NCBI GenBank assembly: GCA_900557455.1
Contig: USSM01000001.1
Coordinates: 1 to 64,000 of the forward strand
DNA length: 64,000 nt
Origin: an uncultured Collinsella sp.
GTDB lineage: Bacteria; Actinomycetota; Coriobacteriia; Coriobacteriales; Coriobacteriaceae
Reading direction: 5' to 3'
Below, piece after piece: positions 1 through 64,000 of the stretch. The notes under the pieces are model-generated. The model searched no databases and was not told where the DNA came from. It saw only the letters and a list, made by a program, of their open reading frames with translations. The translations under genes were made by a program, and so were the position numbers. The stretch's first letter is position 1, and the number at the start of each line of letters is the position of its first letter.

Positions 1-63
1 CGGGATTGGTCAATCTCGGCCGACTATATTTGGCTAAATTATTCCGGCGCTAACATCGGGTAA
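1..63 (+). CDS. C-terminal tail of an open frame entering from outside the window
   Basis: Frame 1 is open from the window edge to a TAA at 61-63 and ends in residues NYSGANIG. Only 20 codons are visible, so neither family nor function can be assigned. A purine-rich GGGAGG stretch follows it directly, ahead of the next frame. It could be the end of a real upstream gene or chance. Confidence 0.25.
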   Translation, partial: RDWSISADYIWLNYSGANIG

Positions 64-121
64 AGGGAGGAGCGGGTTCGATGAAGATGGGATATGGTTT
101 GACTGGACATATCTGGAAGAG

Positions 122-478
122 ATGAAGTCCTTTCTTTGGACAATTGCAAGTTTGGAGAATCAGCGCTGGATGGAATCCGGTGCCTATTCGTCCTTGGACG
201 AGGCGTTTAACCGCTTCCTGCCTAACGGTTGCAACGGATCGTTGTTGCTTTCCCGTGGAAAGGATGCATACGTCTGTTGGGCAATCAATCCATCAGGTTT
301 TGTGTTTGCTACCGGTTCCAGAGATGGTGCTTTTCCTTCCATGAAATACGAGGGCGATCGCTGCCCAATTACTGAGGGTGCGGATATACTCTCCGAGTTT
401 GTTGATGACAACGGGGATGCTGATTCGCAACTTAAAAACTGGCACTTCAGCTTTTATATCGATAGATCGTACTTGTGA
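122..478 (+). CDS. Hypothetical protein, family not recognised
   Basis: A 118-residue acidic, aromatic-rich soluble protein with no signal peptide, membrane segment or motif I recognise. Its size, acidity and place in an accessory segment would suit a small immunity-type or orphan protein, but that is only inference. The ATG at 122 has no well-spaced Shine-Dalgarno: the purines GGAAGAG abut it. The same frame is open back to position 38 without a standard start codon and looks protein-like there (residues FDEDGIWFDWTYLEE precede the Met). The best ribosome-binding site, GGGAGG near 66-71, instead serves an ATG at 81 in another frame that stops after 14 codons. The 5' end may therefore be frameshifted or misread. 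A hairpin terminator follows at 550-594. Confidence 0.5.
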   Translation: MKSFLWTIASLENQRWMESGAYSSLDEAFNRFLPNGCNGSLLLSRGKDAYVCWAINPSGFVFATGSRDGAFPSMKYEGDRCPITEGADILSEFVDDNGDADSQLKNWHFSFYIDRSYL

Positions 479-549
479 TTACGCTTGAGGATGGATTATT
501 TAACGATGCTATTCTCTGAGCTAACAAATATTTTTTTTCGCAAATTGAC

Positions 550-594
550 AACCCTATGACGGAACACGATCTGCGCTCCGCCATAGGGTTTTTG
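550..594 (+). terminator. Rho-independent terminator
   Basis: Stem AACCCTATG (550-558) pairs with CATAGGGTT (582-590), with an inner CGGA/TCCG pairing (560-563 with 577-580), followed by a short T run. It lies 70 bases after the stop of the small unknown gene. The rest of 479-728 shows no gene. Confidence 0.65.
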
Positions 595-728
595 CTGCTA
601 AACAACAAATCATTGACGAGGGGGTGTTCCTATAGTTTTGTCAACGGTTTTCTCCGTTGAGCTACCTAGATTCTCTCCATGCTGGCGCCAGCCCATCGGC
701 GCGGCAGCTCTCTTTCATTTTTGCGGGG

Positions 729-1508
729 CTAGGCCGCGTAAGGGGCCTTGTCTCGCATGACCGCGTAGATCACCTTCAGCCTCTTCCTCGCGACCGCCTT
801 CAGCGCCTCGCCGTGGCACATCCCGCGGCCCCTGCACGCGCGGTAGTACTCGCCGAACCTGTTCGCGCTTCTCGTCAGCGAGTTGCATGAGAATATGAGC
901 AGGTTCTTCAGCCTCCTGTTCCCCCGCCTCGATGCAGCCACCGACGCTATCGAGGTCCCGGACCTGCGGTTCCTCGGGGCGATGCCGCAGTACGAAGCCA
1001 GGTGGTCGTGGTCGGGGAACGACGATATGTCGATCGCTATCGTCAGCTCCGACGCCGTCCTCGGCCCGATGCCCGGGATCGTCAGCAGGCACGCGTAGGT
1101 GTCGTCCGACTCGAGCAGGGACGCGATCTCGGCGTCGAGGCGCGACGCCTCCTCCATCGCCTCCGATATGCGCCTCGCAAGCATCCTCACCTGCGGATTC
1201 TCGGCCCTCACCATGACCTCGGAGGGCCTGGTCGACGAGGCTATCGCGGTCCAGGCGTCCGCGCGCGCCGATCCGCCCGCGCCCCGCATGAGCGCGGAGA
1301 GCGACGCCCTCCCCGCGTCCGCCACGCCCCAGGCGCCGCCGAGGCGGGCGAGGACGCGCAGCCACCTCGGGTCCGAGGGGTCCACCAGGGCCTCGAACGC
1401 CGGGCAGGATTCCAAGAGGATGGAGCGCAGCCGGCCGTACGCGGGCGCCCGATCGGCGGCCCTTTCGGGCTTGCTTGAATCGTATCCGACACCGGGGAAA
1501 TACATCAA
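729..1508 (-). pseudogene. IS110-family transposase, 5'-truncated remnant
   Basis: The 259-residue frame matches the C-terminal half of IS110/IS116/IS902 transposases. It has a helical linker, then the Transposase_20-type region at about residues 139-225 with TIPGIGPRTA, YCGIAPRNRRSG and RRGNRRLKN, and a basic C-terminus with YYRACRGRG. Family members are about 400 residues and begin with a DEDD RuvC-like catalytic domain, which is missing. The visible ATG lies inside what should be the coding region, so the copy cannot be catalytically active alone. IS110 elements lack long terminal inverted repeats, so the element ends cannot be set by eye. Local GC is clearly higher than in the flanking sequence. 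Nothing else is seen in 1509-1777 up to the next gene. Confidence 0.8.
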
Positions 1509-1777
1509 CGGGGTATCGAATAGCTCATTTCTGACTGTAATGGGGCACAGGCCGATATTAACGTCGACCTAATTTAGCCCCTACTATTGAACGGACAATT
1601 TTAATTACTAAAGATATGACTGGACTACAGAATCGGTTGGACAGGTCCGGTGCACATCGCGTACTTCCGTAGTTTTTCTTCGGAATACCCGTAGTAAAAT
1701 TACGGGCAAATTGACCGATTTGCTCAGCTGCTTTATCCTGTGTTTCAAATAGCCTTAGAAAGCAGAGGAGCTGTGCC

Positions 1778-2893
1778 ATGCTCAAGAAGTTTTCGGTTTC
1801 AAATTTCAAGTGCTTCGATAAGCGAATTACATTTGATCTATCCGATCCCGCTAACTATTCATTCAATCAACAGGTGATTCAGGATGGCGTTAAGGCAAAG
1901 GGCATCATTTATGGCGCGAATGGCAGCGGAAAGTCCAATTTCGCCCTCGCGATATTCGACATCGTTCTGCATCTGACCGACAAGGAAAAGCTGCTCAAAA
2001 AATACTCGCCATACCGGTGCCTTGATTCAAAGAGCTCAATCACAGAGTTTCAATACGATTTTGTCTTCGACAATATCGAGGTCGTATACCGCTACGGGAA
2101 AACCGACCCACAGACGCTTGTATACGAGAGTCTGTACATTGCTGGCGTGGAGGTCTTGAGCTACAGGTTCGACGCTCAAACGGGCCATGTTGACCTGCCG
2201 GGCGCCGAGTTCCTCTCGCTTTCTACCGATCTCCCCACTGAGTCCGACAGGCTGTCGCGTGTCAAATATGTCAAGAGCAATGCAATACTGCGAGATGAGC
2301 CGTCTGCCAGGGCGTTTAGAGCCTTCACCTCCTTTGTCGACAACATGCTCATGTTCTACTCGCTCGATGAGCGTGGATATCAGGGGCTTTCGGTTGGCTC
2401 GGATATCTTTACCCAGGGCATTATTCGCGAAGGAAAGATGGAGGACTTCCAAGAATTCTTGCGCCAGCAGGGAATCTCCCTGAACCTCGTATCCGTGGAC
2501 GTGAATGGAGTTCCCGAGCTTTATTGCAGGTTCGAGGGCGGTACCGTTCCGTTTGCGTCGGTCGCCTCGACAGGCACCATGTCACTTGCTCTGTACTACT
2601 ACTGGTATATCAAGATGAGCAAGGCTTCCTTGGTCTTTATCGATGAATTCGATGCCTTTTATCACTTTGAATTGTCCCGGTCGATCGTGGAGATGCTACG
2701 GGACCTTGAGGGTGTCCAGGTTTTCATTACGACGCACAACACGGACCTTTTGACGAACGACCTCATGCGTCCCGATGTCTATTTCATTCTCAAGGAGGGG
2801 GAGATTCGCTCGCTGGAAAAGCTAACACCCAAGGAGCTCAGATTGGCGCATAACCTCCAGAAGATGTTTAAGGCCGGTGCTTTCGATGGCTAG
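1778..2893 (+). CDS. AAA/ABC-type ATPase, first gene of a probable defence pair
   Basis: A 371-residue ATPase of the SMC/ABC-like AAA_15/AAA_21 group. It opens with LKKFSVSNFKCF, typical of these ATPases, and has Walker A GANGSGKSN at 46-54. The signature-like region VASTGTMSL is followed by Walker B LVFIDEFDAF (about residue 290), a switch histidine in ITTHNTDLL and a C-terminal MRPDVYFILKEG strand. RecN/OLD-like and AbiL-, RloA- and AriA-type ATPases share this layout, usually beside a nuclease-like partner. AGAGGAG lies 7 bases before the ATG. The stop overlaps the start of the next gene, suggesting coupled translation. It sits in the accessory segment between an IS remnant and a broken regulator. 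The ATPase assignment is firm. The anti-phage role is inferred from architecture and context. Confidence 0.8.
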   Translation: MLKKFSVSNFKCFDKRITFDLSDPANYSFNQQVIQDGVKAKGIIYGANGSGKSNFALAIFDIVLHLTDKEKLLKKYSPYRCLDSKSSITEFQYDFVFDNIEVVYRYGKTDPQTLVYESLYIAGVEVLSYRFDAQTGHVDLPGAEFLSLSTDLPTESDRLSRVKYVKSNAILRDEPSARAFRAFTSFVDNMLMFYSLDERGYQGLSVGSDIFTQGIIREGKMEDFQEFLRQQGISLNLVSVDVNGVPELYCRFEGGTVPFASVASTGTMSLALYYYWYIKMSKASLVFIDEFDAFYHFELSRSIVEMLRDLEGVQVFITTHNTDLLTNDLMRPDVYFILKEGEIRSLEKLTPKELRLAHNLQKMFKAGAFDG

Positions 2894-3683
2894 CCCGGTC
2901 ACGCTCTTCATCGTTGAAGGAGAGTCGCGTGACCTGCGCTTTGCGGAGAAGATGAAGGATCTTTTTCTGAAAGGGAGAGATGACCTGAGGGTGATCTGTC
3001 TGCCAGCGGCGCAGAACATCTACATGCTTTACGAGCGGCTTGCAGAGGAGGACTTCGATCTGGATGTTGTGGAGGTACTGAGAGAAACGGTGCCTTCTGC
3101 TGCAAAATGTCTAGAGGGCGTGGAGAGGGATTCTGTTGATGAGGTCTTTCTCTTCTTTGACTACGACTCTCATCAGAACAATGCGCCTGGATGCGAGTCC
3201 GATGCCCTTGTGGAGGCGATGCTCCTCGCATTCGATAACGAGCACGAGAGCGGAAAGCTCTATATAAGCTACCCGATGGTCGAGGCACTGTACGATTATC
3301 GCGCAGGGCAGTGCCAGGCGCATTCAGGCTGTTTTGTTGACAACTCGGAAATCGCTCAATATAAAAATAAGTCGGGAGAGGGAAACGTTAACGTGGGGAA
3401 GCACATGGAGCTTCCCCAATGGAAAGATGCAATCGCTGCCTTCGTATTGAGATGCAAGTGCCTGCTCGGTCTCGATGAGGTTTCATTTGAGACGTATCGA
3501 GAGCTGGTTACGGTCGATGCGATCTTCCGCGAGGAGAAAAGGATGCGGATCGAGGACGGTTCGGTGTTTGTGCTATCGGCTTTTCCAGAGTTTCTGCTCG
3601 ACTATTTCGGTGATAAGTTCTTTAATTCCATGGCTCCGATGCGCCACCTTAAGTTCGATGATTGCCCCCGAGAAAAAGGATGA
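2886..3683 (+). CDS. TOPRIM-like partner protein (RloB/DUF4435-type resemblance)
   Basis: About 265 residues, overlapping the ATPase stop by 8 bases if it starts at the ATG at 2886. An in-frame GTG at 2877 is an alternative. The N-terminus TLFIVEGES supplies the glycine-glutamate loop of a TOPRIM fold. FLFFDYDSH supplies the acidic DxD-like motif, and YPMVEALYDY resembles the P-x-x-E segment of RloB-type proteins. In known pairs such as AbiL, RloAB and PARIS the ATPase holds a TOPRIM nuclease that is released or activated on infection. The same arrangement is likely here, but I did not match the protein to one named family. No signal peptide or membrane segment is visible. Confidence 0.65.
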   Translation: MASPVTLFIVEGESRDLRFAEKMKDLFLKGRDDLRVICLPAAQNIYMLYERLAEEDFDLDVVEVLRETVPSAAKCLEGVERDSVDEVFLFFDYDSHQNNAPGCESDALVEAMLLAFDNEHESGKLYISYPMVEALYDYRAGQCQAHSGCFVDNSEIAQYKNKSGEGNVNVGKHMELPQWKDAIAAFVLRCKCLLGLDEVSFETYRELVTVDAIFREEKRMRIEDGSVFVLSAFPEFLLDYFGDKFFNSMAPMRHLKFDDCPREKG

Positions 3684-3710
3684 GGCGCAATTAATCTCGC
3701 GCGCAACCGA

Positions 3711-4673
3711 TTAAAAGCAAGTTTTATGTTTCCCAAAGCAGGGGAAGTGGTCGCGGCTCGCTTTTGTTATGCCCGCCCGGACGGAACGCAAAGTGGGCAA
3801 TTGCCTCAGAGACACATCGTTACGCCAATTCGTATCGCAATGTGCGACCCCGCTGTGCGTTGCGATTTGCCCCCTATCCACCATCTCTTTCAGTATGCGG
3901 CCGGCCGTGGACTGGCCGATCCCGAGCAACGCCCGCGCTTCCCTTCGGGTAATTGAGGGGTGCTCTGCCAAGAACCGCAGGATCTCGTCCTCTCGGGAAT
4001 GGGAAGCAGCGGGCGCCTGCTTGCTGTTTGACGCGGGCGTTTCCGCTGCCGTTGCTGCGAAGTTCATGTTGGGCAGAACGATTTTGAATGCGTTGTTCGT
4101 GGCCATGATTTGCGGCTGAGAGGCCGCATCCGCGTAGGCCCCCATGATCTTCCTCATCCCCGTGCCGTATGCCTCGATGAGCTGCAGGCGATAGAAGACG
4201 TTGGCGAGATGCGAGTTCCGGCAGGCAGAGATGCCCATCATCAAATCCTCCAGCTCCAAGCCGGGCAGAAGGCCGCCGACTGACACGAACTCGATCCTGT
4301 CGTCGTAGACGCTGATCAGCGTGCTGGCGCGGAAGGAGTAGTCCCTGTGCACGAGCGAGTTCAGCAAGGCCTCGCGCACGGCGACCTCCGGGTAGTCCCT
4401 GGTGTCGACGCGCAGCAGCTTTTGGAAAGTGGCATGGGTCCGGTTGTGGAAGTCGATGTAGTCGTAGGCCTCGTCGAGCTGCCGCATGAGGGACCCGGAG
4501 AACTCCCGGCGATCCTTGAACACACTCTGGTCCGTCCCCTCGAAAACGGCCGCTTTGACGGTGTGCAGGCACTGGTCGGACAGGAGCAGGCCGAGGTTTG
4601 TGTAGAGACCGTCCGATGAGGTTATCTTCAGGGTCTGTATCTGCGGCGCGCCGAAGGGGATCTTTCGTGTCTC
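3711..4673 (-). pseudogene. AlbA_2/Schlafen-type ATP-binding regulator, N-terminally truncated
   Basis: The open frame on the minus strand begins just after a TAG at 4676-4674. It carries the C-terminal two thirds of the family annotated as ATP-binding protein or RecG-like regulator: residues TRDYPEVAVREALLNSLVHRDY (written here as TRDYPEVAVREAL then LNSLVHRDY), then SVYDDRIEFVSVGGL, YGTGMRKIMGAY, and a winged-helix end with PSITRREARALLGIG. The N-terminal AlbA_2 domain of about 150 residues is absent. The first possible start in frame is a GTG at 4523, well inside the fold. The last 40 residues look unlike the family, so the 3' end may also be altered. It is probably a decayed regulator that once belonged to this accessory segment. 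Confidence 0.65.
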
Positions 4674-4682
4674 CTACCCATA

Positions 4683-4725
4683 TTCTGACCATTTTTCTAA
4701 CCATGGTGGTTAGTAAAATGGTCAG
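4683..4725. promoter_or_regulatory. 21-bp near-perfect inverted repeat, candidate operator
   Basis: The left arm begins TTCTGACCATTTTTCTAACC (4683-4703) and the right arm mirrors it (4705-4725 region), with a single mismatched pair and a 3-base centre around CCATGG. It lies directly upstream of the truncated minus-strand regulator. Such AlbA-type regulators often bind palindromes near their own start, so an operator is likely. It lacks a T-run that would make it a terminator. Confidence 0.5.
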
Positions 4726-4872
4726 AAATGACGACTTTACCGCGTCGCTCGTTGGGATTGTGCCAAGGATGTTCGCCATACCGGACAAAAGCGCGTCCAG
4801 TTCTCTGGCCGAACGAGACGAGCTCAAGGAGAACCTACTTCTTGCAATGTAGATTTTGAGCGTTGCACCCTG

Positions 4873-5547
4873 TTGCATGGTGCCCGAGGGCACCTCAGAT
4901 CGCTGCTAAAATGCCTATATTCCGGAAGTGCGGGGGTAGACCAGACCGCGCCGTCCAACCTGCCGCTGGTGTTCGACGACGACCGTTGCCTGTTCAACAC
5001 CGGCCTGTACACGCGCCGTTACGAGACCATCTACGGCCTGTTTGAGCCCAACACCAGGCCCGACGCGCGCCAGCGCTGGTTTTTGAAGGGCTTTTTTAAG
5101 GAAAGCGACCCCATGCTGGTCTCGTTTGAGTACCTGCCGTGCCGCGTGCGCTTTGCCGAGGACCCCTCCGAGCTGGTCTTTGACTACCGCTTGCCGATCC
5201 GCTCCAACATCGACCACATCCTGGGCGACGAGGAAAACCTCACGCGTATCCCCGCCAGCCTGATGGGGGAGGGTAACTCACTGCTGCTGCGCCGCGCCTT
5301 TGAGGGCGCCGTCGTCGAGGCCGCCCGCCGCGCCGCCGCAAACTACACGCTCGCCGTGCCGCAGTTCTACGGTGGACGGATTAAACTGCTGCTTCCACTG
5401 TGCACAACCGGCGACAAGCCCGAACTGGCGCTGACCATCCAACGCGAGGACGGCTTCTACGCCGCGCGCACCTGCCTCACGCTCGATATGGCCTACAACA
5501 AAGCACGACTCATCTGCCGCCCCGAGACCTCGTGGATCAAGCGGTAA
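4873..5547 (+). CDS. DUF3825 domain protein, probably 5'-truncated
   Basis: The 224-residue frame matches DUF3825 from about residue 28: NLPLVFDDDRCLFNTGLYTRRYE, given here in two parts as NLPLVFDDDRC and LFNTGLYTRRYE. Then come a conserved NIDHILGDEENLTRIP stretch, a NYTLAVPQFYGGRIKLLLP strand and a LTLDMAYNKARLICRPE end. Full family members carry an extra N-terminal segment before the NLP motif. Here it is replaced by about 25 residues without similarity, and the ATG at 4873 has no good ribosome-binding site. The biochemical function of the family is unknown to me; it often occurs in mobile or defence-rich neighbourhoods. Treat it as a remnant unless expression is shown. Confidence 0.6.
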   Translation: MHGARGHLRSLLKCLYSGSAGVDQTAPSNLPLVFDDDRCLFNTGLYTRRYETIYGLFEPNTRPDARQRWFLKGFFKESDPMLVSFEYLPCRVRFAEDPSELVFDYRLPIRSNIDHILGDEENLTRIPASLMGEGNSLLLRRAFEGAVVEAARRAAANYTLAVPQFYGGRIKLLLPLCTTGDKPELALTIQREDGFYAARTCLTLDMAYNKARLICRPETSWIKR

Positions 5548-5635
5548 GGGCTCGTTAAGCTGCGGGTTTGCTGTTTATTTGGACTCCGCCAGAGCAGCCA
5601 GCGCCCACGAATTTAAAATCGGGGGCAAAAAGTTC

Positions 5636-5665
5636 TTGGTAAACCACGCGCGGCTATGATAGTAT
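5636..5665 (+). promoter_or_regulatory. Promoter of tRNA-Val
   Basis: TTGGTA (5636-5641) and TAGTAT (5660-5665) are separated by 18 bases and end 20 bases before the tRNA. Between 5548 and this promoter nothing else is seen. Confidence 0.55.
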
Positions 5666-5685
5666 CTCTTTTGCCGAAAGGCGAC

Positions 5686-5760
5686 GGGCGATTGGCTCAG
5701 GGGTAGAGCATATCCTTCACACGGATGGGGTCACAAGTTCGAATCTTGTATCGCCCACCA
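5686..5760 (+). tRNA. tRNA-Val (CAC)
   Basis: The acceptor stem GGGCGAT pairs with ATCGCCC (5750-5756), followed by encoded ACCA. D stem GCTC/GAGC, anticodon stem TATCC/GGATG with loop TTCACAC (anticodon CAC at 5718-5720), and T stem ACAAG/CTTGT around TTCGAAT complete the cloverleaf. It reads GUG valine codons. Its 3' end borders the accessory segment and could be an integration site. Confidence 0.93.
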
Positions 5761-5771
5761 TCTAAAGCACA

Positions 5772-5805
5772 GGTCAGAGGTGTTAAGCCTCTGGCCTTTT
5801 TCTTT
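5772..5805 (+). terminator. Terminator of tRNA-Val
   Basis: GGTCAGAGG (5772-5780) pairs with CCTCTGGCC (5788-5796), followed by a T-rich run interrupted by one C. Confidence 0.75.
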
Positions 5806-5841
5806 TTAACACCAAGGGTGACACCAAAAGTGACACCAAAT
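5806..5841. repeat. Three tandem 12-base repeats next to tRNA-Val
   Basis: TTAACACCAAGG, GTGACACCAAAA and GTGACACCAAAT follow one another with a 12-base period, sharing ACACCAA. Short direct repeats just beyond a tRNA 3' end can be arm-type sites of a tyrosine recombinase, but no integrase gene is in the window. From 5842 to 6080 there is only AT-rich sequence with no gene. Confidence 0.45.
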
Positions 5842-6096
5842 TTTGTAACTTTATTAAAATGGGGTCTCCTTTTTTATTGAATATGACCCCTTCACAATTC
5901 CTACAAATGTATATAATCGCCCAATGTCTTCGGCCGATCTTTGCCTTGCTATGTATATGTCAATGACTTAACGCCGCTTACCGCAGCTGCGAAACCATAG
6001 CGGGGCAAAAGGTCTGCTACGGGGATATCGTGATTGTGAATCCGGTCATAATGAAGGTGGGCGGTATCGCCGCGGGAAGTTTTTCCAAAATTGTCC

Positions 6097-6125
6097 TTGC
6101 ATCGCCGTCCGAGTTCCCGTATAGT
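6097..6125 (+). promoter_or_regulatory. Promoter of first tRNA-Ala copy
   Basis: TTGCAT (6097-6102) and TATAGT (6120-6125) have a 17-base spacer, with the tRNA starting 13 bases later. This is a strong consensus-like housekeeping promoter that lies wholly inside the direct repeat. Confidence 0.75.
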
Positions 6126-6137
6126 ACTTGTTCGCAC

Positions 6138-6213
6138 GGGGGCGTAGCTCAGCTGGGAGAGCGCTTGACTGGCAGTCAAGAGGTCAGGGGTTCGATCCCC
6201 CTCGTCTCCACCC
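6138..6213 (+). tRNA. tRNA-Ala (GGC), copy 1
   Basis: Acceptor GGGGGCG pairs with CGTCTCC through two G-U pairs, including the G3-U70 pair that is the alanine identity element. D stem GCTC/GAGC, anticodon stem CTTGA/TCAAG with loop CTGGCAG (anticodon GGC), and T stem AGGGG/CCCCT are all intact. CCA is not encoded (ACCC). The gene is identical to the copy at 7448. Confidence 0.93.
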
Positions 6214-6225
6214 GAGCATTGAATG

Positions 6226-6254
6226 AGGCTCCAACGCAAGTTGGGGCCTTTTTT
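6226..6254 (+). terminator. Terminator of first tRNA-Ala copy
   Basis: AGGCTCCAAC (6226-6235) pairs with GTTGGGGCCT (6240-6249) around a GCAA loop, followed by six T. Confidence 0.85.
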
Positions 6255-6285
6255 CATATAGGCACACAAGGTCAAAGGCGGCGCC

Positions 6286-6318
6286 ATGATCCTCCTGGTC
6301 GACAAGATCGTGCGTTGA
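6286..6318 (+). pseudogene. Duplicated 5' fragment of the ABC-F gene
   Basis: This copies the ABC-F start (MILLVDKI) up to the repeat boundary at 6310, then runs into unrelated sequence and stops after 10 codons. It still has the AAAGG ribosome-binding site. It marks how the 230-bp repeat ends inside a coding sequence. Confidence 0.8.
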
Positions 6319-6343
6319 ACGACCGTCGCGTGCATGGTAGTAT
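6315..6343 (+). promoter_or_regulatory. Promoter of the CAT tRNA
   Basis: TTGAAC (6315-6320) and TAGTAT (6338-6343) are 17 bases apart. The -35 box begins 4 bases after the end of the direct repeat. Confidence 0.55.
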
Positions 6344-6410
6344 TCTTCCTCGTGGTGTGAAACTAATGCAAATGGATAGCCGCCATTACTATCACAGCCA
6401 CTAACTAAAA

Positions 6411-6486
6411 GGGCTCTTGGCGCAACGGTTAGCGCAGGGGACTCATAATCCCTGGGTTCTGGGTTCGAATCCCGGAGGGCCCACCA
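6411..6486 (+). tRNA. tRNA with CAT anticodon (Ile2 or elongator Met)
   Basis: Acceptor GGGCTCT pairs with AGGGCCC and ACCA is encoded. D stem is GCGC/GCGC, anticodon stem GGGGA/TCCCT with loop CTCATAA, and T stem CTGGG/CCCGG. The CAT anticodon could be read as methionine, or as isoleucine AUA after lysidine modification. The sequence alone does not decide this. The non-initiator character is clear from the paired first base. Confidence 0.88.
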
Positions 6487-6495
6487 GCATCTACC

Positions 6496-6533
6496 AGCGG
6501 TTTCTCTGATTTCCAGTCAATCGGGGAAACCGC
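6496..6533 (+). terminator. Terminator of the CAT tRNA
   Basis: AGCGGTTTC (6496-6504) pairs with GAAACCGCT (6525-6533), and the stem continues imperfectly inward around TCCAGTC. A T-rich stretch follows. The 6541-6740 gap is AT-rich and holds no gene. Confidence 0.7.
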
Positions 6534-6743
6534 TTTCGTATTTGTTTTTCCTTCTCGAATCCTCGTGTTTCTTCTGTCTATCCACAACTATCCACAACTG
6601 CAAAATGCAAAAAAACTTCATTGCTAGGAACTGCACAGCATCATATTGGATAGCCGGATTCAACTTAAATGGAAAGGTATTGATTTTACGTTAAGATAAT
6701 TCTAATACATACACATTTTGGGACTGTACCCGAAACGAACGGG

Positions 6744-6770
6744 TATAATTGACGTATTACATCGTATTAC
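6744..6770 (+). promoter_or_regulatory. Promoter and candidate operator of the toxin-antitoxin pair
   Basis: A perfect TATAAT (6744-6749) is followed by two direct copies of CGTATTAC (6753-6760 and 6763-6770) just ahead of the antitoxin. Repeats overlapping the transcription start are typical binding sites for an autoregulating antitoxin-toxin complex. No convincing -35 box is seen. Confidence 0.5.
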
Positions 6771-6786
6771 GTTGATTGGAGTAACC

Positions 6787-7014
6787 ATGGCCATGAGTGC
6801 GACCGCCATTAGGTTCGACGAGGGAGAGAAGGACTGGATCCAGTCCTATGCGAGCGTCCTCGGCATGTCCTTTTCTGAATTCGTGAGGAGTGCCGCCCTC
6901 GAGAAGGTCGAAGAGGCAGCTGATATCAAGGCATACAACGAGGCGTTGGTAGAAGATGACGGCACCCGCTACTCGATGGATGACGTCATGCGCATGGCCA
7001 TGGAGGCCGAATGA
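6787..7014 (+). CDS. RelB-like antitoxin (DUF6290 type)
   Basis: A 75-residue protein, MAMSATAIRFDEGEKDWI onward, with a ribbon-helix-helix-like N-terminus (FDEGEKDWIQSYASVLGMSFSEFVR, in the order given by FDEGEK then SFSEFVR). The acidic C-terminal part (VEDDGTRYSMDDVMR) would wrap the toxin. GGAG at 6778-6781 supports the ATG at 6787; a second ATG two codons on is possible. Upstream frame continuation to 6718 is not needed. It overlaps the toxin start by 4 bases (ATGA), the normal antitoxin-first layout. It would neutralise the RelE-like toxin and repress the operon through the repeats at 6753-6770. Confidence 0.8.
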   Translation: MAMSATAIRFDEGEKDWIQSYASVLGMSFSEFVRSAALEKVEEAADIKAYNEALVEDDGTRYSMDDVMRMAMEAE

Positions 7015-7295
7015 GCTTCAGTGTCGAGTGGTCCAAGGCTGCGGCCAAGCAACTTGTCAAGATCCCGAAAAAGCAAAGGCTCATCGTCCTGTCCTGGGTC
7101 CAAGAACATCTTAATGGATGCGAAGACCCACGTCTCGCACCGAACGGAAAACAGCTTCAGGGCACCGACTCCGGTTGGCGCTGGCGCGTCGGGGTCTACC
7201 GTATCCTGGGGAGGATCGAGGATGGGAAGGCCGTCGTCGAGGTCGTGAGGGTCGGCCACCGCCAGGGCGTCTACAAAAACATGCCGCGGATATAG
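7011..7295 (+). CDS. RelE/ParE-family toxin
   Basis: A 94-residue basic protein with the RelE fold hallmarks: SVEWSKAAAKQLVKIPKKQR helix start, the GKQLQGTDSGWRWRVGVYRILG strand pair (KQLQG then WRWRVGVYRI), and a C-terminal VRVGHRQGVYKN. This matches RelE-type mRNA interferases, which cut mRNA in the ribosomal A site. The start overlaps the antitoxin stop. The pair lies inside the segment bracketed by the 230-bp direct repeats, so loss of the segment by recombination would remove the antitoxin supply, a plausible stabilising effect. The remaining 7296-7390 is very GC-rich and shows no gene. Confidence 0.85.
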   Translation: MSFSVEWSKAAAKQLVKIPKKQRLIVLSWVQEHLNGCEDPRLAPNGKQLQGTDSGWRWRVGVYRILGRIEDGKAVVEVVRVGHRQGVYKNMPRI

Positions 7296-7406
7296 CCTTC
7301 GCAGAGTCAGGCTGCCCGTCACGGCGTGGGCCGGTTTCGTGGCGGACGGCCCATGGGACGCGCCCGCGGGGCGCCGCCGCCCGCAAAATGTTTTCCAAAA
7401 TTGTCC

Positions 7407-7435
7407 TTGCATCGCCGTCCGAGTTCCCGTATAGT
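7407..7435 (+). promoter_or_regulatory. Promoter of second tRNA-Ala copy
   Basis: TTGCAT and TATAGT with a 17-base spacer, identical to the first copy. The only promoter-proximal difference is at 7440 (C instead of G). Confidence 0.75.
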
Positions 7436-7447
7436 ACTTCTTCGCAC

Positions 7448-7523
7448 GGGGGCGTAGCTCAGCTGGGAGAGCGCTTGACTGGCAGTCAAGAGGTCAGGGG
7501 TTCGATCCCCCTCGTCTCCACCC
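7448..7523 (+). tRNA. tRNA-Ala (GGC), copy 2
   Basis: Identical to the gene at 6138, with anticodon GGC, the G3-U70 alanine identity pair and no encoded CCA. Confidence 0.93.
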
Positions 7524-7535
7524 GAGCATTGAATG

Positions 7536-7564
7536 AGGCTCCAACGCAAGTTGGGGCCTTTTTT
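7536..7564 (+). terminator. Terminator of second tRNA-Ala copy
   Basis: The same 10-bp stem and T run as at 6226. It separates the tRNA from the ABC-F gene 32 bases downstream. Confidence 0.85.
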
Positions 7565-7595
7565 CATATAGGCACACAAGGTCAAAGGCGGCACC

Positions 7596-9618
<2,023 letters not shown>

Positions 9619-9632
<14 letters not shown>

Positions 9633-9915
9633 AGCCGCTGCCGTGGCGATGAGCATCATCGCCATCGCCTGTCGCATCTGCGGCATCTTTATGAGCGCGA
9701 TGACCGTGCTGCTGTGCTTTAGCGGCCTCACCGCCAAGCTGCAGATCGTGGGCTTTGTCGTCGAGCTTTCGCGCGCACTGCCGAGCGCCATCGCCGGCTA
9801 CGGCGTCATCACGTCGCCCTTTGGCGGTGTGTTCCGCCTGGATTACGCCATCGTGGCCGTCATCCTGTTTGTGGCCGACTACCTGCTCACGCGCGCCTCG
9901 CACCGCGTCCGCTAG
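9619..9915 (+). CDS. Small hydrophobic membrane protein, unknown
   Basis: A 98-residue protein with two or three hydrophobic segments (about 9-36 and 70-90) and a basic end. The GTG at 9619 overlaps the ABC-F stop by 14 bases. GAGGAG lies some 9 bases before it, so this start fits better than longer frames inside the ABC-F gene. It is followed 10 bases later by a site-2 protease gene, suggesting an operon of three. I do not recognise a family; function unknown. Confidence 0.6.
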
Positions 9916-9924
9916 GGGAGTGAC

Positions 9925-10608
9925 ATGTCCAGCAGCTACCTCATGAACCTGCTCGCCAGCGCCTTTGCCGTCATCGTCGGCATCGTGATCCACGAGAGCG
10001 CGCACGCCGCCGCGGCCTGGGCGCTCGGCGACAAGACGGCCCGTTCGCGCGGGCGCGTCTCGCTCAACCCGCTCAACCATATCGACCCGTTTGGCACCAT
10101 TCTTCTGCCGCTGCTGATGCTCGCCGCCGGCGGCCCGGTGTTCGCCTTTGCCAAGCCCGTGCCCGTCTACCTCAACAACCTCAAGCACCCCAAGCGCGAC
10201 GAGGTCCTGGTGAGCGTGGCCGGCCCCGCATCGAACATCACGTTGGCATGCCTTGCCGCCGCCCTCACGCATGCAGCATACGGCAACCTCTACGCCAGCA
10301 TGTCCTTTGCCGTGGCCTCCCAAATCATGAACTTCGGCGCCACCTTTATCGTGGTCAACCTGTCGCTCGCGTTCTTTAACCTCATCCCGATCCCGCCGCT
10401 CGACGGCTCGTCGATTATCGTGCCGTTCCTCAAAGGCAAGGCGCTCGCCAACTACTATCGTTTGCAGCAATACGCCATGCCCATCCTCATCCTGGTCCTG
10501 TACCTGCTGCCCATGTGGACCGGTATCGACGTGATCGGGCGCTATTTCGACGTTACCGTGTATCCGCTGGCCGAGTGGCTGCTCAACTTCGCAATCGCCG
10601 GCATCTAA
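9925..10608 (+). CDS. Site-2 protease family (M50) membrane metalloprotease
   Basis: A 227-residue integral membrane protein. The zinc motif HExxH appears as HESAHAAA near residue 22 in the first hydrophobic segment. The second conserved motif, NLIPIPPLDGS, lies near 150, where the aspartate completes zinc binding. The length fits the minimal M50B (Rv-type YwhC) group rather than RseP, because no PDZ domain is present. Members cleave transmembrane segments of regulatory proteins; the substrate here is unknown. GGGGAG lies ahead of the ATG. It lies in the operon that runs toward scpA. Confidence 0.88.
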   Translation: MSSSYLMNLLASAFAVIVGIVIHESAHAAAAWALGDKTARSRGRVSLNPLNHIDPFGTILLPLLMLAAGGPVFAFAKPVPVYLNNLKHPKRDEVLVSVAGPASNITLACLAAALTHAAYGNLYASMSFAVASQIMNFGATFIVVNLSLAFFNLIPIPPLDGSSIIVPFLKGKALANYYRLQQYAMPILILVLYLLPMWTGIDVIGRYFDVTVYPLAEWLLNFAIAGI

Positions 10609-10692
10609 GGTAAACTTACAGGTCGACCGCGCAAAACGGTCACAGCATGCACCCAAACCGCGCCGCGAAGGCGCCGTCAAAGGAGGTCGAAG

Positions 10693-11502
10693 ATGTCGTA
10701 TCGCGTGTCGACGCAGGTCTACAGCGGACCGTTCGACCTGCTGCTCCAGCTGGTAACCCGCCAAAAAGTTGATATCGGCGCCATCTCGATCAGCGAGGTG
10801 GCCGAGCAGTACCTTGCCGAGGCCGAGCGCATCGAGGCGCTGGACTTGGACGTGGCGAGCGACTTTTTGCTGGTCGCGGCAACCCTTCTGGACATCAAGG
10901 CCGCCTCGCTGGTGCCCCAAGAAGCCCCGAGCAAAACCGTTGACGATGACGAGGACGACGAAGACCTCGAGGAACTCAGTGCGCTCGACGGCGACGCCCT
11001 GCGCGAGGTCCTGATCCAGCGTCTGATCGCCTACAAGCAGTTTAAGGGCGCGGCGGCGGCGCTTGGCGCGCGCATGCAGGCCGAGAGCCGCATGCATCCG
11101 CGCGTGGCCGGCCCCGACCCCGAGTTTCTAGGCCTTATGCCCGACTACCTGGCCGGCATCACCCTGCGTGGCCTCGCCGTCATCTGCGCCGACCTAGACG
11201 GCAAGCGCCAGACCTTCCTGCTGGAGGCCGAGCACGTGGCACCGCATCGCGTGCCGCTCGACCTGACGGTGGCCTCGGTCGACCGCTTTACCATGGCGCA
11301 CCAAACCTGTACCTTCCGCGAGCTGCTGGACGGCGACGCCACCACCGAGCAGCTCGTCGTCACCTTCCTGGCCATGTTGGAGCTTGCCAAACGCGGCTCG
11401 CTCACGCTGAGCCAGGACGAGATCTTTGGAACCATTCAAATCAACCGCGTCGAGGGCGCCGAGGCATACGTGCCCGGCGAGGGCCCCGAGCTCACCGAAT
11501 AG
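10693..11502 (+). CDS. scpA: Segregation and condensation protein A
   Basis: A 269-residue kleisin. The N-terminal part has FDLLLQLVTRQKVDIGAISI, and the typical FLLVAATLLDIKAASLVP helix follows near residue 60. An acidic linker (DDDEDDEDLEE) and a C-terminal winged-helix end (LLDGDATTEQLVVTFLAMLEL) complete it. ScpA bridges the SMC dimer together with ScpB. AAAGGAGG precedes the ATG, and scpB starts 11 bases after the stop. The SMC gene itself is not in the window. Confidence 0.93.
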   Translation: MSYRVSTQVYSGPFDLLLQLVTRQKVDIGAISISEVAEQYLAEAERIEALDLDVASDFLLVAATLLDIKAASLVPQEAPSKTVDDDEDDEDLEELSALDGDALREVLIQRLIAYKQFKGAAAALGARMQAESRMHPRVAGPDPEFLGLMPDYLAGITLRGLAVICADLDGKRQTFLLEAEHVAPHRVPLDLTVASVDRFTMAHQTCTFRELLDGDATTEQLVVTFLAMLELAKRGSLTLSQDEIFGTIQINRVEGAEAYVPGEGPELTE

Positions 11503-11513
11503 GAGACGCTAGT

Positions 11514-12233
11514 ATGTCGAACCTTTCCACGCTGGAGGCAAACAGCCTCAAAGGCGCCCTCGAGGCGCTGCTGCTGGTGTCGAGCGACCCGGTAAGCGCA
11601 CCCGCGCTGGCAGGTGCGCTGGATATCGCCCCGGGCGAGTGCGCGTCGCTGCTCGCCGAGCTCAAGGTTGAGTATGAGGAGGCCAACCGCGGCTTTCAGC
11701 TGCGCGAGGTCGCCGGTGGCTGGCGCCTGTTTACGCACCCCGCCTACCACGACGTGGTCGAGGCCTATGTGCTGAGCTGGGACACGCAAAAGCTGTCGCA
11801 GGCGGCGCTCGAGACTCTGGCCGTCATCGCCTATCACCAGCCCGTCACGCGCGAGGTGGTCAAGGGCATCCGCGGCGTCAACTCCGACGGCGTCATCGCG
11901 TCGCTCGTGGACAAAGGCCTAGTGCGCGAGCTCGGCCGCGACCCCGAGCGCGGTCAGGCCATCATCTACGGCACGACCAACGCCTTCTTGGAAAAGTTCG
12001 GCCTGCGCTCCACTCGCGACCTGCCCGATCTGGAGCAGTTTGCTCCCGACGAGCAGTCGCGCCAGTTTATCCGCGAGCGTCTGAGCGGCCGCAGCATTCA
12101 GTCCACGCTCGAGGAGCAGGCCGAAGATCTGGACGAAGAGCGCGAACTGATCGATACCGATGTTGAGGACACCGATGGCGATGAGCTTCTGCCCACCGGT
12201 GACACCTCGGAGGATATACATGACGAGGACTAA
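11514..12233 (+). CDS. scpB: Segregation and condensation protein B
   Basis: A 239-residue winged-helix protein. The family core runs from KGALEALLLVSSDPV through the ETLAVIAYHQPVTR motif (near residue 100) and IRGVNSDGVIASLVDKGLVRELGR to FLEKFGLRSTRDLPDL. An acidic tail of about 60 residues follows. It dimerises and clamps ScpA on the SMC complex. Its last 14 bases overlap the start of rluB, implying coupled translation. Confidence 0.93.
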   Translation: MSNLSTLEANSLKGALEALLLVSSDPVSAPALAGALDIAPGECASLLAELKVEYEEANRGFQLREVAGGWRLFTHPAYHDVVEAYVLSWDTQKLSQAALETLAVIAYHQPVTREVVKGIRGVNSDGVIASLVDKGLVRELGRDPERGQAIIYGTTNAFLEKFGLRSTRDLPDLEQFAPDEQSRQFIRERLSGRSIQSTLEEQAEDLDEERELIDTDVEDTDGDELLPTGDTSEDIHDED

Positions 12234-13191
12234 CGAAGCAGGGGAGACGCGCGTCGCAAGCGCCGAGGGCGCCACAACGCCCACAGGCGACGCCCAGCCC
12301 GTCTACCCGCACACGATGCGCCTGCAGCGCTTTTTGGCGCGCGCGGGCGTGGCGAGCCGCCGCGGCTCGGAGGACCTGATGACCGCAGGCCGCGTGATGG
12401 TTAATGGCCAGGTCGCGACCGAACTGGGCACCAAGGTCGACGTCGACCGCGACAACATCGAGGTCGACGGCATGCCCGTCAAGCTCAACCAGGGCGCCGT
12501 GTACCTGATGCTCTACAAGCCGACCGGCTACCTAACCACCATGAGCGATCCGCAGGAGCGCCCCTGCGTGGCCGAGCTGGTCCCGCGCGACCGCTTTCCG
12601 GGGCTCTTCCCAGTGGGTCGCCTGGACCGCGACACCACGGGCCTTTTGCTCTTTACCACCGACGGCGATCTGTCGCAGGATCTGCTGCACCCCAGCAAGC
12701 ACGTCTACAAGACCTACCAGGCGCTCGTGGACGGCGAGCTGTCCGACCGCGATCTTACACCGCTGCGTCGCGGCATCGAGCTCGACGACGGCCTGTGTCA
12801 GCCGGCGATCTGCCGCGTCATTAACGCGCGCGAGGCCGAAGCCGTGGCTCCGCAAGGCGTCAAGCCCGGCACCACCGCCGTTGAGGTCATCATCCGCGAG
12901 GGGCGCAAAAACCAGGTCAAGCGCATGCTGAGCAAGATCCACCACCCGGTAATTCGCCTGCATCGCTGCAACTTTGCCGGCCTGGAGCTCAAGGACGTGG
13001 CCAAGGGCTCGTGGCGCGAGCTCACCGACCGCGAGGTGCAGATCCTCAAGGCCGGCGGTATCCCGCCCAAGCAGGCCGCCTCCAAGCGCGCCGCCGCGCC
13101 CGCGTCCACCACCGCGAGCCGCACGCGCCACCACGGCAGCCACGGCTCCGCGCCCAAGCGCAACACCTACCGCGAGCGCTACACAGGCTAG
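12220..13191 (+). CDS. rluB: 23S rRNA pseudouridine synthase, RluB/RsuA family
   Basis: A 323-residue protein. The ATG at 12220 is chosen because GGAGGA lies 6 bases upstream; longer frames start inside scpB. An N-terminal S4 RNA-binding domain (MRLQRFLARAGVASRRGSED at about 33-52) precedes the synthase fold. The catalytic aspartate lies in GRLDRDTTGLLLF (about residue 136), and the REGRKNQVKRML motif lies near 228. The tail is rich in Ala, Lys and Arg. RluB converts U2605 of 23S rRNA in E. coli numbering. The scpA-scpB-rluB-cmk order is widespread in Gram-positives. Confidence 0.9.
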   Translation: MTRTNEAGETRVASAEGATTPTGDAQPVYPHTMRLQRFLARAGVASRRGSEDLMTAGRVMVNGQVATELGTKVDVDRDNIEVDGMPVKLNQGAVYLMLYKPTGYLTTMSDPQERPCVAELVPRDRFPGLFPVGRLDRDTTGLLLFTTDGDLSQDLLHPSKHVYKTYQALVDGELSDRDLTPLRRGIELDDGLCQPAICRVINAREAEAVAPQGVKPGTTAVEVIIREGRKNQVKRMLSKIHHPVIRLHRCNFAGLELKDVAKGSWRELTDREVQILKAGGIPPKQAASKRAAAPASTTASRTRHHGSHGSAPKRNTYRERYTG

Positions 13192-13257
13192 CCAGTCCGC
13201 CAAGCCCCAGCGTCCGCGTCCCATACCAACACGTCAACCACCGAAAGGAAGCATTGC

Positions 13258-13944
13258 ATGATCGTCGCCATCGACGGCCCCGCCGGTTCCGGCAAGTCCA
13301 CTATCGCCAAGGAGATCGCCCGCCAGCTCGGCTTTAACAAGCTCGACACGGGCGCCATGTATCGCGCTGTCACCTTCGCCGCGCTCGACCGCGGCATCGA
13401 TCTGGACGACGAGGCGGCCATCGACGCCCTCGCCGAGCAAATCGAAATCCGCTTTACCAACGGCACCGGCGAGGACACGCGCCTGACCATCGACGGCAAG
13501 GACGCGTCGGCTGCCATTCGCACCCCGCAGGTTGACGCTAACGTGTCCAAGGTCTCGGCCTACCCGGGCGTGCGCGCGGCCATGCTCATCCATCAGCGCC
13601 GTGCCGCCGAGGACCGCGATATCGTGGCCGAGGGCCGTGACATCGGAACCGTCGTGTTCCCCAACGCGCAGGTCAAGGTGTTCCTGACCGCCGACCCGCG
13701 CGAGCGCGCCCGTCGCCGCGTGCTGCAGCGTCACCAAGATGACGCCCAGCCGCTCAGCGCAGAGCAGCTCGAGGCCGAGGTCGACGAGACCCTCGACGCC
13801 CTCAAACGGCGCGACAAACTCGACAGCAGCCGCGAGGTCGCGCCGCTCGTGCCCGCCGAGGACGCCGTGCACGTCGACTCCACCGCCCACACCATCGACG
13901 AGGTCGTCCGCATTATCGAGGACCTCATCAACCAAAGGAGGTAG
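13258..13944 (+). CDS. cmk: Cytidylate kinase
   Basis: A 228-residue (d)CMP kinase. The P-loop is IDGPAGSGKST at residues 4-14. The substrate segment LDTGAMYRAVTF follows at about 24-35, and DREIxxEGRDIGTVVFP-type residues appear as AEGRDIGTVVFP near 126. The lid contains RERARRR. It phosphorylates CMP and dCMP with ATP in pyrimidine salvage. AAAGGAAG lies before the ATG, and plsC starts 3 bases after the stop. Confidence 0.95.
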   Translation: MIVAIDGPAGSGKSTIAKEIARQLGFNKLDTGAMYRAVTFAALDRGIDLDDEAAIDALAEQIEIRFTNGTGEDTRLTIDGKDASAAIRTPQVDANVSKVSAYPGVRAAMLIHQRRAAEDRDIVAEGRDIGTVVFPNAQVKVFLTADPRERARRRVLQRHQDDAQPLSAEQLEAEVDETLDALKRRDKLDSSREVAPLVPAEDAVHVDSTAHTIDEVVRIIEDLINQRR

Positions 13945-13947
13945 CCC

Positions 13948-14676
13948 ATGCGCCTGTTTAAGCAGACGCCCGAGGATTACTACAACGCCCCCTACGCCGA
14001 GTTCCCGGCGCTCATCCGCGGCACCGTCGTCGTGGTCATGGGCATCCTGTGGGTCTTCTCCAAGCTTATGTGGCGCTGGAAGGTCGAGGATGCCGACCTG
14101 CTGTTTGAGCGCCAGGAAGGCCGCGGCAGCGTGGTCATCTGCAACCACACCTCGATGGCCGAACTCTTGGCCGTGGAGACGGCGCTGTTCTTTGGCGGCC
14201 GCCGCATCCGCCCCATCTTTAAGTCCGAGTTTGCCAAGACCAAGATTGTGCGCTGGGCCTTTAGCCGCGTGGGTGGCATTCCCGTCGAGCGCGGCACCGC
14301 CGACATGAAGTGTCTGCGTGCCGCCCAGCATGCACTGCAGCGCGGCGAGGACGTCCTGATCTTCCCCGAGGGTACGCGCATCCGCTCGCGCGAGATCAAG
14401 CCCGAGGTCCACGGAGGCTTTGCGCTTATCGCCCAGATGGGCAAGGCGCCCGTCAACCCACTCGCCATTTGTGGCTGGTCCGACATTACGCCTAAGGGCA
14501 AAAAGCTCATGCGCCCCAAAAAGTGCTGGATCCGCGCCGGCAAGGCCATCTCGCTAACCGATGCACCGGCCGAGCTCAAGCGCAAGGAGCGCCTGGCATG
14601 GTTTGAGTCCGAGGCCATGAACCGCGTCTACGCCATGCGCGATGACCTGTGCGCCGAGCACCCGGGAAGGTTCTAA
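13948..14676 (+). CDS. plsC: 1-acyl-sn-glycerol-3-phosphate acyltransferase
   Basis: A 242-residue membrane-associated acyltransferase with one N-terminal hydrophobic segment (about 25-45). Motif I reads NHTSMAE at 66-72, with glutamate where the family usually has aspartate in NHx4D. Motif III is IFPEGTR near 139. GGIPVERG is also present. It makes phosphatidic acid from lysophosphatidate. Synteny with plsY and gpsA downstream supports the pathway. AAAGGAGG precedes the ATG and overlaps the end of cmk, so the two are translationally linked. Confidence 0.88.
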   Translation: MRLFKQTPEDYYNAPYAEFPALIRGTVVVVMGILWVFSKLMWRWKVEDADLLFERQEGRGSVVICNHTSMAELLAVETALFFGGRRIRPIFKSEFAKTKIVRWAFSRVGGIPVERGTADMKCLRAAQHALQRGEDVLIFPEGTRIRSREIKPEVHGGFALIAQMGKAPVNPLAICGWSDITPKGKKLMRPKKCWIRAGKAISLTDAPAELKRKERLAWFESEAMNRVYAMRDDLCAEHPGRF

Positions 14677-14678
14677 CC

Positions 14679-15578
14679 ATGGGCGAGGAAGTCAAGAACA
14701 CCGCTGCGACTGCGTCCGACCAGGCAACCGCCCCCACCATCGAAATCGCCGCCCACGCTGGCACCTGCTACGGCGTGCAGCGTGCGCTCGACATGGCATT
14801 GGCGGCCGCCCCGCTGGCGGGGGAGAACGCTCAGGTCCACACCCTGGGCCCGCTCATCCATAACCCCATCGTGGTACGCGAGCTCGCCGAGGCAGGCGTG
14901 GGCCTGGCCGACACCTTGGACGACGCCGCGTCGGGCACCGTAATCATCCGCGCCCACGGCGTGGTGCCGCAGGTCATTGACGCCGCTCGCGAACGCGGCC
15001 TTACCGTGGTCGATGCCACCTGCCCCTACGTGAAGAAGGTCCATGTGGCGGCCGAGCGCCTGGTGCGCGAGGGCTACCGTGTGATCGTCGTGGGCGAGCC
15101 GGGCCATCCCGAGGTCGAGGGCATTCTGGGCCACGCCGGTGATGACGCTCAAGTTGTGAGCTGTGCCGCCGACGCCGACGAGCTGTCGCTCAAAGGCAAG
15201 GTGGGCCTGGTTGTGCAGACCACCCAAACCGCGCAGAACCTGGCCGAGGTTGTGGCCTCCATCACCCCACGCGTGCAGGAACTGCGCGTGGTCAACACCA
15301 TCTGCGCCGCCACAAGCGAGCGCCAGCAGGCAGCCGCGTCGCTTGCGAACCGCTGTGATTGCATGGTCGTCGTGGGCGGCAAAAACTCCGGCAACACGCG
15401 CCGCCTGGCGCAGATTTGCGCCAGCGTCTGCGAACACACGCATCACATCGAGGAAGCTTCCGAGCTCGAGGCCGCATGGTTTGCCAACGCGCGCCACATC
15501 GGCATCACCGCCGGAGCCTCCACCCCGCAAGAACACATCGAACGCGCCGTTGTACGCATCAAGGAGCTTTGCCGCTAA
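14679..15578 (+). CDS. ispH: 4-hydroxy-3-methylbut-2-enyl diphosphate reductase
   Basis: A 299-residue iron-sulfur enzyme of the MEP pathway that makes IPP and DMAPP. The three cluster cysteines lie in GTCYGV (about 30), DATCPYV (about 114) and NTICAAT (about 209). RAHGVVP and VVGGKNSGNT complete the active-site signature. The ATG at 14679, 2 bases after plsC, is preferred over an upstream in-frame ATG inside plsC. Some 18 residues precede the conserved core. It is not fused to ribosomal protein S1, unlike several clostridial versions. Confidence 0.94.
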   Translation: MGEEVKNTAATASDQATAPTIEIAAHAGTCYGVQRALDMALAAAPLAGENAQVHTLGPLIHNPIVVRELAEAGVGLADTLDDAASGTVIIRAHGVVPQVIDAARERGLTVVDATCPYVKKVHVAAERLVREGYRVIVVGEPGHPEVEGILGHAGDDAQVVSCAADADELSLKGKVGLVVQTTQTAQNLAEVVASITPRVQELRVVNTICAATSERQQAAASLANRCDCMVVVGGKNSGNTRRLAQICASVCEHTHHIEEASELEAAWFANARHIGITAGASTPQEHIERAVVRIKELCR

Positions 15579-15580
15579 TC

Positions 15581-17023
15581 ATGGACCAGACCGTACCCGC
15601 ATACGCCGCCGAGGTGGCCGATTACGGGCGCAGCCGCGACCCCGAGCCGGGTGAGGGCGCGCTCGTTAAGAACGTGCGTCCCGAATCGCCCGCATGGGAT
15701 GTGGGTATCGAGCCGGGCATGCGCGTGCTCACGGTCAACGGCGAGCAACTCACCGACATGATCGTCTGGCTTTGGGAAGCAGACGACGATACCGTCGAGC
15801 TGGAGGTATTCGATCCGCGCGACGGCACGGTCACCCCCGTGGAGCTCGACCGTTTTCCCGGTGAGGATTGGGGTCTTGAGTTCGACGGCCCCATCTTTGA
15901 CGGCATGCGTACCTGTGTAAACGCCTGCGTGTTCTGCTTTATGACGATGCTGCCCAAGGGCGGCCGCTCCACGCTCTACATTCGCGACGACGACTATCGC
16001 CTGAGCTTTTTACAGGGTAACTTTGTCACGCTCACGAACCTTTCCGACGAGGACGTGCAAAACGTTATCAATCGCAACATGAGTCCGATGAACGTGTCGG
16101 TCCATGCCGTGAGCCCCGACGTCCGCCGCCGCATGATGGGCCGCAACGCCCAGCGCGGCATGGACGTGCTCGAGGCCATCATGGCCGCCGGAATCGAGAT
16201 TCACGCGCAGATCGTTTTGTGCCCCGGCATGAACGACGGCGAGGAGCTGGAAAAGACCCTGCGCTTTTGCGAGGAGCACGAGCAGATTACCAGCCTGGGC
16301 ATTGTGCCGCTCGGTTTTACCAAGCACCAGAACCGCTTTAGCTGGTCCTACAGCGACAAGCCCGAGCTTGCGCGCGAGACCATTGCCATGATTCGGCCCT
16401 TCCAGGACCGCGCGTACGAGCGCTTTGGCCGCCACACCTTCCAGATGAGCGACGAGTTCTATCTGGACGCCGGCATCGATCCTCCCGAGGCAGACTTTTA
16501 CGACGGTTACCCACAGTACTACGACGGCATCGGCATGATTCGCTCGTATCTGGACGAGACCGATGACGTGCTCGCCGCCGACGCCGAGCGTCTGGCCCGC
16601 GTTCGCGAGGCCGTCGCCGCTCGCGGCCAGCGTCTGCTGTGCCTCTCTGGCGCCAGCGCGCGCGGCACCGTGGCCCGCTTCGTGGAGTCGCCGCTGGGTC
16701 TCGCCGGCACCGTCACAGCCATCAAGAACCGCTACTTTGGCGGCAACGTGGACGTGACCGGCCTCATCGTCGCGTGTGACATTCTGGAGCAGCTGCCCCA
16801 AGATCTGTCGGGGGTTATGCTCTTTGTGCCTAAGCTCATGTTCAACGCTGACGGCATGACGCTTGACGAGTATCATCGTGACGATTTACTCGCAAGCCTT
16901 ACCAGTCGCGGCGCCGAGGTTCATGTGGTGTCGACCATGCCGCATGAGCTGCTCGATACCCTGGAGCACATCCTTGGCATTGTGCCTGCCGACTCTACTA
17001 ATTCCGCTGACCCTATCCATTAA
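15581..17023 (+). CDS. DUF512 family radical SAM-like protein
   Basis: A 480-residue protein. An N-terminal PDZ-like segment (VKNVRPESPAWDVGIEPGMR in part) is followed by a cysteine cluster CVNACVFCF near 111-119, of the CxxxCxxC kind that binds a 4Fe-4S cluster. A TIM-barrel-like radical SAM region with NVSVHAVSPDVR and HAQIVLCPGMNDG comes next. The DUF512 C-terminal domain contains FYDGYPQYYDGIGM and LCLSGASARGT. The family sits beside der in many Gram-positives, but its reaction is not established. It starts 2 bases after ispH. Confidence 0.88.
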   Translation: MDQTVPAYAAEVADYGRSRDPEPGEGALVKNVRPESPAWDVGIEPGMRVLTVNGEQLTDMIVWLWEADDDTVELEVFDPRDGTVTPVELDRFPGEDWGLEFDGPIFDGMRTCVNACVFCFMTMLPKGGRSTLYIRDDDYRLSFLQGNFVTLTNLSDEDVQNVINRNMSPMNVSVHAVSPDVRRRMMGRNAQRGMDVLEAIMAAGIEIHAQIVLCPGMNDGEELEKTLRFCEEHEQITSLGIVPLGFTKHQNRFSWSYSDKPELARETIAMIRPFQDRAYERFGRHTFQMSDEFYLDAGIDPPEADFYDGYPQYYDGIGMIRSYLDETDDVLAADAERLARVREAVAARGQRLLCLSGASARGTVARFVESPLGLAGTVTAIKNRYFGGNVDVTGLIVACDILEQLPQDLSGVMLFVPKLMFNADGMTLDEYHRDDLLASLTSRGAEVHVVSTMPHELLDTLEHILGIVPADSTNSADPIH

Positions 17024-17033
17024 AGGAGAGCAG

Positions 17034-18368
17034 ATGAAACCTATCGTCGCCGTCGTCGGACGCCCTAACGTGGGCAAGTCCACGCTCGTTAACCGCCTGG
17101 CCCAGACCTCGGACGCTATCGTCCACGAGTCCCGTGGCGTTACGCGCGACCGCTCATATCACACGGCCGATTGGAACGGCCGCGAGTTCACCATCGTCGA
17201 CACGGGCGGTATCGAGCCACTCAAGAGCGACGACGTCTTTGCCACGTCCATCCGCGATCAGGCGCTCGCCGCCGCCGAGGAAGCCGCCGTCATCCTGTTT
17301 GTGGTCGACGGCCGCACCGGCGTCACCGAGGAGGATGAGTCGGTCGCCCGCATGCTCAAGCGCTGCGACAAGCCTGTCTTTTTGCTGGTGAACAAGCTCG
17401 ACAACCCCGATCGCGAGAACGACAGCATCTGGGAGTTCTATTCGCTCGGCATCGGTGAGCCCACGCCGCTCTCGGCCCTGCACGGCCACGGCACGGGCGA
17501 CCTGCTCGACGACATCGTGGCCCTGTTGCCCGAGGAGGAGGACGAGATCGCCGACGAGTTCCCCGACGCGCTGAACGTCGCCATCATCGGCCGCCCCAAC
17601 GCCGGTAAGTCCTCGTTGTTCAACCGCATCCTGGGCGCCGACCGCTCTATCGTGTCCAACATCGCCGGCACGACGCGCGACGCCATCGACACCGTCGTGG
17701 AGCGCAACGGTAAGCACTACCGCATGGTCGATACCGCGGGCATCCGCAAGAAGAGCACTGTGTACGAGAACATCGAGTACTACTCCATGGTCCGCGGCCT
17801 GCGTGCCATCGACCGCGCCGACGTGGCGCTGCTCGTCGTCGATGCCTCCGTGGGCGTCACTGAGCAGGACCAGAAGGTCATGGGTCTTGCCATCGAGCGC
17901 GGCTGCGCCATCGTGGTGCTGCTCAACAAGTGGGATCTGCTCGACGACGACCGTAAGCGCGAGGCCTGCATGGAGACCATCGACCGCCGTCTGGGCGTTA
18001 TGGCTCCCTGGGCCCAGTACCTGCGCATCTCTGCCCTGACCGGCCGCAGCGTCGAGAAGATCTGGGCGATGGTCGACGCCGCCGAAAAGACGCGCTCGCA
18101 AAAGATCAGCACCTCGCGCCTCAACACGTTCCTCACCGACCTGCGCGAGTTCGGTCATACCGTGGTGGACGGCAAGCGCCGCCTGCGCATGCACTACGTG
18201 ACTCAGACGGGCGTCAACCCGCCGACGTTCACGTTCTTCGTCAACCACAGCGACTTGGTCAACGACACCTACCAGCGCTATGTGGAGAACCGCATGCGCT
18301 CGAGCTTCGACTTTGCCGGCACGCCCATTCGACTCTTCTTTAGAAAGAAGGAGCAAAAGGATGCATAA
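17034..18368 (+). CDS. der: Ribosome biogenesis GTPase Der (EngA)
   Basis: A 444-residue protein with two tandem G domains. G1 motifs are GRPNVGKST at 9-17 and GRPNAGKSS near 186. NKLD and NKWD are the G4 motifs. The C-terminal KH-like domain ends with RMRSSFDFAGTPIRLFFRKK (core FAGTPIRLFFR). It is essential for 50S subunit assembly. AAAGGAG lies 6 bases before the ATG at 17034; an upstream extension of the frame lies inside DUF512 and is rejected. plsY overlaps its 3' end by 8 bases. Confidence 0.96.
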   Translation: MKPIVAVVGRPNVGKSTLVNRLAQTSDAIVHESRGVTRDRSYHTADWNGREFTIVDTGGIEPLKSDDVFATSIRDQALAAAEEAAVILFVVDGRTGVTEEDESVARMLKRCDKPVFLLVNKLDNPDRENDSIWEFYSLGIGEPTPLSALHGHGTGDLLDDIVALLPEEEDEIADEFPDALNVAIIGRPNAGKSSLFNRILGADRSIVSNIAGTTRDAIDTVVERNGKHYRMVDTAGIRKKSTVYENIEYYSMVRGLRAIDRADVALLVVDASVGVTEQDQKVMGLAIERGCAIVVLLNKWDLLDDDRKREACMETIDRRLGVMAPWAQYLRISALTGRSVEKIWAMVDAAEKTRSQKISTSRLNTFLTDLREFGHTVVDGKRRLRMHYVTQTGVNPPTFTFFVNHSDLVNDTYQRYVENRMRSSFDFAGTPIRLFFRKKEQKDA

Positions 18369-19044
18369 TCCGATTCTGCTGACCGCCGTCTGCGCCGTGG
18401 TCTCGTTCTTTATCGGAGCGATTCCGTTTGGCCTGATCTTGGGCCGCGTGTTCAACCACACGGACATTCGCAAGGCGGGCTCCGGCAACATCGGCACCAC
18501 CAACGCGCTGCGCGTGGCCGGCCCCAAGGTGGCCGCGCTCACGCTGCTGCTCGACTGCCTTAAGGGCGCCATCTGCGTCCTTATCGCGCGTCCGCTTATC
18601 GCCGACTTGGGCTATGGCTTCCCCGTGAGCATTATGGCCCCCGGCGCCGCCGGCGACTGGATGCTCGGCGTCATCTGCCTGGCAGCCGTGTGGGGCCATA
18701 TCTTCTCGCCCTACCTCAATTTCCATGGCGGCAAGGGTATCGCGGTTGGTCTGGGCGTCATCCTCGCCTGGTACTGGCCTATTGGCCTGTCGTTGCTGGG
18801 CATGTTTATCGTGGCCGTCGCCATCACCAAGTTTGTGTCGGTGGGCTCGCTTGCCGCTGCCATCGGTCTTCCCATCGCTGCCTGCGCGGTCTTTCCGTAC
18901 AGCAGCCTGGGACTTAAGTTTTGCATGGCGATGATCGGCATCACCGTGGTGTGGGCCCATCGTGCGAACATCAAAAAGCTCATGACCGGTAAGGAATCCA
19001 AGCTCTCGTTTACCAAGCGCGTCACCGAGCCCGACGATAAGTAG
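18361..19044 (+). CDS. plsY: Glycerol-3-phosphate acyltransferase PlsY
   Basis: A 227-residue polytopic membrane protein with about five hydrophobic segments. Family motifs are SGNIGTTNALR near 41, the glycine-rich HGGKGIAVGLG (residues near 122), and VWAHRANIKKLMTGKE at the end. It transfers acyl groups from acyl phosphate to glycerol-3-phosphate, the first step of phospholipid synthesis. PlsX is not in the window. The ATG at 18361 overlaps der by 8 bases with AAGGAG upstream. Confidence 0.94.
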   Translation: MHNPILLTAVCAVVSFFIGAIPFGLILGRVFNHTDIRKAGSGNIGTTNALRVAGPKVAALTLLLDCLKGAICVLIARPLIADLGYGFPVSIMAPGAAGDWMLGVICLAAVWGHIFSPYLNFHGGKGIAVGLGVILAWYWPIGLSLLGMFIVAVAITKFVSVGSLAAAIGLPIAACAVFPYSSLGLKFCMAMIGITVVWAHRANIKKLMTGKESKLSFTKRVTEPDDK

Positions 19045-19053
19045 GAGAGAGTC

Positions 19054-20061
19054 ATGAATGTTGCGCTGATTGGCTCCGGCTCCTGGGGAACCGCCGTCGC
19101 CGGCCTTGCCGCCGCGCGAGCCGAGCGCGTGACCATGTGGGCCCACAGCGAGCAGACGGCCGCCGGCATCAATGGCGAGCACCGCAACCCCCGGTATTTG
19201 GTGGGCTACGAGCTGCCCGGCAACGTCGTCGCCACCACGGACCTGGTACAGGCGCTCGACGGCGCCGAGGCCATCATCTTCGCCGTTCCTTCGACGCACC
19301 TTCGCAGCGTGTGCCACCAGGCCGCGCCCTTTATCGCAGCCAATACCCCGGTGCTCTGCCTCACCAAGGGCATTGAGCCCGAGTCCGGCCTGCTCATGAG
19401 CGAGGTCATCGCCAGCGAGATCGGCAACGAGGCGCGCGTGGCGGCGCTCTCGGGCCCCAACCATGCCGAGGAGATCTGCCGCAGCGGGCTTTCTGCCGCC
19501 GTCATCGCCAGCAAAGATCCGCAGATAGGGGAGACCTTTAAGGACCTGCTCCTGTCCACGGCCTTCCGCATCTATCTGTCGCAAGACATGACCGGTGTCG
19601 AGGTTTGCGGCGCCATGAAAAATGTCATCGCCATCGTGTGCGGCATCTCCGCCGGCACCGGTGCCGGCGACAACACGCTCGCCCTCATCATGACGCGCGG
19701 CCTGGCCGAGATTAGCCGTCTGGTGCATGCCCGCGGCGGTCAAGCTATGACCTGCATGGGACTTGCCGGCATGGGTGACCTCATTGCCACCTGCACCTCG
19801 GAGCATTCGCGCAACCGCACCTTTGGCTACGAGTTTGCCCACGGCGTGTCGCTCGACGAGTATCAGACGCGCACGCATATGGTTGTCGAGGGCGCCGTCG
19901 CGGCCCGCAGCGTGAGCGAGCTTGCCCGTTCACTGGGCGTAGACATTCCGCTCACCTTTGCCGTGGAGCAAACGCTCTACAACGGTGTTACTTTGGATAG
20001 GGCGCTCGAGATTCTTACCGAACGCGTCCCTTCTCAAGAGTTCTACGGACTCACCGACTAG
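19054..20061 (+). CDS. gpsA: NAD(P)H glycerol-3-phosphate dehydrogenase
   Basis: A 335-residue enzyme that reduces dihydroxyacetone phosphate to sn-glycerol-3-phosphate, supplying PlsY. The dinucleotide fold starts with GSGSWGTA at 7-14. LTKGIE and LSGPNHAEE appear near 108-133, CGAMKNVIAI with the active lysine near 189, and GLAGMGDLIATCTS near 235. It has a standard C-terminus. GGAGAG lies before the ATG. It is 9 bases after plsY and shares its operon. Confidence 0.95.
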   Translation: MNVALIGSGSWGTAVAGLAAARAERVTMWAHSEQTAAGINGEHRNPRYLVGYELPGNVVATTDLVQALDGAEAIIFAVPSTHLRSVCHQAAPFIAANTPVLCLTKGIEPESGLLMSEVIASEIGNEARVAALSGPNHAEEICRSGLSAAVIASKDPQIGETFKDLLLSTAFRIYLSQDMTGVEVCGAMKNVIAIVCGISAGTGAGDNTLALIMTRGLAEISRLVHARGGQAMTCMGLAGMGDLIATCTSEHSRNRTFGYEFAHGVSLDEYQTRTHMVVEGAVAARSVSELARSLGVDIPLTFAVEQTLYNGVTLDRALEILTERVPSQEFYGLTD

Positions 20062-20079
20062 CGCAGAAAGGCTTCTACC

Positions 20080-20751
20080 ATGGGTTCCATCAAAATCGCT
20101 CCGTCCATCCTTTCGGCCGACATGGCCAACCTCAAGGGCGAGCTCGACAAGATCGCCGGTGCCGACTACGTGCACTTCGACGTTATGGACGGTCACTTTA
20201 CCGGCAACCTCACCTTTGGCGTCGACATCCTCAAGGCCGTCAAGCGCTCCACCGATGTACCGGTCGACGCGCACCTGATGGTGTCGAACCCCGACGAGAC
20301 CGTTGATTGGTACGCCGACGCCGGTGCCGACATGATCACCGTGCACTACGAGGCTTCCACGCACCTGCACCGCACGCTCACGCATCTGCAGCAGCGCGGC
20401 GTCAAGGCCGGTGTGGTGCTCAACCCCGCCACGCCCGTCTGCGTGCTCGATAGCATCATCGACATTGTCGATATGGTGCTGCTCATGAGCGTGAACCCCG
20501 GCTTTGGCGGCCAGAGCTTTATCCCCGGCACCATCGCCAAACTGCACGAGCTCAAGGCCATGTGTGAGCGCCACGGCGTTTCGCCCCTCATCGAGGTCGA
20601 CGGCGGCATCTCTTCCAAAAACATCGCCGAGGTCGTTAAGGCCGGTGCCGATGTTCTGGTGGCCGGCTCCGCCGTATTTAAGTCCGAAGATCCCGCTGCC
20701 GAGGTTGCGCTGCTGCAGAAGCTGGGCAACGAGGCCGCACAGGAGGCATAA
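20080..20751 (+). CDS. rpe: Ribulose-phosphate 3-epimerase
   Basis: A 223-residue TIM barrel. It begins IKIAPSILSADMANL and has the metal-binding HFDVMDGHFTGNLTFG stretch (HFDVMDG near 30). VLLMSVNPGFGGQSF comes near 140 and IEVDGGISSKN near 173, with catalytic aspartates in the DVMD and DGG motifs. It interconverts ribulose-5-phosphate and xylulose-5-phosphate in the pentose phosphate pathway. GAAAGG precedes the ATG. It is probably co-transcribed with gpsA and the desulfurase. Confidence 0.96.
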   Translation: MGSIKIAPSILSADMANLKGELDKIAGADYVHFDVMDGHFTGNLTFGVDILKAVKRSTDVPVDAHLMVSNPDETVDWYADAGADMITVHYEASTHLHRTLTHLQQRGVKAGVVLNPATPVCVLDSIIDIVDMVLLMSVNPGFGGQSFIPGTIAKLHELKAMCERHGVSPLIEVDGGISSKNIAEVVKAGADVLVAGSAVFKSEDPAAEVALLQKLGNEAAQEA

Positions 20752-20757
20752 ACCCTT

Positions 20758-21936
20758 ATGACCGCAGGTCAAAACCGCATACCCGTGAATCTTGACTATG
20801 CCGCCTCGACGCCCATGCGCGCCGAGGCGCTCCTTGCGCAGCGCGAGTACGACGACAGCGAGCTTGCCGGCGTCAACCCCAACTCGCTGCACTCGCTCGG
20901 CCGCAAGGCTGCCGCGCGTCTGGAGGTTGCACGTCGCGAGATCGCCCGCAGCTTTGGCGCACGCGTTCGCCCGTCCGAGATCATCCTTACCAACGGCGGC
21001 ACCGAGGCCAACCAGCTGGCGCTGCTCGGTCTTGCCGAGGGCGTTCGTCAGCGCGACCGTAAGCGTGACCGCGTGATCGTTTCGGCCATCGAGCACGATT
21101 CGATTTTGGACAACCTGCCGCTGCTGCGCGCCGCCGGCTTTACCGTCGACCTGGTGCAGCCCTGCCGCGCTGGCTACATAGAGCCCGCCACGCTTGTCGA
21201 GCTGCTAGGCGACGACGTGGCGCTCGTGACCATCATGGTCGCCAACAACGAGACCGGCGTGGTGCAGCCCATCCGCGAGCTGGCCGCCGCCGCACATGCT
21301 GCCGGCGCCCTGTTCCACACCGATGCCATCCAGGGCTATCTGCATATTCCTCTCGATGTCACCGAGCTGGGCGTCGATGCTATGACCGTTGCCGCGCACA
21401 AGATCGGCGGCCCCGTGGCATCCGGAGCGCTCTACCTTAAGAGCCGCACGCCGCTGCGTCCGCGCATCTTTGGCGGCGGACAGGAGGCCGGTCGTCGTGC
21501 CGGCACGCAGGACCTGCGCACGCAGCTGGCCTTTGCCGCTGCCGCCCGCACGTTGGCGCCCCGCGTGGCCCAGGAGCGTACGATGCTGCAAGCTCTTTCC
21601 GACAAGCTCTACGCCACGCTTACGGCTCATCCGCGTATTCATGCCACCATGGGCGACTACGCACAGGCCGATCGTCTGCCGGGCATGGTTTCGATCTACG
21701 TCGACGGCATGGACTCCGAGGAGCTCATCGTCAAGCTCGACGCCGCCGGCTTTGAGGTATCGGCAGGCTCGGCGTGCTCGAGCGGCAGCATGGACCCGAG
21801 CCATGTTTTAAGCGCGATGGGCATCGGTCGCGAGCAGGCATTGGGCGCACTGCGCATTTCCTTTGATGACCGCGTGAATCCTGCTGACCTGGATGAGTTT
21901 GCCCAGACGCTGCTCTCGATCGTGGGTGCCGCATGA
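20758..21936 (+). CDS. Cysteine desulfurase, NifS/IscS-like
   Basis: A 392-residue PLP enzyme of aminotransferase class V. It begins LDYAASTPMRAEA. The PLP lysine lies in AAHKIGGP near 214, and the mobile catalytic cysteine in SAGSACSSGSMDPSHVL near 339. It removes sulfur from cysteine for Fe-S clusters or tRNA thiolation. No IscU or MnmA neighbour is visible, so the acceptor is unknown. The stop overlaps the next gene by 4 bases (ATGA). Confidence 0.92.
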   Translation: MTAGQNRIPVNLDYAASTPMRAEALLAQREYDDSELAGVNPNSLHSLGRKAAARLEVARREIARSFGARVRPSEIILTNGGTEANQLALLGLAEGVRQRDRKRDRVIVSAIEHDSILDNLPLLRAAGFTVDLVQPCRAGYIEPATLVELLGDDVALVTIMVANNETGVVQPIRELAAAAHAAGALFHTDAIQGYLHIPLDVTELGVDAMTVAAHKIGGPVASGALYLKSRTPLRPRIFGGGQEAGRRAGTQDLRTQLAFAAAARTLAPRVAQERTMLQALSDKLYATLTAHPRIHATMGDYAQADRLPGMVSIYVDGMDSEELIVKLDAAGFEVSAGSACSSGSMDPSHVLSAMGIGREQALGALRISFDDRVNPADLDEFAQTLLSIVGAA

Positions 21937-22742
21937 TCGTCGCCGAGCTTGAGCGCGCGCTGCTGGCACGCTACCCCAAGGCGGACGCCGAGGGCTGGGA
22001 TCATGTAGGGCTCTCCGTGGGCGACCCTGCCGCCGAGATTGCTGGCGTGGCCTGCGCACTCGATGCGACCGAAGCTAATGTTCGCCGCGCACAAGATGCC
22101 GGTGCCAACGTGCTGCTGACGCATCACCCCGTCTATATCAAGGCGCCCGAGGCGTTTTGTCCGGCGGATGCGTCACGCCCCCAGTGCAGCGCTGCGCTGT
22201 ACGAGGCGGCCCGTTGCGGCGTGAGCATTATTTCGCTCCACACCAACCTGGACCGTTCGCACGAAGCGCGCGTTCGCCTGAGTGAGTTGCTGGGCGCTGA
22301 ACCCATGAGCTCGCTGGAGCATGTGGACGACCCCGAGGCAACCGGCCTGGGCGCGCTTGCAACGCTCAACGACCCGTGCACGCTGCGCGATCTTGCCACC
22401 CGTGCTGCCACGGCCTTCGGCAGTGACCCGCGTGTGTGGGGCGAAGCCGATCGCCCGTGCCGCACCGTCGCCATTTTGGGCGGCTCCCTGGGCGACTTTG
22501 GAGAGCTCGCCATCACCGCGGGCACAGATGTTGTCGTGACGGGCGAGGCGGGCTACCACGTGGCGCAAGACCTTGCCTTGCGTGGGCTACCGGTGATCTT
22601 GCTCGGCCACGACCGCTCCGAGGAGCCGTTCGTTGATATATTGATGAACTCTGCAGTTGACGCCGGGGTCGACCCCCGTCATGCGATTAAAATACTGAAC
22701 CCTTGCCAATGGTGGACTGTGACAAAAGGAGAGAACTTATGA
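21933..22742 (+). CDS. Nif3-like dinuclear metal-centre protein
   Basis: A 269-residue YqfO/NIF3-family protein. It has the metal-binding HHPVYIKAPE near 63, HTNLDRSHEA near 107 and a C-terminal TGEAGYHVAQDLALRG with another histidine. GTP cyclohydrolase I type 2 activity has been proposed for related proteins but remains uncertain. It overlaps the desulfurase upstream and the zinc-ribbon gene downstream (ATGA), so the three are coupled. Confidence 0.88.
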   Translation: MIVAELERALLARYPKADAEGWDHVGLSVGDPAAEIAGVACALDATEANVRRAQDAGANVLLTHHPVYIKAPEAFCPADASRPQCSAALYEAARCGVSIISLHTNLDRSHEARVRLSELLGAEPMSSLEHVDDPEATGLGALATLNDPCTLRDLATRAATAFGSDPRVWGEADRPCRTVAILGGSLGDFGELAITAGTDVVVTGEAGYHVAQDLALRGLPVILLGHDRSEEPFVDILMNSAVDAGVDPRHAIKILNPCQWWTVTKGENL

Positions 22743-23458
22743 GCGCCGGCGCTACGCTACTCAAGCTGCAACAGATCGATTTGGAGCTCGCCCGCAACAA
22801 GAGCGAACTTGCCAATATGCCGGAGCTCAAGGAGCTCGCTTCCAAGCGCAAGACCTATGTGAAGCTCAAGTCCGAGATGACCAAGCTCTACGCCCAGCGC
22901 AAGGATCTGGACATTGAGCTCGACGATCTCAATACAACCGAGATTCAGACCAACAACGCCATCGAGGCTGCCAAGAAGCGCCACGTCGACGGCTCCGACT
23001 ACCGCGAGGTTCAGGACCTGGAAAATGAGCTCGCCACCCTGGCCAAGCGTCTGGACAAGATTGAGCACACCCGCAAGGACGTCGTTGTCGCCCATAAGGA
23101 GGCGCTCGACCGCGAGGCCCGCGCGCAGGCAATCATCGCCAAGTTCGAGGAGGGCGTGAAGGCCGATACCAAGGCCGCCCGCGCCAAGGCTGCCGACCTG
23201 CAGGCTCAGATTGACGCCGCCGCTAAGGAGCGCACCGCGCTTGCTGCCACGCTGCCCGCCGACGTGCTCACCGACTACGAACGTCTGCTCAAGCAGTTCC
23301 GTGGCCTGGCCGTCGAAACCATTCAGGGCAACATCCCCACGGTCTGCCACACCGCGCTGCAGGCGTCGTCCATGAGCGACCTCAACCATGACGGCAGTGA
23401 GATTACGCACTGCCCGTACTGCCACCGCCTGCTCGTGCTCCCTAGCAAGGAAGCCTAA
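22739..23458 (+). CDS. C4-type zinc-ribbon coiled-coil protein (DUF164-like)
   Basis: A 239-residue protein. A long charged coiled coil (about 5-180) is followed by a C-terminal zinc-ribbon-like end with VCHTAL and HCPYCHRLLV. The family normally shows two CxxC knuckles. Here the first has only one cysteine followed by histidine, so three cysteines and histidines would have to bind the metal. AAAGGAGAG lies before the ATG at 22739, which overlaps the Nif3-like stop. Function unknown; possibly nucleic-acid or protein binding. Confidence 0.85.
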   Translation: MSAGATLLKLQQIDLELARNKSELANMPELKELASKRKTYVKLKSEMTKLYAQRKDLDIELDDLNTTEIQTNNAIEAAKKRHVDGSDYREVQDLENELATLAKRLDKIEHTRKDVVVAHKEALDREARAQAIIAKFEEGVKADTKAARAKAADLQAQIDAAAKERTALAATLPADVLTDYERLLKQFRGLAVETIQGNIPTVCHTALQASSMSDLNHDGSEITHCPYCHRLLVLPSKEA

Positions 23459-23460
23459 CG

Positions 23461-24675
23461 ATGACGGCGGCACCCAACAATTCAATGCTACTTGAGGGAA
23501 ATACGATCCTGCTGGGCATTACCGGCGGGATCGCCGCCTATAAGTCGTGCAATATCGTGCGTCTGCTGCAAAAGCGCGGCGCACGCGTCAAGGTCGTTAT
23601 GAGCGAGCATGCCACCGAGTTTGTGGGCCCGCTCACCTTCCGCGCGCTCACCAATGAGCCGGTCGCAGTGGGTCTGTTCGACGACCCCTCCGACCCCATC
23701 CACCACATTTCGCTGGCACAGGAGCCCGATCTGGTGGTCGTGACGCCCGCGACGGCCAATATCATCGCCAAGATGGCCAACGGCATCGCCGATGACCTCA
23801 TCTCCACTACGCTGCTTGCCACGCCGCGACCCATCGTGATCGCACCCGCCATGAACAACGGCATGTGGAAGGCGCCGGCGACGCAGGCCAACATGGCCAC
23901 GCTGCGCGAGCGCGGTGTCCATGTGGTGGGTCCGGGCAGCGGCTACCTTGCCTGCGGCGACGTGGACACGGGACGCATGAGCGAGCCCGAGGACATCGTA
24001 GAGGCTGTCTGTGAGGTGCTCAACCCCGCGCCACAGGACCTGGCGGGTAAGCGCATCGTAATTACCGCCGGTCCCACGCACGAGCCGATCGACCCCGTGC
24101 GATTCATTGGCAACCGCTCTTCGGGCAAGATGGGCATCGCCCTGGCGGGGGAGGCCGCACGCCGCGGCGCTGCGGTCACGCTCGTGTTGGGACCGACATC
24201 ACTCGATGTGCCCTGCGGCGTGGAGTGCGTGCGCGTGCAGACCGCCGCAGAGATGCTCCAGGCGGCCCTGAGCGCCTTCCAGACGGCCGATGCGGCAATT
24301 TGTGCGGCCGCCGTCGCCGACTACACCCCCGCGGCCCCTGCGGACCATAAGCTTAAAAAGGCCAACGAGCGCCTGGATCGCATCGAACTGGTCGAGACGG
24401 TCGATATTTTGGCCGAGCTCTCGCGCCAGAAGGGCGAGCGATGCGTGATCGGATTTGCGGCCGAGACCGATAACGTTGTCGAGTACGCAGAGCGCAAATT
24501 GGCCCGCAAGGGGTGCGATGTAATAATCGCCAACGATGTCTCACGCACCGATTCGGGCTTTGGGACCGACACCAACAAGGCCTGGATTGTGAGCACAACG
24601 GGTACGCAAGAACTTCCCGTACTAACAAAACCCCAGCTCGCAGATACAATTTTGGACTTGCTTCAAAATTTGTAA
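23461..24675 (+). CDS. coaBC: Bifunctional phosphopantothenoylcysteine decarboxylase / synthetase
   Basis: A 404-residue two-domain coenzyme A enzyme. The CoaC flavin domain has GITGGIAAYKS near 19, TPATANIIAKMANGIADDL near 96, PAMNNGMW near 131 and SGYLACGDVDTGRM with the catalytic cysteine near 163. The CoaB domain starts around 195 with VITAGPTHEPIDPVRFIGNRSSGKMG (core AGPTHEPIDPVRF) and ends with NDVSRTDSGFGTDTNKAW. It starts 2 bases after the zinc-ribbon gene. Confidence 0.95.
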   Translation: MTAAPNNSMLLEGNTILLGITGGIAAYKSCNIVRLLQKRGARVKVVMSEHATEFVGPLTFRALTNEPVAVGLFDDPSDPIHHISLAQEPDLVVVTPATANIIAKMANGIADDLISTTLLATPRPIVIAPAMNNGMWKAPATQANMATLRERGVHVVGPGSGYLACGDVDTGRMSEPEDIVEAVCEVLNPAPQDLAGKRIVITAGPTHEPIDPVRFIGNRSSGKMGIALAGEAARRGAAVTLVLGPTSLDVPCGVECVRVQTAAEMLQAALSAFQTADAAICAAAVADYTPAAPADHKLKKANERLDRIELVETVDILAELSRQKGERCVIGFAAETDNVVEYAERKLARKGCDVIIANDVSRTDSGFGTDTNKAWIVSTTGTQELPVLTKPQLADTILDLLQNL

Positions 24676-24683
24676 AAAAGTTC

Positions 24684-24713
24684 TTGCACAAGTCTAAAGT
24701 TTCGGGTTAATAT
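24684..24713 (+). promoter_or_regulatory. Promoter of tRNA-Pro
   Basis: TTGCAC (24684-24689) and TAATAT (24708-24713) are 18 bases apart, 43 bases before the tRNA. No terminator is seen between coaBC and this promoter. Confidence 0.6.
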
Positions 24714-24755
24714 ACTCCCTGTTGCGAGCGAGAGCAGAGCAACAAACAAAAGCTT

Positions 24756-24832
<77 letters not shown>

Positions 24833-24841
24833 GAAGTTTGC

Positions 24842-24872
24842 AGGTCAGGCACCTAGTGCCTGACCTTTTTTG
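24842..24872 (+). terminator. Terminator of tRNA-Pro
   Basis: AGGTCAGGCAC (24842-24852) pairs perfectly with GTGCCTGACCT (24856-24866) around a CTA loop, followed by a T run. Confidence 0.92.
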
Positions 24873-25016
24873 TTTAATAATCAATTGCTTAAAGCAACGA
24901 AGAAGCAACGACCAACCGTCCTCCACATGTCTGGACTCTCTATGCTCGCGCTGGATAGACATCGCCAGAACGGGTATAGTATCGAAAGTTTTGTCGTTTA
25001 CCAGCGGGGGAGTCCT

Positions 25017-25721
25017 GTGGGCATCAAAAAGAAGATCAAAAAGGAGCTTATCGGCACTTCCGATTACCCGTCGAATAAGATCTTCACGATCTCCAATTTC
25101 ATTACCTTCACGCGCCTGATCCTCACGCTGGTCTTCCTGTACCTGTTTGTGACGGACAACAACCGTGTCGTCGCCATCGTCATCTATGCCATCGCGGCCT
25201 CCACCGACTGGATGGACGGCCAGATTGCCCGCATGACCAAAACGGTCTCGTGGCTCGGCAAGGTTATGGATCCCATCTGCGACCGTGCGCTGCTATTTAC
25301 CGGCGTACTGGGCCTGGTGGTCCGCGGCGAGCTTCCCATCTGGGTCTGCGTGCTCATCATTGGTCGCGATATATACCTGGGTATCGGCACGCTCATCGTG
25401 CGCCACTATCACCGCCGCCCCATCGACGTCGTCTTTCCCGGCAAGATTGCGACGGCGCTGCTCATGACCGGCTTCTCGCTCATGCTGTTGGGCTTTCCCA
25501 CTGTGAATGGCTGGCATCTGTTGCCCGCCACGTTCACGGCATTCCCGGGCCTAAACGGCAGCCCAGTACCGCTTGGCATCTTCTTTGTGTACGGCGGCGT
25601 CATCTTCTCCATGCTCACCGCTGTCATCTATTCCATTAAGGGTGGAGCGGCCATTAAACAAGCCGTGGCGCATCCCGAGGACGAAGACATCGACTTTCTT
25701 AACCCCGAAATCGAAGACTAA
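25017..25721 (+). CDS. CDP-alcohol phosphatidyltransferase, PgsA-like
   Basis: A 234-residue integral membrane enzyme with about six hydrophobic segments. The catalytic motif D-x2-DG-x2-AR-x8-G-x3-D-x3-D is complete as DWMDGQIAR near 64 continuing to GKVMDPICD. The GTG at 25017 is chosen because GGGGGAG lies 5 bases upstream; the longer frame to 24870 overlaps the tRNA-Pro terminator area. A second, different pgsA lies at 46010, so this one may make another phospholipid. In Mycobacterium pgsA2 lies near garA and ftsR, the same company as here. Confidence 0.87.
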   Translation: MGIKKKIKKELIGTSDYPSNKIFTISNFITFTRLILTLVFLYLFVTDNNRVVAIVIYAIAASTDWMDGQIARMTKTVSWLGKVMDPICDRALLFTGVLGLVVRGELPIWVCVLIIGRDIYLGIGTLIVRHYHRRPIDVVFPGKIATALLMTGFSLMLLGFPTVNGWHLLPATFTAFPGLNGSPVPLGIFFVYGGVIFSMLTAVIYSIKGGAAIKQAVAHPEDEDIDFLNPEIED

Positions 25722-25787
25722 GTCGTTGGGGTATGATTACGTACAGTTCATTCTTTGCGGCATGTCCGCGTTAAGTTAGGGGTTGTC

Positions 25788-26222
25788 ATGGACAACATGG
25801 TTAACAATATGCCTCAGAACGATAAGGCCTCAGACGCCACCTGCGTTTTCCGCGTTCCTTCGAGCGATGTCACCGTTCCCGACCTCATGGCCAACGTGCA
25901 CATCACCGCGCCCGTCTTATCTATCGTCAAAGGCCCTCAAACCGGTGCAGCCTTTGAGCTCGAGGATAATGTGACCACCATCGGCCGCGATCCCGCTAAC
26001 GGCATCTTCCTCAACGACATGACCGTGTCGCGTAGCCATGCGCGCATTATTCGCGAGGGTCTGGGTGCCCGCATCGAAGACCTGGGCTCGCTCAACGGTA
26101 CGTGGGTTGACGGCGCTATCGTCAACGGCGCACCGCTGCACGATGGCTCTTCCGTCCAGATCGGTACGTTTACGCTCATCTACCACGAGAGCACGCCGGA
26201 GCGCATCGAAACCGGTGAGTAG
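25788..26222 (+). CDS. FHA domain protein, GarA/OdhI-like
   Basis: A 144-residue protein. An N-terminal flexible arm contains SDATCVFRVP, which resembles the ETTSVFR phospho-acceptor motif of GarA. The FHA domain follows (about 52-138), with TIGRDPANGI, the phosphothreonine-binding SRSHARII and LGSLNGTWVDG. In Actinobacteria a Ser/Thr kinase phosphorylates the arm, which then folds back on the FHA domain and frees metabolic enzymes. No kinase gene is in the window. It starts 66 bases after the PgsA-like gene and lies 3 bases before the MerR regulator. Confidence 0.87.
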   Translation: MDNMVNNMPQNDKASDATCVFRVPSSDVTVPDLMANVHITAPVLSIVKGPQTGAAFELEDNVTTIGRDPANGIFLNDMTVSRSHARIIREGLGARIEDLGSLNGTWVDGAIVNGAPLHDGSSVQIGTFTLIYHESTPERIETGE

Positions 26223-26225
26223 GGC

Positions 26226-27110
26226 ATGGCCGAACGCAATTATCTGAGTATCGGCCAGGTCGTCAATCTACTTCGAGGCGCATACCCCGATCTTTCGAAC
26301 TCAAAAATTAGATTTCTCGAAGATGAGGGGCTCATCACCCCTCATCGCACGCCTAAGGGCTATCGTCAGTACTCCAAGGAGGACGTTGACCGCCTGGAGG
26401 TCATTCTGCACCTCCAGAAGACTCGCTACATGCCGCTCAACGTGATCAAGCAGCGCCTGGAAAACGCCACGGACCTGTCTACGCTCGCCTACGAGGTGGG
26501 CCTGTTGTCCGATGTTCCGCTCAAGACGGAACCCAAGGAGACTAAGCAAAAACTGCATCCCATCGAGACCATCCCCGATATGCTCGGAGTCGAGATCTCG
26601 TTTATCCGCTCCCTGGCCGAAAACGACCTCATTCGCATCATCAAAAGCCCGCAGAATCGCGAGCTTGTCGATGGCCGCGATTTCCCAATCATCCGCTATT
26701 GCTCCGAGCTTTCGCGCTTCCATATCGAGCCGCGCAACCTGCGCCAGTACGTATCGTCCGCAAACCGCGAGTCCTCGATGTTTGAGCAGGTTCTCGTGAG
26801 CATGCTCGGCATGGATACCTCCGATGACGAGCGCGATGCCAAGCTCGAGCGTGCGTTTAAGAAGCTGCATGACCTCACCGAGGGCGTCCATACCGCTCTG
26901 CTCAAGAACCGTGTATTCGAGTCGCTCAACGCCGTGGTCGAGGACGCCGATATCGATGCCCTCGACGAGGAGATCGCACGCTCCGAGTCAACCAAGGCCA
27001 AAAGCGAAGAGACATCTACCTCCGCGGTCCCCGTGCGTGAGGAATCCCTCGTGCAGCCGCTCAAGGTTGTCGCCCCCTCACGCGCCGGCACCGCCAGCGC
27101 GGCCAAATAG
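26226..27110 (+). CDS. MerR-family transcriptional regulator, FtsR-like
   Basis: A 294-residue protein. The N-terminal winged helix runs YLSIGQVVNLLRGAYPDLS to KIRFLEDEGLITPHRTPKGYRQYSKEDVDRL (core FLEDEGLI and GYRQYS, about 1-65). A coiled region follows, then a second winged-helix-like segment (IPDMLGVEISFIRSLAEND) and an acidic C-terminus. The layout and position after a GarA-like gene match Rv1828/FtsR, which activates ftsZ in Corynebacterium. That target is not testable here. GGGC and weak purines precede the ATG. Confidence 0.87.
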   Translation: MAERNYLSIGQVVNLLRGAYPDLSNSKIRFLEDEGLITPHRTPKGYRQYSKEDVDRLEVILHLQKTRYMPLNVIKQRLENATDLSTLAYEVGLLSDVPLKTEPKETKQKLHPIETIPDMLGVEISFIRSLAENDLIRIIKSPQNRELVDGRDFPIIRYCSELSRFHIEPRNLRQYVSSANRESSMFEQVLVSMLGMDTSDDERDAKLERAFKKLHDLTEGVHTALLKNRVFESLNAVVEDADIDALDEEIARSESTKAKSEETSTSAVPVREESLVQPLKVVAPSRAGTASAAK

Positions 27111-27148
27111 ACGCTGCTACAAACCAGCCTCCCCTGAAAGGTCATGCC

Positions 27149-27679
27149 ATGTACGACTTCGAATCTCACATCGTCGACATCCCCGACTATCCCGAGCTCG
27201 GAGTTGTCTTTAAGGACATCACGCCGCTCTTTGGTAATCCCGAAGCGCTAAAGGCCATGGTAGATGCCCTGGCCGAGCATTTTGCCGGCATGGGCATCAC
27301 CAAGGTCGTGGGTCCCGAGGCTCGCGGCTTTATGGTCGGCGTGCCCGTGGCCGTCGCCCTGGGCGCTGGCTTTGTGCCCGCACGCAAGCCGGGCAAGCTG
27401 CCTCGCAAGACGGTGAGCGAGAGCTACGAGCTCGAATATGGCACCGACTCTATCGAGATCCACGCCGATGCCATTACCTCTAAAGATACCGTGTTGATTC
27501 TGGACGACTTGGTCGCGACGGGCGGAACCGTCGAGGCAACAGGTAAACTGGTGCGAGATATGGGCGCAAAGCTTGTGGGTTACGGTTGTATCCTCGAGCT
27601 TGCGTTTCTTAACCCGCGCAAGAAGCTCACGCCTTCCAACGAGGACGTCGAGCTCTTTAGCCTGGTAACGGTGGACTAG
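27149..27679 (+). CDS. apt: Adenine phosphoribosyltransferase
   Basis: A 176-residue type I phosphoribosyltransferase. It begins with DIPDYPELGVVFKDITPLFG, and the PRPP loop is VLILDDLVATGGTVEAT near 114-130. GPEARGFMVGVPVA and ARKPGKLPRKT are also typical of APT. It salvages adenine to AMP. AAAGG lies before the ATG, and the downstream hydrolase gene begins 32 bases after the stop. Confidence 0.95.
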   Translation: MYDFESHIVDIPDYPELGVVFKDITPLFGNPEALKAMVDALAEHFAGMGITKVVGPEARGFMVGVPVAVALGAGFVPARKPGKLPRKTVSESYELEYGTDSIEIHADAITSKDTVLILDDLVATGGTVEATGKLVRDMGAKLVGYGCILELAFLNPRKKLTPSNEDVELFSLVTVD

Positions 27680-27711
27680 CCGCTACCCTTAGATACCGGA
27701 AAGGAAGCTCC

Positions 27712-28818
27712 ATGCGCACAGCAAATACGCACAAAAACATGGCACGCTGCGCTGCTACGGCAACCCTCGCTTGTGTTTTGGGCCTGGGCCTCGCGGCTCC
27801 GGCCTATGCCGATACCGCATCCGACCTTGCCGCCGCTCGTACCAAACTCGAGCAGATCGGCACGCAGACCCAGCAAATTCATGAAGAACTCTCCGCACAG
27901 ACGCAGGAGCTTGATCAGACTGCAGGCGAGATCACGCAAAAGCAGCAAGAGATTGCCGAGGGCCAGGCAAAGCTTTCGAGCTACGTTGCCGGTGAGTACA
28001 AGACCGGCGGTCTGAGTCTCCTTCAGGTTCTGACGGGCGTCGACGATCTGGGCGACATGCTCAACCGTCTGTTCTATTACGGCAAGGTTTCCGACAAGCA
28101 GGCCCAGACCATTCAGGATGTCAAGGACCTTAAGCAGCAGCTCACTGATAAGCAGGCCGAGCAGGAGAAGAACGTCGCCGCGACGCAGAAGAAGGTCGAC
28201 GAGCTCAACACCCAGCAGGCTGAGGCCCAGAGTGTCGTGAGCTCCCTGGACTCCCAGCTTCAGGCCGAGCTTGCCGCCGAGGCTGAAGCCAACGCAGCAC
28301 TTCAGGCCGGCATTAACGCCAGCACCGCCGAGAAGGCTACGGTGAGCAACGACACCGCCGGTACGACTGAGAACACCAACGATGGCGGCAATACGCCCGC
28401 GCCCACTCCTACGCCCGCTCCGGCCCCTACGCCGCAGCCCGCCCCGGCTCCGGCACCGGCTCCGACGCCTTCCGCACCGAACCAGTCTGTTGACGGCGGC
28501 TCCGTTGTTTCGCGTGCCTACAGCAAGCTGGGTTGCGCTTATTCCTGGGGCGGCATTGGACCGGACAGCTTTGACTGCTCCGGTTTTGTAAGCTACTGTC
28601 TCACGGGCCGCTACTGCCGTCTGGGCACCACCGGCACCTTCATGGGTTGGACCCGCGTGTCCGACCCGCAACCGGGCGATGTCGTGGTTAACTCCTACCA
28701 TACTGGCATCTATATCGGTAATGGTCAGATGATCCATGCTTCCGACTACAAGACGGGCGTCATCATCAGCTCCGTCGCAGCCGGCATGAACAACAACTAC
28801 ATTTTCGTGCGCTACTAA
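27712..28818 (+). CDS. Secreted NlpC/P60 peptidoglycan hydrolase, PcsB/RipA-like layout
   Basis: A 368-residue exported protein. A signal peptide (basic residues, hydrophobic core, APAYA end near 34) leads into a long coiled coil rich in Gln and Glu (about 38-210). A Pro/Ala/Thr linker follows (222-262), then the NlpC/P60 domain. The catalytic cysteine is in SFDCSGFVSYCL near 288, with histidine in SYHTGIYIG near 329. Such enzymes cut peptide cross-links during division and are often controlled by FtsEX through the coiled coil, although ftsEX is not here. A hairpin terminator follows at 28844. Confidence 0.92.
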   Translation: MRTANTHKNMARCAATATLACVLGLGLAAPAYADTASDLAAARTKLEQIGTQTQQIHEELSAQTQELDQTAGEITQKQQEIAEGQAKLSSYVAGEYKTGGLSLLQVLTGVDDLGDMLNRLFYYGKVSDKQAQTIQDVKDLKQQLTDKQAEQEKNVAATQKKVDELNTQQAEAQSVVSSLDSQLQAELAAEAEANAALQAGINASTAEKATVSNDTAGTTENTNDGGNTPAPTPTPAPAPTPQPAPAPAPAPTPSAPNQSVDGGSVVSRAYSKLGCAYSWGGIGPDSFDCSGFVSYCLTGRYCRLGTTGTFMGWTRVSDPQPGDVVVNSYHTGIYIGNGQMIHASDYKTGVIISSVAAGMNNNYIFVRY

Positions 28819-28843
28819 GTCACTCTGTATAGCAAACGAATGT

Positions 28844-28882
28844 GAACCTCGTGGCCTTTGGGCTGCGAGGTTCATTTATTTG
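28844..28882 (+). terminator. Terminator after the NlpC/P60 gene
   Basis: GAACCTCG (28844-28851) pairs with CGAGGTTC (28866-28873), followed by ATTTATTT. Confidence 0.7.
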
Positions 28883-28925
28883 TGACCGTGCTCCATACAT
28901 GACCCCAATGAGCTAGTTTTCAATA

Positions 28926-28981
28926 CTAGATGCACGTTTCAAAGGTAAGCAAGATGGCTATAATAAATGAGAAACATCTAG
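28926..28981 (+). promoter_or_regulatory. degV promoter flanked by CTAGAT motifs
   Basis: A perfect TATAAT (28959-28964) has a weak TTTCAA 16 bases upstream. CTAGATG (28926-28932) and CATCTAG (28975-28981) form an inverted pair around it. The same CTAGAT half-site occurs at the DUF1836 gene start region (30578-30590). Confidence 0.4.
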
Positions 28982-28993
28982 AAAGGACCCTCT

Positions 28994-29860
28994 ATGAGCT
29001 GGGCACTTATCTCCGATTCGAGCTGCAACCTCCGCGATTGGCAACCGACCGCGCCCCATACCACCTTTGCATTTGCACCCCTCAAAATTCGAGTGGGGGA
29101 GCGCGAGTTCGTCGATGACCTCACGCTCGATGTTCACGAACTCAATTGCGCCGTGCAGGCGGAGTCGAGCGCTTCTTCGAGCGCCTGTCCGAGCGTAGGC
29201 GAGTGGACCGAACTCTTTAGGCTTGCCGACAAGACGATTTGCATGCCCATCTCCGAGGGAGTCTCGGGAAGCTACAATGCCGCGGCCACCGCACGTGACA
29301 TGGTGCTTGCCGAGGAGCCGGACCGTCAGATTCATTTGGTTAACTCGCGAGCCGCAGGTGGCAAAATGGATTTGATCTTCCTGCTGTTCGACCGCTATCT
29401 TGCAAGCAACCCAGATGCCTCCTTTGAGGACGCCTGCGCCTATTTCGATAGCTTGGAGCAGAACAGCAAGATCCTCTTTAGTTTGTGCAATTACGAAAAC
29501 CTTGCGAAGGCCGGACGTATCCCTAAGGCGGCCGGCGTTATTGCTAACAAGCTCAATATCCGCATTTTGGGCACGGCGAGCGAAGCGGGCAAAATTGAAC
29601 TCGTTGGTCACACCCGCGGCGAAAAGAAGATGCTCACCAAGATTGTCGACACCATGGAGGCCGAAGGCTTTACTGGCGGCGAGGTCGTAATCGACCATGT
29701 CGAAAATGAGGCGGGCGCCCAGGCACTTGCCAGCCGCATTGTGGAGCATTGGCCCGGTTCCAAGACCATCATCATGCCCTGCAACGGACTGGATTCATAC
29801 TATGCCGAGATGCACGGGCTCATTATCGGCTACGGCATGGTCGTTGCTTCGGGCCGATAA
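28994..29860 (+). CDS. DegV family fatty-acid-binding protein
   Basis: A 288-residue protein of the DegV/FakB group. It begins WALISDSSCNLRDW and has the conserved PISEGVSGSYNAA near 88 that binds the fatty acid headgroup. The TCNGLDSYYAEMHGLIIGYGM-like end is seen as MPCNGLDSYYAEMHG. FakB proteins present fatty acids to the FakA kinase for phospholipid synthesis; no FakA gene is near. GAAAGGA precedes the ATG at 28994. A bidirectional terminator separates it from the convergent DUF1836 gene. Confidence 0.9.
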   Translation: MSWALISDSSCNLRDWQPTAPHTTFAFAPLKIRVGEREFVDDLTLDVHELNCAVQAESSASSSACPSVGEWTELFRLADKTICMPISEGVSGSYNAAATARDMVLAEEPDRQIHLVNSRAAGGKMDLIFLLFDRYLASNPDASFEDACAYFDSLEQNSKILFSLCNYENLAKAGRIPKAAGVIANKLNIRILGTASEAGKIELVGHTRGEKKMLTKIVDTMEAEGFTGGEVVIDHVENEAGAQALASRIVEHWPGSKTIIMPCNGLDSYYAEMHGLIIGYGMVVASGR

Positions 29861-29879
29861 AATCCAACTAAACAAAAAC

Positions 29880-29925
29880 ACGGGCGGGACAAAGTGTCTG
29901 ATGACTCTTTGTCCCGCCCGTCTTG
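29880..29925. terminator. Bidirectional terminator between degV and DUF1836
   Basis: A 15-bp stem, ACGGGCGGGACAAAG (29880-29894) with CTTTGTCCCGCCCGT (29907-29921), lies between convergent genes. Flanking A-rich and T-containing sequences suit both strands. Confidence 0.8.
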
Positions 29926-29933
29926 TACGTCGG

Positions 29934-30545
29934 CTAGCTATTAAACCCGTTGAACTTTAGGTAGCTCATTAGATACGCCTTCGATACAAAAGACGATACC
30001 GCGCTGCGTACGAGCAGCGACTCGCGTGTGACCTGATGAGCCGTATCGGGTACAGGAACCTGCTCAATGGAAAAAGCCGCGCGAATCGATGCCTCGAGCT
30101 GATCAATCACATAATCAAAGGCGGTCGGTGCATCATAGCTCAGGCGCTGAATGTTAAAGAGTGCCTGAACCGCTGCGATGGGCAGCACCTGCTTAAAGAT
30201 ACAAATGGAGATGAGACGCGCAATCTGCTCGCGACCATATTGCTTTTTAACCGGAGCGGGAACGAGGCCGACCTTTACGTAGTTATTGATCATCGATGGC
30301 GTAATGACGGGCTGCTCCACACAAATCGAAAGCGGCTCCATCCACTGCGCAACATATTCGATAACCTGATCACGATAGAGCGATACGTTAGGCAGCTGGT
30401 CATAGCGCGGCAGGCTCAACGCGTTGAGTTTACGCACCGTATCGGACTGAATAAATGCATCCGGCAGCACCGTCGGCTGAATATCCTCCGGCTTAATGCC
30501 GACCGATGTATCGGACATCGGGATAACATGTTTGACGTGGTTCAT
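29934..30545 (-). CDS. DUF1836 domain protein, putative MerR-like regulator
   Basis: A 203-residue protein starting at the ATG at 30545, which has GGAGG 7 bases upstream; the longer frame is rejected. The DUF1836 region (about 55-185) contains ITPSMINNYVKVGLVPAPVKKQYGREQIARL (core MINNYVKVGLV and YGREQIARL). This is a MerR-like helix-turn-helix start followed by a helical effector part. Targets are unknown. A 13-base palindrome CTAGATAATCTAG (30578-30590) in its own leader is a likely operator. Confidence 0.82.
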   Translation of the reverse strand: MNHVKHVIPMSDTSVGIKPEDIQPTVLPDAFIQSDTVRKLNALSLPRYDQLPNVSLYRDQVIEYVAQWMEPLSICVEQPVITPSMINNYVKVGLVPAPVKKQYGREQIARLISICIFKQVLPIAAVQALFNIQRLSYDAPTAFDYVIDQLEASIRAAFSIEQVPVPDTAHQVTRESLLVRSAVSSFVSKAYLMSYLKFNGFNS

Positions 30546-30577
30546 CAGAGGCCTCCGTTCGTTTACTATATTGTATT

Positions 30578-30590
30578 CTAGATAATCTAG
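30578..30590. promoter_or_regulatory. Palindrome upstream of the DUF1836 gene
   Basis: CTAGATAATCTAG is a perfect 6-bp inverted repeat around one base. It overlaps the AT-rich region where a minus-strand -10 box (TACAAT or TATAGT) would lie. Confidence 0.45.
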
Positions 30591-30617
30591 TTTTGCATAC
30601 CACATTGCCGCTAAGTA

Positions 30618-30659
30618 AAAGTGGTTGGACAGCACATTGACGCACCGTCCAACCACTTT
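30618..30659 (-). terminator. Terminator of trxB
   Basis: AAAGTGGTTGGAC (30618-30630) pairs with GTCCAACCACTTT (30647-30659). On the minus strand the stem runs into TTTTACTT, 40 bases after the trxB stop. Confidence 0.8.
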
Positions 30660-30699
30660 GTTTAAAGATAGCAACCTTACATAAGATATATTATCGTAC

Positions 30700-31638
30700 T
30701 TATCCGCGTAGAAAAGCGTATGCGCTGGTAGCCGCTATGGCTCCGTCCGAAACGGCGGTCACAACTTGACGTAAACGCTTGAAGCGGATATCGCCGGCGG
30801 CAAATAAGCCAGGCGTGCGGGTGGCCATCGATTCGTCGGTCACAATACCGCCGTCGGGCGCCAGATCTACCAGATGCTCTACAAGCTCGGTATGGGGCTG
30901 CGTGCCAGCAAAGACAAAAATGCCAAACGAACCAGGATCAAAGGACTCGGAATAAGTGCCACCCGTAGCGTTGTCCTTAAAGGTGATAGTCGTGGGCATG
31001 GCCTCGCCCGAAAGTTCCACAATACTAGTTTGGTACCTAACTGAAATATTATCTTTTGCGAGCACCTTTTGAACTACGCCATCGGGAGCACGGAACTGAT
31101 CGCGGCGCAAGACGATGCTCACGCTGCTGGCGATTTCTGACAAGAACAGGGCTTCCTCGCAGGCAGCATTACCGCCACCGATGACAAAGACCTGTTTACC
31201 GCGAAAGAACATGCCATCGCACGTCGCGCAATAAGAAACGCCACGACCGCGATACGTATCCTCGCCAACAAAACCAGCAGATCGCGGCGTGGCACCCATG
31301 CAAGCGATAACGCTCGAGGCCAGCGTATCGCCCATATCGTGATGCACCGTAAACAGCGCCACATCCGCATCGTAATCGATACCCGCAACCATGCTCCATG
31401 CAACCTGTGCTCCCAGGCCCTCTGCATGTTGCTGAAACCGCTCGCCGAGTTCGGCGCCACTCAAGAGCGGAATGCCCGGATAGTTCTCGACCTCATTGGT
31501 TGTGGCGATCTGTCCTCCCGACATGCCTTGCTCTATCACGGTCGTCGTTAGGTTGGCGCGCGCCGCGTAAATGGCTGCAGCATAGCCCGCAGGCCCGCCG
31601 CCGATAATCGCAACATCGATCGGCTGATGAGTAGTCAT
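30700..31638 (-). CDS. trxB: Thioredoxin reductase
   Basis: A 312-residue flavoenzyme. The FAD-binding IGGGPAGYAAAIYAAR lies at about 11-26, GQIATTNEVENYPG near 45-58, the redox pair CATC near 137-140 in SYCATCDGMFFRG, the NADPH loop VIGGGNAACEEALFL near 157, and FAAGDIRFKRLRQVVTAVSDG at the end. It transfers electrons from NADPH to thioredoxin. GGAGG 8 bases before the ATG at 31638 decides the start; the 5' frame extension runs across the divergent gene and is not real. Confidence 0.93.
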   Translation of the reverse strand: MTTHQPIDVAIIGGGPAGYAAAIYAARANLTTTVIEQGMSGGQIATTNEVENYPGIPLLSGAELGERFQQHAEGLGAQVAWSMVAGIDYDADVALFTVHHDMGDTLASSVIACMGATPRSAGFVGEDTYRGRGVSYCATCDGMFFRGKQVFVIGGGNAACEEALFLSEIASSVSIVLRRDQFRAPDGVVQKVLAKDNISVRYQTSIVELSGEAMPTTITFKDNATGGTYSESFDPGSFGIFVFAGTQPHTELVEHLVDLAPDGGIVTDESMATRTPGLFAAGDIRFKRLRQVVTAVSDGAIAATSAYAFLRG

Positions 31639-31755
31639 GAAGAGACCTCCTGTCGAAAGATTGGCGTTCTTTGCGCTCATACCCAAATTTATGCGAACGT
31701 GACACTCATGCACTACAATGATTCTCTGTGAAACAAAGATGAAGGGGAGATATCG

Positions 31756-33057
31756 ATGGATCAGACGCAGACGAGCGATGACGCTCCCCTGCTCACGCAC
31801 AGCACTCCCCAATCGGGACAAACCACGCTCTTGGCTCAGCAAAAACCTCTCGTGACTATCGTGCACGCCTCGGTCGGCTCGGGCCACAAGGCCGCCGCAA
31901 ATGCGATTGCGCAGGCATTCGACCACATCCGCGGCACCAATGGCATCCCCGAGGATGTTGAGATTGAAGTGCTCGATATCCTTGATTTTGGACGCATAAA
32001 ATTCGACGGCAACAAAACGGCCGCCTCGTTTACCGGCGCCACGCGCCCAATTTATGACTTGACCTGGCGTTATACCCTTACCGGACACCTGCTTTGGGGC
32101 GGTGGCACGGCATGGTCGCGCATCATGTTCCCCGCATTTAACGAATACGTTCGAACTCGCAGGCCCATTGCCGTGGTAGCCACACATATCACGGCAGCCA
32201 ACGTCGCCGTCGGCGCGCGCGTCATTACGGGCATCGACTATCCCGTCATTTGCGTACCGACCGATTACGAGGTCGAGGGTTGGTGGCCCCATAAGGACAC
32301 CGACCTATTCTGCGTGGCAAACGAGTTTATGGCCGAAACACTCCGACCCCGTAAGGTTCCCGAGGCAAAGATCCGCATTACGGGCATCCCCATTCGCGCC
32401 GGATTTGATACGGACTACAACCGCGAGGAAGAACTCGAGAAGTTCAATCTCCCCACAGACAAGCTCGTTGTGCTGGTGATGGCCGGCGCCAGTTTGCCTC
32501 AACCGTACGTTCGCTTTCGCGCGGAGATGGACCGCACCCTCCCCTTCCTGCGCAGCTTCGAGGACATGCACTTTGTCTTTTTGCCGGGCAAGGATGCCGA
32601 ATATGCCACCCGTCTCAAAACGCTTTTCGATGCCATGAAACTCGAGAACGTCACGGTTCTTGACTACGTCGATGACATGGCAGCGCTTATGCACGGCTGT
32701 GACCTGGCAATCCTCAAATCTGGCGGACTCACTGTTACCGAATGCCTGTGCGCACACCTGCCTATGATTCTGCTGGGCAAGTCATATGGCCAGGAAAAGG
32801 CCAACACCACCATGCTCACCGGCATGGGCGCCAGCATGCATGTCACCACGGCGCGAGAGCTCATCGTAACCCTGCGCCACCTGCACGATCATCCCGAATC
32901 GCTCAAGGCACTACTCATCAACGGCGAAGTGTTGCGCCGTCCACGCGCAGCCGAGGACATCGCCATCGCAACCATGGAGCTTGCAGGAAAGCCCCAAAAG
33001 CGCAAACGAGCCTTCTGCCGCTTCTACTGGGGCGAAAAACCAGCGCATATCCGCTAG
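31756..33057 (+). CDS. MGDG-synthase-type glycosyltransferase, MurG fold
   Basis: A 433-residue GT28-like enzyme. It has an N-terminal VTIVHASVGSGHKAAANAIAQAF stretch (core ASVGSGHKAAA near 39), CVPTDYEVEGWW near 168, GIPIRAGFD near 212, LVMAGASLPQPY near 240 and the nucleotide-sugar-binding LKSGGLTVTECL near 321. The match is to the PF06925 and GT28 pair found in UgtP and MGDG synthases, which glycosylate diacylglycerol on the inner membrane face. It has a 30-residue polar lead with no signal peptide. GGGGAG precedes the ATG. It is divergent from trxB. Confidence 0.85.
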   Translation: MDQTQTSDDAPLLTHSTPQSGQTTLLAQQKPLVTIVHASVGSGHKAAANAIAQAFDHIRGTNGIPEDVEIEVLDILDFGRIKFDGNKTAASFTGATRPIYDLTWRYTLTGHLLWGGGTAWSRIMFPAFNEYVRTRRPIAVVATHITAANVAVGARVITGIDYPVICVPTDYEVEGWWPHKDTDLFCVANEFMAETLRPRKVPEAKIRITGIPIRAGFDTDYNREEELEKFNLPTDKLVVLVMAGASLPQPYVRFRAEMDRTLPFLRSFEDMHFVFLPGKDAEYATRLKTLFDAMKLENVTVLDYVDDMAALMHGCDLAILKSGGLTVTECLCAHLPMILLGKSYGQEKANTTMLTGMGASMHVTTARELIVTLRHLHDHPESLKALLINGEVLRRPRAAEDIAIATMELAGKPQKRKRAFCRFYWGEKPAHIR

Positions 33058-33087
33058 CCGAAAGTTCGCTGCTCGGCGGGAGCCGCC

Positions 33088-33118
33088 CATATATCATTCC
33101 ATGCTCAAACATTCTCGC
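33088..33118 (+). repeat. Family A palindrome, half copy
   Basis: The 28 bases at 33091-33118 are identical to 33154-33181 (begin ATATCATTCCATGC, end AACATTCTCGC). The right half of the element and its matching outer arm are absent here. Confidence 0.8.
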
Positions 33119-33135
33119 GGGGCGCTCGCATCCCT

Positions 33136-33238
33136 CCCGCCCACCTCTCACACATATCATTCCATGCTCAAACATTCTCGCTTCGCTTCGCTCGCTGCGA
33201 AACTGCGCGTGGAACGATATGTGTGAGAGGTGGGCGGG
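33136..33238 (+). repeat. Family A nested palindrome, full copy 1
   Basis: Outer arms of 29 bases (33136-33164 and 33210-33238) are complementary except for one pair. They begin CCCGCCCACCTCTCACAC on the left. The core 33165-33209 begins TGCTCAAACATTCTCGC and ends GCGAAACTGCGCG, with short self-complementary TTCGCT repeats in the middle. Confidence 0.9.
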
Positions 33239-33396
33239 CGTCTACTCGCTTGAAAACAATAATCAATCTTTCTGATATGCAGATGCGACAAAGGAGCAAT
33301 CCCTTTGCCGCATCTGCAAACTGCAATTAATTACTTTGGTTCACCTTTGCAGCTTCTAATGTGAGGATCCGGCGCAGCTTGTAGTGCGTAAACGCA

Positions 33397-33500
33397 GCTG
33401 ACCGGCCCGACCCGCCTATATATCGTCCCACGCGCAGTTTCGCAGCGAAGCGAGAATGTTTGAGCATGGGATGATATATGGGCGGGTCGGGCCGGTCAGC
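33397..33500 (-). repeat. Family A nested palindrome, full copy 2 (inverted)
   Basis: Outer arms of 34 bases (33397-33430 and 33467-33500) are complementary with two G-U-compatible differences. The outer 20 bases begin GCTGACCGGCCCGACC and are unrelated to those of copy 1. The core 33431-33466, read on the minus strand, equals the core of copy 1 apart from a 9-base shorter centre. Confidence 0.9.
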
Positions 33501-33517
33501 GGAAAGTACGTAAACGA

Positions 33518-33961
33518 CTAGGATACGCCGCTAGAACCGAAACCGCCGGCTCCTCGATCAGTTTCGTCTAGTTCGTCTACTTCTACGAGATTGACTGTGG
33601 GGACTTCTTGAATGACGAGTTGGGCAATGCGGTCGCCTTTGTTGATCTGGATATTGTTGGTGGGATCCAGATTGATGAGGATGACCTTAAGTTCGCCTCG
33701 ATAGTGGGCGTCGATGAGGCCGGGCGTGTTGACTATAGACAGGCCCTGCTTAATGGCTAGGCCGCTGCGGGGTTGGACAAAGCCGGCGTAGCCATCGGGC
33801 AGCGCAATGGCCAAGCCAGTGGAGACCAAGCGGCGCTCAAAGGGCTTGAGGGTGCAGTCTTCGTTGGAGCGGAGGTCAAGGCCGGCATCCGTGGGATGTG
33901 CGTATTTGGGAAGCTCGACCGTGGGATCGAGACGCTTAATGTTAACGGTAATGTTGGACAT
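33518..33961 (-). CDS. dut: Deoxyuridine 5'-triphosphate nucleotidohydrolase
   Basis: A 147-residue trimeric dUTPase with all five motifs: [22 protein letters not shown], the uracil-specific [17 protein letters not shown] stretch ([13 protein letters not shown]), GDRIAQLVI and the C-terminal [10 protein letters not shown]. It hydrolyses dUTP to dUMP, keeping uracil out of DNA and feeding dTMP synthesis. It follows nrdR with only 4 bases between, and lies in a nucleotide/DNA maintenance cluster. Confidence 0.96.
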
Positions 33962-33965
33962 GAAA

Positions 33966-34409
33966 TCACCTTAGCTTGTCGAGCTCTTGCAAAAACTCGT
34001 CGACGTCTTTGAAATCGCGATAGACCGAGGCAAAGCGAATGTAGGCCACCTTGTCGATCTTGGCCAGGCGCTTGAGCACCATATCGCCCAGTTCGTGGGA
34101 CGTAACAGCCGTCAGCGTACGCGAACGCAACTCCACCTCGATATCATCGATGATCTCGTTGAGCTTTTTCGTGTCGATATCGCGCTTAATCGTGGCGCGC
34201 ATCAGGCCGACCAGCAGCTTGTTGCGATCGAACCGCTGCTTTGACCCGTCGGATTTGATAACCTCGATGGGATCTTCGCAGCGCTCGAACGTCGTAAAAC
34301 GATAATTGCACGAACAGCATTCGCGACGACGCTTGATAGTGTTGTTCGACTCCTGCATACGGGAATCGACAACGCGGGTATGTGCCTTGCCGCATTTGGG
34401 ACAGCGCAT
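33966..34409 (-). CDS. nrdR: Transcriptional repressor NrdR
   Basis: A 147-residue regulator. The N-terminal zinc ribbon is [17 protein letters not shown] with a second knuckle [13 protein letters not shown]. An ATP-cone domain follows ([16 protein letters not shown] near 49). It represses ribonucleotide reductase genes when dATP is high; no nrd genes are in the window. GGAGG lies upstream of the ATG. Confidence 0.96.
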
Positions 34410-34460
34410 GGTACCTCCTCCTAAACGATAACAAGGGTACCATGCGACCGAGCCGAAATC

Positions 34461-34910
34461 TTACGAACGAGTCGGAACTTTCAGAACTGCACCAGCATCA
34501 AGAGAGCCGCGATCGAGGTGATTGACGCTACGAATCATGTCGGAAGTCTCCTGTGTGGAAAGGCCATCGATGGGATGCTCCTGGGCAAGCGACCACAGGG
34601 AATCGCCGGGCTGCACGCGAACCGTCTCGTAGGTAACGTTGGCTACGGAATCGGCATATGCTGCGTGGCGAGCAGAAAAAACTGACGTGGCGAGCACGAA
34701 GAACAGGGTGAACGCTACAGCAACAGCAACAATCGTCGAGGCCTTCAGGGCAACAGGAGCCAAAGCAACGGACGCACGCTGGGTGCGAACGGGCTTAGTG
34801 GCCACGGCCTGAAAATGAGAGCGTCCGCCCTTCACGACCGTAAAGGCAGGCGAGGCGGGCGTCTCAATCTTAAGAGCGAGGTTTCCCTGGACCATATCCG
34901 CTGCGTTCAT
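34461..34910 (-). CDS. LysM-domain membrane protein, YneA-like SOS division inhibitor candidate
   Basis: A 149-residue protein. A cytoplasmic N-terminus and one transmembrane segment (about 56-77, AVAVAFTLFFVLATSVF) are followed by an extracellular LysM domain (VRVQPGDSLWSLAQEHP near 100). This is the layout of YneA/DivS-type cell division suppressors. It is divergent from lexA across a spacer with three LexA boxes, which strongly suggests SOS induction. AGGAG lies 9 bases before the ATG. Confidence 0.8.
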   Translation of the reverse strand: MNAADMVQGNLALKIETPASPAFTVVKGGRSHFQAVATKPVRTQRASVALAPVALKASTIVAVAVAFTLFFVLATSVFSARHAAYADSVANVTYETVRVQPGDSLWSLAQEHPIDGLSTQETSDMIRSVNHLDRGSLDAGAVLKVPTRS

Positions 34911-34981
34911 TCTGTTCTCCTCTCGTTTGTTTTGACGAGAACTGTTTTATCAAGCCGCGGGGACAAAAAAGTCTAGCGCGG

Positions 34982-34993
34982 GAACGAGTGTTC
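34982..34993. promoter_or_regulatory. LexA (SOS) box 1
   Basis: GAACGAGTGTTC is a perfect GAAC-N4-GTTC palindrome of the Gram-positive SOS type, in the divergent spacer nearer the LysM gene. Confidence 0.75.
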
Positions 34994-35009
34994 GGTTATT
35001 ATTATCTTC

Positions 35010-35021
35010 GAACAGTTGTTC
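35010..35021. promoter_or_regulatory. LexA (SOS) box 2
   Basis: GAACAGTTGTTC, flanked by C on the left, is a perfect palindrome 16 bases after box 1 in the middle of the divergent spacer. Confidence 0.8.
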
Positions 35022-35037
35022 CTGTCAAGCAAAAATA

Positions 35038-35049
35038 GAACATTTGTTT
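35038..35049. promoter_or_regulatory. LexA (SOS) box 3
   Basis: GAACATTTGTTT differs from the consensus only at the last base. It lies 25 bases before the lexA start codon. Confidence 0.65.
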
Positions 35050-35073
35050 GGTATGGGTAGAGAGGAATCCCTG

Positions 35074-35718
35074 ATGGCTCGCAAAATTACCAAGCGTCAG
35101 CAGCAAATTTACGACTTCATCAAGGAATATCAGCAGGAGAAGGGCTATCCGCCCAGTGTGCGCGAGATGGCTTCGGCCGTGGGCCTTTCCTCCCCTAGCA
35201 CCGTACATGCCCATCTCTCCGCGCTGGAAGCACGCGGCCTACTCAAGCGTGATGCCACCAAGCCTCGCGCTCTCGAGCTCTTTGACGAGGACGGATCTTC
35301 CGTCTCCATCTCAAAGTCCGATGAGCCCACGGCGCCTCGCGGCACCGTATCGCTGCCTCTCGTAGGCCGTGTCGCTGCAGGGATTCCCATCCTTGCCGAG
35401 CAGAATATCGAGGACACCTTTACCATCCCAACCGAGATCGCAACGGACCAGGGGTCCTTTATCCTCGAGGTCCACGGCAATTCGATGATTAACGTCGGCA
35501 TCTATAACGGCGACTACATCATCGTTCGGGAGCAGAAAAGCGCCATGAATGGCGAGATTGTCGTGGCCATGATCGATGGTTCCGCAACGGTCAAAACGTT
35601 CTACAAGGAGCAGGGACGCGTTCGCCTGCAGCCCGAAAACGACACCATGGAGCCTATCTACGCGACAAATCCCACAATCCTGGGCAAGGTCGTCGGCTTG
35701 ATGCGCCGGTTCTCGTAA
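35074..35718 (+). CDS. lexA: LexA repressor
   Basis: A 214-residue SOS repressor. The winged-helix DNA-binding domain includes YPPSVREMASAVGLSSPSTVHAHL (core SVREMASAVGLSS). The Ala-Gly self-cleavage site is in VGRVAAGIPI near 107. The catalytic serine is in GNSM near 137 and the lysine in SATVKTF near 174. The ATG at 35074 has GAGGAA 7 bases upstream; the longer frame would run through SOS box 3 and is rejected. The stop overlaps the next gene by one base (TAATG). Confidence 0.95.
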   Translation: MARKITKRQQQIYDFIKEYQQEKGYPPSVREMASAVGLSSPSTVHAHLSALEARGLLKRDATKPRALELFDEDGSSVSISKSDEPTAPRGTVSLPLVGRVAAGIPILAEQNIEDTFTIPTEIATDQGSFILEVHGNSMINVGIYNGDYIIVREQKSAMNGEIVVAMIDGSATVKTFYKEQGRVRLQPENDTMEPIYATNPTILGKVVGLMRRFS

Positions 35719-36422
35719 TGCAAAAACGCATCACGGTCTTTGATACCATTCGCGGGTTTACCATGCTGTCGATGGCGGGATTTCATGCCTGCTACGACCT
35801 TGCCTACCTATATGGTTGGAAGATGCCCTGGTTTACCCAGACCATCTTCCAAGACATCTGGCGCGCCAGCATCAGTTGGGTATTTTTGTTTATTGCCGGC
35901 TGGATGTGCACTCTCTCGCGCAACAACATCAAGCGTGCCGCCAAATATGCCGTTGCCACTTTAATTGTATGGGTCGCAACGACGCTCGTCTCGGTCGATG
36001 ACTCGGTGAACTTCGGCATCATTTTCTGCATGGCGGCATGCACAGCCATTGTTGCACTCGCGCGCCCGGTTCTCGATAGGGTACCTGCAGTATGGGGTAT
36101 AACGATTTGCCTCATACTCTTTGCCTGTACCTGGAGCATTCCTAAAGCGGTCTACCCTATCCCCTATCTAGCTTGGCTGGGTTTCCCAGATCCAGACTTT
36201 GTCTCCGGTGATTACTATCCGCTCATCCCATTCTATTTTATGTACCTCGCAGGCTTCTTTGCCGCTCGAACGGCACAGGAATCAAACTGCGAGGCACCAG
36301 TATGGGCCTATGAGAATCCCATCCCCGTGCTCGCAAGCCTCGGACGCCATGCACTACCGTTCTATCTGCTTCATCAGCCCGTTATATTGGGCGTACTGGA
36401 GCTGATTTATTCCGTTCGGTAA
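35718..36422 (+). CDS. DUF1624/HGSNAT-like membrane acyltransferase
   Basis: A 234-residue protein with about seven hydrophobic segments. The family start is ITVFDTIRGFTMLSMAGFHACYD, seen as FDTIRGFTMLSMAGFHACYD (one conserved histidine), and it ends LGRHALPFYLLHQPVILG. Relatives of heparan-alpha-glucosaminide acetyltransferase move acetyl groups across membranes; the bacterial substrate is unknown. Coupling to lexA by TAATG implies co-expression under SOS control, which is unexpected. The 3' end overlaps convergent hflX by 16 bases. Confidence 0.85.
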   Translation: MQKRITVFDTIRGFTMLSMAGFHACYDLAYLYGWKMPWFTQTIFQDIWRASISWVFLFIAGWMCTLSRNNIKRAAKYAVATLIVWVATTLVSVDDSVNFGIIFCMAACTAIVALARPVLDRVPAVWGITICLILFACTWSIPKAVYPIPYLAWLGFPDPDFVSGDYYPLIPFYFMYLAGFFAARTAQESNCEAPVWAYENPIPVLASLGRHALPFYLLHQPVILGVLELIYSVR

Positions 36423-37696
36423 CGCTCAAGACGTGGTGCGATACGGGCCGGCAGCTTTGCCACAATACGAACGCCGCCCTCAAGATATTCCTCGTGCAGA
36501 AGGGTTCCGTGTTCGTGCACGAGCGTGATTAACGCGCCCTCTCGATACGGGATATCGGCCGAGAGCAACACGTCCGTAGCGGCCGCTTCACGAGCGATGC
36601 GGTCGACTAAGTCATCAAGACCCTCACCCGTCTGAGCCGAGAACAGCACCGCCTCGGGATAGCGCCGGCGAAAGCTCAAACGATCGACGCTATCGAGCAG
36701 ATCAATTTTATTGAACACGGTAAGCGTTAGGCGCTCACCGGCACCAATCTCGTCAAGGACACGATCAACCGCCTCGAGCTGACGCTCGTAATCCTCATCG
36801 GAAGCGTCTACAACTTTAAGTATCAAATCGGCGCCGAGCACCTCGGAAAGCGTAGATTTAAACGCGTCGACCAGGCCATGGGGCAGCTTTTGAATAAAGC
36901 CGACGGTATCGGTGATCGTCATGCCACGACCACCGGGCAAACGGTACGAGCGCGTTGTAGGATCGAGCGTGGCAAACAGCTTATCCTGCGAAAGTACCGT
37001 GGATCCCGTCAAACGATTAAGCAACGTCGACTTGCCGGCATTGGTGTAGCCAGCCAACGCAACGCGAAACGCTGGCGATTCAATACGGCTTTTCGATTGC
37101 ACATCGCGGCGCTGTTCAACCTGTTTCAGTTCGCGTCGAAGCGCAGCGATCTTATTGCGAATCAGACGACGGTCGACCTCGAGCTGGCTTTCACCCTGGC
37201 CAAAGCGCGAGCCAATACCGCCACGCGTCTGTTCCTTGGCAAGGTGGCTCCACATACCTCGCAAACGAGGCAGCAGGTACTGCAACTGTGCCAGCTGCAC
37301 CTGCAAGCGGCCCTCACGCGTCTGGGCATGCAGACCAAAGATATCCAAAATCAACGCCGTACGGTCAATAATCTTGACCGGTTCGCCCACAGCTTTCTCA
37401 AGATAGGACTGCTGCGAGGGCGTCAGGTCATCGTCGAAGATAACAACATCCGCATCCATACGATGCACCAAACCGCACAACTCCTCAACCTTGCCAGAGC
37501 CAATAAACGATTTGGGATAGGGCTTGACCAGGCGCTGCGACAAGCGTGCCACGCATTGGGCTCCAGCAGTGTGGGCTAGACGCTCGAGCTCGTCGAGCGA
37601 ACGGTCGAGCGGCCAGGCGTTATCGCGCCACTCAACACCAACCAAGATGGCGCGCTCGGGTTCAGGCGCCGTGGGGACCAAAGGGAAACGAGCCAT
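36407..37696 (-). CDS. hflX: GTPase HflX
   Basis: A 429-residue ribosome-associated GTPase. The N-terminal HflX domain has GSGKVEEL and FDDDLTPSQQSYLEKAVG (near 95). The linker RLRGMWSHLAKEQTRGGIGSR, in parts RLRGMWSHL and GIGSRFGQGE, is followed by the G domain. This has GYTNAGKSTLLN near 220, DTVGFIQKLP and NKIDLL. It splits stalled or hibernating ribosomes under stress. Its ATG overlaps the miaA stop by one base. Confidence 0.95.
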   Translation of the reverse strand: MARFPLVPTAPEPERAILVGVEWRDNAWPLDRSLDELERLAHTAGAQCVARLSQRLVKPYPKSFIGSGKVEELCGLVHRMDADVVIFDDDLTPSQQSYLEKAVGEPVKIIDRTALILDIFGLHAQTREGRLQVQLAQLQYLLPRLRGMWSHLAKEQTRGGIGSRFGQGESQLEVDRRLIRNKIAALRRELKQVEQRRDVQSKSRIESPAFRVALAGYTNAGKSTLLNRLTGSTVLSQDKLFATLDPTTRSYRLPGGRGMTITDTVGFIQKLPHGLVDAFKSTLSEVLGADLILKVVDASDEDYERQLEAVDRVLDEIGAGERLTLTVFNKIDLLDSVDRLSFRRRYPEAVLFSAQTGEGLDDLVDRIAREAAATDVLLSADIPYREGALITLVHEHGTLLHEEYLEGGVRIVAKLPARIAPRLERYRTE

Positions 37697-38634
37697 TAGG
37701 CAGCCTCGATGCGATGGTAAATATCATCAACGACCTCATCGATCGTAAACTCATCCATATCGAACCACACGATGCGATCGTCACGCTTAAACCAGGATAA
37801 CTGGCGCTTGGCATAGCGACGTGAGCGCATCTTGATAAGCTCACGGGCCTCATCCATGGTAATAGCGCCTCGCAAGGCATCGATAATCTCTTTGTAACCG
37901 ATTGCCTGCATCGACGTCAGTGCATCACCTAGGCCCTGGTCCATAAGACCACGGACCTCATCAACCAGCCCCTGCTCAAACATAAGGTCGACACGCAGGT
38001 TAATGCGCTCATAGAGCACTTTACGGCTACGCGTCAGACCAAACCACAAGGCATGATAACGCTCACGCGGAACGCTGAATTTCGACTTCTGCTCGGCATA
38101 CGACACACCGTCATCGTGCATCTCGAGCGCACGAATCACACGACGCACATTATGGGGATGAATCACGGCAGCCGATTCGGGGTCGCGCTCGGCAAGCAGG
38201 GCATGCAATGCTTCCTCTCCAATGCGCTCGGCAAGCTCCTGATAGCCCGCGCGGCGTTCGTCCTCGAGTTCTCCCGAAGGAAAATCCATTTCATCGAGTG
38301 CGGCCTTGAGATACAGGCCCGTACCGCCGCAAAAAACCGGAAGACGTTGCTCACCAAGCAAACGCTCGACATATGCTCGGGCGTCCGACTGGTAGAGCGC
38401 GGCAGAATACGCGACGCCCGGATTCACGATATCGACAAGGCGCAACGGTGCCGAGCACTCCTCGGGCATCATCTTGGCCGTACCGATGTCCATACCACGA
38501 TAGATTTGCATCGCGTCACAAGACAACACTTCAGACGACAGGCGAGCAGCCAGACGGTCGGCAACATCGCTCTTGCCGACCGCCGTCGGACCGACGATCG
38601 CTACGGCAGAAAGGCTTGCACCAGGAGAGATCAT
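37696..38634 (-). CDS. miaA: tRNA dimethylallyltransferase
   Basis: A 312-residue enzyme. It has the P-loop VGPTAVGKSDVA near 13, SCDAMQIYRGMDIGTAK near 39, FCGGTGLYLKA near 101 and MQAIGYKEI near 247. It adds the dimethylallyl group to A37 of tRNAs reading U, supplying the substrate for MiaB. The ATG at 38634 overlaps the miaB stop by one base, and the extended frame inside miaB is rejected. A shared miaB-miaA-hflX operon is clear. Confidence 0.95.
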   Translation of the reverse strand: MISPGASLSAVAIVGPTAVGKSDVADRLAARLSSEVLSCDAMQIYRGMDIGTAKMMPEECSAPLRLVDIVNPGVAYSAALYQSDARAYVERLLGEQRLPVFCGGTGLYLKAALDEMDFPSGELEDERRAGYQELAERIGEEALHALLAERDPESAAVIHPHNVRRVIRALEMHDDGVSYAEQKSKFSVPRERYHALWFGLTRSRKVLYERINLRVDLMFEQGLVDEVRGLMDQGLGDALTSMQAIGYKEIIDALRGAITMDEARELIKMRSRRYAKRQLSWFKRDDRIVWFDMDEFTIDEVVDDIYHRIEAA

Positions 38635-40004
38635 TAGCGGGGCTCGCCCACGACGGAGCCAGACAGATACCACGTCTTGGCGACATCAATATCAACATCG
38701 ACGATTTTGCCGATGAGTTGATCGATGCTATAGCCAGCAGGAATCGGCGCATGCACCGTCTGGTTCTTGGGGCTCTTGCCCAGAAGGACAGCGTCGTTCT
38801 TCTTGCTCGTGCCCTCAATAAGTGCAGGCACCACGGTGTGAAGCTCGCCCTGGTTATACTCGTGCGCCGTCGTCTCGATAACCTTGACCAGACGGTTAAA
38901 GCGCTCAAGGATAACCTCATGCGGGGTGGGATCATAAATCTCAGCTGCCGGGGTACCGGCGCGCTTGGAGTAAATAAACGTGTAGGCCTGGGCATAGCGC
39001 ACCGTCTCGGCAAGCGAGAGCGTCTGTTCAAAGTCTTCCTCAGTCTCGCCCGGGAAGCCCACAATGATGTCGGTCGAAAGCGCAATATCGGGCATACGGT
39101 TACGAATACGATCGACCAGACCCAGATAATCCTCGCGCGTGTACCGACGATTCATCTCTTTAAGAATGCGCGTGGAGCCCGACTGAACGGCCAAGTGAAG
39201 CTGCGGCATGACGGCAGGTGTCTCGGCCATAGCATCGATGGTCTCGGGCAGCAGATCCTTAGGATTCGAAGAGGTAAAGAAGATGCGCTCGACGCCCGTA
39301 TCGCCCACCGCGCGCAGCAGATCGGCAAAGCGCGGCTTGCCAAAGAGATCGCGACCGTAGGAGTTAACGTTTTGGCCCAGAAGCGTAATCTCGCGCACGC
39401 CCTGACGCACGAGCCCGGTCACCTCGTCGACAATCTCCTCGAAGGGACGGCTCTTCTCACGACCACGGACGTACGGCACGATGCAGTACGTACAGAAATT
39501 GTTGCAGCCCGTCATGATGGGCACCCAGGCGTGATACTGCGTCTCGCGATGCCACGGCATACTCATGGCGTCGGTATCCTCATGCTCATTCGTACGGATA
39601 TGGCGCTTACCATCCAAAAACGCCTCGGCGATAAGCTCAGCCACGTGCGCAATAGAATGGGTGCCGAAAATGACGTTGACGTTATCGACGTTGGTGAGCA
39701 AGCCCTCACCATCGCGCTGGGCGATGCAGCCGCCCACGGCGACAACACGCTTACCCGAAGGCGAAGGAGGAAGGCTCTTGCAGGAATTGCACTGACCATA
39801 CAGGCGCGTATCGGCAGCCTCGCGCACACAGCACGTCATGAACACGACAATATCGGCATGCTCGGGATCGAGCGCCATAAGACAGCCATACGAATCGAGC
39901 AAGCCACTCACGCGCTCGGAGTCGTGCTGGTTCATCTGGCAGCCGAATGTGCGGATAAAGTAGGTTTTACCGGCAAGAATATCGCGTACGGAACGCTGGT
40001 CCAT
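38634..40004 (-). CDS. miaB: tRNA-2-methylthio-N6-dimethylallyladenosine synthase
   Basis: A 456-residue radical SAM methylthiotransferase. The N-terminal UPF0004 domain has FGCQMNQHDSE, the cysteine motif ITCCVREAADTR-type as FMTCCVREAA, and GCIAQRDGE. The radical SAM triad is GCNNFCTYCIVPYVRG near 148. A TRAM domain ends the protein. It converts i6A37 to ms2i6A37. It belongs to the minus-strand RNA-modification cluster. Confidence 0.94.
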   Translation of the reverse strand: MDQRSVRDILAGKTYFIRTFGCQMNQHDSERVSGLLDSYGCLMALDPEHADIVVFMTCCVREAADTRLYGQCNSCKSLPPSPSGKRVVAVGGCIAQRDGEGLLTNVDNVNVIFGTHSIAHVAELIAEAFLDGKRHIRTNEHEDTDAMSMPWHRETQYHAWVPIMTGCNNFCTYCIVPYVRGREKSRPFEEIVDEVTGLVRQGVREITLLGQNVNSYGRDLFGKPRFADLLRAVGDTGVERIFFTSSNPKDLLPETIDAMAETPAVMPQLHLAVQSGSTRILKEMNRRYTREDYLGLVDRIRNRMPDIALSTDIIVGFPGETEEDFEQTLSLAETVRYAQAYTFIYSKRAGTPAAEIYDPTPHEVILERFNRLVKVIETTAHEYNQGELHTVVPALIEGTSKKNDAVLLGKSPKNQTVHAPIPAGYSIDQLIGKIVDVDIDVAKTWYLSGSVVGEPR

Positions 40005-40069
40005 GAGCTTACATCCTAACGATGGTATCGACGGGGCGCATAGGTGCTACAAGCGTGCAGATGGCTCGC

Positions 40070-40387
40070 TTACGCAACGGGCTTAACGTCATCCATGACG
40101 ACGTTATCCATAGCAGCCCGATTAATCTGGTGAACGTAGATAGAGAGACGAATTGCCGTGCGCGACTCTCCGTTAATAAGAATGTCGGAAAACACCGGCG
40201 CGCAGGAGACATCAAAGCCGGTCGGAATCAGAAAACCGCGCGCAATGGCAACGGCCTTAATGGCCTGGTTGACGGCACCGGCACCGACGCATTGAATGTT
40301 GACGGGGACGCCATCTTTGACCATGCCGGCAATGGCGCCGGCAACGGACGCGGGCGATGATTTGCTTGATACCTTCAGGCAATCCAT
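40070..40387 (-). CDS. spoVS: Stage V sporulation protein S homologue (SpoVS, Alba-like)
   Basis: A 105-residue protein starting at the ATG at 40387, with AGGAG 8 bases upstream. The SpoVS core is complete: LKVSSKSSPASVAGAIAGMVKDG, seen as SSKSSPASVAGAIAG, then VQCVGAGAVNQAIKAVAIARGF-like IQCVGAGAVNQAIKAVAIA, and TAIRLSIYV. The C-terminus is about 18 residues longer than in Bacillus. SpoVS is an Alba-fold nucleic-acid-binding protein. Coriobacteria do not form spores as far as known, so a general RNA or DNA role is likely, consistent with nearby rny. Confidence 0.9.
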   Translation of the reverse strand: MDCLKVSSKSSPASVAGAIAGMVKDGVPVNIQCVGAGAVNQAIKAVAIARGFLIPTGFDVSCAPVFSDILINGESRTAIRLSIYVHQINRAAMDNVVMDDVKPVA

Positions 40388-40461
40388 GAAGAAACTCCTG
40401 CGTTTAAAAGTACGTTTTAACTGCAATAACTGTATCGTACCGAGCGGACTCGGTAAAGATT

Positions 40462-41547
40462 TTATTCCTCTTTGGCAAGATCGAACGTCACCGTGATGCG
40501 ATCACGCGAAACGCGAATCTTAGGGTCGCCGTACAGATTGAGGTAATACCGGGCAGCGAGGTCGTTAAAGTCACGCTCGACCGCACGCGAAAACTGCGCC
40601 ATATCATCCTTGGCGATACGAAGGCCTCGACGGTCCTTGGCAAGATCGATGGGAGCCGGCGCATGAGAGGTGGAGTCGCGCTCGCGCAGCAGACGCGCAG
40701 TCACGCCGCGAACGGGCTTAATCTGACCCGACAGAATTCGGTGGGCAGTGCGCTCGGACATCTCAAGGCCCAGACCGGAGCAGATCCGGATAAAGTCCTC
40801 GGCATCCGAGGCAAGGCCCAAGCGATCGATAACTGGAAGCTCGCACTCGTCATCGATAAAGAGCAGGCGCGACGTATCGAGACGACTCGAAGCCTGAGCG
40901 TACAGGGTCGCAGCGATCTCGGACGGAGAGCCCAGATACACATCGCAGCAACGCAGCTCCTCAAGGGCAAACTCACAGGCCGCGCGAATGATGTTGTGGG
41001 GGCCGCGAGCACATACATAGCGGCCGTCTTCGTCTTTAACCGCCTGAGGCCAGCTCGACTGGTCGGCGCGCTCACCCAAGCGTTCGGTGGCAACGCGCAC
41101 CTTAAACGAAGAGCCCAAATCGACGCCCGATGAAACAACGCGCGCCTCATCCGTGTTCTGCTTGATAGAGAACAGCGCCATACCACGACCGTGAACACCC
41201 CAACGGTCCATTTTCATGCTCTCGAGCTTGGAAGTGACACGAGCATCGAAGATACGCTCCTGCATATCCTGCGGCACCCCAGAACCGTTATCCAGGAAGA
41301 GGAGGGTGCGAACACCCTCCTCCTTGGTCGTGGCAAGATAGACCTTATCGGCTCCGGCATCGCGAGCATTACGCAGCATCTCGATGACAATGTCCTCTAC
41401 ATGCTGAATGTCATGCTTGGCCTGACGGCGCTCGGCCTCCGAAACTCGGAGGCGGACATACCCCTCGCCAAGGTTTTCCTCGACGCGAAGGTTGCCCTCC
41501 CCCGACATCGACGCGATAAATGAGATGAGCTCGTTCGCGTCGTTCAT
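40462..41547 (-). CDS. GHKL-type ATP-binding protein, unknown role
   Basis: A 361-residue protein. The N-terminal third is a Bergerat ATPase: N-box EMLRNARDAGADKVY near 50, G1 FLDNGSGVP near 80 and G2 GVHGRGMALFSI near 112. No kinase, gyrase or MutL transducer domain is recognisable. The rest has SRLDTSRLLFIDDECE, SGQIKPVRGVTARLL and a C-terminal strand pair. It begins 1 base after the rny stop with no Shine-Dalgarno, so it depends on translational coupling; a GTG at 41571 inside rny is an alternative start. The linkage suggests a role with RNase Y, but that is inference. Confidence 0.75.
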   Translation of the reverse strand: MNDANELISFIASMSGEGNLRVEENLGEGYVRLRVSEAERRQAKHDIQHVEDIVIEMLRNARDAGADKVYLATTKEEGVRTLLFLDNGSGVPQDMQERIFDARVTSKLESMKMDRWGVHGRGMALFSIKQNTDEARVVSSGVDLGSSFKVRVATERLGERADQSSWPQAVKDEDGRYVCARGPHNIIRAACEFALEELRCCDVYLGSPSEIAATLYAQASSRLDTSRLLFIDDECELPVIDRLGLASDAEDFIRICSGLGLEMSERTAHRILSGQIKPVRGVTARLLRERDSTSHAPAPIDLAKDRRGLRIAKDDMAQFSRAVERDFNDLAARYYLNLYGDPKIRVSRDRITVTFDLAKEE

Positions 41548-41548
41548 G

Positions 41549-43099
41549 TTATTTAGCGATATCGACGGCACGGCTCTCGCGAATCACGACAACGCGAACC
41601 TGACCGGGATACTCCATCTCTTCCTCGATCTGATGGGCGATATCGTGCGCAAGCACCGTGGACTGGGCATCGGAGATCTTGTCAGGCTGAACCATGACAT
41701 GAACCTCGCGACCGGCCTGCATGGCATAGGTACGCTCGACGCCGTCGTGAGAGTTGGCAATCTCCTCGAGCTTCTCAAGACGCTTGATGTAGTTCTCGGC
41801 CGACTCGCGGCGGGCACCGGGACGAGAAGCAGAAACGGCATCGGCAGCCTGGACCAGAACGTCGAGCACCGTGTTGGGGTCGACATCGGCATGATGGGCT
41901 TCGATCGCGTGGACGATAACGGGCTTCTCGCCATAACGGCGGGCAAGCTCGGCGCCAATGACAGCATGCGGACCCTCAACATCATGGTCGATGGCCTTGC
42001 CCAGGTCGTGCAGAAGACCGGCGCGCTTGGCGGTCACAACATCCAGACCAAGCTCGGAGGCCATAACGCCGCACAGGTCGGAGACCTCAAGCGAGTGCTG
42101 CAGAACGTTCTGGCCAAACGAGGTGCGGTAGCGCAAAGCGCCCAGGGTCTTGACGATCTCGGGATGCAGGTCGTGGATACCGGTATCGAAGGCGGCCTGC
42201 TCGCCAGCCTCGCGCACACGCTGCTGAACCAGGTCGGCGGCCTTGTGATACATCTCCTCGATGCGGGCGGGGTGAATACGACCGTCGGCAATGAGGTTCT
42301 CGAGCGCCACGCGGGCGGTCTCACGACGGACTGGATCGAAGCTCGAGAGTACAACGGTCTCGGGAGTATCATCAATCACGAGGTTGACGCCGGACACCTG
42401 CTCGAAGGTGCGGATGTTGCGACCCTCGCGACCGATAATGCGACCCTTGAGGTCATCGGAGGGAATATGAACGGAAGTGACGGTGACCTCGGCGGTATGG
42501 TCGGCGGCGCAACGCTGAATCGCCAGGGAGAGAATCTCCTGGGCGGTCTTATGGCACTCGGCGCGGACCTGCTGCTCGGACTCGCGGATGATGGTGGCCG
42601 CCTCGTGGGTAACCTCGCCGCGGACCTTGTCGAGCAGCTCCTTGTGAGCATCCTCGCGCGTAAGGTCGGCAATACGCTCGAGCTCGGAGGTCTGCTTGGC
42701 GCAGAGCTCCTCAAGCTCGCGAGAGCGCTTCTCGACCTGACCGGCCTGGCTGGACAGCTGGTGCTCGCGTTTATCGAGCGCATCGTTGCGACGATCGAGC
42801 GATTCCTCGCGCTGCATCACGCGGTTTTCGAGCGTGCGAATCTCGCTCTTACGCTGCTTGTCCTCGGCCTCGGCGGCCTGCTTGTTCTTGATGATCTCTT
42901 CCTTGGCCTCGAGCAGAGCCTCTTTTTTGAGGGTCTCGGCCTGACGCTTTGCATCACCGATCAGGGACTCTGCCTGCGCGTGTGCCGACTGAATCTTTTC
43001 GTCGGCCTCGTGAAGACTACCCTGCTTGGCGGTGCGCATGTAGGCAATGGCGGCGATGGCACCCAAAACGAGGCCAACGAGCGCTGCAATGATAGGCAT
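41549..43099 (-). CDS. rny: Ribonuclease Y
   Basis: A 516-residue membrane-anchored endoribonuclease. It has an N-terminal transmembrane helix (about 3-22), a long charged coiled coil (25-185), and a KH domain with [15 protein letters not shown] near 213. The HD phosphohydrolase domain has [15 protein letters not shown] near 353 and HAIEAHHAD near 392. It initiates mRNA decay in many Gram-positives. AGGAG lies 5 bases before the ATG at 43099. It works with PNPase and RNase J encoded further upstream in this window. Confidence 0.95.
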
Positions 43100-43356
43100 G
43101 CTCACTCCTTTTTATGGATTCGTTACACAGCAAAGCGAACCGTCCTTACGAACGGCTCGCGACATTTGAGTAATATGGGCGCAGCTTATGCGGGTCGGAT
43201 ACAGATAAACATATAAACAAACTCATCACAGATGAGCACATATCACAGAGCAAATGACAGTAAATATCCTACGTTGAACCGCAACAACTGTCAAATAAAC
43301 GCACCCGGCACGGCGCCAATCGAGCGGAGAACGGCAGGGGCGTAACGGGCGAACGC

Positions 43357-44049
43357 TTATACGGCGCATTCCTCGCTTAAGGCATCGAGGCGCGCCTTAA
43401 CGGCATCGGCGGCGATGTGATACGAGAAGCCTTTACCCATCAAAAATCTGACGAGCTTTTCGAATGCACGGACCTCGGGGACGCGACGTTTAGCGAGCAA
43501 GGCCGAAGCGCGGGCCAAGTCGTCATCCACGGCAAAATATGCCTCGGGATACCCGGGGATATCGTCAAGCACGACATGACGACGCTTGAGCTCAACCTCG
43601 ATCTTGCGCTGTCCCCAGCCGCGACGTTTGCGCTCTTCGATAAAGTACGAGCAAAAACGGTTCTCGTCCAAAAACCGATACTCGGTCGCTCGAGCAACCG
43701 CAAAATCGATCGCGGGCTGTCGAAAGCCATAGCGCGCCAACTTATCGCGCACCTCGCCCGTGGCATGATCGCGGCGCGAAAGCATCTCGGTCACCATGGT
43801 GAGTGCACATTTGCGTTCGATAAGCTGCACCGCCTCGCGAAAGTCATCCCAATCACAGGGAAGATCGGGGCGGTTCTTAACGTACAGGCGCGCCACGCGC
43901 ACGGGAATCCAAATGGAACGTTCGAAACCGCCGTCGAGATCGCAATCGATATGCGCGCAGGGCTTTTTAGACGCATAATCACTCGAGAACGAAGAGGCCG
44001 CCTTCTTATCAGGAAAGACGACCGTAGCCTCGGTCACCGTATACGACAT
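43357..44049 (-). CDS. recX: Regulatory protein RecX
   Basis: A 230-residue helical-repeat protein. LARYGFRQPAIDFAVARATEYRFLDENRFCSYFIEERKRRGWGQRKIEVEL is represented by its markers YRFLDENRF and RGWGQRKIEVELKRR. Three RecX-type repeats run from about residue 85 to the end. The first 80 residues are a family-variable leader. RecX limits RecA filaments. It lies 11 bases after recA and is presumably SOS co-induced. Confidence 0.88.
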   Translation of the reverse strand: MSYTVTEATVVFPDKKAASSFSSDYASKKPCAHIDCDLDGGFERSIWIPVRVARLYVKNRPDLPCDWDDFREAVQLIERKCALTMVTEMLSRRDHATGEVRDKLARYGFRQPAIDFAVARATEYRFLDENRFCSYFIEERKRRGWGQRKIEVELKRRHVVLDDIPGYPEAYFAVDDDLARASALLAKRRVPEVRAFEKLVRFLMGKGFSYHIAADAVKARLDALSEECAV

Positions 44050-44060
44050 GTCGGCATCCG

Positions 44061-45209
44061 CTACTCGTCGTCATCGTCGAGCATTGCGGAGCCATCGATG
44101 GCGTACAGCTCATCAAACTCCTCGGGGGCGGGCTGATCGGTCAACTCAACCTCAGAGGGGGCATCGTCGTCATACTCAAGACCGCAGGCAAGGCGAACCT
44201 TGTGTTCGATCTCGTCGGTGCAATCGGGGTGCTCGCGCAGGAACGTCTTGGCGGCCTCGCGACCATTGCCGAGCTTGTCCTCGCCATAGGCAAACCAGGA
44301 CCCCATCTTTTTGCAGATGCCGCACTCGACGGCCATATCCAGAATCGAGCCCTCTTTGGAGATGCCGGTGCCGTACATGATGTCAAACTCGGCCGAACGG
44401 AACGGAGCCGCCACCTTGTTCTTAACGACCTTGGCACGAACGCGATTGCCGATAACCTCGTCCTTGAGCTTGATGGTATCGATTTTGCGAATATCGATTC
44501 GCACGGAAGAGAAGAACTTGAGCGCGCGGCCGCCCGTGGTGGTCTCGGGGTTGCCGAACATGACGCCGATCTTCTCGCGCAGCTGGTTAATGAAGATGCA
44601 GGTCGTGTTGGACTTGGCAAGCGAGCCGGCGAGCTTGCGGAGTGCCTGGCTCATCAAGCGAGCCTGCAGACCCACCGTCGTGTCACCGATCTCGCCCTCG
44701 ATCTCGGCACGTGGAGTCAAGGCGGCAACAGAGTCGACGACGATGGCGTCGATGGCACCTGAGCGCACAAGCATATCGACGATCTCGAGCGCCTGCTCGC
44801 CCGTATCGGGCTGGGAAATGAGGACCTCATCGATATCAACACCGATGCGCGCGGCATAGGTGGGATCAAGCGCGTGCTCGGCATCGATAAATGCAACGAC
44901 GCCGCCCATGGCCTGTGCTTCTGCAAGAATCTCGAGCGAAAGCGTCGTCTTACCGGAGGACTCGGGACCATAAATCTCGACGATACGGCCGCGCGGCACG
45001 CCGCCGATACCCAAGGCGGCATCGAGCGCCAGAGAGCCCGTCGGAATAGCCTCGACCTCGAGCTCCGGACCGCCGTCGCCATACCTCATGATAGAGCCCT
45101 GGCCGAACTTCTTCTCGATCTCGGCCTTGGTGGTGGCGATCATCTCATCGCGCTCTTTACCCGTCGTGCGTGCATGAACGGTACGTACGGGACCTGAATT
45201 CTTGGCCAT
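44061..45209 (-). CDS. recA: Recombinase A
   Basis: A 382-residue RecA. It has [14 protein letters not shown] near 34, Walker [11 protein letters not shown] near 79, and IDAEHALDP and [17 protein letters not shown] near 155. The L2 loop [22 protein letters not shown] is marked by [12 protein letters not shown]. The tail is acidic. It drives homologous recombination and LexA cleavage. GGAGG lies 8 bases before the ATG at 45209. A perfect SOS box lies 40 bases upstream. Confidence 0.97.
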
Positions 45210-45248
45210 GAATAGCCCTCCTCTTAACAACCTGAAACGATAATAAAC

Positions 45249-45260
45249 GAACGGCTGTTC
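45249..45260. promoter_or_regulatory. LexA (SOS) box upstream of recA
   Basis: GAACGGCTGTTC, flanked by C and G to make CGAACGGCTGTTCG, is a perfect palindrome of the same type as the boxes at lexA. The rest of 45262-45435 shows no gene. Confidence 0.85.
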
Positions 45261-45435
45261 GTGGTCAACCGTTCTGAATCATCATATGCACCTGAACATT
45301 CCAAAACCCGACCAAACGCCGACCAATCACCGACCAAACGCTTGACCCCGCCAATCACAAATACGAGTGCGCGAACAAATTTATGCCATGTACCAGCGCA
45401 AACGTAATTCCGGTCAAAGGTCCCTATCTCCACAA

Positions 45436-45459
45436 TTAAGGGGCCCTAAGGCCCCTTAA
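45436..45459 (-). terminator. Terminator after cinA
   Basis: TTAAGGGGCC (45436-45445) pairs perfectly with GGCCCCTTAA (45450-45459) around CTAA. The T-tract is weak on both strands. Confidence 0.65.
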
Positions 45460-45466
45460 ACCACGT

Positions 45467-46003
45467 CTATTCCATAGAATTGAGCACGCGGACAATGCGT
45501 CCCAAAGCCTCCGCGACCGCATGGGCACGAACGCACGACCGATCGCCCTCATAATGACAGCGCGCAGACTCGACAACCGGCGCTCCCCCATCGGCCGTGC
45601 GATACGCCCACCCAATATAGAACGTACCGGCGGGGTCTTGCTCGGTGCCACCACCGGGCCCAGCGTAGCCCGTTGCGCTTACGGCTATATCGCTCTGATA
45701 AAGGTCCAGCGAGCCCGCGGCCATCTCACGCGCCGTCTGGTGCGACACGGCGCTAAACCGATCGAGCGTTTCCTGCTCGACGCCAAGCACGCGATGTTTG
45801 ATCTCATCGCAGTAGGTCACCGCACCGCCACGAAGCACCGCCGAGGCACCCGGGATATCGGCAATCGTCGAGGCGATCATGCCCGCCGTCACCGACTCCG
45901 CCGTCGACACCGTCACACCACGGGCACTCGCGTGCTCGACAAGATCGCGCGCCAAGTCCTCGTTGTTTGCGGCGATCTGCAAATAAGACTCCGTCATACC
46001 CAC
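45467..46003 (-). CDS. Nicotinamide-nucleotide amidohydrolase, CinA C-terminal family
   Basis: A 178-residue PncC-type enzyme. STAESVTAGMIASTIADIPGAS lies near 33, YCDEIKHRVLGV near 64, and SATGYAGPGGGTEQDPAGTFYIG near 107, with the catalytic serine in TAES. The N-terminal MoaB-like domain of full CinA is absent, which is common. It deamidates NMN. The GTG at 46003 or the ATG two codons later could start it. It is 6 bases after pgsA. Confidence 0.92.
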   Translation of the reverse strand: MGMTESYLQIAANNEDLARDLVEHASARGVTVSTAESVTAGMIASTIADIPGASAVLRGGAVTYCDEIKHRVLGVEQETLDRFSAVSHQTAREMAAGSLDLYQSDIAVSATGYAGPGGGTEQDPAGTFYIGWAYRTADGGAPVVESARCHYEGDRSCVRAHAVAEALGRIVRVLNSME

Positions 46004-46009
46004 CAGGAC

Positions 46010-46648
46010 CTAGACCGAAAAGACGATCTTACGGCAGTTCCAGAAGTACTGGGCACCCGAGACAATGGTCAAAATCACGGCGATGACGTACAGGAAGCGC
46101 GACACCGAATAGACACCGAGCAGCAGCGACACCGGCCCCAGCTGAAGACCGGCCATCGCAAAGACGCACAGATAGCCGCAGATAGAGACCATCGTGGTCG
46201 CCGTCTTATACTTGCCGAGCTTATCGGCGGCAACGACCACACCGGCAGCACTTGCGACCATACGAAGGGCGCTCACCAACAGCTCACGAAACAGGATAAT
46301 GAACACGGACCACACGGTCACCGCGCCAAAATCCAGGAACAGCAGCAGGGCCGAGAACACCAGCAGCTTGTCGGCGATGGGGTCCAAGAACTTGCCGAAA
46401 TCGGTGATCTCGTTGCGCGAGCGCGCCAGATAGCCGTCGACCTTATCGGTGCACGACAGGATCACATACAAAATGAAGGCAGCGGCGGCGAGCGGGCCGT
46501 CGAAGGTGCTCCAGTCCGTACCGGCAACGCATGCGTGAGACAGGGCCGAGACGATCATGAACACCGGGATAAAGACGATGCGAACGCACGTCACGATGTT
46601 GGCGGGCGTCCAAACACTCGTCAGTTCCTTATTGCTCTCGTTTGCCAC
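46010..46648 (-). CDS. pgsA: CDP-diacylglycerol--glycerol-3-phosphate 3-phosphatidyltransferase
   Basis: A 212-residue membrane enzyme with several hydrophobic segments. It has WTPANIVTCVRIVFIP near 13. The catalytic motif reads SCTDKVDGYLARSRNEITDFGKFLDPIADKLL, seen as DKVDGYLAR followed by GKFLDPIADK, where the first aspartate of DxxDG is present. It makes phosphatidylglycerol phosphate. The rodZ, pgsA, cinA, recA order matches Bacillus, supporting this copy as the canonical PgsA and the one at 25017 as a paralogue. Confidence 0.93.
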   Translation of the reverse strand: MANESNKELTSVWTPANIVTCVRIVFIPVFMIVSALSHACVAGTDWSTFDGPLAAAAFILYVILSCTDKVDGYLARSRNEITDFGKFLDPIADKLLVFSALLLFLDFGAVTVWSVFIILFRELLVSALRMVASAAGVVVAADKLGKYKTATTMVSICGYLCVFAMAGLQLGPVSLLLGVYSVSRFLYVIAVILTIVSGAQYFWNCRKIVFSV

Positions 46649-46657
46649 AACGCTCTC

Positions 46658-48007
46658 CTACTCCACAACATGACCGATAAGCTCATAGCAGAAGCTATCG
46701 GTAAACTCGACGGTCAGAATATCGCCCACGGACGCCTCGCTGGCGTCCAGATGCACCGCGCCATCGGAATCGGGCGCCTGGAACCAGGCGTGACCGATCA
46801 GCTCGGCGCCGTCCTCAGTCTCTTCGATGCCATCGACGATCACCTGTGCGCGCTCGCCCACATGGGCCGCCGTGGCGGCAAAACCGAGCGACTCGGCCAG
46901 ATCCATGGCCTCCTGGGCACGCTCGAGCTTGACCTCCTCATCGACCTGGCCCTCCATCTTGGCGGCCAGGCTGCCCTCCTCACGCGAGTAGGCGAAAACG
47001 CTCGCGTAGTCAAAGCCGACGGTGTCCATAAAGTCGATAAGATCGCGAAACTCGTCGTCGGTCTCGGTCGGGAAGCCGACCATGGCCGTGGAGCGAATCA
47101 CAATACCGGGGATGCGCTCGCGAAGGTCGCGGAACAGATCCTCGAGCTCCTGGCGCGAACCGGAGCGACGCATGGCCTTGAGGATGCGCGCATCGCAGTG
47201 CTGTACGGGGATATCGATATAGGGCAGTACCTCGGGCGTATCGCGAATCGTCTCGATAAGCTCGTCGGTCATGCCCTCGGGCTGCAGATAGAGCACGCGG
47301 ACCCAGACGTTATGCGGGCGCACAGCCTCGGCGACGGCACGCAGCAGCTGCGCCAGATTGCGCGGCGAGCCCTCGGCGAAGTCCTCGTCGGCAAAGTCGG
47401 TGCCCCAAATGCCCGTGTCCTGGCCGATCAGCACGATCTCGCGCACACCGCCGGCAACCAGGTCGCGCACCTCGGAGATAATGCTCTCAGCATTGCGCGA
47501 ATGATAGCGACCGCGAATGTAGGGGATCATGCAGAAGCTGCAAAAACGATTGCAGCCATCGGAGATCTTGACGTAGGCAACGGCGCCCTCGACAGTACGC
47601 TTGACATGCGGAATATAGGCTGCGATCTCACGCTCCACGCCAAGAACGTTGTCGATGACAGATACGATACCGTCTTCCTCATCGGCCTTCACAAAGGCAG
47701 CGACCTCGGGAAGCTCGTCGGGCAGGTCATCGCCGTAACGAGACGGCACGCAACCGCACATGACGATGGGGCAGGCGCGAACGCCGTCCTGCACCTCGTT
47801 AGCGAGCTCGAGCGTGGTCTCGATGCTCTCGGACGTCGCCGAGGCGAGAAACGAGCACGTGTTGACGATAGCGATATCGGCATCCTGCGGATCGAATGCC
47901 TCCTCGTAGCCCGCAGCGGTCAAAAGAGAACGCATGCGGTCGGTATCGACCTCGTTCTTAGCGCAGCCAAGCGTGATGTAGAGTACGGAACCCAACGGAG
48001 TATCCAT
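46658..48007 (-). CDS. rimO: Ribosomal protein S12 methylthiotransferase
   Basis: A 449-residue radical SAM enzyme. It has YITLGCAKNEVDTDRM near 9, a cysteine in VNTCSFLASA near 49, VMCGCVPSRYGDDLP near 82, the SAM cluster GCNRFCSFCMIPYIRG near 152 and a C-terminal TRAM domain. LYLQPEG and YIDIPVQHCD distinguish the RimO clade from MiaB. It methylthiolates Asp88 of S12 in E. coli numbering. It is 9 bases upstream of pgsA. Confidence 0.93.
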   Translation of the reverse strand: MDTPLGSVLYITLGCAKNEVDTDRMRSLLTAAGYEEAFDPQDADIAIVNTCSFLASATSESIETTLELANEVQDGVRACPIVMCGCVPSRYGDDLPDELPEVAAFVKADEEDGIVSVIDNVLGVEREIAAYIPHVKRTVEGAVAYVKISDGCNRFCSFCMIPYIRGRYHSRNAESIISEVRDLVAGGVREIVLIGQDTGIWGTDFADEDFAEGSPRNLAQLLRAVAEAVRPHNVWVRVLYLQPEGMTDELIETIRDTPEVLPYIDIPVQHCDARILKAMRRSGSRQELEDLFRDLRERIPGIVIRSTAMVGFPTETDDEFRDLIDFMDTVGFDYASVFAYSREEGSLAAKMEGQVDEEVKLERAQEAMDLAESLGFAATAAHVGERAQVIVDGIEETEDGAELIGHAWFQAPDSDGAVHLDASEASVGDILTVEFTDSFCYELIGHVVE

Positions 48008-48033
48008 GTTGGAGAACGGTCCTTTCGAGTAAA

Positions 48034-48531
48034 TTAGCGGTAGTTGGTAAACTGCAGCGGCTGGCCGTAGTCTTGGTCGCGCAGGAACTGGATCACCGTC
48101 TGAAGCGCGTCCTTAGAGGCCGAGGTAACGCGCAGCTTATCGGCCTCGATGGTCACCTTGACCTTGAGCTTTTGATCCTTGATGTCCTTATTAATCTTCT
48201 TGGCGGTCGCTTGGTCGATGCCTTCGACGATATGGCCGAGCACGCGCACGGTACCGCCCGATGCCGCCTGCGGCGCGTCCCAAGAGACAGCCTTAAGGTC
48301 GATGCCGCGCTTGATGAGCTTGGAGCTCAGCACGTCAATGATCTGCTTGGAGACAAAATCGGCCGGGGCATTGATCGTAAAGAGCTTGTCGCCCTTCGAA
48401 AGCTCGATGGTGGCGCCGGAGTCCTTGAGGTCATAGCGCTGAGAGATCTCGCGGGTGGTCTGCTGGAAGGCGTTATCGACCTCCTGCATATTGACCTCGG
48501 ACACAACGTCGAAGCTGGAATCTTTAGCCAT
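48034..48531 (-). CDS. YajQ family cyclic-di-GMP/nucleotide-binding protein
   Basis: A 165-residue UPF0234 protein. It has SSFDVVSEVNMQEVDNAFQQTTREISQRYDLKDS, marked by SFDVVSE and REISQRYD, then SKQIIDVLSSKLIKRGIDLKAV-type residues and KINKDIKDQKLKVK. It ends FLRDQDYGQPLQFTNYR, as in YajQ. Some homologues bind c-di-GMP; others bind RNA. Its role here is unknown. It lies between rodZ-like and rimO. Confidence 0.92.
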   Translation of the reverse strand: MAKDSSFDVVSEVNMQEVDNAFQQTTREISQRYDLKDSGATIELSKGDKLFTINAPADFVSKQIIDVLSSKLIKRGIDLKAVSWDAPQAASGGTVRVLGHIVEGIDQATAKKINKDIKDQKLKVKVTIEADKLRVTSASKDALQTVIQFLRDQDYGQPLQFTNYR

Positions 48532-48557
48532 GGTTCTTCCTTTCGGTACGGGGAGCC

Positions 48558-50069
48558 TTAGTAGCTGTCGTACGAATAGTCGTCTGAATCGTTTGCAGTC
48601 TGGCCGTCGGATGCCGTGTCGGTACCGTCGGTAGACTGAGGGTCGGTGCCGTCGGTAGACTGGGCGTCGGTGCCGTCGGCAGCATCATTGCCGTCGGTAC
48701 TCTCGCCATCCTCGGACTCTTCGGTCTCCTTCTTGGGAACGGTAATGGTCACGCGCGCCACACCCGATGTCTTGGTGTCGTAGCGAACCTTTTCACCGTT
48801 CTTGGTAACCGTAACAACGGAGGGCTTGGACGTGGTGATCTCGATCGAGGACTCGGGCGTGTACTCCTGCTCAAAGGGACCGGTTGCCTGGGCGCCGAAG
48901 ACCGATTTACCGTCGACCTTGACCTCGATCCAGGCGGTCTTGCCCTTGGCAACGGAGACCTTGACCTTGATGACCTCGTCCTCTTCCTTTTTCGCCGTCG
49001 CCTTGGCGGCATCGGAATCGGCAGAATCAATCGCCTCGTCGGTGCCTTCATCCTCGTCAACGGATTCGGTCTTCTTGGAAGACTTCTTGGTCGTCTTGGT
49101 GGCCGCGGGCGTCTCAGGCGTCGACTCGGGTGCAGAAGAGCCGCAGCCACGCAGGAGGACCACGATGAGCAAAATCAGCAGCAGCGCAACGGCACCGATG
49201 CCGGCGTAAACGATACGCGGATCGAGTCCGTTGTTCTGGGAGACGCGCCCGCCGCTGCGTGCGCGACTGGAGCCGCCACGCCCATTCCCCTGCGGCATAC
49301 GGCCGCGACCGCTATCGGGACGACCACGATAGCCGCCTTGGCTCTGCGAGCCGCGCTGGCCAGAACGCGGCGCAAGCTCGCCACGGTTCTGATAGCCACG
49401 CTGGCCAGAGCGAGGCGCCGAAGAGCGCTGCCCGTAAGGCTGCGATTGCGAACGGAGGCGCGGCGTCACCTGCGTGGTATCGGCGTCGGCGTAACCACCG
49501 TGGGAACGCCCGGCAGAAACTCCGCGATAACCACGGCCGGAGTAGCCACCGTCGCCGTAACCGGCGCGGGGATCGCGACTCAACCCGCGAGCGGCGGGAA
49601 GCGCACGGTCATCAGGCATGGGCGTGCTGCGAAAGCGATCTCGCTGAGAACGAATCTCCTCGCTGGAGCCCGTCTCGGTGATATAGCCCGCCTGCGGAGG
49701 GCGCTGGCCGTACCGCGTCGAGCGACCACCCTGAACCATCAGAAAGCGTCCGTTATCGACCGACGAACGCGAGTTAACGTAGCCGGCAGCATCCTGAAAA
49801 CGACCGCCCTGCTGCGAGGTCTCGCGTTCATATGCCATGAGGTCATCAAAATAAGCGTTGACGACCTCGCGCGGGTTAAGCCCCAAAAAGCGAGCATAGC
49901 TCGAAATCATGCCCTGCGCATAGCCGCGCGGGGGCATCGATGCAAAGTTACCGGTCTCGAAAAACTCGATGATCTGCGGCCTGATTTTGATGGTGTTGGC
50001 GACCTGCTGGATGGAAAGGCCCATCCGGCGACGCTGCTCGAGCAGCATGTCACCAAAGCGTGCAGCCAT
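48558..50069 (-). CDS. RodZ-like HTH membrane protein with long RG-rich and acidic segments
   Basis: A 503-residue protein. The N-terminal HTH_25 domain (about 5-72) has LLEQRRRMGLSIQQVANTIKIRPQ and GYAQGMISSYARFLG, as in RodZ. Residues 85-275 are low-complexity and rich in Arg, Gly, Ser, Gln and Tyr. A transmembrane segment (about 285-308) is followed by an acidic Ser/Lys stretch, a DUF4115-like beta region (365-450) and an acidic tail with repeated STDGTD. RodZ links MreB to wall synthesis. No MreB gene is visible. Its ATG overlaps the ftsK stop (TGATG). Confidence 0.85.
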   Translation of the reverse strand: MAARFGDMLLEQRRRMGLSIQQVANTIKIRPQIIEFFETGNFASMPPRGYAQGMISSYARFLGLNPREVVNAYFDDLMAYERETSQQGGRFQDAAGYVNSRSSVDNGRFLMVQGGRSTRYGQRPPQAGYITETGSSEEIRSQRDRFRSTPMPDDRALPAARGLSRDPRAGYGDGGYSGRGYRGVSAGRSHGGYADADTTQVTPRLRSQSQPYGQRSSAPRSGQRGYQNRGELAPRSGQRGSQSQGGYRGRPDSGRGRMPQGNGRGGSSRARSGGRVSQNNGLDPRIVYAGIGAVALLLILLIVVLLRGCGSSAPESTPETPAATKTTKKSSKKTESVDEDEGTDEAIDSADSDAAKATAKKEEDEVIKVKVSVAKGKTAWIEVKVDGKSVFGAQATGPFEQEYTPESSIEITTSKPSVVTVTKNGEKVRYDTKTSGVARVTITVPKKETEESEDGESTDGNDAADGTDAQSTDGTDPQSTDGTDTASDGQTANDSDDYSYDSY

Positions 50070-52846
50070 CAGAATCCTCCAAACTCACGATCTTCACGTG
50101 CCATCTCGGCGTCGACAGACTCCAACGCGGCGAGCCCCTCCTCGTCCAGCAGGACCTCGCGCGGCTTGGAACCATCGGGCGGGCCGACGACACCCTTTTC
50201 TTCCAGCATGTCCATAATACGCCCGGCGCGCGCATAGCCAACCTTGAGGCGGCGTTGCAGCCCAGATGTGGAGCCCAGCTGCGATTCCACCACAATATGG
50301 GCGGCCTCCCAGATAAGCGGGTCGTCATCTTGCGGTTCGGCAACGCCCGTGCGAACAATGCCGCCACCAGCCATGGACATGGAAGCAGGCGCCACGGCAG
50401 ACAGAATCTCCTCGTGGTAGTCGGGCTCGCTTTGCGACTTAACGAACTCGACGATCTCGTTGATCTCGTCGTCCGAGACAAAACAGCCCTGGATACGGCG
50501 GGGTTTGCCCCAGTCGACCTTGGAGAACAGCATGTCGCCCAAACCGGTAAGCTTTTCGGCGCCCATCTGGTCGATAATGACGCGGGAATCGATGCCCGTA
50601 GCCACGTTAAAGGCAATACGGTTGGTGATGTTGGCCTTAATAAGGCCCGTCACCACGTTGGAGCTGGGGCGCTGCGTAGCCACGATAAGGTGAATACCGG
50701 CGGCACGGCCCAGCTGGGCGATACGGACGATCGAGGCCTCGACATCCTTGCCGGCGACCATCATCAGGTCCGAAAGCTCGTCGATGATGATGACCAGATA
50801 GGGCATCTTTTGCGGCGGGTTATCGTAATGCTCAAACTCGCCGGCGGCCTGCTTTTCGTTATAGGTCGAGATCTTGCGAACGTTGAGGCGCTCGAAGACC
50901 TTCAGGCGACGCTCCATCTCGGACACGGCCCATTGCAGCGCACTGGCAGCCTGCTTGGGCTCGGTCACCACGGGCACATAGAGATGCGGCAGACCGTTAT
51001 AGCCTGCAAGCTCGACGCGCTTGGGGTCGACCATGATCAGGCGAACGTCCTCGGGAAGGGCGCGCATGAGCAGGGTCGTGATGATGGAGTTGATCATGAC
51101 CGACTTACCGGAACCGGTGGTACCGGCGATCAGCAGGTGGGGCATCTTGGCGAGGTCGGCGACAACCGGCGTGCCCTCGGCATCGCGACCGATGGCAAGC
51201 TCGAGCGGACCGCCCTTCACATAGGGAAGTACGTCGCCCAGGTTGACGTTCTGACGCTTGCGATTGGGAATCTCGATACCAACGAGCGAGGTGCCGGGGA
51301 TCGGCGCAAAGATGCGCACCGACTGGGCGGCAAGCGAAAGCGCGATATCGTCCTCGAGACTCGAGATCTTGCTCACGCGCTCGCCCTCACCGGGCTGCAG
51401 CTTAAAAGTCGTGACCGTGGGGCCGGCAATCCAGCCGACAACGCGGGCGCTACGGCCAAACTCAAGCAAGGTGGACTGCAACGACTCGGCAGTCTGTTCC
51501 AGCTCCTTGTCAGAAGACGCGGAGGACACCGACTGCGGGTTGGCATGCAGGATTTCGAGCGGCGGAAACTTGAGGCCATCCTCTTGTTCGCCCTCGATAT
51601 CGGCAGTGGTGCCGTCCGCTCCCCCATCGTCGGCTGCAACAGGAGTAGCAGTAGCCGTAGGAGTGGAGGCATTGGAAACCTTGGGATGCTTTAGGAAGTC
51701 GGGGATCTGCGGAGCTGCCGAAACGGGATTCACGGCAAACGGCGGTTCAGACTCGTCAGCCTTGTCCGGGTCGTCTTCTATCGAAAACTGTCCAGTGACC
51801 TGTCCGCGCTTGGCATGGCGGCGCGGCAGCAAGGTTGTCTTGGCGGTCTCGAGCGGAGTCTCGTCGTCCTCGTCATCGCCCTCGGTGAGTTCAATTTCAC
51901 TATCGCACCAAGACGGGTCGGGCTCGCTCGTGTTGAGCTTGGGCGCGGCCTTGCCCTTCTTGGTATGGCGGTGCGGCAGCAGCGTGGTCTTAGCTCGCTC
52001 GGCCTCCACGGCCTCGGAAACGTCGACAAACGGGTCATCGTCCTCGTCGTCATCCAAAACAGGATCAACATCGCCACCCATGACCGCGGTCACGGCGGCG
52101 TCAGTTCCCTTCTGGCGCAGGATGCTCAGATGCGAACGGGCAGCGCCAGGAACCGACAGGGCCTCTTCATCGCCCCACGGGCTCGCATTGACATCGGCAC
52201 GACGGCGCTCGGCAAAATCGGCAGCGCGATCGCGTGCGGAGCGCAAAACGCCGCCCACCGAAAAGCCGATAATGACCAGGCCAACGACGACAAGCCCCAG
52301 CAAGACAACCATGGCAATAGGCTTACCCAGGGCGTTTTGCAAGGTACTTGCGATAAAGGCGCCAATGTAGCCGCCTGAGGCGGAAAGGTTCTGCGGCGCA
52401 AACATGAGGTCGCACGAATCGCTCGTGCCCGGCACCATCAGCGACAGGATAGAGACAATGGCCACAAACACCACGGCACCACCCGCGACCGAGCGAATGT
52501 TGAGCGGCGAGTCCTCACCCAAAAAGAGCGTGGCGGCAAACAGCAAGATAACGATCGGCAGCACGTAGGCGCCCAGGCCAAAGCCGAGGTGATAGAAACC
52601 GGCGACAGCAGCCGTCACGGGCGCCGTTGCCGGCGAAATCACGGCAATGAAGGATGCAATCGCCAAAACGGCAATGACCACGCCGGCGATATCGCGATTG
52701 GCCGAAGGCTCGACCAGGGGCTCGAACTCATCGAACTCCGCCTCGTGACCCTTATTGGCACGCAGATGGGAACCGGCACCCTTAGCAGATGCCGGTTGGC
52801 TGTTGGCTTTATTGCCTTTGGCGTTTTGTGCAGATCCGCGCGCCAA
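50069..52846 (-). CDS. ftsK: DNA translocase FtsK/SpoIIIE
   Basis: A 925-residue protein. It has about four N-terminal membrane segments (50-210) and a Pro/Glu-rich linker containing a repeated KTTLLPHRH/KTTLLPRRH pair. The motor domain has GTTGSGKSVMINS near 580, IMVDPKRVELAGY and IDELSDLMM, and the gamma winged helix is at 860-910. It pumps DNA through the division septum. The start is a TTG at 52846: GGAGG lies 5 bases upstream and no ATG is available before the conserved part. It lies 1 base after the rnj stop. Confidence 0.94.
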   Translation of the reverse strand: MARGSAQNAKGNKANSQPASAKGAGSHLRANKGHEAEFDEFEPLVEPSANRDIAGVVIAVLAIASFIAVISPATAPVTAAVAGFYHLGFGLGAYVLPIVILLFAATLFLGEDSPLNIRSVAGGAVVFVAIVSILSLMVPGTSDSCDLMFAPQNLSASGGYIGAFIASTLQNALGKPIAMVVLLGLVVVGLVIIGFSVGGVLRSARDRAADFAERRRADVNASPWGDEEALSVPGAARSHLSILRQKGTDAAVTAVMGGDVDPVLDDDEDDDPFVDVSEAVEAERAKTTLLPHRHTKKGKAAPKLNTSEPDPSWCDSEIELTEGDDEDDETPLETAKTTLLPRRHAKRGQVTGQFSIEDDPDKADESEPPFAVNPVSAAPQIPDFLKHPKVSNASTPTATATPVAADDGGADGTTADIEGEQEDGLKFPPLEILHANPQSVSSASSDKELEQTAESLQSTLLEFGRSARVVGWIAGPTVTTFKLQPGEGERVSKISSLEDDIALSLAAQSVRIFAPIPGTSLVGIEIPNRKRQNVNLGDVLPYVKGGPLELAIGRDAEGTPVVADLAKMPHLLIAGTTGSGKSVMINSIITTLLMRALPEDVRLIMVDPKRVELAGYNGLPHLYVPVVTEPKQAASALQWAVSEMERRLKVFERLNVRKISTYNEKQAAGEFEHYDNPPQKMPYLVIIIDELSDLMMVAGKDVEASIVRIAQLGRAAGIHLIVATQRPSSNVVTGLIKANITNRIAFNVATGIDSRVIIDQMGAEKLTGLGDMLFSKVDWGKPRRIQGCFVSDDEINEIVEFVKSQSEPDYHEEILSAVAPASMSMAGGGIVRTGVAEPQDDDPLIWEAAHIVVESQLGSTSGLQRRLKVGYARAGRIMDMLEEKGVVGPPDGSKPREVLLDEEGLAALESVDAEMAREDREFGGF

Positions 52847-52847
52847 A

Positions 52848-54518
52848 CTAAACCTCCATGACGACCGGGATGATCATCGGACGGGTGCGCGTACGGCTCC
52901 AGATAAAGTTGGAGAGCGAATCGCGCACGGCTTTGCGAATGGCATCGGAGCCGCTGCTGGTAAAGCTAAACTTGCCCTTCTCGATCGTCTTCATGATGGC
53001 TGCGGAGGCATCCTCGGAGAACTGGTCGTCGATGGCAAACGAAACGCCGCGGCCCGAGAACTCGATAGCCTCGATCTTCTTGTGCTTGAGCGAGACGATG
53101 GCAACAGCCGTGACCATACCGTCGTTGGCGAGCTTTTGGCGATCGCGCAGGACAATGGGGTCGGTATCGCCGATGCGCAGACCGTCGACATAGACAACGC
53201 CGGACTCGACGGGCGCACCGCGTTTGACGATACCGCCGCGCATCTCGAGCGTGTCACCGTTATCGAGGATAAAGATGTGATCGTCCTTAAGGCCCATCTT
53301 GCGGGCGAGCTGGGCATGGGCGCGCAGGTGAACGGCCTCGCCGTGAACCGGCATAAAGTAGGTGGGCTTGGCCATGGCTATCATGAGCTTGAGCTCCTCC
53401 TGGCTGCCGTGGCCCGAGACGTGGACGAGGGCACGGGACTTATCCCAGACGTCGCAGCCAAGCTTGGCCAGGCTGTTGACGACCTGCTGGACGGCCTTCT
53501 CGTTGCCGGGAACGGGAGTTGCCGAGAGGATGACGGTATCGCCCTCGTGGATGGAAAGCGTCTTGTGCTCGCCGTTGGCCATGCGGGACAGGGCCGACAG
53601 CGGCTCGCCCTGCGAACCGGTGCACATGACGACGATCTTATCGTCGGGCAGGTTATCGATATCAAAGGCATCGATGATATCGGCATCGTCGATGTTGAGG
53701 TAGCCCAGCTCGCGCGCCACGCGGGTGTTGGTGAGCATGGAACGTCCGGTCACGACGACCTTGCGGCCGCACTTGCGGGCGGCGTCGCAGATCTGCTGCA
53801 AGCGATGGATGTGGCTCGAGAACGACGCGACGAACACGCGGCCCGGAGCATTCTTGATGGCATGCAGCAGGTTGGGACCAACCTCGGCCTCGGACTTGGT
53901 AAAGCCGGGAACCGTGGCGTTGGTAGAGTCGGAAAGCAGCAGGTCGATGCCCTGCTTGGCAAAGCGGCTGATAGCGGCATAGTCGGGCGTGACACCATCG
54001 ATGGGCGTCTGGTCAAGCTTAAAGTCGCCCGTGTGCATAACGGTGCCCTGATTGGTGCGGATGAACACGCCCAGAGCGCCGGGGATGGAGTGCGTCATCG
54101 AGAAGAAGTCGAGCGAGATGCCACCCAGATTGACGTGGCTGCCGCCCTTGACCTCACGGAACTTGGGCGCGCGGATGCGGAACTCGGAGAGCTTGCCCTC
54201 GATAAAACCGAGCGTCAGCTTGCTCGAGAAGATGGGCACCTTGTTGTTGAGGTCCTGCAGCAGATACGGAAGCGAACCGGTGTGGTCCTCGTGGCCGTGG
54301 GTGACAACGATGCCGCGGAGCTTCTCCTCGTTCTCCAGGACATAGGTGTAGTCGGGAAGCACCAGGTCGATACCGGGCTGCGAGTCGTCGGGGAACATGA
54401 GGCCGGCGTCGACGAGCACCATGTCGTCGCCGCACTCGAAGACCGTCATGTTCTTGCCGATGCCATCAAGGCCGCCGAGCGGGATGATCTTCAAGGGAGA
54501 TGATTTTTTAGCTGCCAT
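52848..54518 (-). CDS. rnj: Ribonuclease J
   Basis: A 556-residue metallo-beta-lactamase/beta-CASP ribonuclease. It has IIPLGGLDGIGKNMTVFE near 12, VVTHGHEDHTGSLPYLL near 69, HTGDFKLD near 167, SDSTNA near 195, CTGSQGEP near 297 and a HVSGHGSQEELKLM motif near 370. It acts as 5'-3' exonuclease and endonuclease in mRNA decay. The ATG at 54518 begins the conserved part, although the nearest purine-rich site is unusually far (about 15 bases). It lies downstream of the palindrome-rich spacer. Confidence 0.94.
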   Translation of the reverse strand: MAAKKSSPLKIIPLGGLDGIGKNMTVFECGDDMVLVDAGLMFPDDSQPGIDLVLPDYTYVLENEEKLRGIVVTHGHEDHTGSLPYLLQDLNNKVPIFSSKLTLGFIEGKLSEFRIRAPKFREVKGGSHVNLGGISLDFFSMTHSIPGALGVFIRTNQGTVMHTGDFKLDQTPIDGVTPDYAAISRFAKQGIDLLLSDSTNATVPGFTKSEAEVGPNLLHAIKNAPGRVFVASFSSHIHRLQQICDAARKCGRKVVVTGRSMLTNTRVARELGYLNIDDADIIDAFDIDNLPDDKIVVMCTGSQGEPLSALSRMANGEHKTLSIHEGDTVILSATPVPGNEKAVQQVVNSLAKLGCDVWDKSRALVHVSGHGSQEELKLMIAMAKPTYFMPVHGEAVHLRAHAQLARKMGLKDDHIFILDNGDTLEMRGGIVKRGAPVESGVVYVDGLRIGDTDPIVLRDRQKLANDGMVTAVAIVSLKHKKIEAIEFSGRGVSFAIDDQFSEDASAAIMKTIEKGKFSFTSSGSDAIRKAVRDSLSNFIWSRTRTRPMIIPVVMEV

Positions 54519-54706
54519 AGGTTCGTGTGGTTTCCTTTCTTCTAAACGGGTCTGGAACAACCGACGGGGCGCTTCTGGCAAACCGACCGCCGGGAACGTA
54601 CAAACATGCATCACAGAGTCGATGCAGTAACTACAGCATCATACCCATTTGCCCACCAACAGACCACCCATGCATCAAAGCCCCATCTGAACCGGTCTAT
54701 CCCGCC

Positions 54707-54839
54707 GGTTTCCCGTGGGGCGGGCACTGATGAAGTTTCCTGCTCTACAGTCCTGCTCACGACGGAGGCCACATTAAGTGGCCTCCTGTTCGTGCGGAAC
54801 TCGCGATAAACTTCATCAGTGCCCGCCCCACGGGAAACC
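54707..54839 (+). repeat. Family B nested palindrome, copy 1
   Basis: Outer arms 54707-54738 and 54808-54839 are complementary at all 32 positions, beginning GGTTTCCCGTGGGGCGGGC. Inside is a conserved segment starting CCTGCTCTACAGTCCTGC, then a 9-bp inner stem GGAGGCCAC/GTGGCCTCC around ATTAA, then CGTGCGGAACTCGCGAT. Confidence 0.93.
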
Positions 54840-54963
54840 TGACAATAAGGGACAGGTTTATATTGGTAGGTATTATCTGGGGAAATGCTGCTGCATCTCT
54901 CTACAGATCCGAAATCTGACTGCTGAATAGACTGTCTAACTCAATGGCGAGCGGCACTAACTA

Positions 54964-55112
54964 GCCCTTTTGCTTGCGCCCGGGAGGGGCGCATATGAAG
55001 TTTATCGCGAGTTCCGCACGCAAAGGAAAGCACTTAATGTGCTTTCCGTCTTGCGCAGGACTGTAGAGCAGGAAACTTCATATGCGTCCCTCCCGGGCGC
55101 AAGCAAAAGGGC
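54964..55112 (-). repeat. Family B nested palindrome, copy 2 (inverted)
   Basis: Outer arms 54964-55003 and 55073-55112 (40 bases) match with one G-U-type difference, beginning GCCCTTTTGCTTGCGCCC. Read on the minus strand, the core equals copy 1 at CCTGCTCTACAGTCCTGC and CGTGCGGAACTCGCGAT. The inner stem is GGAAAGCAC/GTGCTTTCC, again with ATTAA. Confidence 0.93.
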
Positions 55113-55135
55113 GACCCCTGTCCGGAGTCGCCCTT
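55099..55135 (-). terminator. Terminator of pnp
   Basis: AAGGGCGAC (55107-55115) pairs with GTCGCCCTT (55127-55135). On the minus strand the stem leads into TTTTGCTTG. It overlaps the right arm of family B copy 2, so the two foldings exclude each other. Confidence 0.7.
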
Positions 55136-55158
55136 GTTGAGCTGCTTATGTGTAACTG

Positions 55159-57405
55159 TTACTCGGCGTCGTGGTGACGGCGGGGCTTGCGGCCTCCGTT
55201 GTCGCCGGGACGGCGCGGGCGGTCGCTGCGCTCGGAGCGCTCGCGACGCGGACGCTCACGACGCTGGAAGTGCTCGCCGTCGCCCTCGGAGGCACCCTCG
55301 GCGCGAGCCGGGGCCTCGGGCTTGTCCAGACGATCGAGCGAGATCTTGCCGCGATCGTCGACCTCGATGACGACGACCTTGACCTCGTCACCCACGTTGA
55401 GGACATCCTCGACCTTCTCCACGCGGCCCTTAGCAACGCGGGAAATGTGGAGCAGGCCGTCCTTGCCGGGCAGCAGGTTCACGAAGGCGCCGAAGGGCTG
55501 GATGGAGACCACGCGACCGGTGTACTCCTCGCCCGGCTCGGGAACCTTGATGATGAGCTTGATGCGCTCGACAGCCTGGTCGACGGACTCGCCAGTGCCG
55601 CCGACAAAGACGGTGCCGTCCTCCTGGATGTCGACCGAGGCGCCGGTCTCGTCCTGGATACCGCGGATGACCTTGCCGCCGGAGCCGATGACATCGCGAA
55701 TCTTATCGGTCGGAACCTGGATGGAGACGATGCGCGGAGCGGTGCTGCGCGTGGTGTGGCGCGGCTCGGGGATCACATCGAGCATCTTCTGCAGAATGAA
55801 GGCGCGACCCTCCTTGGCCTGCTGCAGGGCGCGGGCCAAGATGTCGAAGGTAAGACCGGTGGCCTTGTTGTCCATCTGCAGGGCGGTGATGCCCTTGGTG
55901 GTGCCGGTGACCTTAAAGTCCATGTCGCCCAGGAAGTCCTCGAGACCCTGGATATCGGACAGGACCACGGTCTTGCCCTCCTCCTGGATCAGACCCATGG
56001 CGATACCGGAGACCGGGCGCTTAATGGGCACGCCGCCGTCCATAAGGGCGAGCGTGGAGCCGCAGGTCGAAGCCATCGAAGAGGAGCCGTTGGACTCCAT
56101 GACCTCGGAAACGACGCGGATGGCGTAGGGGAACTCGTTCTCGTCGGGGAGCACCGGAAGCAGGGCGCGCTCGGCAAGGTTGCCGTGACCGATCTCGCGG
56201 CGCTTGGGGCTGCCCATGCGGCCAGTCTCACCAGTGCAGAACGGCGGGAAGTTGTAGTGGTGCATGTAGCGCTTGCCCTCGGTGGGCTCGATGGTATCCA
56301 GACGCTGGCCCTCGTTGAGCATGCCGAGCGAAAGAACCGAGAGCACCTGGGTCTGGCCGCGCTGGAACAGGCCGGAGCCATGAACGAGCGGCAGGTAGTT
56401 GTCCTTCACCATGATGGGGCGAATCTCATCGGCGGCACGACCATCGACGCGCTCGCCAGTCTCGACGACCATGGTGCGCATAGCCTTCTTCTCGAGCTTC
56501 TTGAGCGCCACGGGGATCTCGCGCTCCCAAGCGGCCTGCTCCTCCTCGGTAAACTCGGCGCGGATGGACTCCTTCAGAGCCTCGACCTTACCGATACGGG
56601 AGAGCTTGTCGGCGTCGCGAAGGGCAGCTGCCATCTCGTCGTAGTGGGCGAAGATGCGCTCCTGAACCTCCTCGACGGGCTGGTCGAGCGGGTACTCCTT
56701 CTTGACGATGGGGCCGTTGACCTGCTCCCACTCGGCGACGAACTCGTCCTGGGCCTGGCAGAAGGCAGCAAGGGCCTCCTGGCCAAACTTCATGGCGGCG
56801 AGCATGTCGTCCTCGGAGATCTCCTCGGCGCCGGCCTCGACCATCGAGATGAAGTCGGCAGAGCCGCCCAGCTCCAGGTCCAGATCGGAGTTCTCGCGCT
56901 CCTCGTAGGTGGGGTTGACGATAAACTCGCCAGTCTCCACGTTACGGCCGATGCGCACGCAGGCAAGCGGGCCCTCGAAGGGCACGCCACCGAGCGTCAT
57001 GGCCAGGGAAGCACCCATGACGTTGATGACGTCGAAGGGGTTGACCTGGTCGGCGACGAGCGAGGTGGCGACGATGTGCACCTCGTTGCGGAAGCCGTCC
57101 GGGAAACTCGGGCGGATCGGACGGTCGATCATGCGCGCGGTGAGCGTGGCCTTCTCGCTGGGACGACCCTCACGCTTGAGGTAACCACCCGGGATGCGGC
57201 CGGCTGCGTACATCTTCTCGTTGAAGTCGACGGTCAGCGGGAAGAAGTCGTAGTTCTTGCGCTCCTTGGAGACGACCACGGTGTCGAGCATCGTGGTGTC
57301 GCCCTGCTTGACCAGGCAGGCGCCGGTGGCCTGCTTGGCAAGCTCGCCCGACTCAAAGGTGTAGGTCTTGCCGTACAGCTCAAAGGTCTTGGATACGAGT
57401 GTCAT
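55159..57405 (-). CDS. pnp: Polyribonucleotide nucleotidyltransferase
   Basis: A 748-residue PNPase. Two RNase PH domains (the second has YNFPPFCTGETGRMGSPKRREIGHG, marked GETGRMGSPKRREIGHGNLAERAL) flank a helical domain. A KH domain with VIGSGGKVIRGIQDETGASV lies near 580, and an S1 domain with YTGRVVSIQPFGAFVNLLPGKDGLLH near 640. A 40-residue Arg/Glu-rich tail follows. It degrades RNA 3'-5' by phosphorolysis. It follows rpsO, as in many bacteria. AGGAG precedes the ATG. Confidence 0.96.
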   Translation of the reverse strand: MTLVSKTFELYGKTYTFESGELAKQATGACLVKQGDTTMLDTVVVSKERKNYDFFPLTVDFNEKMYAAGRIPGGYLKREGRPSEKATLTARMIDRPIRPSFPDGFRNEVHIVATSLVADQVNPFDVINVMGASLAMTLGGVPFEGPLACVRIGRNVETGEFIVNPTYEERENSDLDLELGGSADFISMVEAGAEEISEDDMLAAMKFGQEALAAFCQAQDEFVAEWEQVNGPIVKKEYPLDQPVEEVQERIFAHYDEMAAALRDADKLSRIGKVEALKESIRAEFTEEEQAAWEREIPVALKKLEKKAMRTMVVETGERVDGRAADEIRPIMVKDNYLPLVHGSGLFQRGQTQVLSVLSLGMLNEGQRLDTIEPTEGKRYMHHYNFPPFCTGETGRMGSPKRREIGHGNLAERALLPVLPDENEFPYAIRVVSEVMESNGSSSMASTCGSTLALMDGGVPIKRPVSGIAMGLIQEEGKTVVLSDIQGLEDFLGDMDFKVTGTTKGITALQMDNKATGLTFDILARALQQAKEGRAFILQKMLDVIPEPRHTTRSTAPRIVSIQVPTDKIRDVIGSGGKVIRGIQDETGASVDIQEDGTVFVGGTGESVDQAVERIKLIIKVPEPGEEYTGRVVSIQPFGAFVNLLPGKDGLLHISRVAKGRVEKVEDVLNVGDEVKVVVIEVDDRGKISLDRLDKPEAPARAEGASEGDGEHFQRRERPRRERSERSDRPRRPGDNGGRKPRRHHDAE

Positions 57406-57511
57406 TGTTCTCCTTTACCCCACAGGCCCCTTGCCTGCGGGCTTCTCATGTGACGCAGGCCCCCTGCCCCCGCCACGCTTCAGAGCGTGATTGTTCGCGC
57501 CCTTACACAAA

Positions 57512-57540
57512 AAGAGCGCCCCGCTGCGCAGGACGCTCTT
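57512..57540 (-). terminator. Terminator of rpsO
   Basis: On the minus strand AAGAGCGTCC pairs with GGGGCGCTCTT around TGCGCAGC, followed by TTTTTG. This suggests that much rpsO transcription ends before pnp. Confidence 0.8.
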
Positions 57541-57555
57541 AGCATGTACAAATCC

Positions 57556-57834
57556 TTACTGGATGTTGTCGCGGATGCCCAGAGCCTTGATGAGCTCACG
57601 GTACTCGACGATGTCGTTCTTCTTAATGTAGGAGAGAAGACGACGACGACGGCCGACGAGCATGAGCAGGCCACGACGGGTGTGGAAGTCCTTCTGGTGG
57701 GACTTCATGTGCTCGGTCAGCTCCTTGATGCGCTCGGACAGGATGGCGACCTGAACCTTGGGGTTGCCGGTGTCGACCGGGGTGTTACCGAACTGGGCAG
57801 TCAGCTCCGCCTTGCGCTCTTTGGAAACAGTCAT
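57556..57834 (-). CDS. rpsO: 30S ribosomal protein S15
   Basis: A 92-residue protein with the S15 signature HMKSHQKDFHTRRGLLMLVGRRRRLLSYIKKND, marked KDFHTRRGLLMLVGRRRRLL, and the family length of about 89. The start is at the ATG at 57834, with AAAGG upstream; the longer frame is not needed. It binds the central domain of 16S rRNA. A leader autoregulatory structure is possible but not resolved by eye. Confidence 0.97.
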   Translation of the reverse strand: MTVSKERKAELTAQFGNTPVDTGNPKVQVAILSERIKELTEHMKSHQKDFHTRRGLLMLVGRRRRLLSYIKKNDIVEYRELIKALGIRDNIQ

Positions 57835-57972
57835 TGTTTCACCTTTCGTTTCTTGTCGCCCTCGGGCGACGCTATTCGCCTCGGACTGGGAAGCCGCCGG
57901 TGGAGCGAGCATCCAAGATCGAGGTACCAACAGGTCGGTATGTTACCACAAGCAGCCCGCGCCTGCGCATCA

Positions 57973-58722
57973 TCACCGACCCAACATGAATTCCATCGCA
58001 CGGAGGCGCTGATCGGTGTGCGTCGCAGCCCAAACATGCGAAAGCCCCAACAAAAAGGCAGCGGTATGGGGATCGACCCTCTCGGCCATGAGTGCATCGA
58101 AGGTCATGGACATGAGGGCGCGCAGCCACGCGACCTCACCGGTCGACACCAACTCGGCACCCGGAACGCTCGACGCGCACGACCCGCACAGAAGACCGCC
58201 CGCCCGGGGCGAAAAATACGACAGCATGGGGTCTCCGCACAGCACGCAGGCAGAAAAATCGGGTCGATAGCCAACGTGCGACAGCAGCTTAAAGACATAT
58301 GCCGCCACAAGCAGATCCATATGCGCCGTGTCGAGCCCGCTGCCCACCAGGGCAAGCGCTCGCTGTGTTATGGCAAAGGTAAACGGGTCCTCGGCGTCCT
58401 CGAACGAGCACACACGCGCAACCTCGGCGATCGCGCTCGCGGCGCAGGTCGTCTCGTAATCGGGCGCAGCGCCGAGCGGCGCCTCCATAAGCTCAGCCTG
58501 GGAAACCACGTCGAGCGACCGTCCATGCGCGAGCAGCATATCGACGGTGCAGAACAGCTCACAGCGCGCAGCCAGGCGCCCACCGGGTTTGCGGGCGCCC
58601 TTTGCCACGGCGCGAACCTGCCGACCCCGTTCGTCAAGCATCGTCAGGATCAGGTCCGTCTCTTTGAGCTTGGTCTTATCGAGGACGAGCACCTTCGTGC
58701 GATATGTCCGGGAGCCTGCCAT
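57973..58722 (-). CDS. recO: DNA repair protein RecO
   Basis: A 249-residue protein. The N-terminal OB fold has YRTKVLVLDKTKLKETDLILTML near 7 and VAKGARKPGGRL near 38. The zinc finger appears as CVLCGDPML and LCGSCASS (CxxC pairs near 150-170). It loads RecA onto SSB-coated DNA with RecR. It lies 15 bases after era, with which it is commonly paired. Confidence 0.93.
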   Translation of the reverse strand: MAGSRTYRTKVLVLDKTKLKETDLILTMLDERGRQVRAVAKGARKPGGRLAARCELFCTVDMLLAHGRSLDVVSQAELMEAPLGAAPDYETTCAASAIAEVARVCSFEDAEDPFTFAITQRALALVGSGLDTAHMDLLVAAYVFKLLSHVGYRPDFSACVLCGDPMLSYFSPRAGGLLCGSCASSVPGAELVSTGEVAWLRALMSMTFDALMAERVDPHTAAFLLGLSHVWAATHTDQRLRAMEFMLGR

Positions 58723-58737
58723 GCGCGCCGCGCGTCC

Positions 58738-59814
58738 TTAGTCCTCGGCGTTGTAGCCAAAGCGGCGAATCTGGGCCTCGTCGTCACGCCAGCCGGCCTT
58801 GACCTTCACGTCCAGCTCCAAAAAGACCTGCGTGCCAAAGATGCGCTCAAGATCGCGGCGGGCGTCGATACCGATATGCTTGACCATCTCGCCGCCCTTG
58901 CCGATGATGATGCCCTTTTGGCCCTCGCGCTCAACGTAAATGGTGGCGTGCACGCGCAGCACCTTCTTAGTCTGCTCGAGCGCATCGCAGATCACGCCAA
59001 CGGAGTGCGGGATCTCATCACGGGTGCGGCGCAAGACCTTCTCGCGCACAAACTCGGCAACGAGGGTCTCGTCGGAAGCGTCGGTACCCATGTCCTCGGG
59101 GAACCAACGCGGACCCTCGGGCAAAAAGTGCGCAACGGTCTCGATAAAGGCATCGACGTTGAAGTTCTTGACCGACGACGTCACGATCTCGTCATCATAT
59201 TCCATGAGCTCGTGGGCGGCCTTAAGCTGCTCCATGACCTGTGCGGGGTCGGCCTCATCGGCCTTGGTGAGCACCAGGACCTTCTTGGAACGGGCATTCT
59301 TGACGCGCTCGGCAACCCAGGCGTCTCCCCTGCCGATCGGCTTGGTGGCATCAATCAAAAACGCGACGACATCGACATCGTTCAGCTCGAACAGCGCGCT
59401 CTTGTTGAGCTCGGATCCCAGACCGTCCTTGGGTTTGTGAATACCCGGTGTATCGACAAAAACCAGCTGGTAGCCGGGACGGTTGACGACGGCGCGCATG
59501 CGACGGCGGGTCGTCTGGGCCACCGGCGAGGTGATGGCAACCTTTTTGCCATAGCAGGCGTTGAGCAGCGTGGACTTACCGGCGTTGGGGCGGCCGACCA
59601 AGGCCACGAAGCCGCTGCGGAAACCGGGCTCCACGTCGCCAAAGCCCGCGAGGCTCTCATCCTCGTCGCACAGGGCATCGAGCTCCTCGTCGCTCATGCC
59701 CTCAAACGGGTCGAACTCCTCGACATCCTCATAGGCCTCGTTCGCTTCGGCATCCAACGCATCCAGGGACTCGTCGTCCAGAGTTTCATCGATAGGCTGC
59801 ATAATGTCGGACAT
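58738..59814 (-). CDS. era: GTPase Era with acidic N-terminal extension
   Basis: A 358-residue Era. About 62 very acidic residues (repeated Asp/Glu, MSDEELDALCDED) precede the G domain. That domain has GRPNAGKSTLLN at 74-85, DTPGIHKP near 128 and LTKADE near 190. The C-terminal KH domain has GQKGIIIGKGGEMVKHIG near 300. Typical Era is about 300 residues, so the extension is extra. It assists 16S rRNA maturation. AAAGGGA lies before the ATG at 59814. Confidence 0.94.
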   Translation of the reverse strand: MSDIMQPIDETLDDESLDALDAEANEAYEDVEEFDPFEGMSDEELDALCDEDESLAGFGDVEPGFRSGFVALVGRPNAGKSTLLNACYGKKVAITSPVAQTTRRRMRAVVNRPGYQLVFVDTPGIHKPKDGLGSELNKSALFELNDVDVVAFLIDATKPIGRGDAWVAERVKNARSKKVLVLTKADEADPAQVMEQLKAAHELMEYDDEIVTSSVKNFNVDAFIETVAHFLPEGPRWFPEDMGTDASDETLVAEFVREKVLRRTRDEIPHSVGVICDALEQTKKVLRVHATIYVEREGQKGIIIGKGGEMVKHIGIDARRDLERIFGTQVFLELDVKVKAGWRDDEAQIRRFGYNAED

Positions 59815-59826
59815 GGAAATCCCTTT

Positions 59827-60204
59827 CTAAATAAAGCCGAGCGCGTGGGCAAATACCAGCAATCCCACAATCGCCGCGGTGATGGAAAGCACGTATACAG
59901 AGGCAGCGGCGATATCCTTCGCGCGCTTTGCCAGCGGATGAAGTTCCTGGGTCGCCAGGTCGACGATCGCCTCCATAGCGGTATTGCACAGCTCGCCGTG
60001 AATCACCAAGCCACAGCAGATGATAACTGTGGCCCACTCGGCAATGTCGAGGCCGACAACGCAGCCGGCAATGACGGTGCACACGCCCGCCACGAGCATG
60101 ACCTTAATGTTGCGCTCGGTTTTAACGGCGGTGACGAAGCCCTCCATGGCGTAGGAGAACGACTTTAAGAAGGACGGATGGTCCTTGTTCGATCCGGGAA
60201 TCAT
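59827..60204 (-). CDS. dgkA: Diacylglycerol/undecaprenol kinase
   Basis: A 125-residue membrane protein with three hydrophobic segments. The family motif is complete: GELCNTAMEAIVDLATQELHPLAKRAKDIAAASVYV, marked NTAMEAIVDL and AKRAKDIAAASV near 70-97. Gram-positive members phosphorylate undecaprenol for cell-wall lipid carrier recycling. It lies between ybeY and era, the common Gram-positive order. Confidence 0.94.
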   Translation of the reverse strand: MIPGSNKDHPSFLKSFSYAMEGFVTAVKTERNIKVMLVAGVCTVIAGCVVGLDIAEWATVIICCGLVIHGELCNTAMEAIVDLATQELHPLAKRAKDIAAASVYVLSITAAIVGLLVFAHALGFI

Positions 60205-60213
60205 AGACGGCTC

Positions 60214-60723
60214 CTAGTCGTGGGCGTGGTTGGTGATGGGGCCGACGTGGACCAGCTTGGGGTCCTCGCCGCGCTCGAGCGCCAGATCGCGCAAGATGGC
60301 GTCCTCGCGGGCCTCCATGACCTCGGCCTCGTCGTCCTCAATGTGGTCATACCCCAGCAGGTGCAGCATGCCATGCACGAGCATCAGGCGGCACTCGTCG
60401 GCAGGGCTATTACCAAAGCCGGGGGCCTGACGGGCAATGACCTGCGGGGCCAGGATAATATCGCCGAGCTCGAGCGTCTCGTCGGCGGGAATATCCTCGT
60501 CAAAGGCCGAGTCGCACTCAAACGAGAGGACATCGGTGGTACGGTCGATACCGCGCCACTCGTGGTTGAGCTCGTGCATCTCGTCCTCATCGACATATGA
60601 AAGGGAAATCTCGACTTCACGCTCAACGCCCTCGGCGGCAAGCACGACCTCGCAGATGTGCTCTACCTCCTGCGCGTCGAGCAGCGTATCGAGCTCGGCA
60701 TCGTTGCTGATCAATACACTCAA
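60214..60723 (-). CDS. ybeY: Endoribonuclease YbeY
   Basis: A 169-residue zinc-dependent enzyme with the HGxLHLxGYDH motif as HGMLHLLGYDH near 122-132. It acts in 16S rRNA 3' maturation and ribosome quality control. The start is a TTG at 60723 overlapping the phoH stop (TTGA); AGGAG lies 6 bases upstream and supports it. Confidence 0.93.
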   Translation of the reverse strand: MSVLISNDAELDTLLDAQEVEHICEVVLAAEGVEREVEISLSYVDEDEMHELNHEWRGIDRTTDVLSFECDSAFDEDIPADETLELGDIILAPQVIARQAPGFGNSPADECRLMLVHGMLHLLGYDHIEDDEAEVMEAREDAILRDLALERGEDPKLVHVGPITNHAHD

Positions 60724-61706
60724 CGGGACTCCTTTCGGTCACGCACGCGTTTCTCGCGCACATCATCATAAGTATCGTATGCCTCGACGATACGCCCCAC
60801 CAAGGCATGGCGCACCACGTCGGCACGCTCGAGGTGCGAAAATGCGACATCGTCGACACGGCCCAAAATCTGCTCAACGTCGGCAAGACCGCCGCGACGA
60901 CCCACCAGATCGCGCTGGCTCAGGTCGCCGGTAATCACAAACTTGGAGTTAAAGCCCAGGCGCGTCAGGAACATCTTCATCTGCTCGGGCGTGGTATTTT
61001 GCGCCTCGTCGAGCACCACGAAGGCATCGCTCAGCGTGCGGCCGCGCATGTAGGCAAGCGGGGCGATCTCGATCACGCCGCGTTCCATGAGCTCATCGGT
61101 GCGCTCGCGATCCATCATGTCAAAAAGGGCGTCGTAGAGCGGACGCATGTAGGGGTCGATCTTTTCCTCGAGGGTACCGGGCAAAAAGCCCAGGTTCTCC
61201 CCCGCCTCGACAACCGGACGCGTCAAGATCAGACGGCCCACCTCGTGACGCTTGAGCGCGGCAACGGCGAGCGCCATGGCCAGATAGGTCTTACCGGTAC
61301 CGGCAGGACCCAGGCCAAACGTGATGGTATGCGAGCGGATGGCATCCACATAGCGTTTTTGACCGAGCGTCTTGGGGCGAATGACGCGACCGCGATACGA
61401 AAGCAGCACGTCATCGCGAAGCGATGTAGCCTCGTGCTCACCGTCGCGCAATACGGCCAGGCAGCGAGAGACATCGTCGGCAGAAAGCGTGCGCCCGGCA
61501 GCAGCCTCGCGAAAAGCATGTTCGAAAAAGCGCGCCACAAGCTCGACCTCGTCCGGGTCACCGCTCACGGCGATACTGTCGCCACGGGCGACCACGTGAG
61601 CGCGAACCAAGCTCTCCAGCGCACGAAGGACGCCGTCGCCGGCACCCAAAACGCGCGAAGGATCAATTCCCTCGGGAACGGTAAGTCTAATCTTCGAGGC
61701 TTCCAT
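60720..61706 (-). CDS. phoH: PhoH family ATPase
   Basis: A 328-residue PhoH-like protein. It has Walker A LGPAGTGKTYLAMALAV near 137, RPVVEAGENLGFLPGTLEEK near 170, and Walker B FVVLDEAQNTTPEQMKMFLTRLG near 228, followed by ITGDLSQRDL. The family is linked to RNA metabolism through its YbeY neighbourhood. The ATG at 61706 overlaps the mtaB stop region by 20 bases; a longer frame inside mtaB is rejected. Confidence 0.93.
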   Translation of the reverse strand: MEASKIRLTVPEGIDPSRVLGAGDGVLRALESLVRAHVVARGDSIAVSGDPDEVELVARFFEHAFREAAAGRTLSADDVSRCLAVLRDGEHEATSLRDDVLLSYRGRVIRPKTLGQKRYVDAIRSHTITFGLGPAGTGKTYLAMALAVAALKRHEVGRLILTRPVVEAGENLGFLPGTLEEKIDPYMRPLYDALFDMMDRERTDELMERGVIEIAPLAYMRGRTLSDAFVVLDEAQNTTPEQMKMFLTRLGFNSKFVITGDLSQRDLVGRRGGLADVEQILGRVDDVAFSHLERADVVRHALVGRIVEAYDTYDDVREKRVRDRKESR

Positions 61707-62979
61707 GAACCTCCCTGCGTGCATGGACCAAGCCGGAATCATCGACTCCGATGATAGCAACATCGAGCAGGCACGGGGCTGTGAGTCCACAGGTATCGTC
61801 AAGACGGGCATGGTGGAACGAACCGAGCGTCAGGTTGTCGCCATACTCGAGCACGGCGCGCTCGACGGTACCCACGCGGCGGCGAGCGTCGGCAATGGCG
61901 AGTTCCTGCGCCGCGGCTCGCATACGACGGCTGCGCTCGGCCATAACCTCGGGCGGCACCTGGTCGGGCATATCGGCAGCAAGGGTACCGGGACGCTTGC
62001 TGTAACGAAACACATGCATACGCGAAAAGCCCACGCGGCGGCACAGCGCCAGCGACTCCTCGAACTCCTCGTCCGTCTCGCCAGGAAAACCGACGATAAC
62101 GTCGCACGAAAGTGCAGCCTGTGGCAAGTTGGTGCGAATCATGCGCACCGTCTCCTCAAAGGCCTCGGCGCTATAGGGACGCCCCATGCGATGCAGCGTC
62201 CTGGTGCAGCCGGACTGCACAGGCAGGTGTAAAAACGGGGCGATGCGCTTCGGATAGCGCGCCATGACCTTAAGCAGGGACTCGGAGATATCCATGGGCT
62301 CGACCGAGGAAATGCGCACATGCGGAATGGACGTGCGCTCCATGATCGCCTCGAGCAGCTCATCGATCTCGACGTGTTCATCAGTCGCGCTCTTGCCATC
62401 GTAGGCGCCCAGGTTCACGCCCGTCAGCACTACCTCGGGCACGCCGGCCTCCTGGGCCTCGCGAACCTGCTCGAGTACGGACTCGACCGGCACGGAGCGC
62501 TCGGGGCCGCGGGCCTTCCACACAATGCAATAGGTGCAACGATGGTTGCAGCCGTCCTGGATCTTCACGCCCAGACGCGAGCGACCGAGTGCGTCGACCA
62601 CCTCGCCGTCGCTGCAGGCGGGAACGTCATCGGACTCAACGCCCAGCACCTCGCAGACGCGATCGGCGACATCAATCTTGGACGGCTCGGCGATCACGCG
62701 GTCCGAAAGCTCCAGCAGCTCCTCGGGGTGCAAATTGACCACGCATCCGGTCACGACCACATAGGGCTCGTTTGGATAGGCCAGCGCATGGCGAACGGCC
62801 TTACGGGTCTTGGCCTCGGCCTCGCCCGTAACGGCACAGGTGTTAATGACGATCAGCTCAGCATCCTGAGGCTCCACCATCGCAAAGCCCAGGCGCATTA
62901 GATCGGCAGTGATACGGTCGGACTCAACCCGGTTGACACGGCAGCCGAGGTTGACGACAGAGATATGAGGTGCGAGCAC
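61687..62979 (-). CDS. mtaB: tRNA t6A37 methylthiotransferase MtaB
   Basis: A 430-residue radical SAM methylthiotransferase. It has VNLGCRVNRVESDRI near 9, VINTCAVTGEAEAKTRK near 46, VTGCVVNLHPEE near 76, the SAM triad GCNHRCTYCIVWKARG near 143 and a TRAM-like end. The NTCAVTGEA motif is characteristic of MtaB rather than MiaB or RimO. It makes ms2t6A37. This is the third methylthiotransferase in the window. It lies 9 bases after dnaJ. Confidence 0.94.
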   Translation of the reverse strand: MLAPHISVVNLGCRVNRVESDRITADLMRLGFAMVEPQDAELIVINTCAVTGEAEAKTRKAVRHALAYPNEPYVVVTGCVVNLHPEELLELSDRVIAEPSKIDVADRVCEVLGVESDDVPACSDGEVVDALGRSRLGVKIQDGCNHRCTYCIVWKARGPERSVPVESVLEQVREAQEAGVPEVVLTGVNLGAYDGKSATDEHVEIDELLEAIMERTSIPHVRISSVEPMDISESLLKVMARYPKRIAPFLHLPVQSGCTRTLHRMGRPYSAEAFEETVRMIRTNLPQAALSCDVIVGFPGETDEEFEESLALCRRVGFSRMHVFRYSKRPGTLAADMPDQVPPEVMAERSRRMRAAAQELAIADARRRVGTVERAVLEYGDNLTLGSFHHARLDDTCGLTAPCLLDVAIIGVDDSGLVHARREVHGSLED

Positions 62980-62988
62980 GCGGGCTCC

Positions 62989-64000
62989 TTAATCGAGGAT
63001 GTCGTCGAGAGCGCTCTTGATGCGATCGGTCACGGATTTCTTACCGGATGCGACGTCATCGCCCATCTCGTCGGCAAAAGCGCGAAGCAGCTCGCGCTGC
63101 TTGTTGGAAAGGTTCGTGGGGACGACCACGCGCATCTGCACGATCAGACGACCGCGCGAACCGCCACCGCCGATACGCGGCATGCCGTAATTGTTGACGC
63201 TCACGGTGTCACCGTACTGTGTGCCGGCGGGAACCGTCACCTTGACGACCTCGTCAGGCATAATGCCCTCAACCTCAATCTCGCAACCGAGCGTGGCCTG
63301 CGCAATCGAGATATCGCTCACGAGGTACAGGTCGTCACCGTTGCGCTTAAAACGCTCGTGGTCGGCGACACGCACGTTGACGATCAGGTCGCCCGACGGC
63401 TCGCCACGAAGGCCGGCCTCGCCAAAACCACTCACGCGCAGCTGGCGACCGGTCGAAACACCGGCGGGAATATCGATGTCAATCTTTTCGTGAGAAGGCG
63501 TGCGGCCCTGGCCATCACAGGTCTCGCAGGGATGATCGATGACCGTGCCCTCGCCGTGGCAGTCGGGACAGGGCGAAGAAGACTGGACCTGGCCTAGGAA
63601 CGAACGCTGGACCGTCGTGACATAGCCCGTGCCGTGGCAGCGGCTGCACTGCTTTTCCTGTGCGCCCTCGGCCCTACCAGTGCCGTTGCAATCCTCGCAG
63701 GGGGCAAGGCGGTCATAGCTGATCGTCTTTTTGCAACCGAGTGCCGCCTCCTCAAGGGTCACCGAAAGGGAGATGGCCATATCGCGGCCGCGACGACGCT
63801 CACGGCGATTTCGGGCGCCACCGCCGGCACCGCCGCCAAAGAACGACGAGAACAGGTCGTCCATGCCCATGCCGCCAAAGATATCGTTGATGTCGACATA
63901 GCCCGAGCCACCGGGGCCGTCCGCGGTGCCGTAACGGTCGTAGTTAGCACGCTTCTGCTCGTCGGAAAGAACGGAATAGGCCTCGTTGAGCTCTTTGAAC
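62989..64000 (-). CDS. dnaJ: Chaperone DnaJ, N-terminus beyond the window
   Basis: 336 residues are visible. The frame enters at the window edge with FKELNEAYSVLSDEQKRANYDRYG, marked NEAYSVLSDEQKRANYD, the end of the J domain. A short Gly/Phe-type region (GGMGMDDLFSSFFGGG) follows, then the zinc domain with four CxxCxGxG motifs (CEDCNGTG, CSRCHGTG, CPDCHGEG, CETCDGQG), and C-terminal substrate-binding domains. It is a class I DnaJ that stimulates DnaK. The internal ATG at 63870 is not the start. Confidence 0.95.
   Translation of the reverse strand, partial: FKELNEAYSVLSDEQKRANYDRYGTADGPGGSGYVDINDIFGGMGMDDLFSSFFGGGAGGGARNRRERRRGRDMAISLSVTLEEAALGCKKTISYDRLAPCEDCNGTGRAEGAQEKQCSRCHGTGYVTTVQRSFLGQVQSSSPCPDCHGEGTVIDHPCETCDGQGRTPSHEKIDIDIPAGVSTGRQLRVSGFGEAGLRGEPSGDLIVNVRVADHERFKRNGDDLYLVSDISIAQATLGCEIEVEGIMPDEVVKVTVPAGTQYGDTVSVNNYGMPRIGGGGSRGRLIVQMRVVVPTNLSNKQRELLRAFADEMGDDVASGKKSVTDRIKSALDDILD

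Follow-up and report, generated by a model that had tools for sequence, protein, structure and literature searches.

The spacer between pnp and rnj in the window (the whole 64,000-nt stretch of Collinsella DNA analysed here) contains two nested palindromes, which are mutually inverted and 81% complementary over 113 nt. Each has outer arms enclosing 69 nt, with a conserved core inside them and a hairpin at the center. The features of the spacer are the following:

54707..54738, + strand: left arm of element 1, pairing 32/32 with the right arm; other arm alleles stand here in other strains
54748..54754, + strand: conserved CAGTCCT of the core of element 1, invariant in 54 aligned copies
54764..54786, + strand: inner hairpin of element 1, GGAGGCCAC-ATTAA-GTGGCCTCC
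54793..54801, + strand: conserved TGCGGAACT of the core of element 1, invariant or at least 90% conserved across 54 copies
54808..54839, + strand: right arm of element 1
54964..55003, - strand: right arm of element 2, 39/40 paired (98%)
55010..55018, - strand: conserved TGCGGAACT of element 2
55025..55047, - strand: inner hairpin of element 2, GGAAAGCAC/GTGCTTTCC
55057..55063, - strand: conserved CAGTCCT of element 2
55073..55112, - strand: left arm of element 2 (in core orientation), 46 nt from the pnp stop
55107..55135, - strand: short hairpin after pnp followed by TTTT, with 12-bp arms (92%), overlapping the outer arm of element 2

Three adjacent double changes distinguish the inner stems of the two elements, and the 5-nt loop is identical. 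Both the self-complementary arms and these neighboring paired changes around a preserved ATTAA loop had been described in a first-pass annotation of the window; the arm pairing was the same when recomputed, and the double changes were seen again in both elements. The outer GCCCTTTTGC of the left arm of element 2 is the TTTT side of the hairpin after pnp, and a terminator scan flagged neither that hairpin nor the two elements. With up to three mismatches allowed, the window contains exactly two occurrences of each core string, where shuffles predict 0.09 and 0.00. RNA folding of the elements on both strands gave z values of -14 to -17, equalled by none of 200 shuffles. Nested palindromes of this size amounted to 105 distinct cases in 1.02 Mb of fetched DNA, which the searches had selected in favor of such sequences, against none in one block-shuffled copy.

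The search for relatives of the spacer elements (hereafter family B) showed that they are widespread. A 91-nt piece of element 1, used as a DNA query against 58 genomes, matched 29, all within the 35 genomes of the same genus. The exact pattern recovered 77 stretches from the named genome collection, 76 of them titled Collinsella and one titled Coriobacteriia bacterium; no viral contig and no phage record matched. A covariance model (R1) had matches in 40 of 43 genomes of the genus and none in the other three. In two near-complete genomes 59 and 53 matches were obtained, which correspond to 33 and 27 distinct places after merging, since R1 matches both strands of one hairpin (one of the 33 places belongs to family A, below). 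Copy number within this one genus ranges from none to about 30.

Across the order, R1 matched 105 of 197 sampled genomes and 34 of 89 genera. Long stems alone can yield such matches, so individual loci were read in ten genomes belonging to other genera, 30 loci in all. The same core within unrelated arms was found in 29 of them, and a shorter core in the other (L260); L249 is L231 seen from the other strand, and L248 has a variant 3′ half. A model of the core only (R2), for which 15 candidates per genome were scored under strict filters in a phylum sample of 296 genomes, matched 17, that is, 15 in the order and two weakly outside it, with no match in the remaining genomes of the order in that sample. 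These results confirm that the palindromes form a large, dispersed, order-wide family with a conserved core and site-specific arms. A literature search, with most subscription papers outside its reach, returned no description of the family; at the Rfam gathering score the window gives only five tRNAs, and ten loci with elements give nothing. An order-wide repeat that occupies 33 and 27 places in the two near-complete genomes has no description in either source searched. A phage or plasmid element was considered and rejected. The sole record labelled as plasmid (NZ_OY725717.1, C. aerofaciens "plasmid 6", 899,693 bp; G008:C6) carries rpsL, fusA (EF-G), RNA polymerase and ribosomal-protein genes, and thus looks like a piece of chromosome deposited as a plasmid.

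For the counts given below, elements were found by a palindrome scan combined with a core pattern, which copies with decayed arms escape. The strict pattern gave 216 elements, including one of family C, which was dropped for the gene-context count; a looser pattern also admitted some palindromes of family C and a few resembling family A, and its results are added for comparison. Some genomes are present under two names, and identical sequences were counted once. The alignments comprised 50 of 79 (A1) and 54 of 73 (A2) unique segments. Copies were grouped into sites by their flanking sequence.

Family A has the same nested design with a shorter core. Two relatives of it lie elsewhere in the window:

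33136..33238, + strand: family A relative with the shorter core CTCAAACATTCTCGC...GCGAAACTGCGC in its own arms (core-model E 0.0062, weak)
33397..33500, - strand: second family A relative, inverted to the first (core-model E 0.11)

Family A was also observed at the L287 site. Nested palindromes with other cores, for instance CTCGGACATG...CTGCGGAA, occur at L066, L069, L083, L117, L306:3042-3168, L276:3042-3170 and L171:2120-2244, the first four being copies of one site with similar arms; these palindromes are perhaps distant relatives of the same design. Downstream of the element in L272 and L290 there is a free hairpin, GAAGGCCACATTAAGTGGCCTTC (with two changes in L290), followed by TTTG; the sequence of this hairpin recurs as the inner hairpin in one of the core variants. 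A MITE-like palindromic repeat with the conserved arms AGTTGCGGTGAAATAGGGACTG, or close variants, lies near some sites (L034, L038, L297, L328 and L330).

The 216 elements measure 86-165 bp in total, with arms of 15-49 bp. CAGTCCT shows no variation among 54 copies drawn from many genera, and TGCGGAACT shows almost none. The two strings face each other as a bulged helix, with the arms outside it and the inner hairpin inside it, both free in sequence; as one site shows, the inner hairpin is swapped independently of the arms. A further motif, GTT[GAT]AC, is enriched just outside the right arm, where it was observed in 33 of 215 elements of the looser set; at positions further out the count was 1 to 6. 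It is a possible second conserved internal loop.

In line with the proposals of the first-pass annotation, relatives were searched for the core, and copies were aligned and scored for covariation; the pairing covaries far beyond the controls. In 50 copies, 38 of 49 pairs have changed on both sides, and 93.9% of the alignment cells are paired. The covariation score reaches 0.649, compared with 0.180 in shuffles and no more than 0.183 when the structure is slid. Double changes are absent from all seven pairs of the core helix. Strong covariation can nevertheless arise in a repeat without proving RNA function. Template switching in RNA genes, as described in the accessible part of PMC8794818, leaves concerted compensatory changes, inverted loops and extended stems, and since it can make and keep paired stems, covariation alone does not decide the matter.

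The placement of the family follows the boundaries of genes, as called by a codon-usage script that was trained on CDS annotated in two stretches of a single record. The elements are extragenic, 61 of 65 sites overlapping a predicted CDS by 20 nt or less; in one case (L246, G096) the element apparently lies inside a predicted reading frame. At 47 of the 65 sites the left arm, in core orientation, has a predicted CDS no more than 50 nt away; the right arm has one at two sites. Counting sites with one arm adjacent, 46 are left-only and one right-only (p = 7e-13; 40 to 1 with the looser pattern). In detail, 38 of the left-arm sites follow stop codons with the core in sense, and nine precede start codons with the core in antisense. 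The same orientation rule holds in other genera. Replication direction is probably not its cause, judged by local GC skew only: inverted pairs share one place, which makes the gene boundary the better rule.

Several boundaries carry the element in more than one species, among them the 3′ end of a nrdD-like gene and the 5′ ends of leuS-, valS- and thrB-like genes, and the latter three carry it in another genus as well (gene names were assigned by reading the gene ends). The retention of the same boundary between species or genera suggests a use of the element. A known riboswitch or T-box was considered at the leuS-, valS- and thrB-like sites and rejected, with no match there at the Rfam gathering score. 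The boundary orientation and the conserved bulge together point to a putative hairpin-reading activity.

These observations could be explained by a structured RNA that acts in cis. Transcribed from one strand, it would fold into a rod, whose bulged core would bind a factor that protects or regulates the neighboring mRNA; the arms would need only to pair, and would therefore drift in sequence while selection restores the pairing. The strong covariation, the conservation of the core across the order, the 38 sense sites close behind stop codons and the positions common to species or genera all agree with such an RNA. Against it, at the nine sites before starts the core is antisense, its orientation flips at some sites, three of 43 genomes of the genus have no match, Rfam gives none, and at one site 3 of 20 strains have recombinant, unpaired arms.

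The mismatches within the arms bear on the same question, since in a sense RNA those that survive would be expected to be G-U by preference. Among 176 unique elements the arms are perfect in 100, and the mismatch events number 100, of which 26 are G-U, 50 A-C and 24 transversions (26, 43 and 21 with the looser pattern). By position, G-U, A-C and transversions are 12, 25 and 14 after stops, 3, 11 and 3 before starts, and 11, 14 and 7 elsewhere. The predominance of A-C over G-U is significant (p 0.008), with events that are not fully independent. There is thus no G-U excess on the core strand that would support selection on a core-strand RNA, and, G-U being the rarer class at the sense 3′ sites, no support for a sense mRNA element either. 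A-C mismatches become G-U when read on the strand opposite the core, so that an RNA of that strand would show a G-U excess, and this counts in favor of a structured RNA. All in all, an RNA of this kind is a serious rival that we consider unlikely. The double changes of the inner stem had originally been taken as a sign of selection on folded RNA or single-stranded DNA; the covariation of the pairing is upheld, and selection on RNA is not established by it.

Within single sites the arms turn over. Among 728 pairs of copies at the same site, 338 have close arms, 182 are intermediate and 208 have replaced arms (199 of 759 pairs with the looser pattern). In the close pairs, whose flanks have a mean identity of 92.9%, 160 two-sided against 257 one-sided changes were counted in 11,910 pair columns. 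The replaced pairs have a mean flank identity of 90.8% and were seen at 19 of the 30 sites compared. Arms that differ by strain at one site are still self-paired. For instance, the site of element 1 has four arm alleles between identical GGT...ACC ends. At the L274 site two of 20 strains carry family B, and in the other 18 family A takes its place in several arm alleles, all with the shared outer GTCCC/GGGAC; three of the 20 combine a left and a right arm that belong to two different alleles. Among related alleles, small paired substitutions and indels are found as well. Where alleles differ in blocks, both arms are affected, so that the concerted change is seen as a difference between alleles and not as an event.

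No arm stretch longer than 13 nt is common to different sites when the innermost 8 nt are excluded; a 23-nt pair shared by L038 and L265 is a single site split by clustering. Of 1,939 arm matches, 1,885 have the core motif within 80 nt. The 54 without a nearby core are, among those listed, mostly family C, with one cut-off copy, one own element and one palindrome in L343 that resembles that of L306. In addition, 141 arm matches lay outside palindromes, those listed being copies that are cut off or unpaired. No donor for new arm sequence was found in the fetched DNA. Strains without the element have other sequence at the site, or are too distant to compare, and no clean empty site, target duplication or mobilising enzyme was found at the sites and in the genomes compared. 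Insertion into ready-made palindromes was rejected as an origin: no site was seen to have paired arms alone, and L149 and L088 look like deletions of existing elements. Near position 7284 on the reverse strand of L108, the inner loop of an element is split by unrelated DNA, and only the right half is recognisable.

The pattern of fixed ends and changing contents would also be produced by the exchange of hairpin cassettes, in which each site would be cut by an enzyme at its fixed outer ends and receive another hairpin of arms plus core; alleles would then differ by replacement of the whole hairpin and not by mutation. The replacement of the inside between constant ends at each site and the alternation of the two families at the L274 site agree with this mechanism, as does the spread of arm differences from near zero to complete replacement. 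Against it, no arm was met again at another site, which leaves the hairpins without a visible donor, neither a cognate enzyme nor a clean empty site was found, and related alleles differ by small paired changes too. Cassette exchange is likewise a serious rival, and one to which we give a low probability.

Two further explanations account for less. A bidirectional transcription terminator, or a block at the 3′ end of the mRNA, is consistent with the very stable hairpin and with most sites lying close behind stop codons. However, five or more T in the 8 nt past the right arm were found in 19 of 216 elements and on the other side in 6 of 216, the scan flagged neither spacer element, and the sites before start codons do not fit, which makes this very improbable. 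The pair in the spacer being a local inverted duplication without wider meaning, as its inverted relationship might imply and as the first-pass annotation would have accepted if relatives held no copies or copies with non-covarying arms, is refuted as a full account, since copies with different and covarying arms exist in other genomes and genera, and can practically be dismissed.

Inversions inside and around the elements introduce the reading preferred here. At 2 of 31 multi-copy sites of family B the core has opposite orientations between identical flanks, for instance in G001 versus G005 with nearly the same arms, and it is turned round in one family A strain (L373, L274 site); with the looser pattern it is inverted at 3 of 28 sites, one of them that of L373. 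These inversions rest partly on draft or metagenome-assembled genomes (G001 and G005 are of the latter kind), in which palindromes may be mis-assembled. Beyond the right arm, an inverted copy of the left flank with a score of at least 12 was found in 26 of 130 representatives and at 17 of 67 sites; among 377 mismatched flank pairs there was none. The looser pattern gave 15 of 64 sites. At three of the 17 sites the copy is only the arm continued past a 1-nt gap, leaving 14 of 67.

The copied flank is coding at about nine of these 14 sites, with frames read by eye. In L026, 29/29 bp near the coding start of a thrB-like gene are copied inverted; L303 shows 18/18 at the end of a nrdD-like gene and L281 17/17 at a gene end. 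In L027 the copy is one base off its own CDS, and that base matches the CDS of L026, so the copies are not always in step. Because the coding sequence is the constrained side, the copy on the far side is probably the derived one. A base bias was also recorded: in the 5′ arm G exceeds C at 40 of 60 sites (p 0.013), and T exceeds A at 34 of 54 (p 0.08, not significant). In family A the G/C bias of the 5′ arm is reversed (14 elements, mostly of one site). The accessible part of PMC8794818 attributes to intrastrand switching a bias of G-C over C-G and of U-A over A-U, read from the 5′ side.

With a probability of about 0.4, the family consists of REP-like DNA hairpin repeats in which template switching around a conserved core rewrites the stems. 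A folded single strand or an extruded cruciform would disturb replication; the nascent strand could then fold back at the hairpin and copy its own 5′ side, so that one arm is rewritten from the other. Such copying might sometimes turn the core round and lay an inverted copy of the flank on the far side. The conserved core would be the site read by a putative hairpin-binding or transposing enzyme that spread the family, and the paired double changes would stem mainly from template switching and not from selection on RNA. The core inversions, the two orientations, the unpaired recombinants and the absence from three genomes of the genus speak for DNA, and an RNA role may still apply at particular sites.

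In favor of template switching we count the replaced arms at single sites, the lack of arm stretches over 13 nt in common between sites, the inverted cores and flank copies, the missing G-U excess, the G-over-C bias of the 5′ arm and the variable copy number. Against it are counted the unexplained source of wholly new arm sequence, the A-C excess, which it does not predict, the reversed G/C bias of family A, the non-significant T over A, the unexplained rule of gene boundaries and their retention between species, the partial dependence of the inversions on draft assemblies, and the lack of an empty site, duplication or enzyme in the material compared. Among the roles suggested by the first-pass annotation, a mobile hairpin element fits best, the missing T-tract makes the bidirectional terminator less likely, and the structured small RNA stays at the low likelihood given above.

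A more specific form of template switching is proposed tentatively. The family may represent a new class of bacterial repeat, a self-rewriting hairpin, whose bulged core would drive repeated copying from arm to arm, so that matched stems turn over within species and neighboring coding ends are captured inverted. At its boldest, the proposal would have the inverted copy, once captured, pair with the gene boundary and act as an address that keeps the element there or returns it.

As to known systems, the family is read here as a REP-like hairpin repeat in which no gene of its own is seen. It is similar to REP/BIME sequences and their RAYTs in being dispersed, mostly extragenic, hairpin-forming, sometimes arranged in inverted pairs and present in tens per genome. 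REPs, in the accessible parts of PMC3733652, PMC3116915 and PMC2817692, are 20-40 bp long with a GTAG or CGTC end. The present elements are 86-165 bp long, with arms unique to each site and a conserved bulge in the middle; they share the extragenic location and have neither the short conserved-stem palindrome with a tetranucleotide end nor the flanking Y1 gene. None of six Coriobacteriia genus names sought occurs in the available text of PMC3733652. A RAYT or Y1 transposase as the mover was rejected, since at the loci and in the genomes compared the gene was seen neither beside the family nor co-distributed with it. Y1 matches occur in 15 of 20 genomes at 33 places, no family B palindrome lies beside the Y1 genes at 30 of these places (0/30, within 1.5 kb on either side), and G006, G033 and G034 have family matches but no Y1 match.

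MITEs are also non-coding and dispersed, with terminal inverted repeats around a core. Their terminal inverted repeats are conserved between copies, whereas the arms of this family are not shared between sites. Intrinsic terminators resemble the family as stable hairpins near stop codons and differ from it in the T-tract, which it generally lacks, in its conserved internal bulge and in its occurrence in both orientations. Mobile-looking intergenic hairpins have been described as double-hairpin or repetitive hairpin elements in sponge, fungal and algal mitochondrial genomes (PMC2800124, in its accessible part), a likeness drawn by description only.

A parallel in process is with the template-switch hairpins of RNA genes, which, in what is accessible of PMC8794818, have perfect stems, several concerted changes, inverted loops, stem extension and a bias of G-C over C-G. 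In the family the concerted changes show as differences between alleles, and the G-C bias is seen in family B and reversed in family A. An inverted loop in an intact stem was found here at two of the 31 family B sites and in one family A strain, where assembly error may contribute. The family is unlike those hairpins in being a dispersed repeat with one order-wide core and turnover of whole arms, and the patterns above suggest that switching may have made its arms. Its many natural copies allow a test of whether perfect stems can be made and kept by template switching, a question open in RNA evolution.
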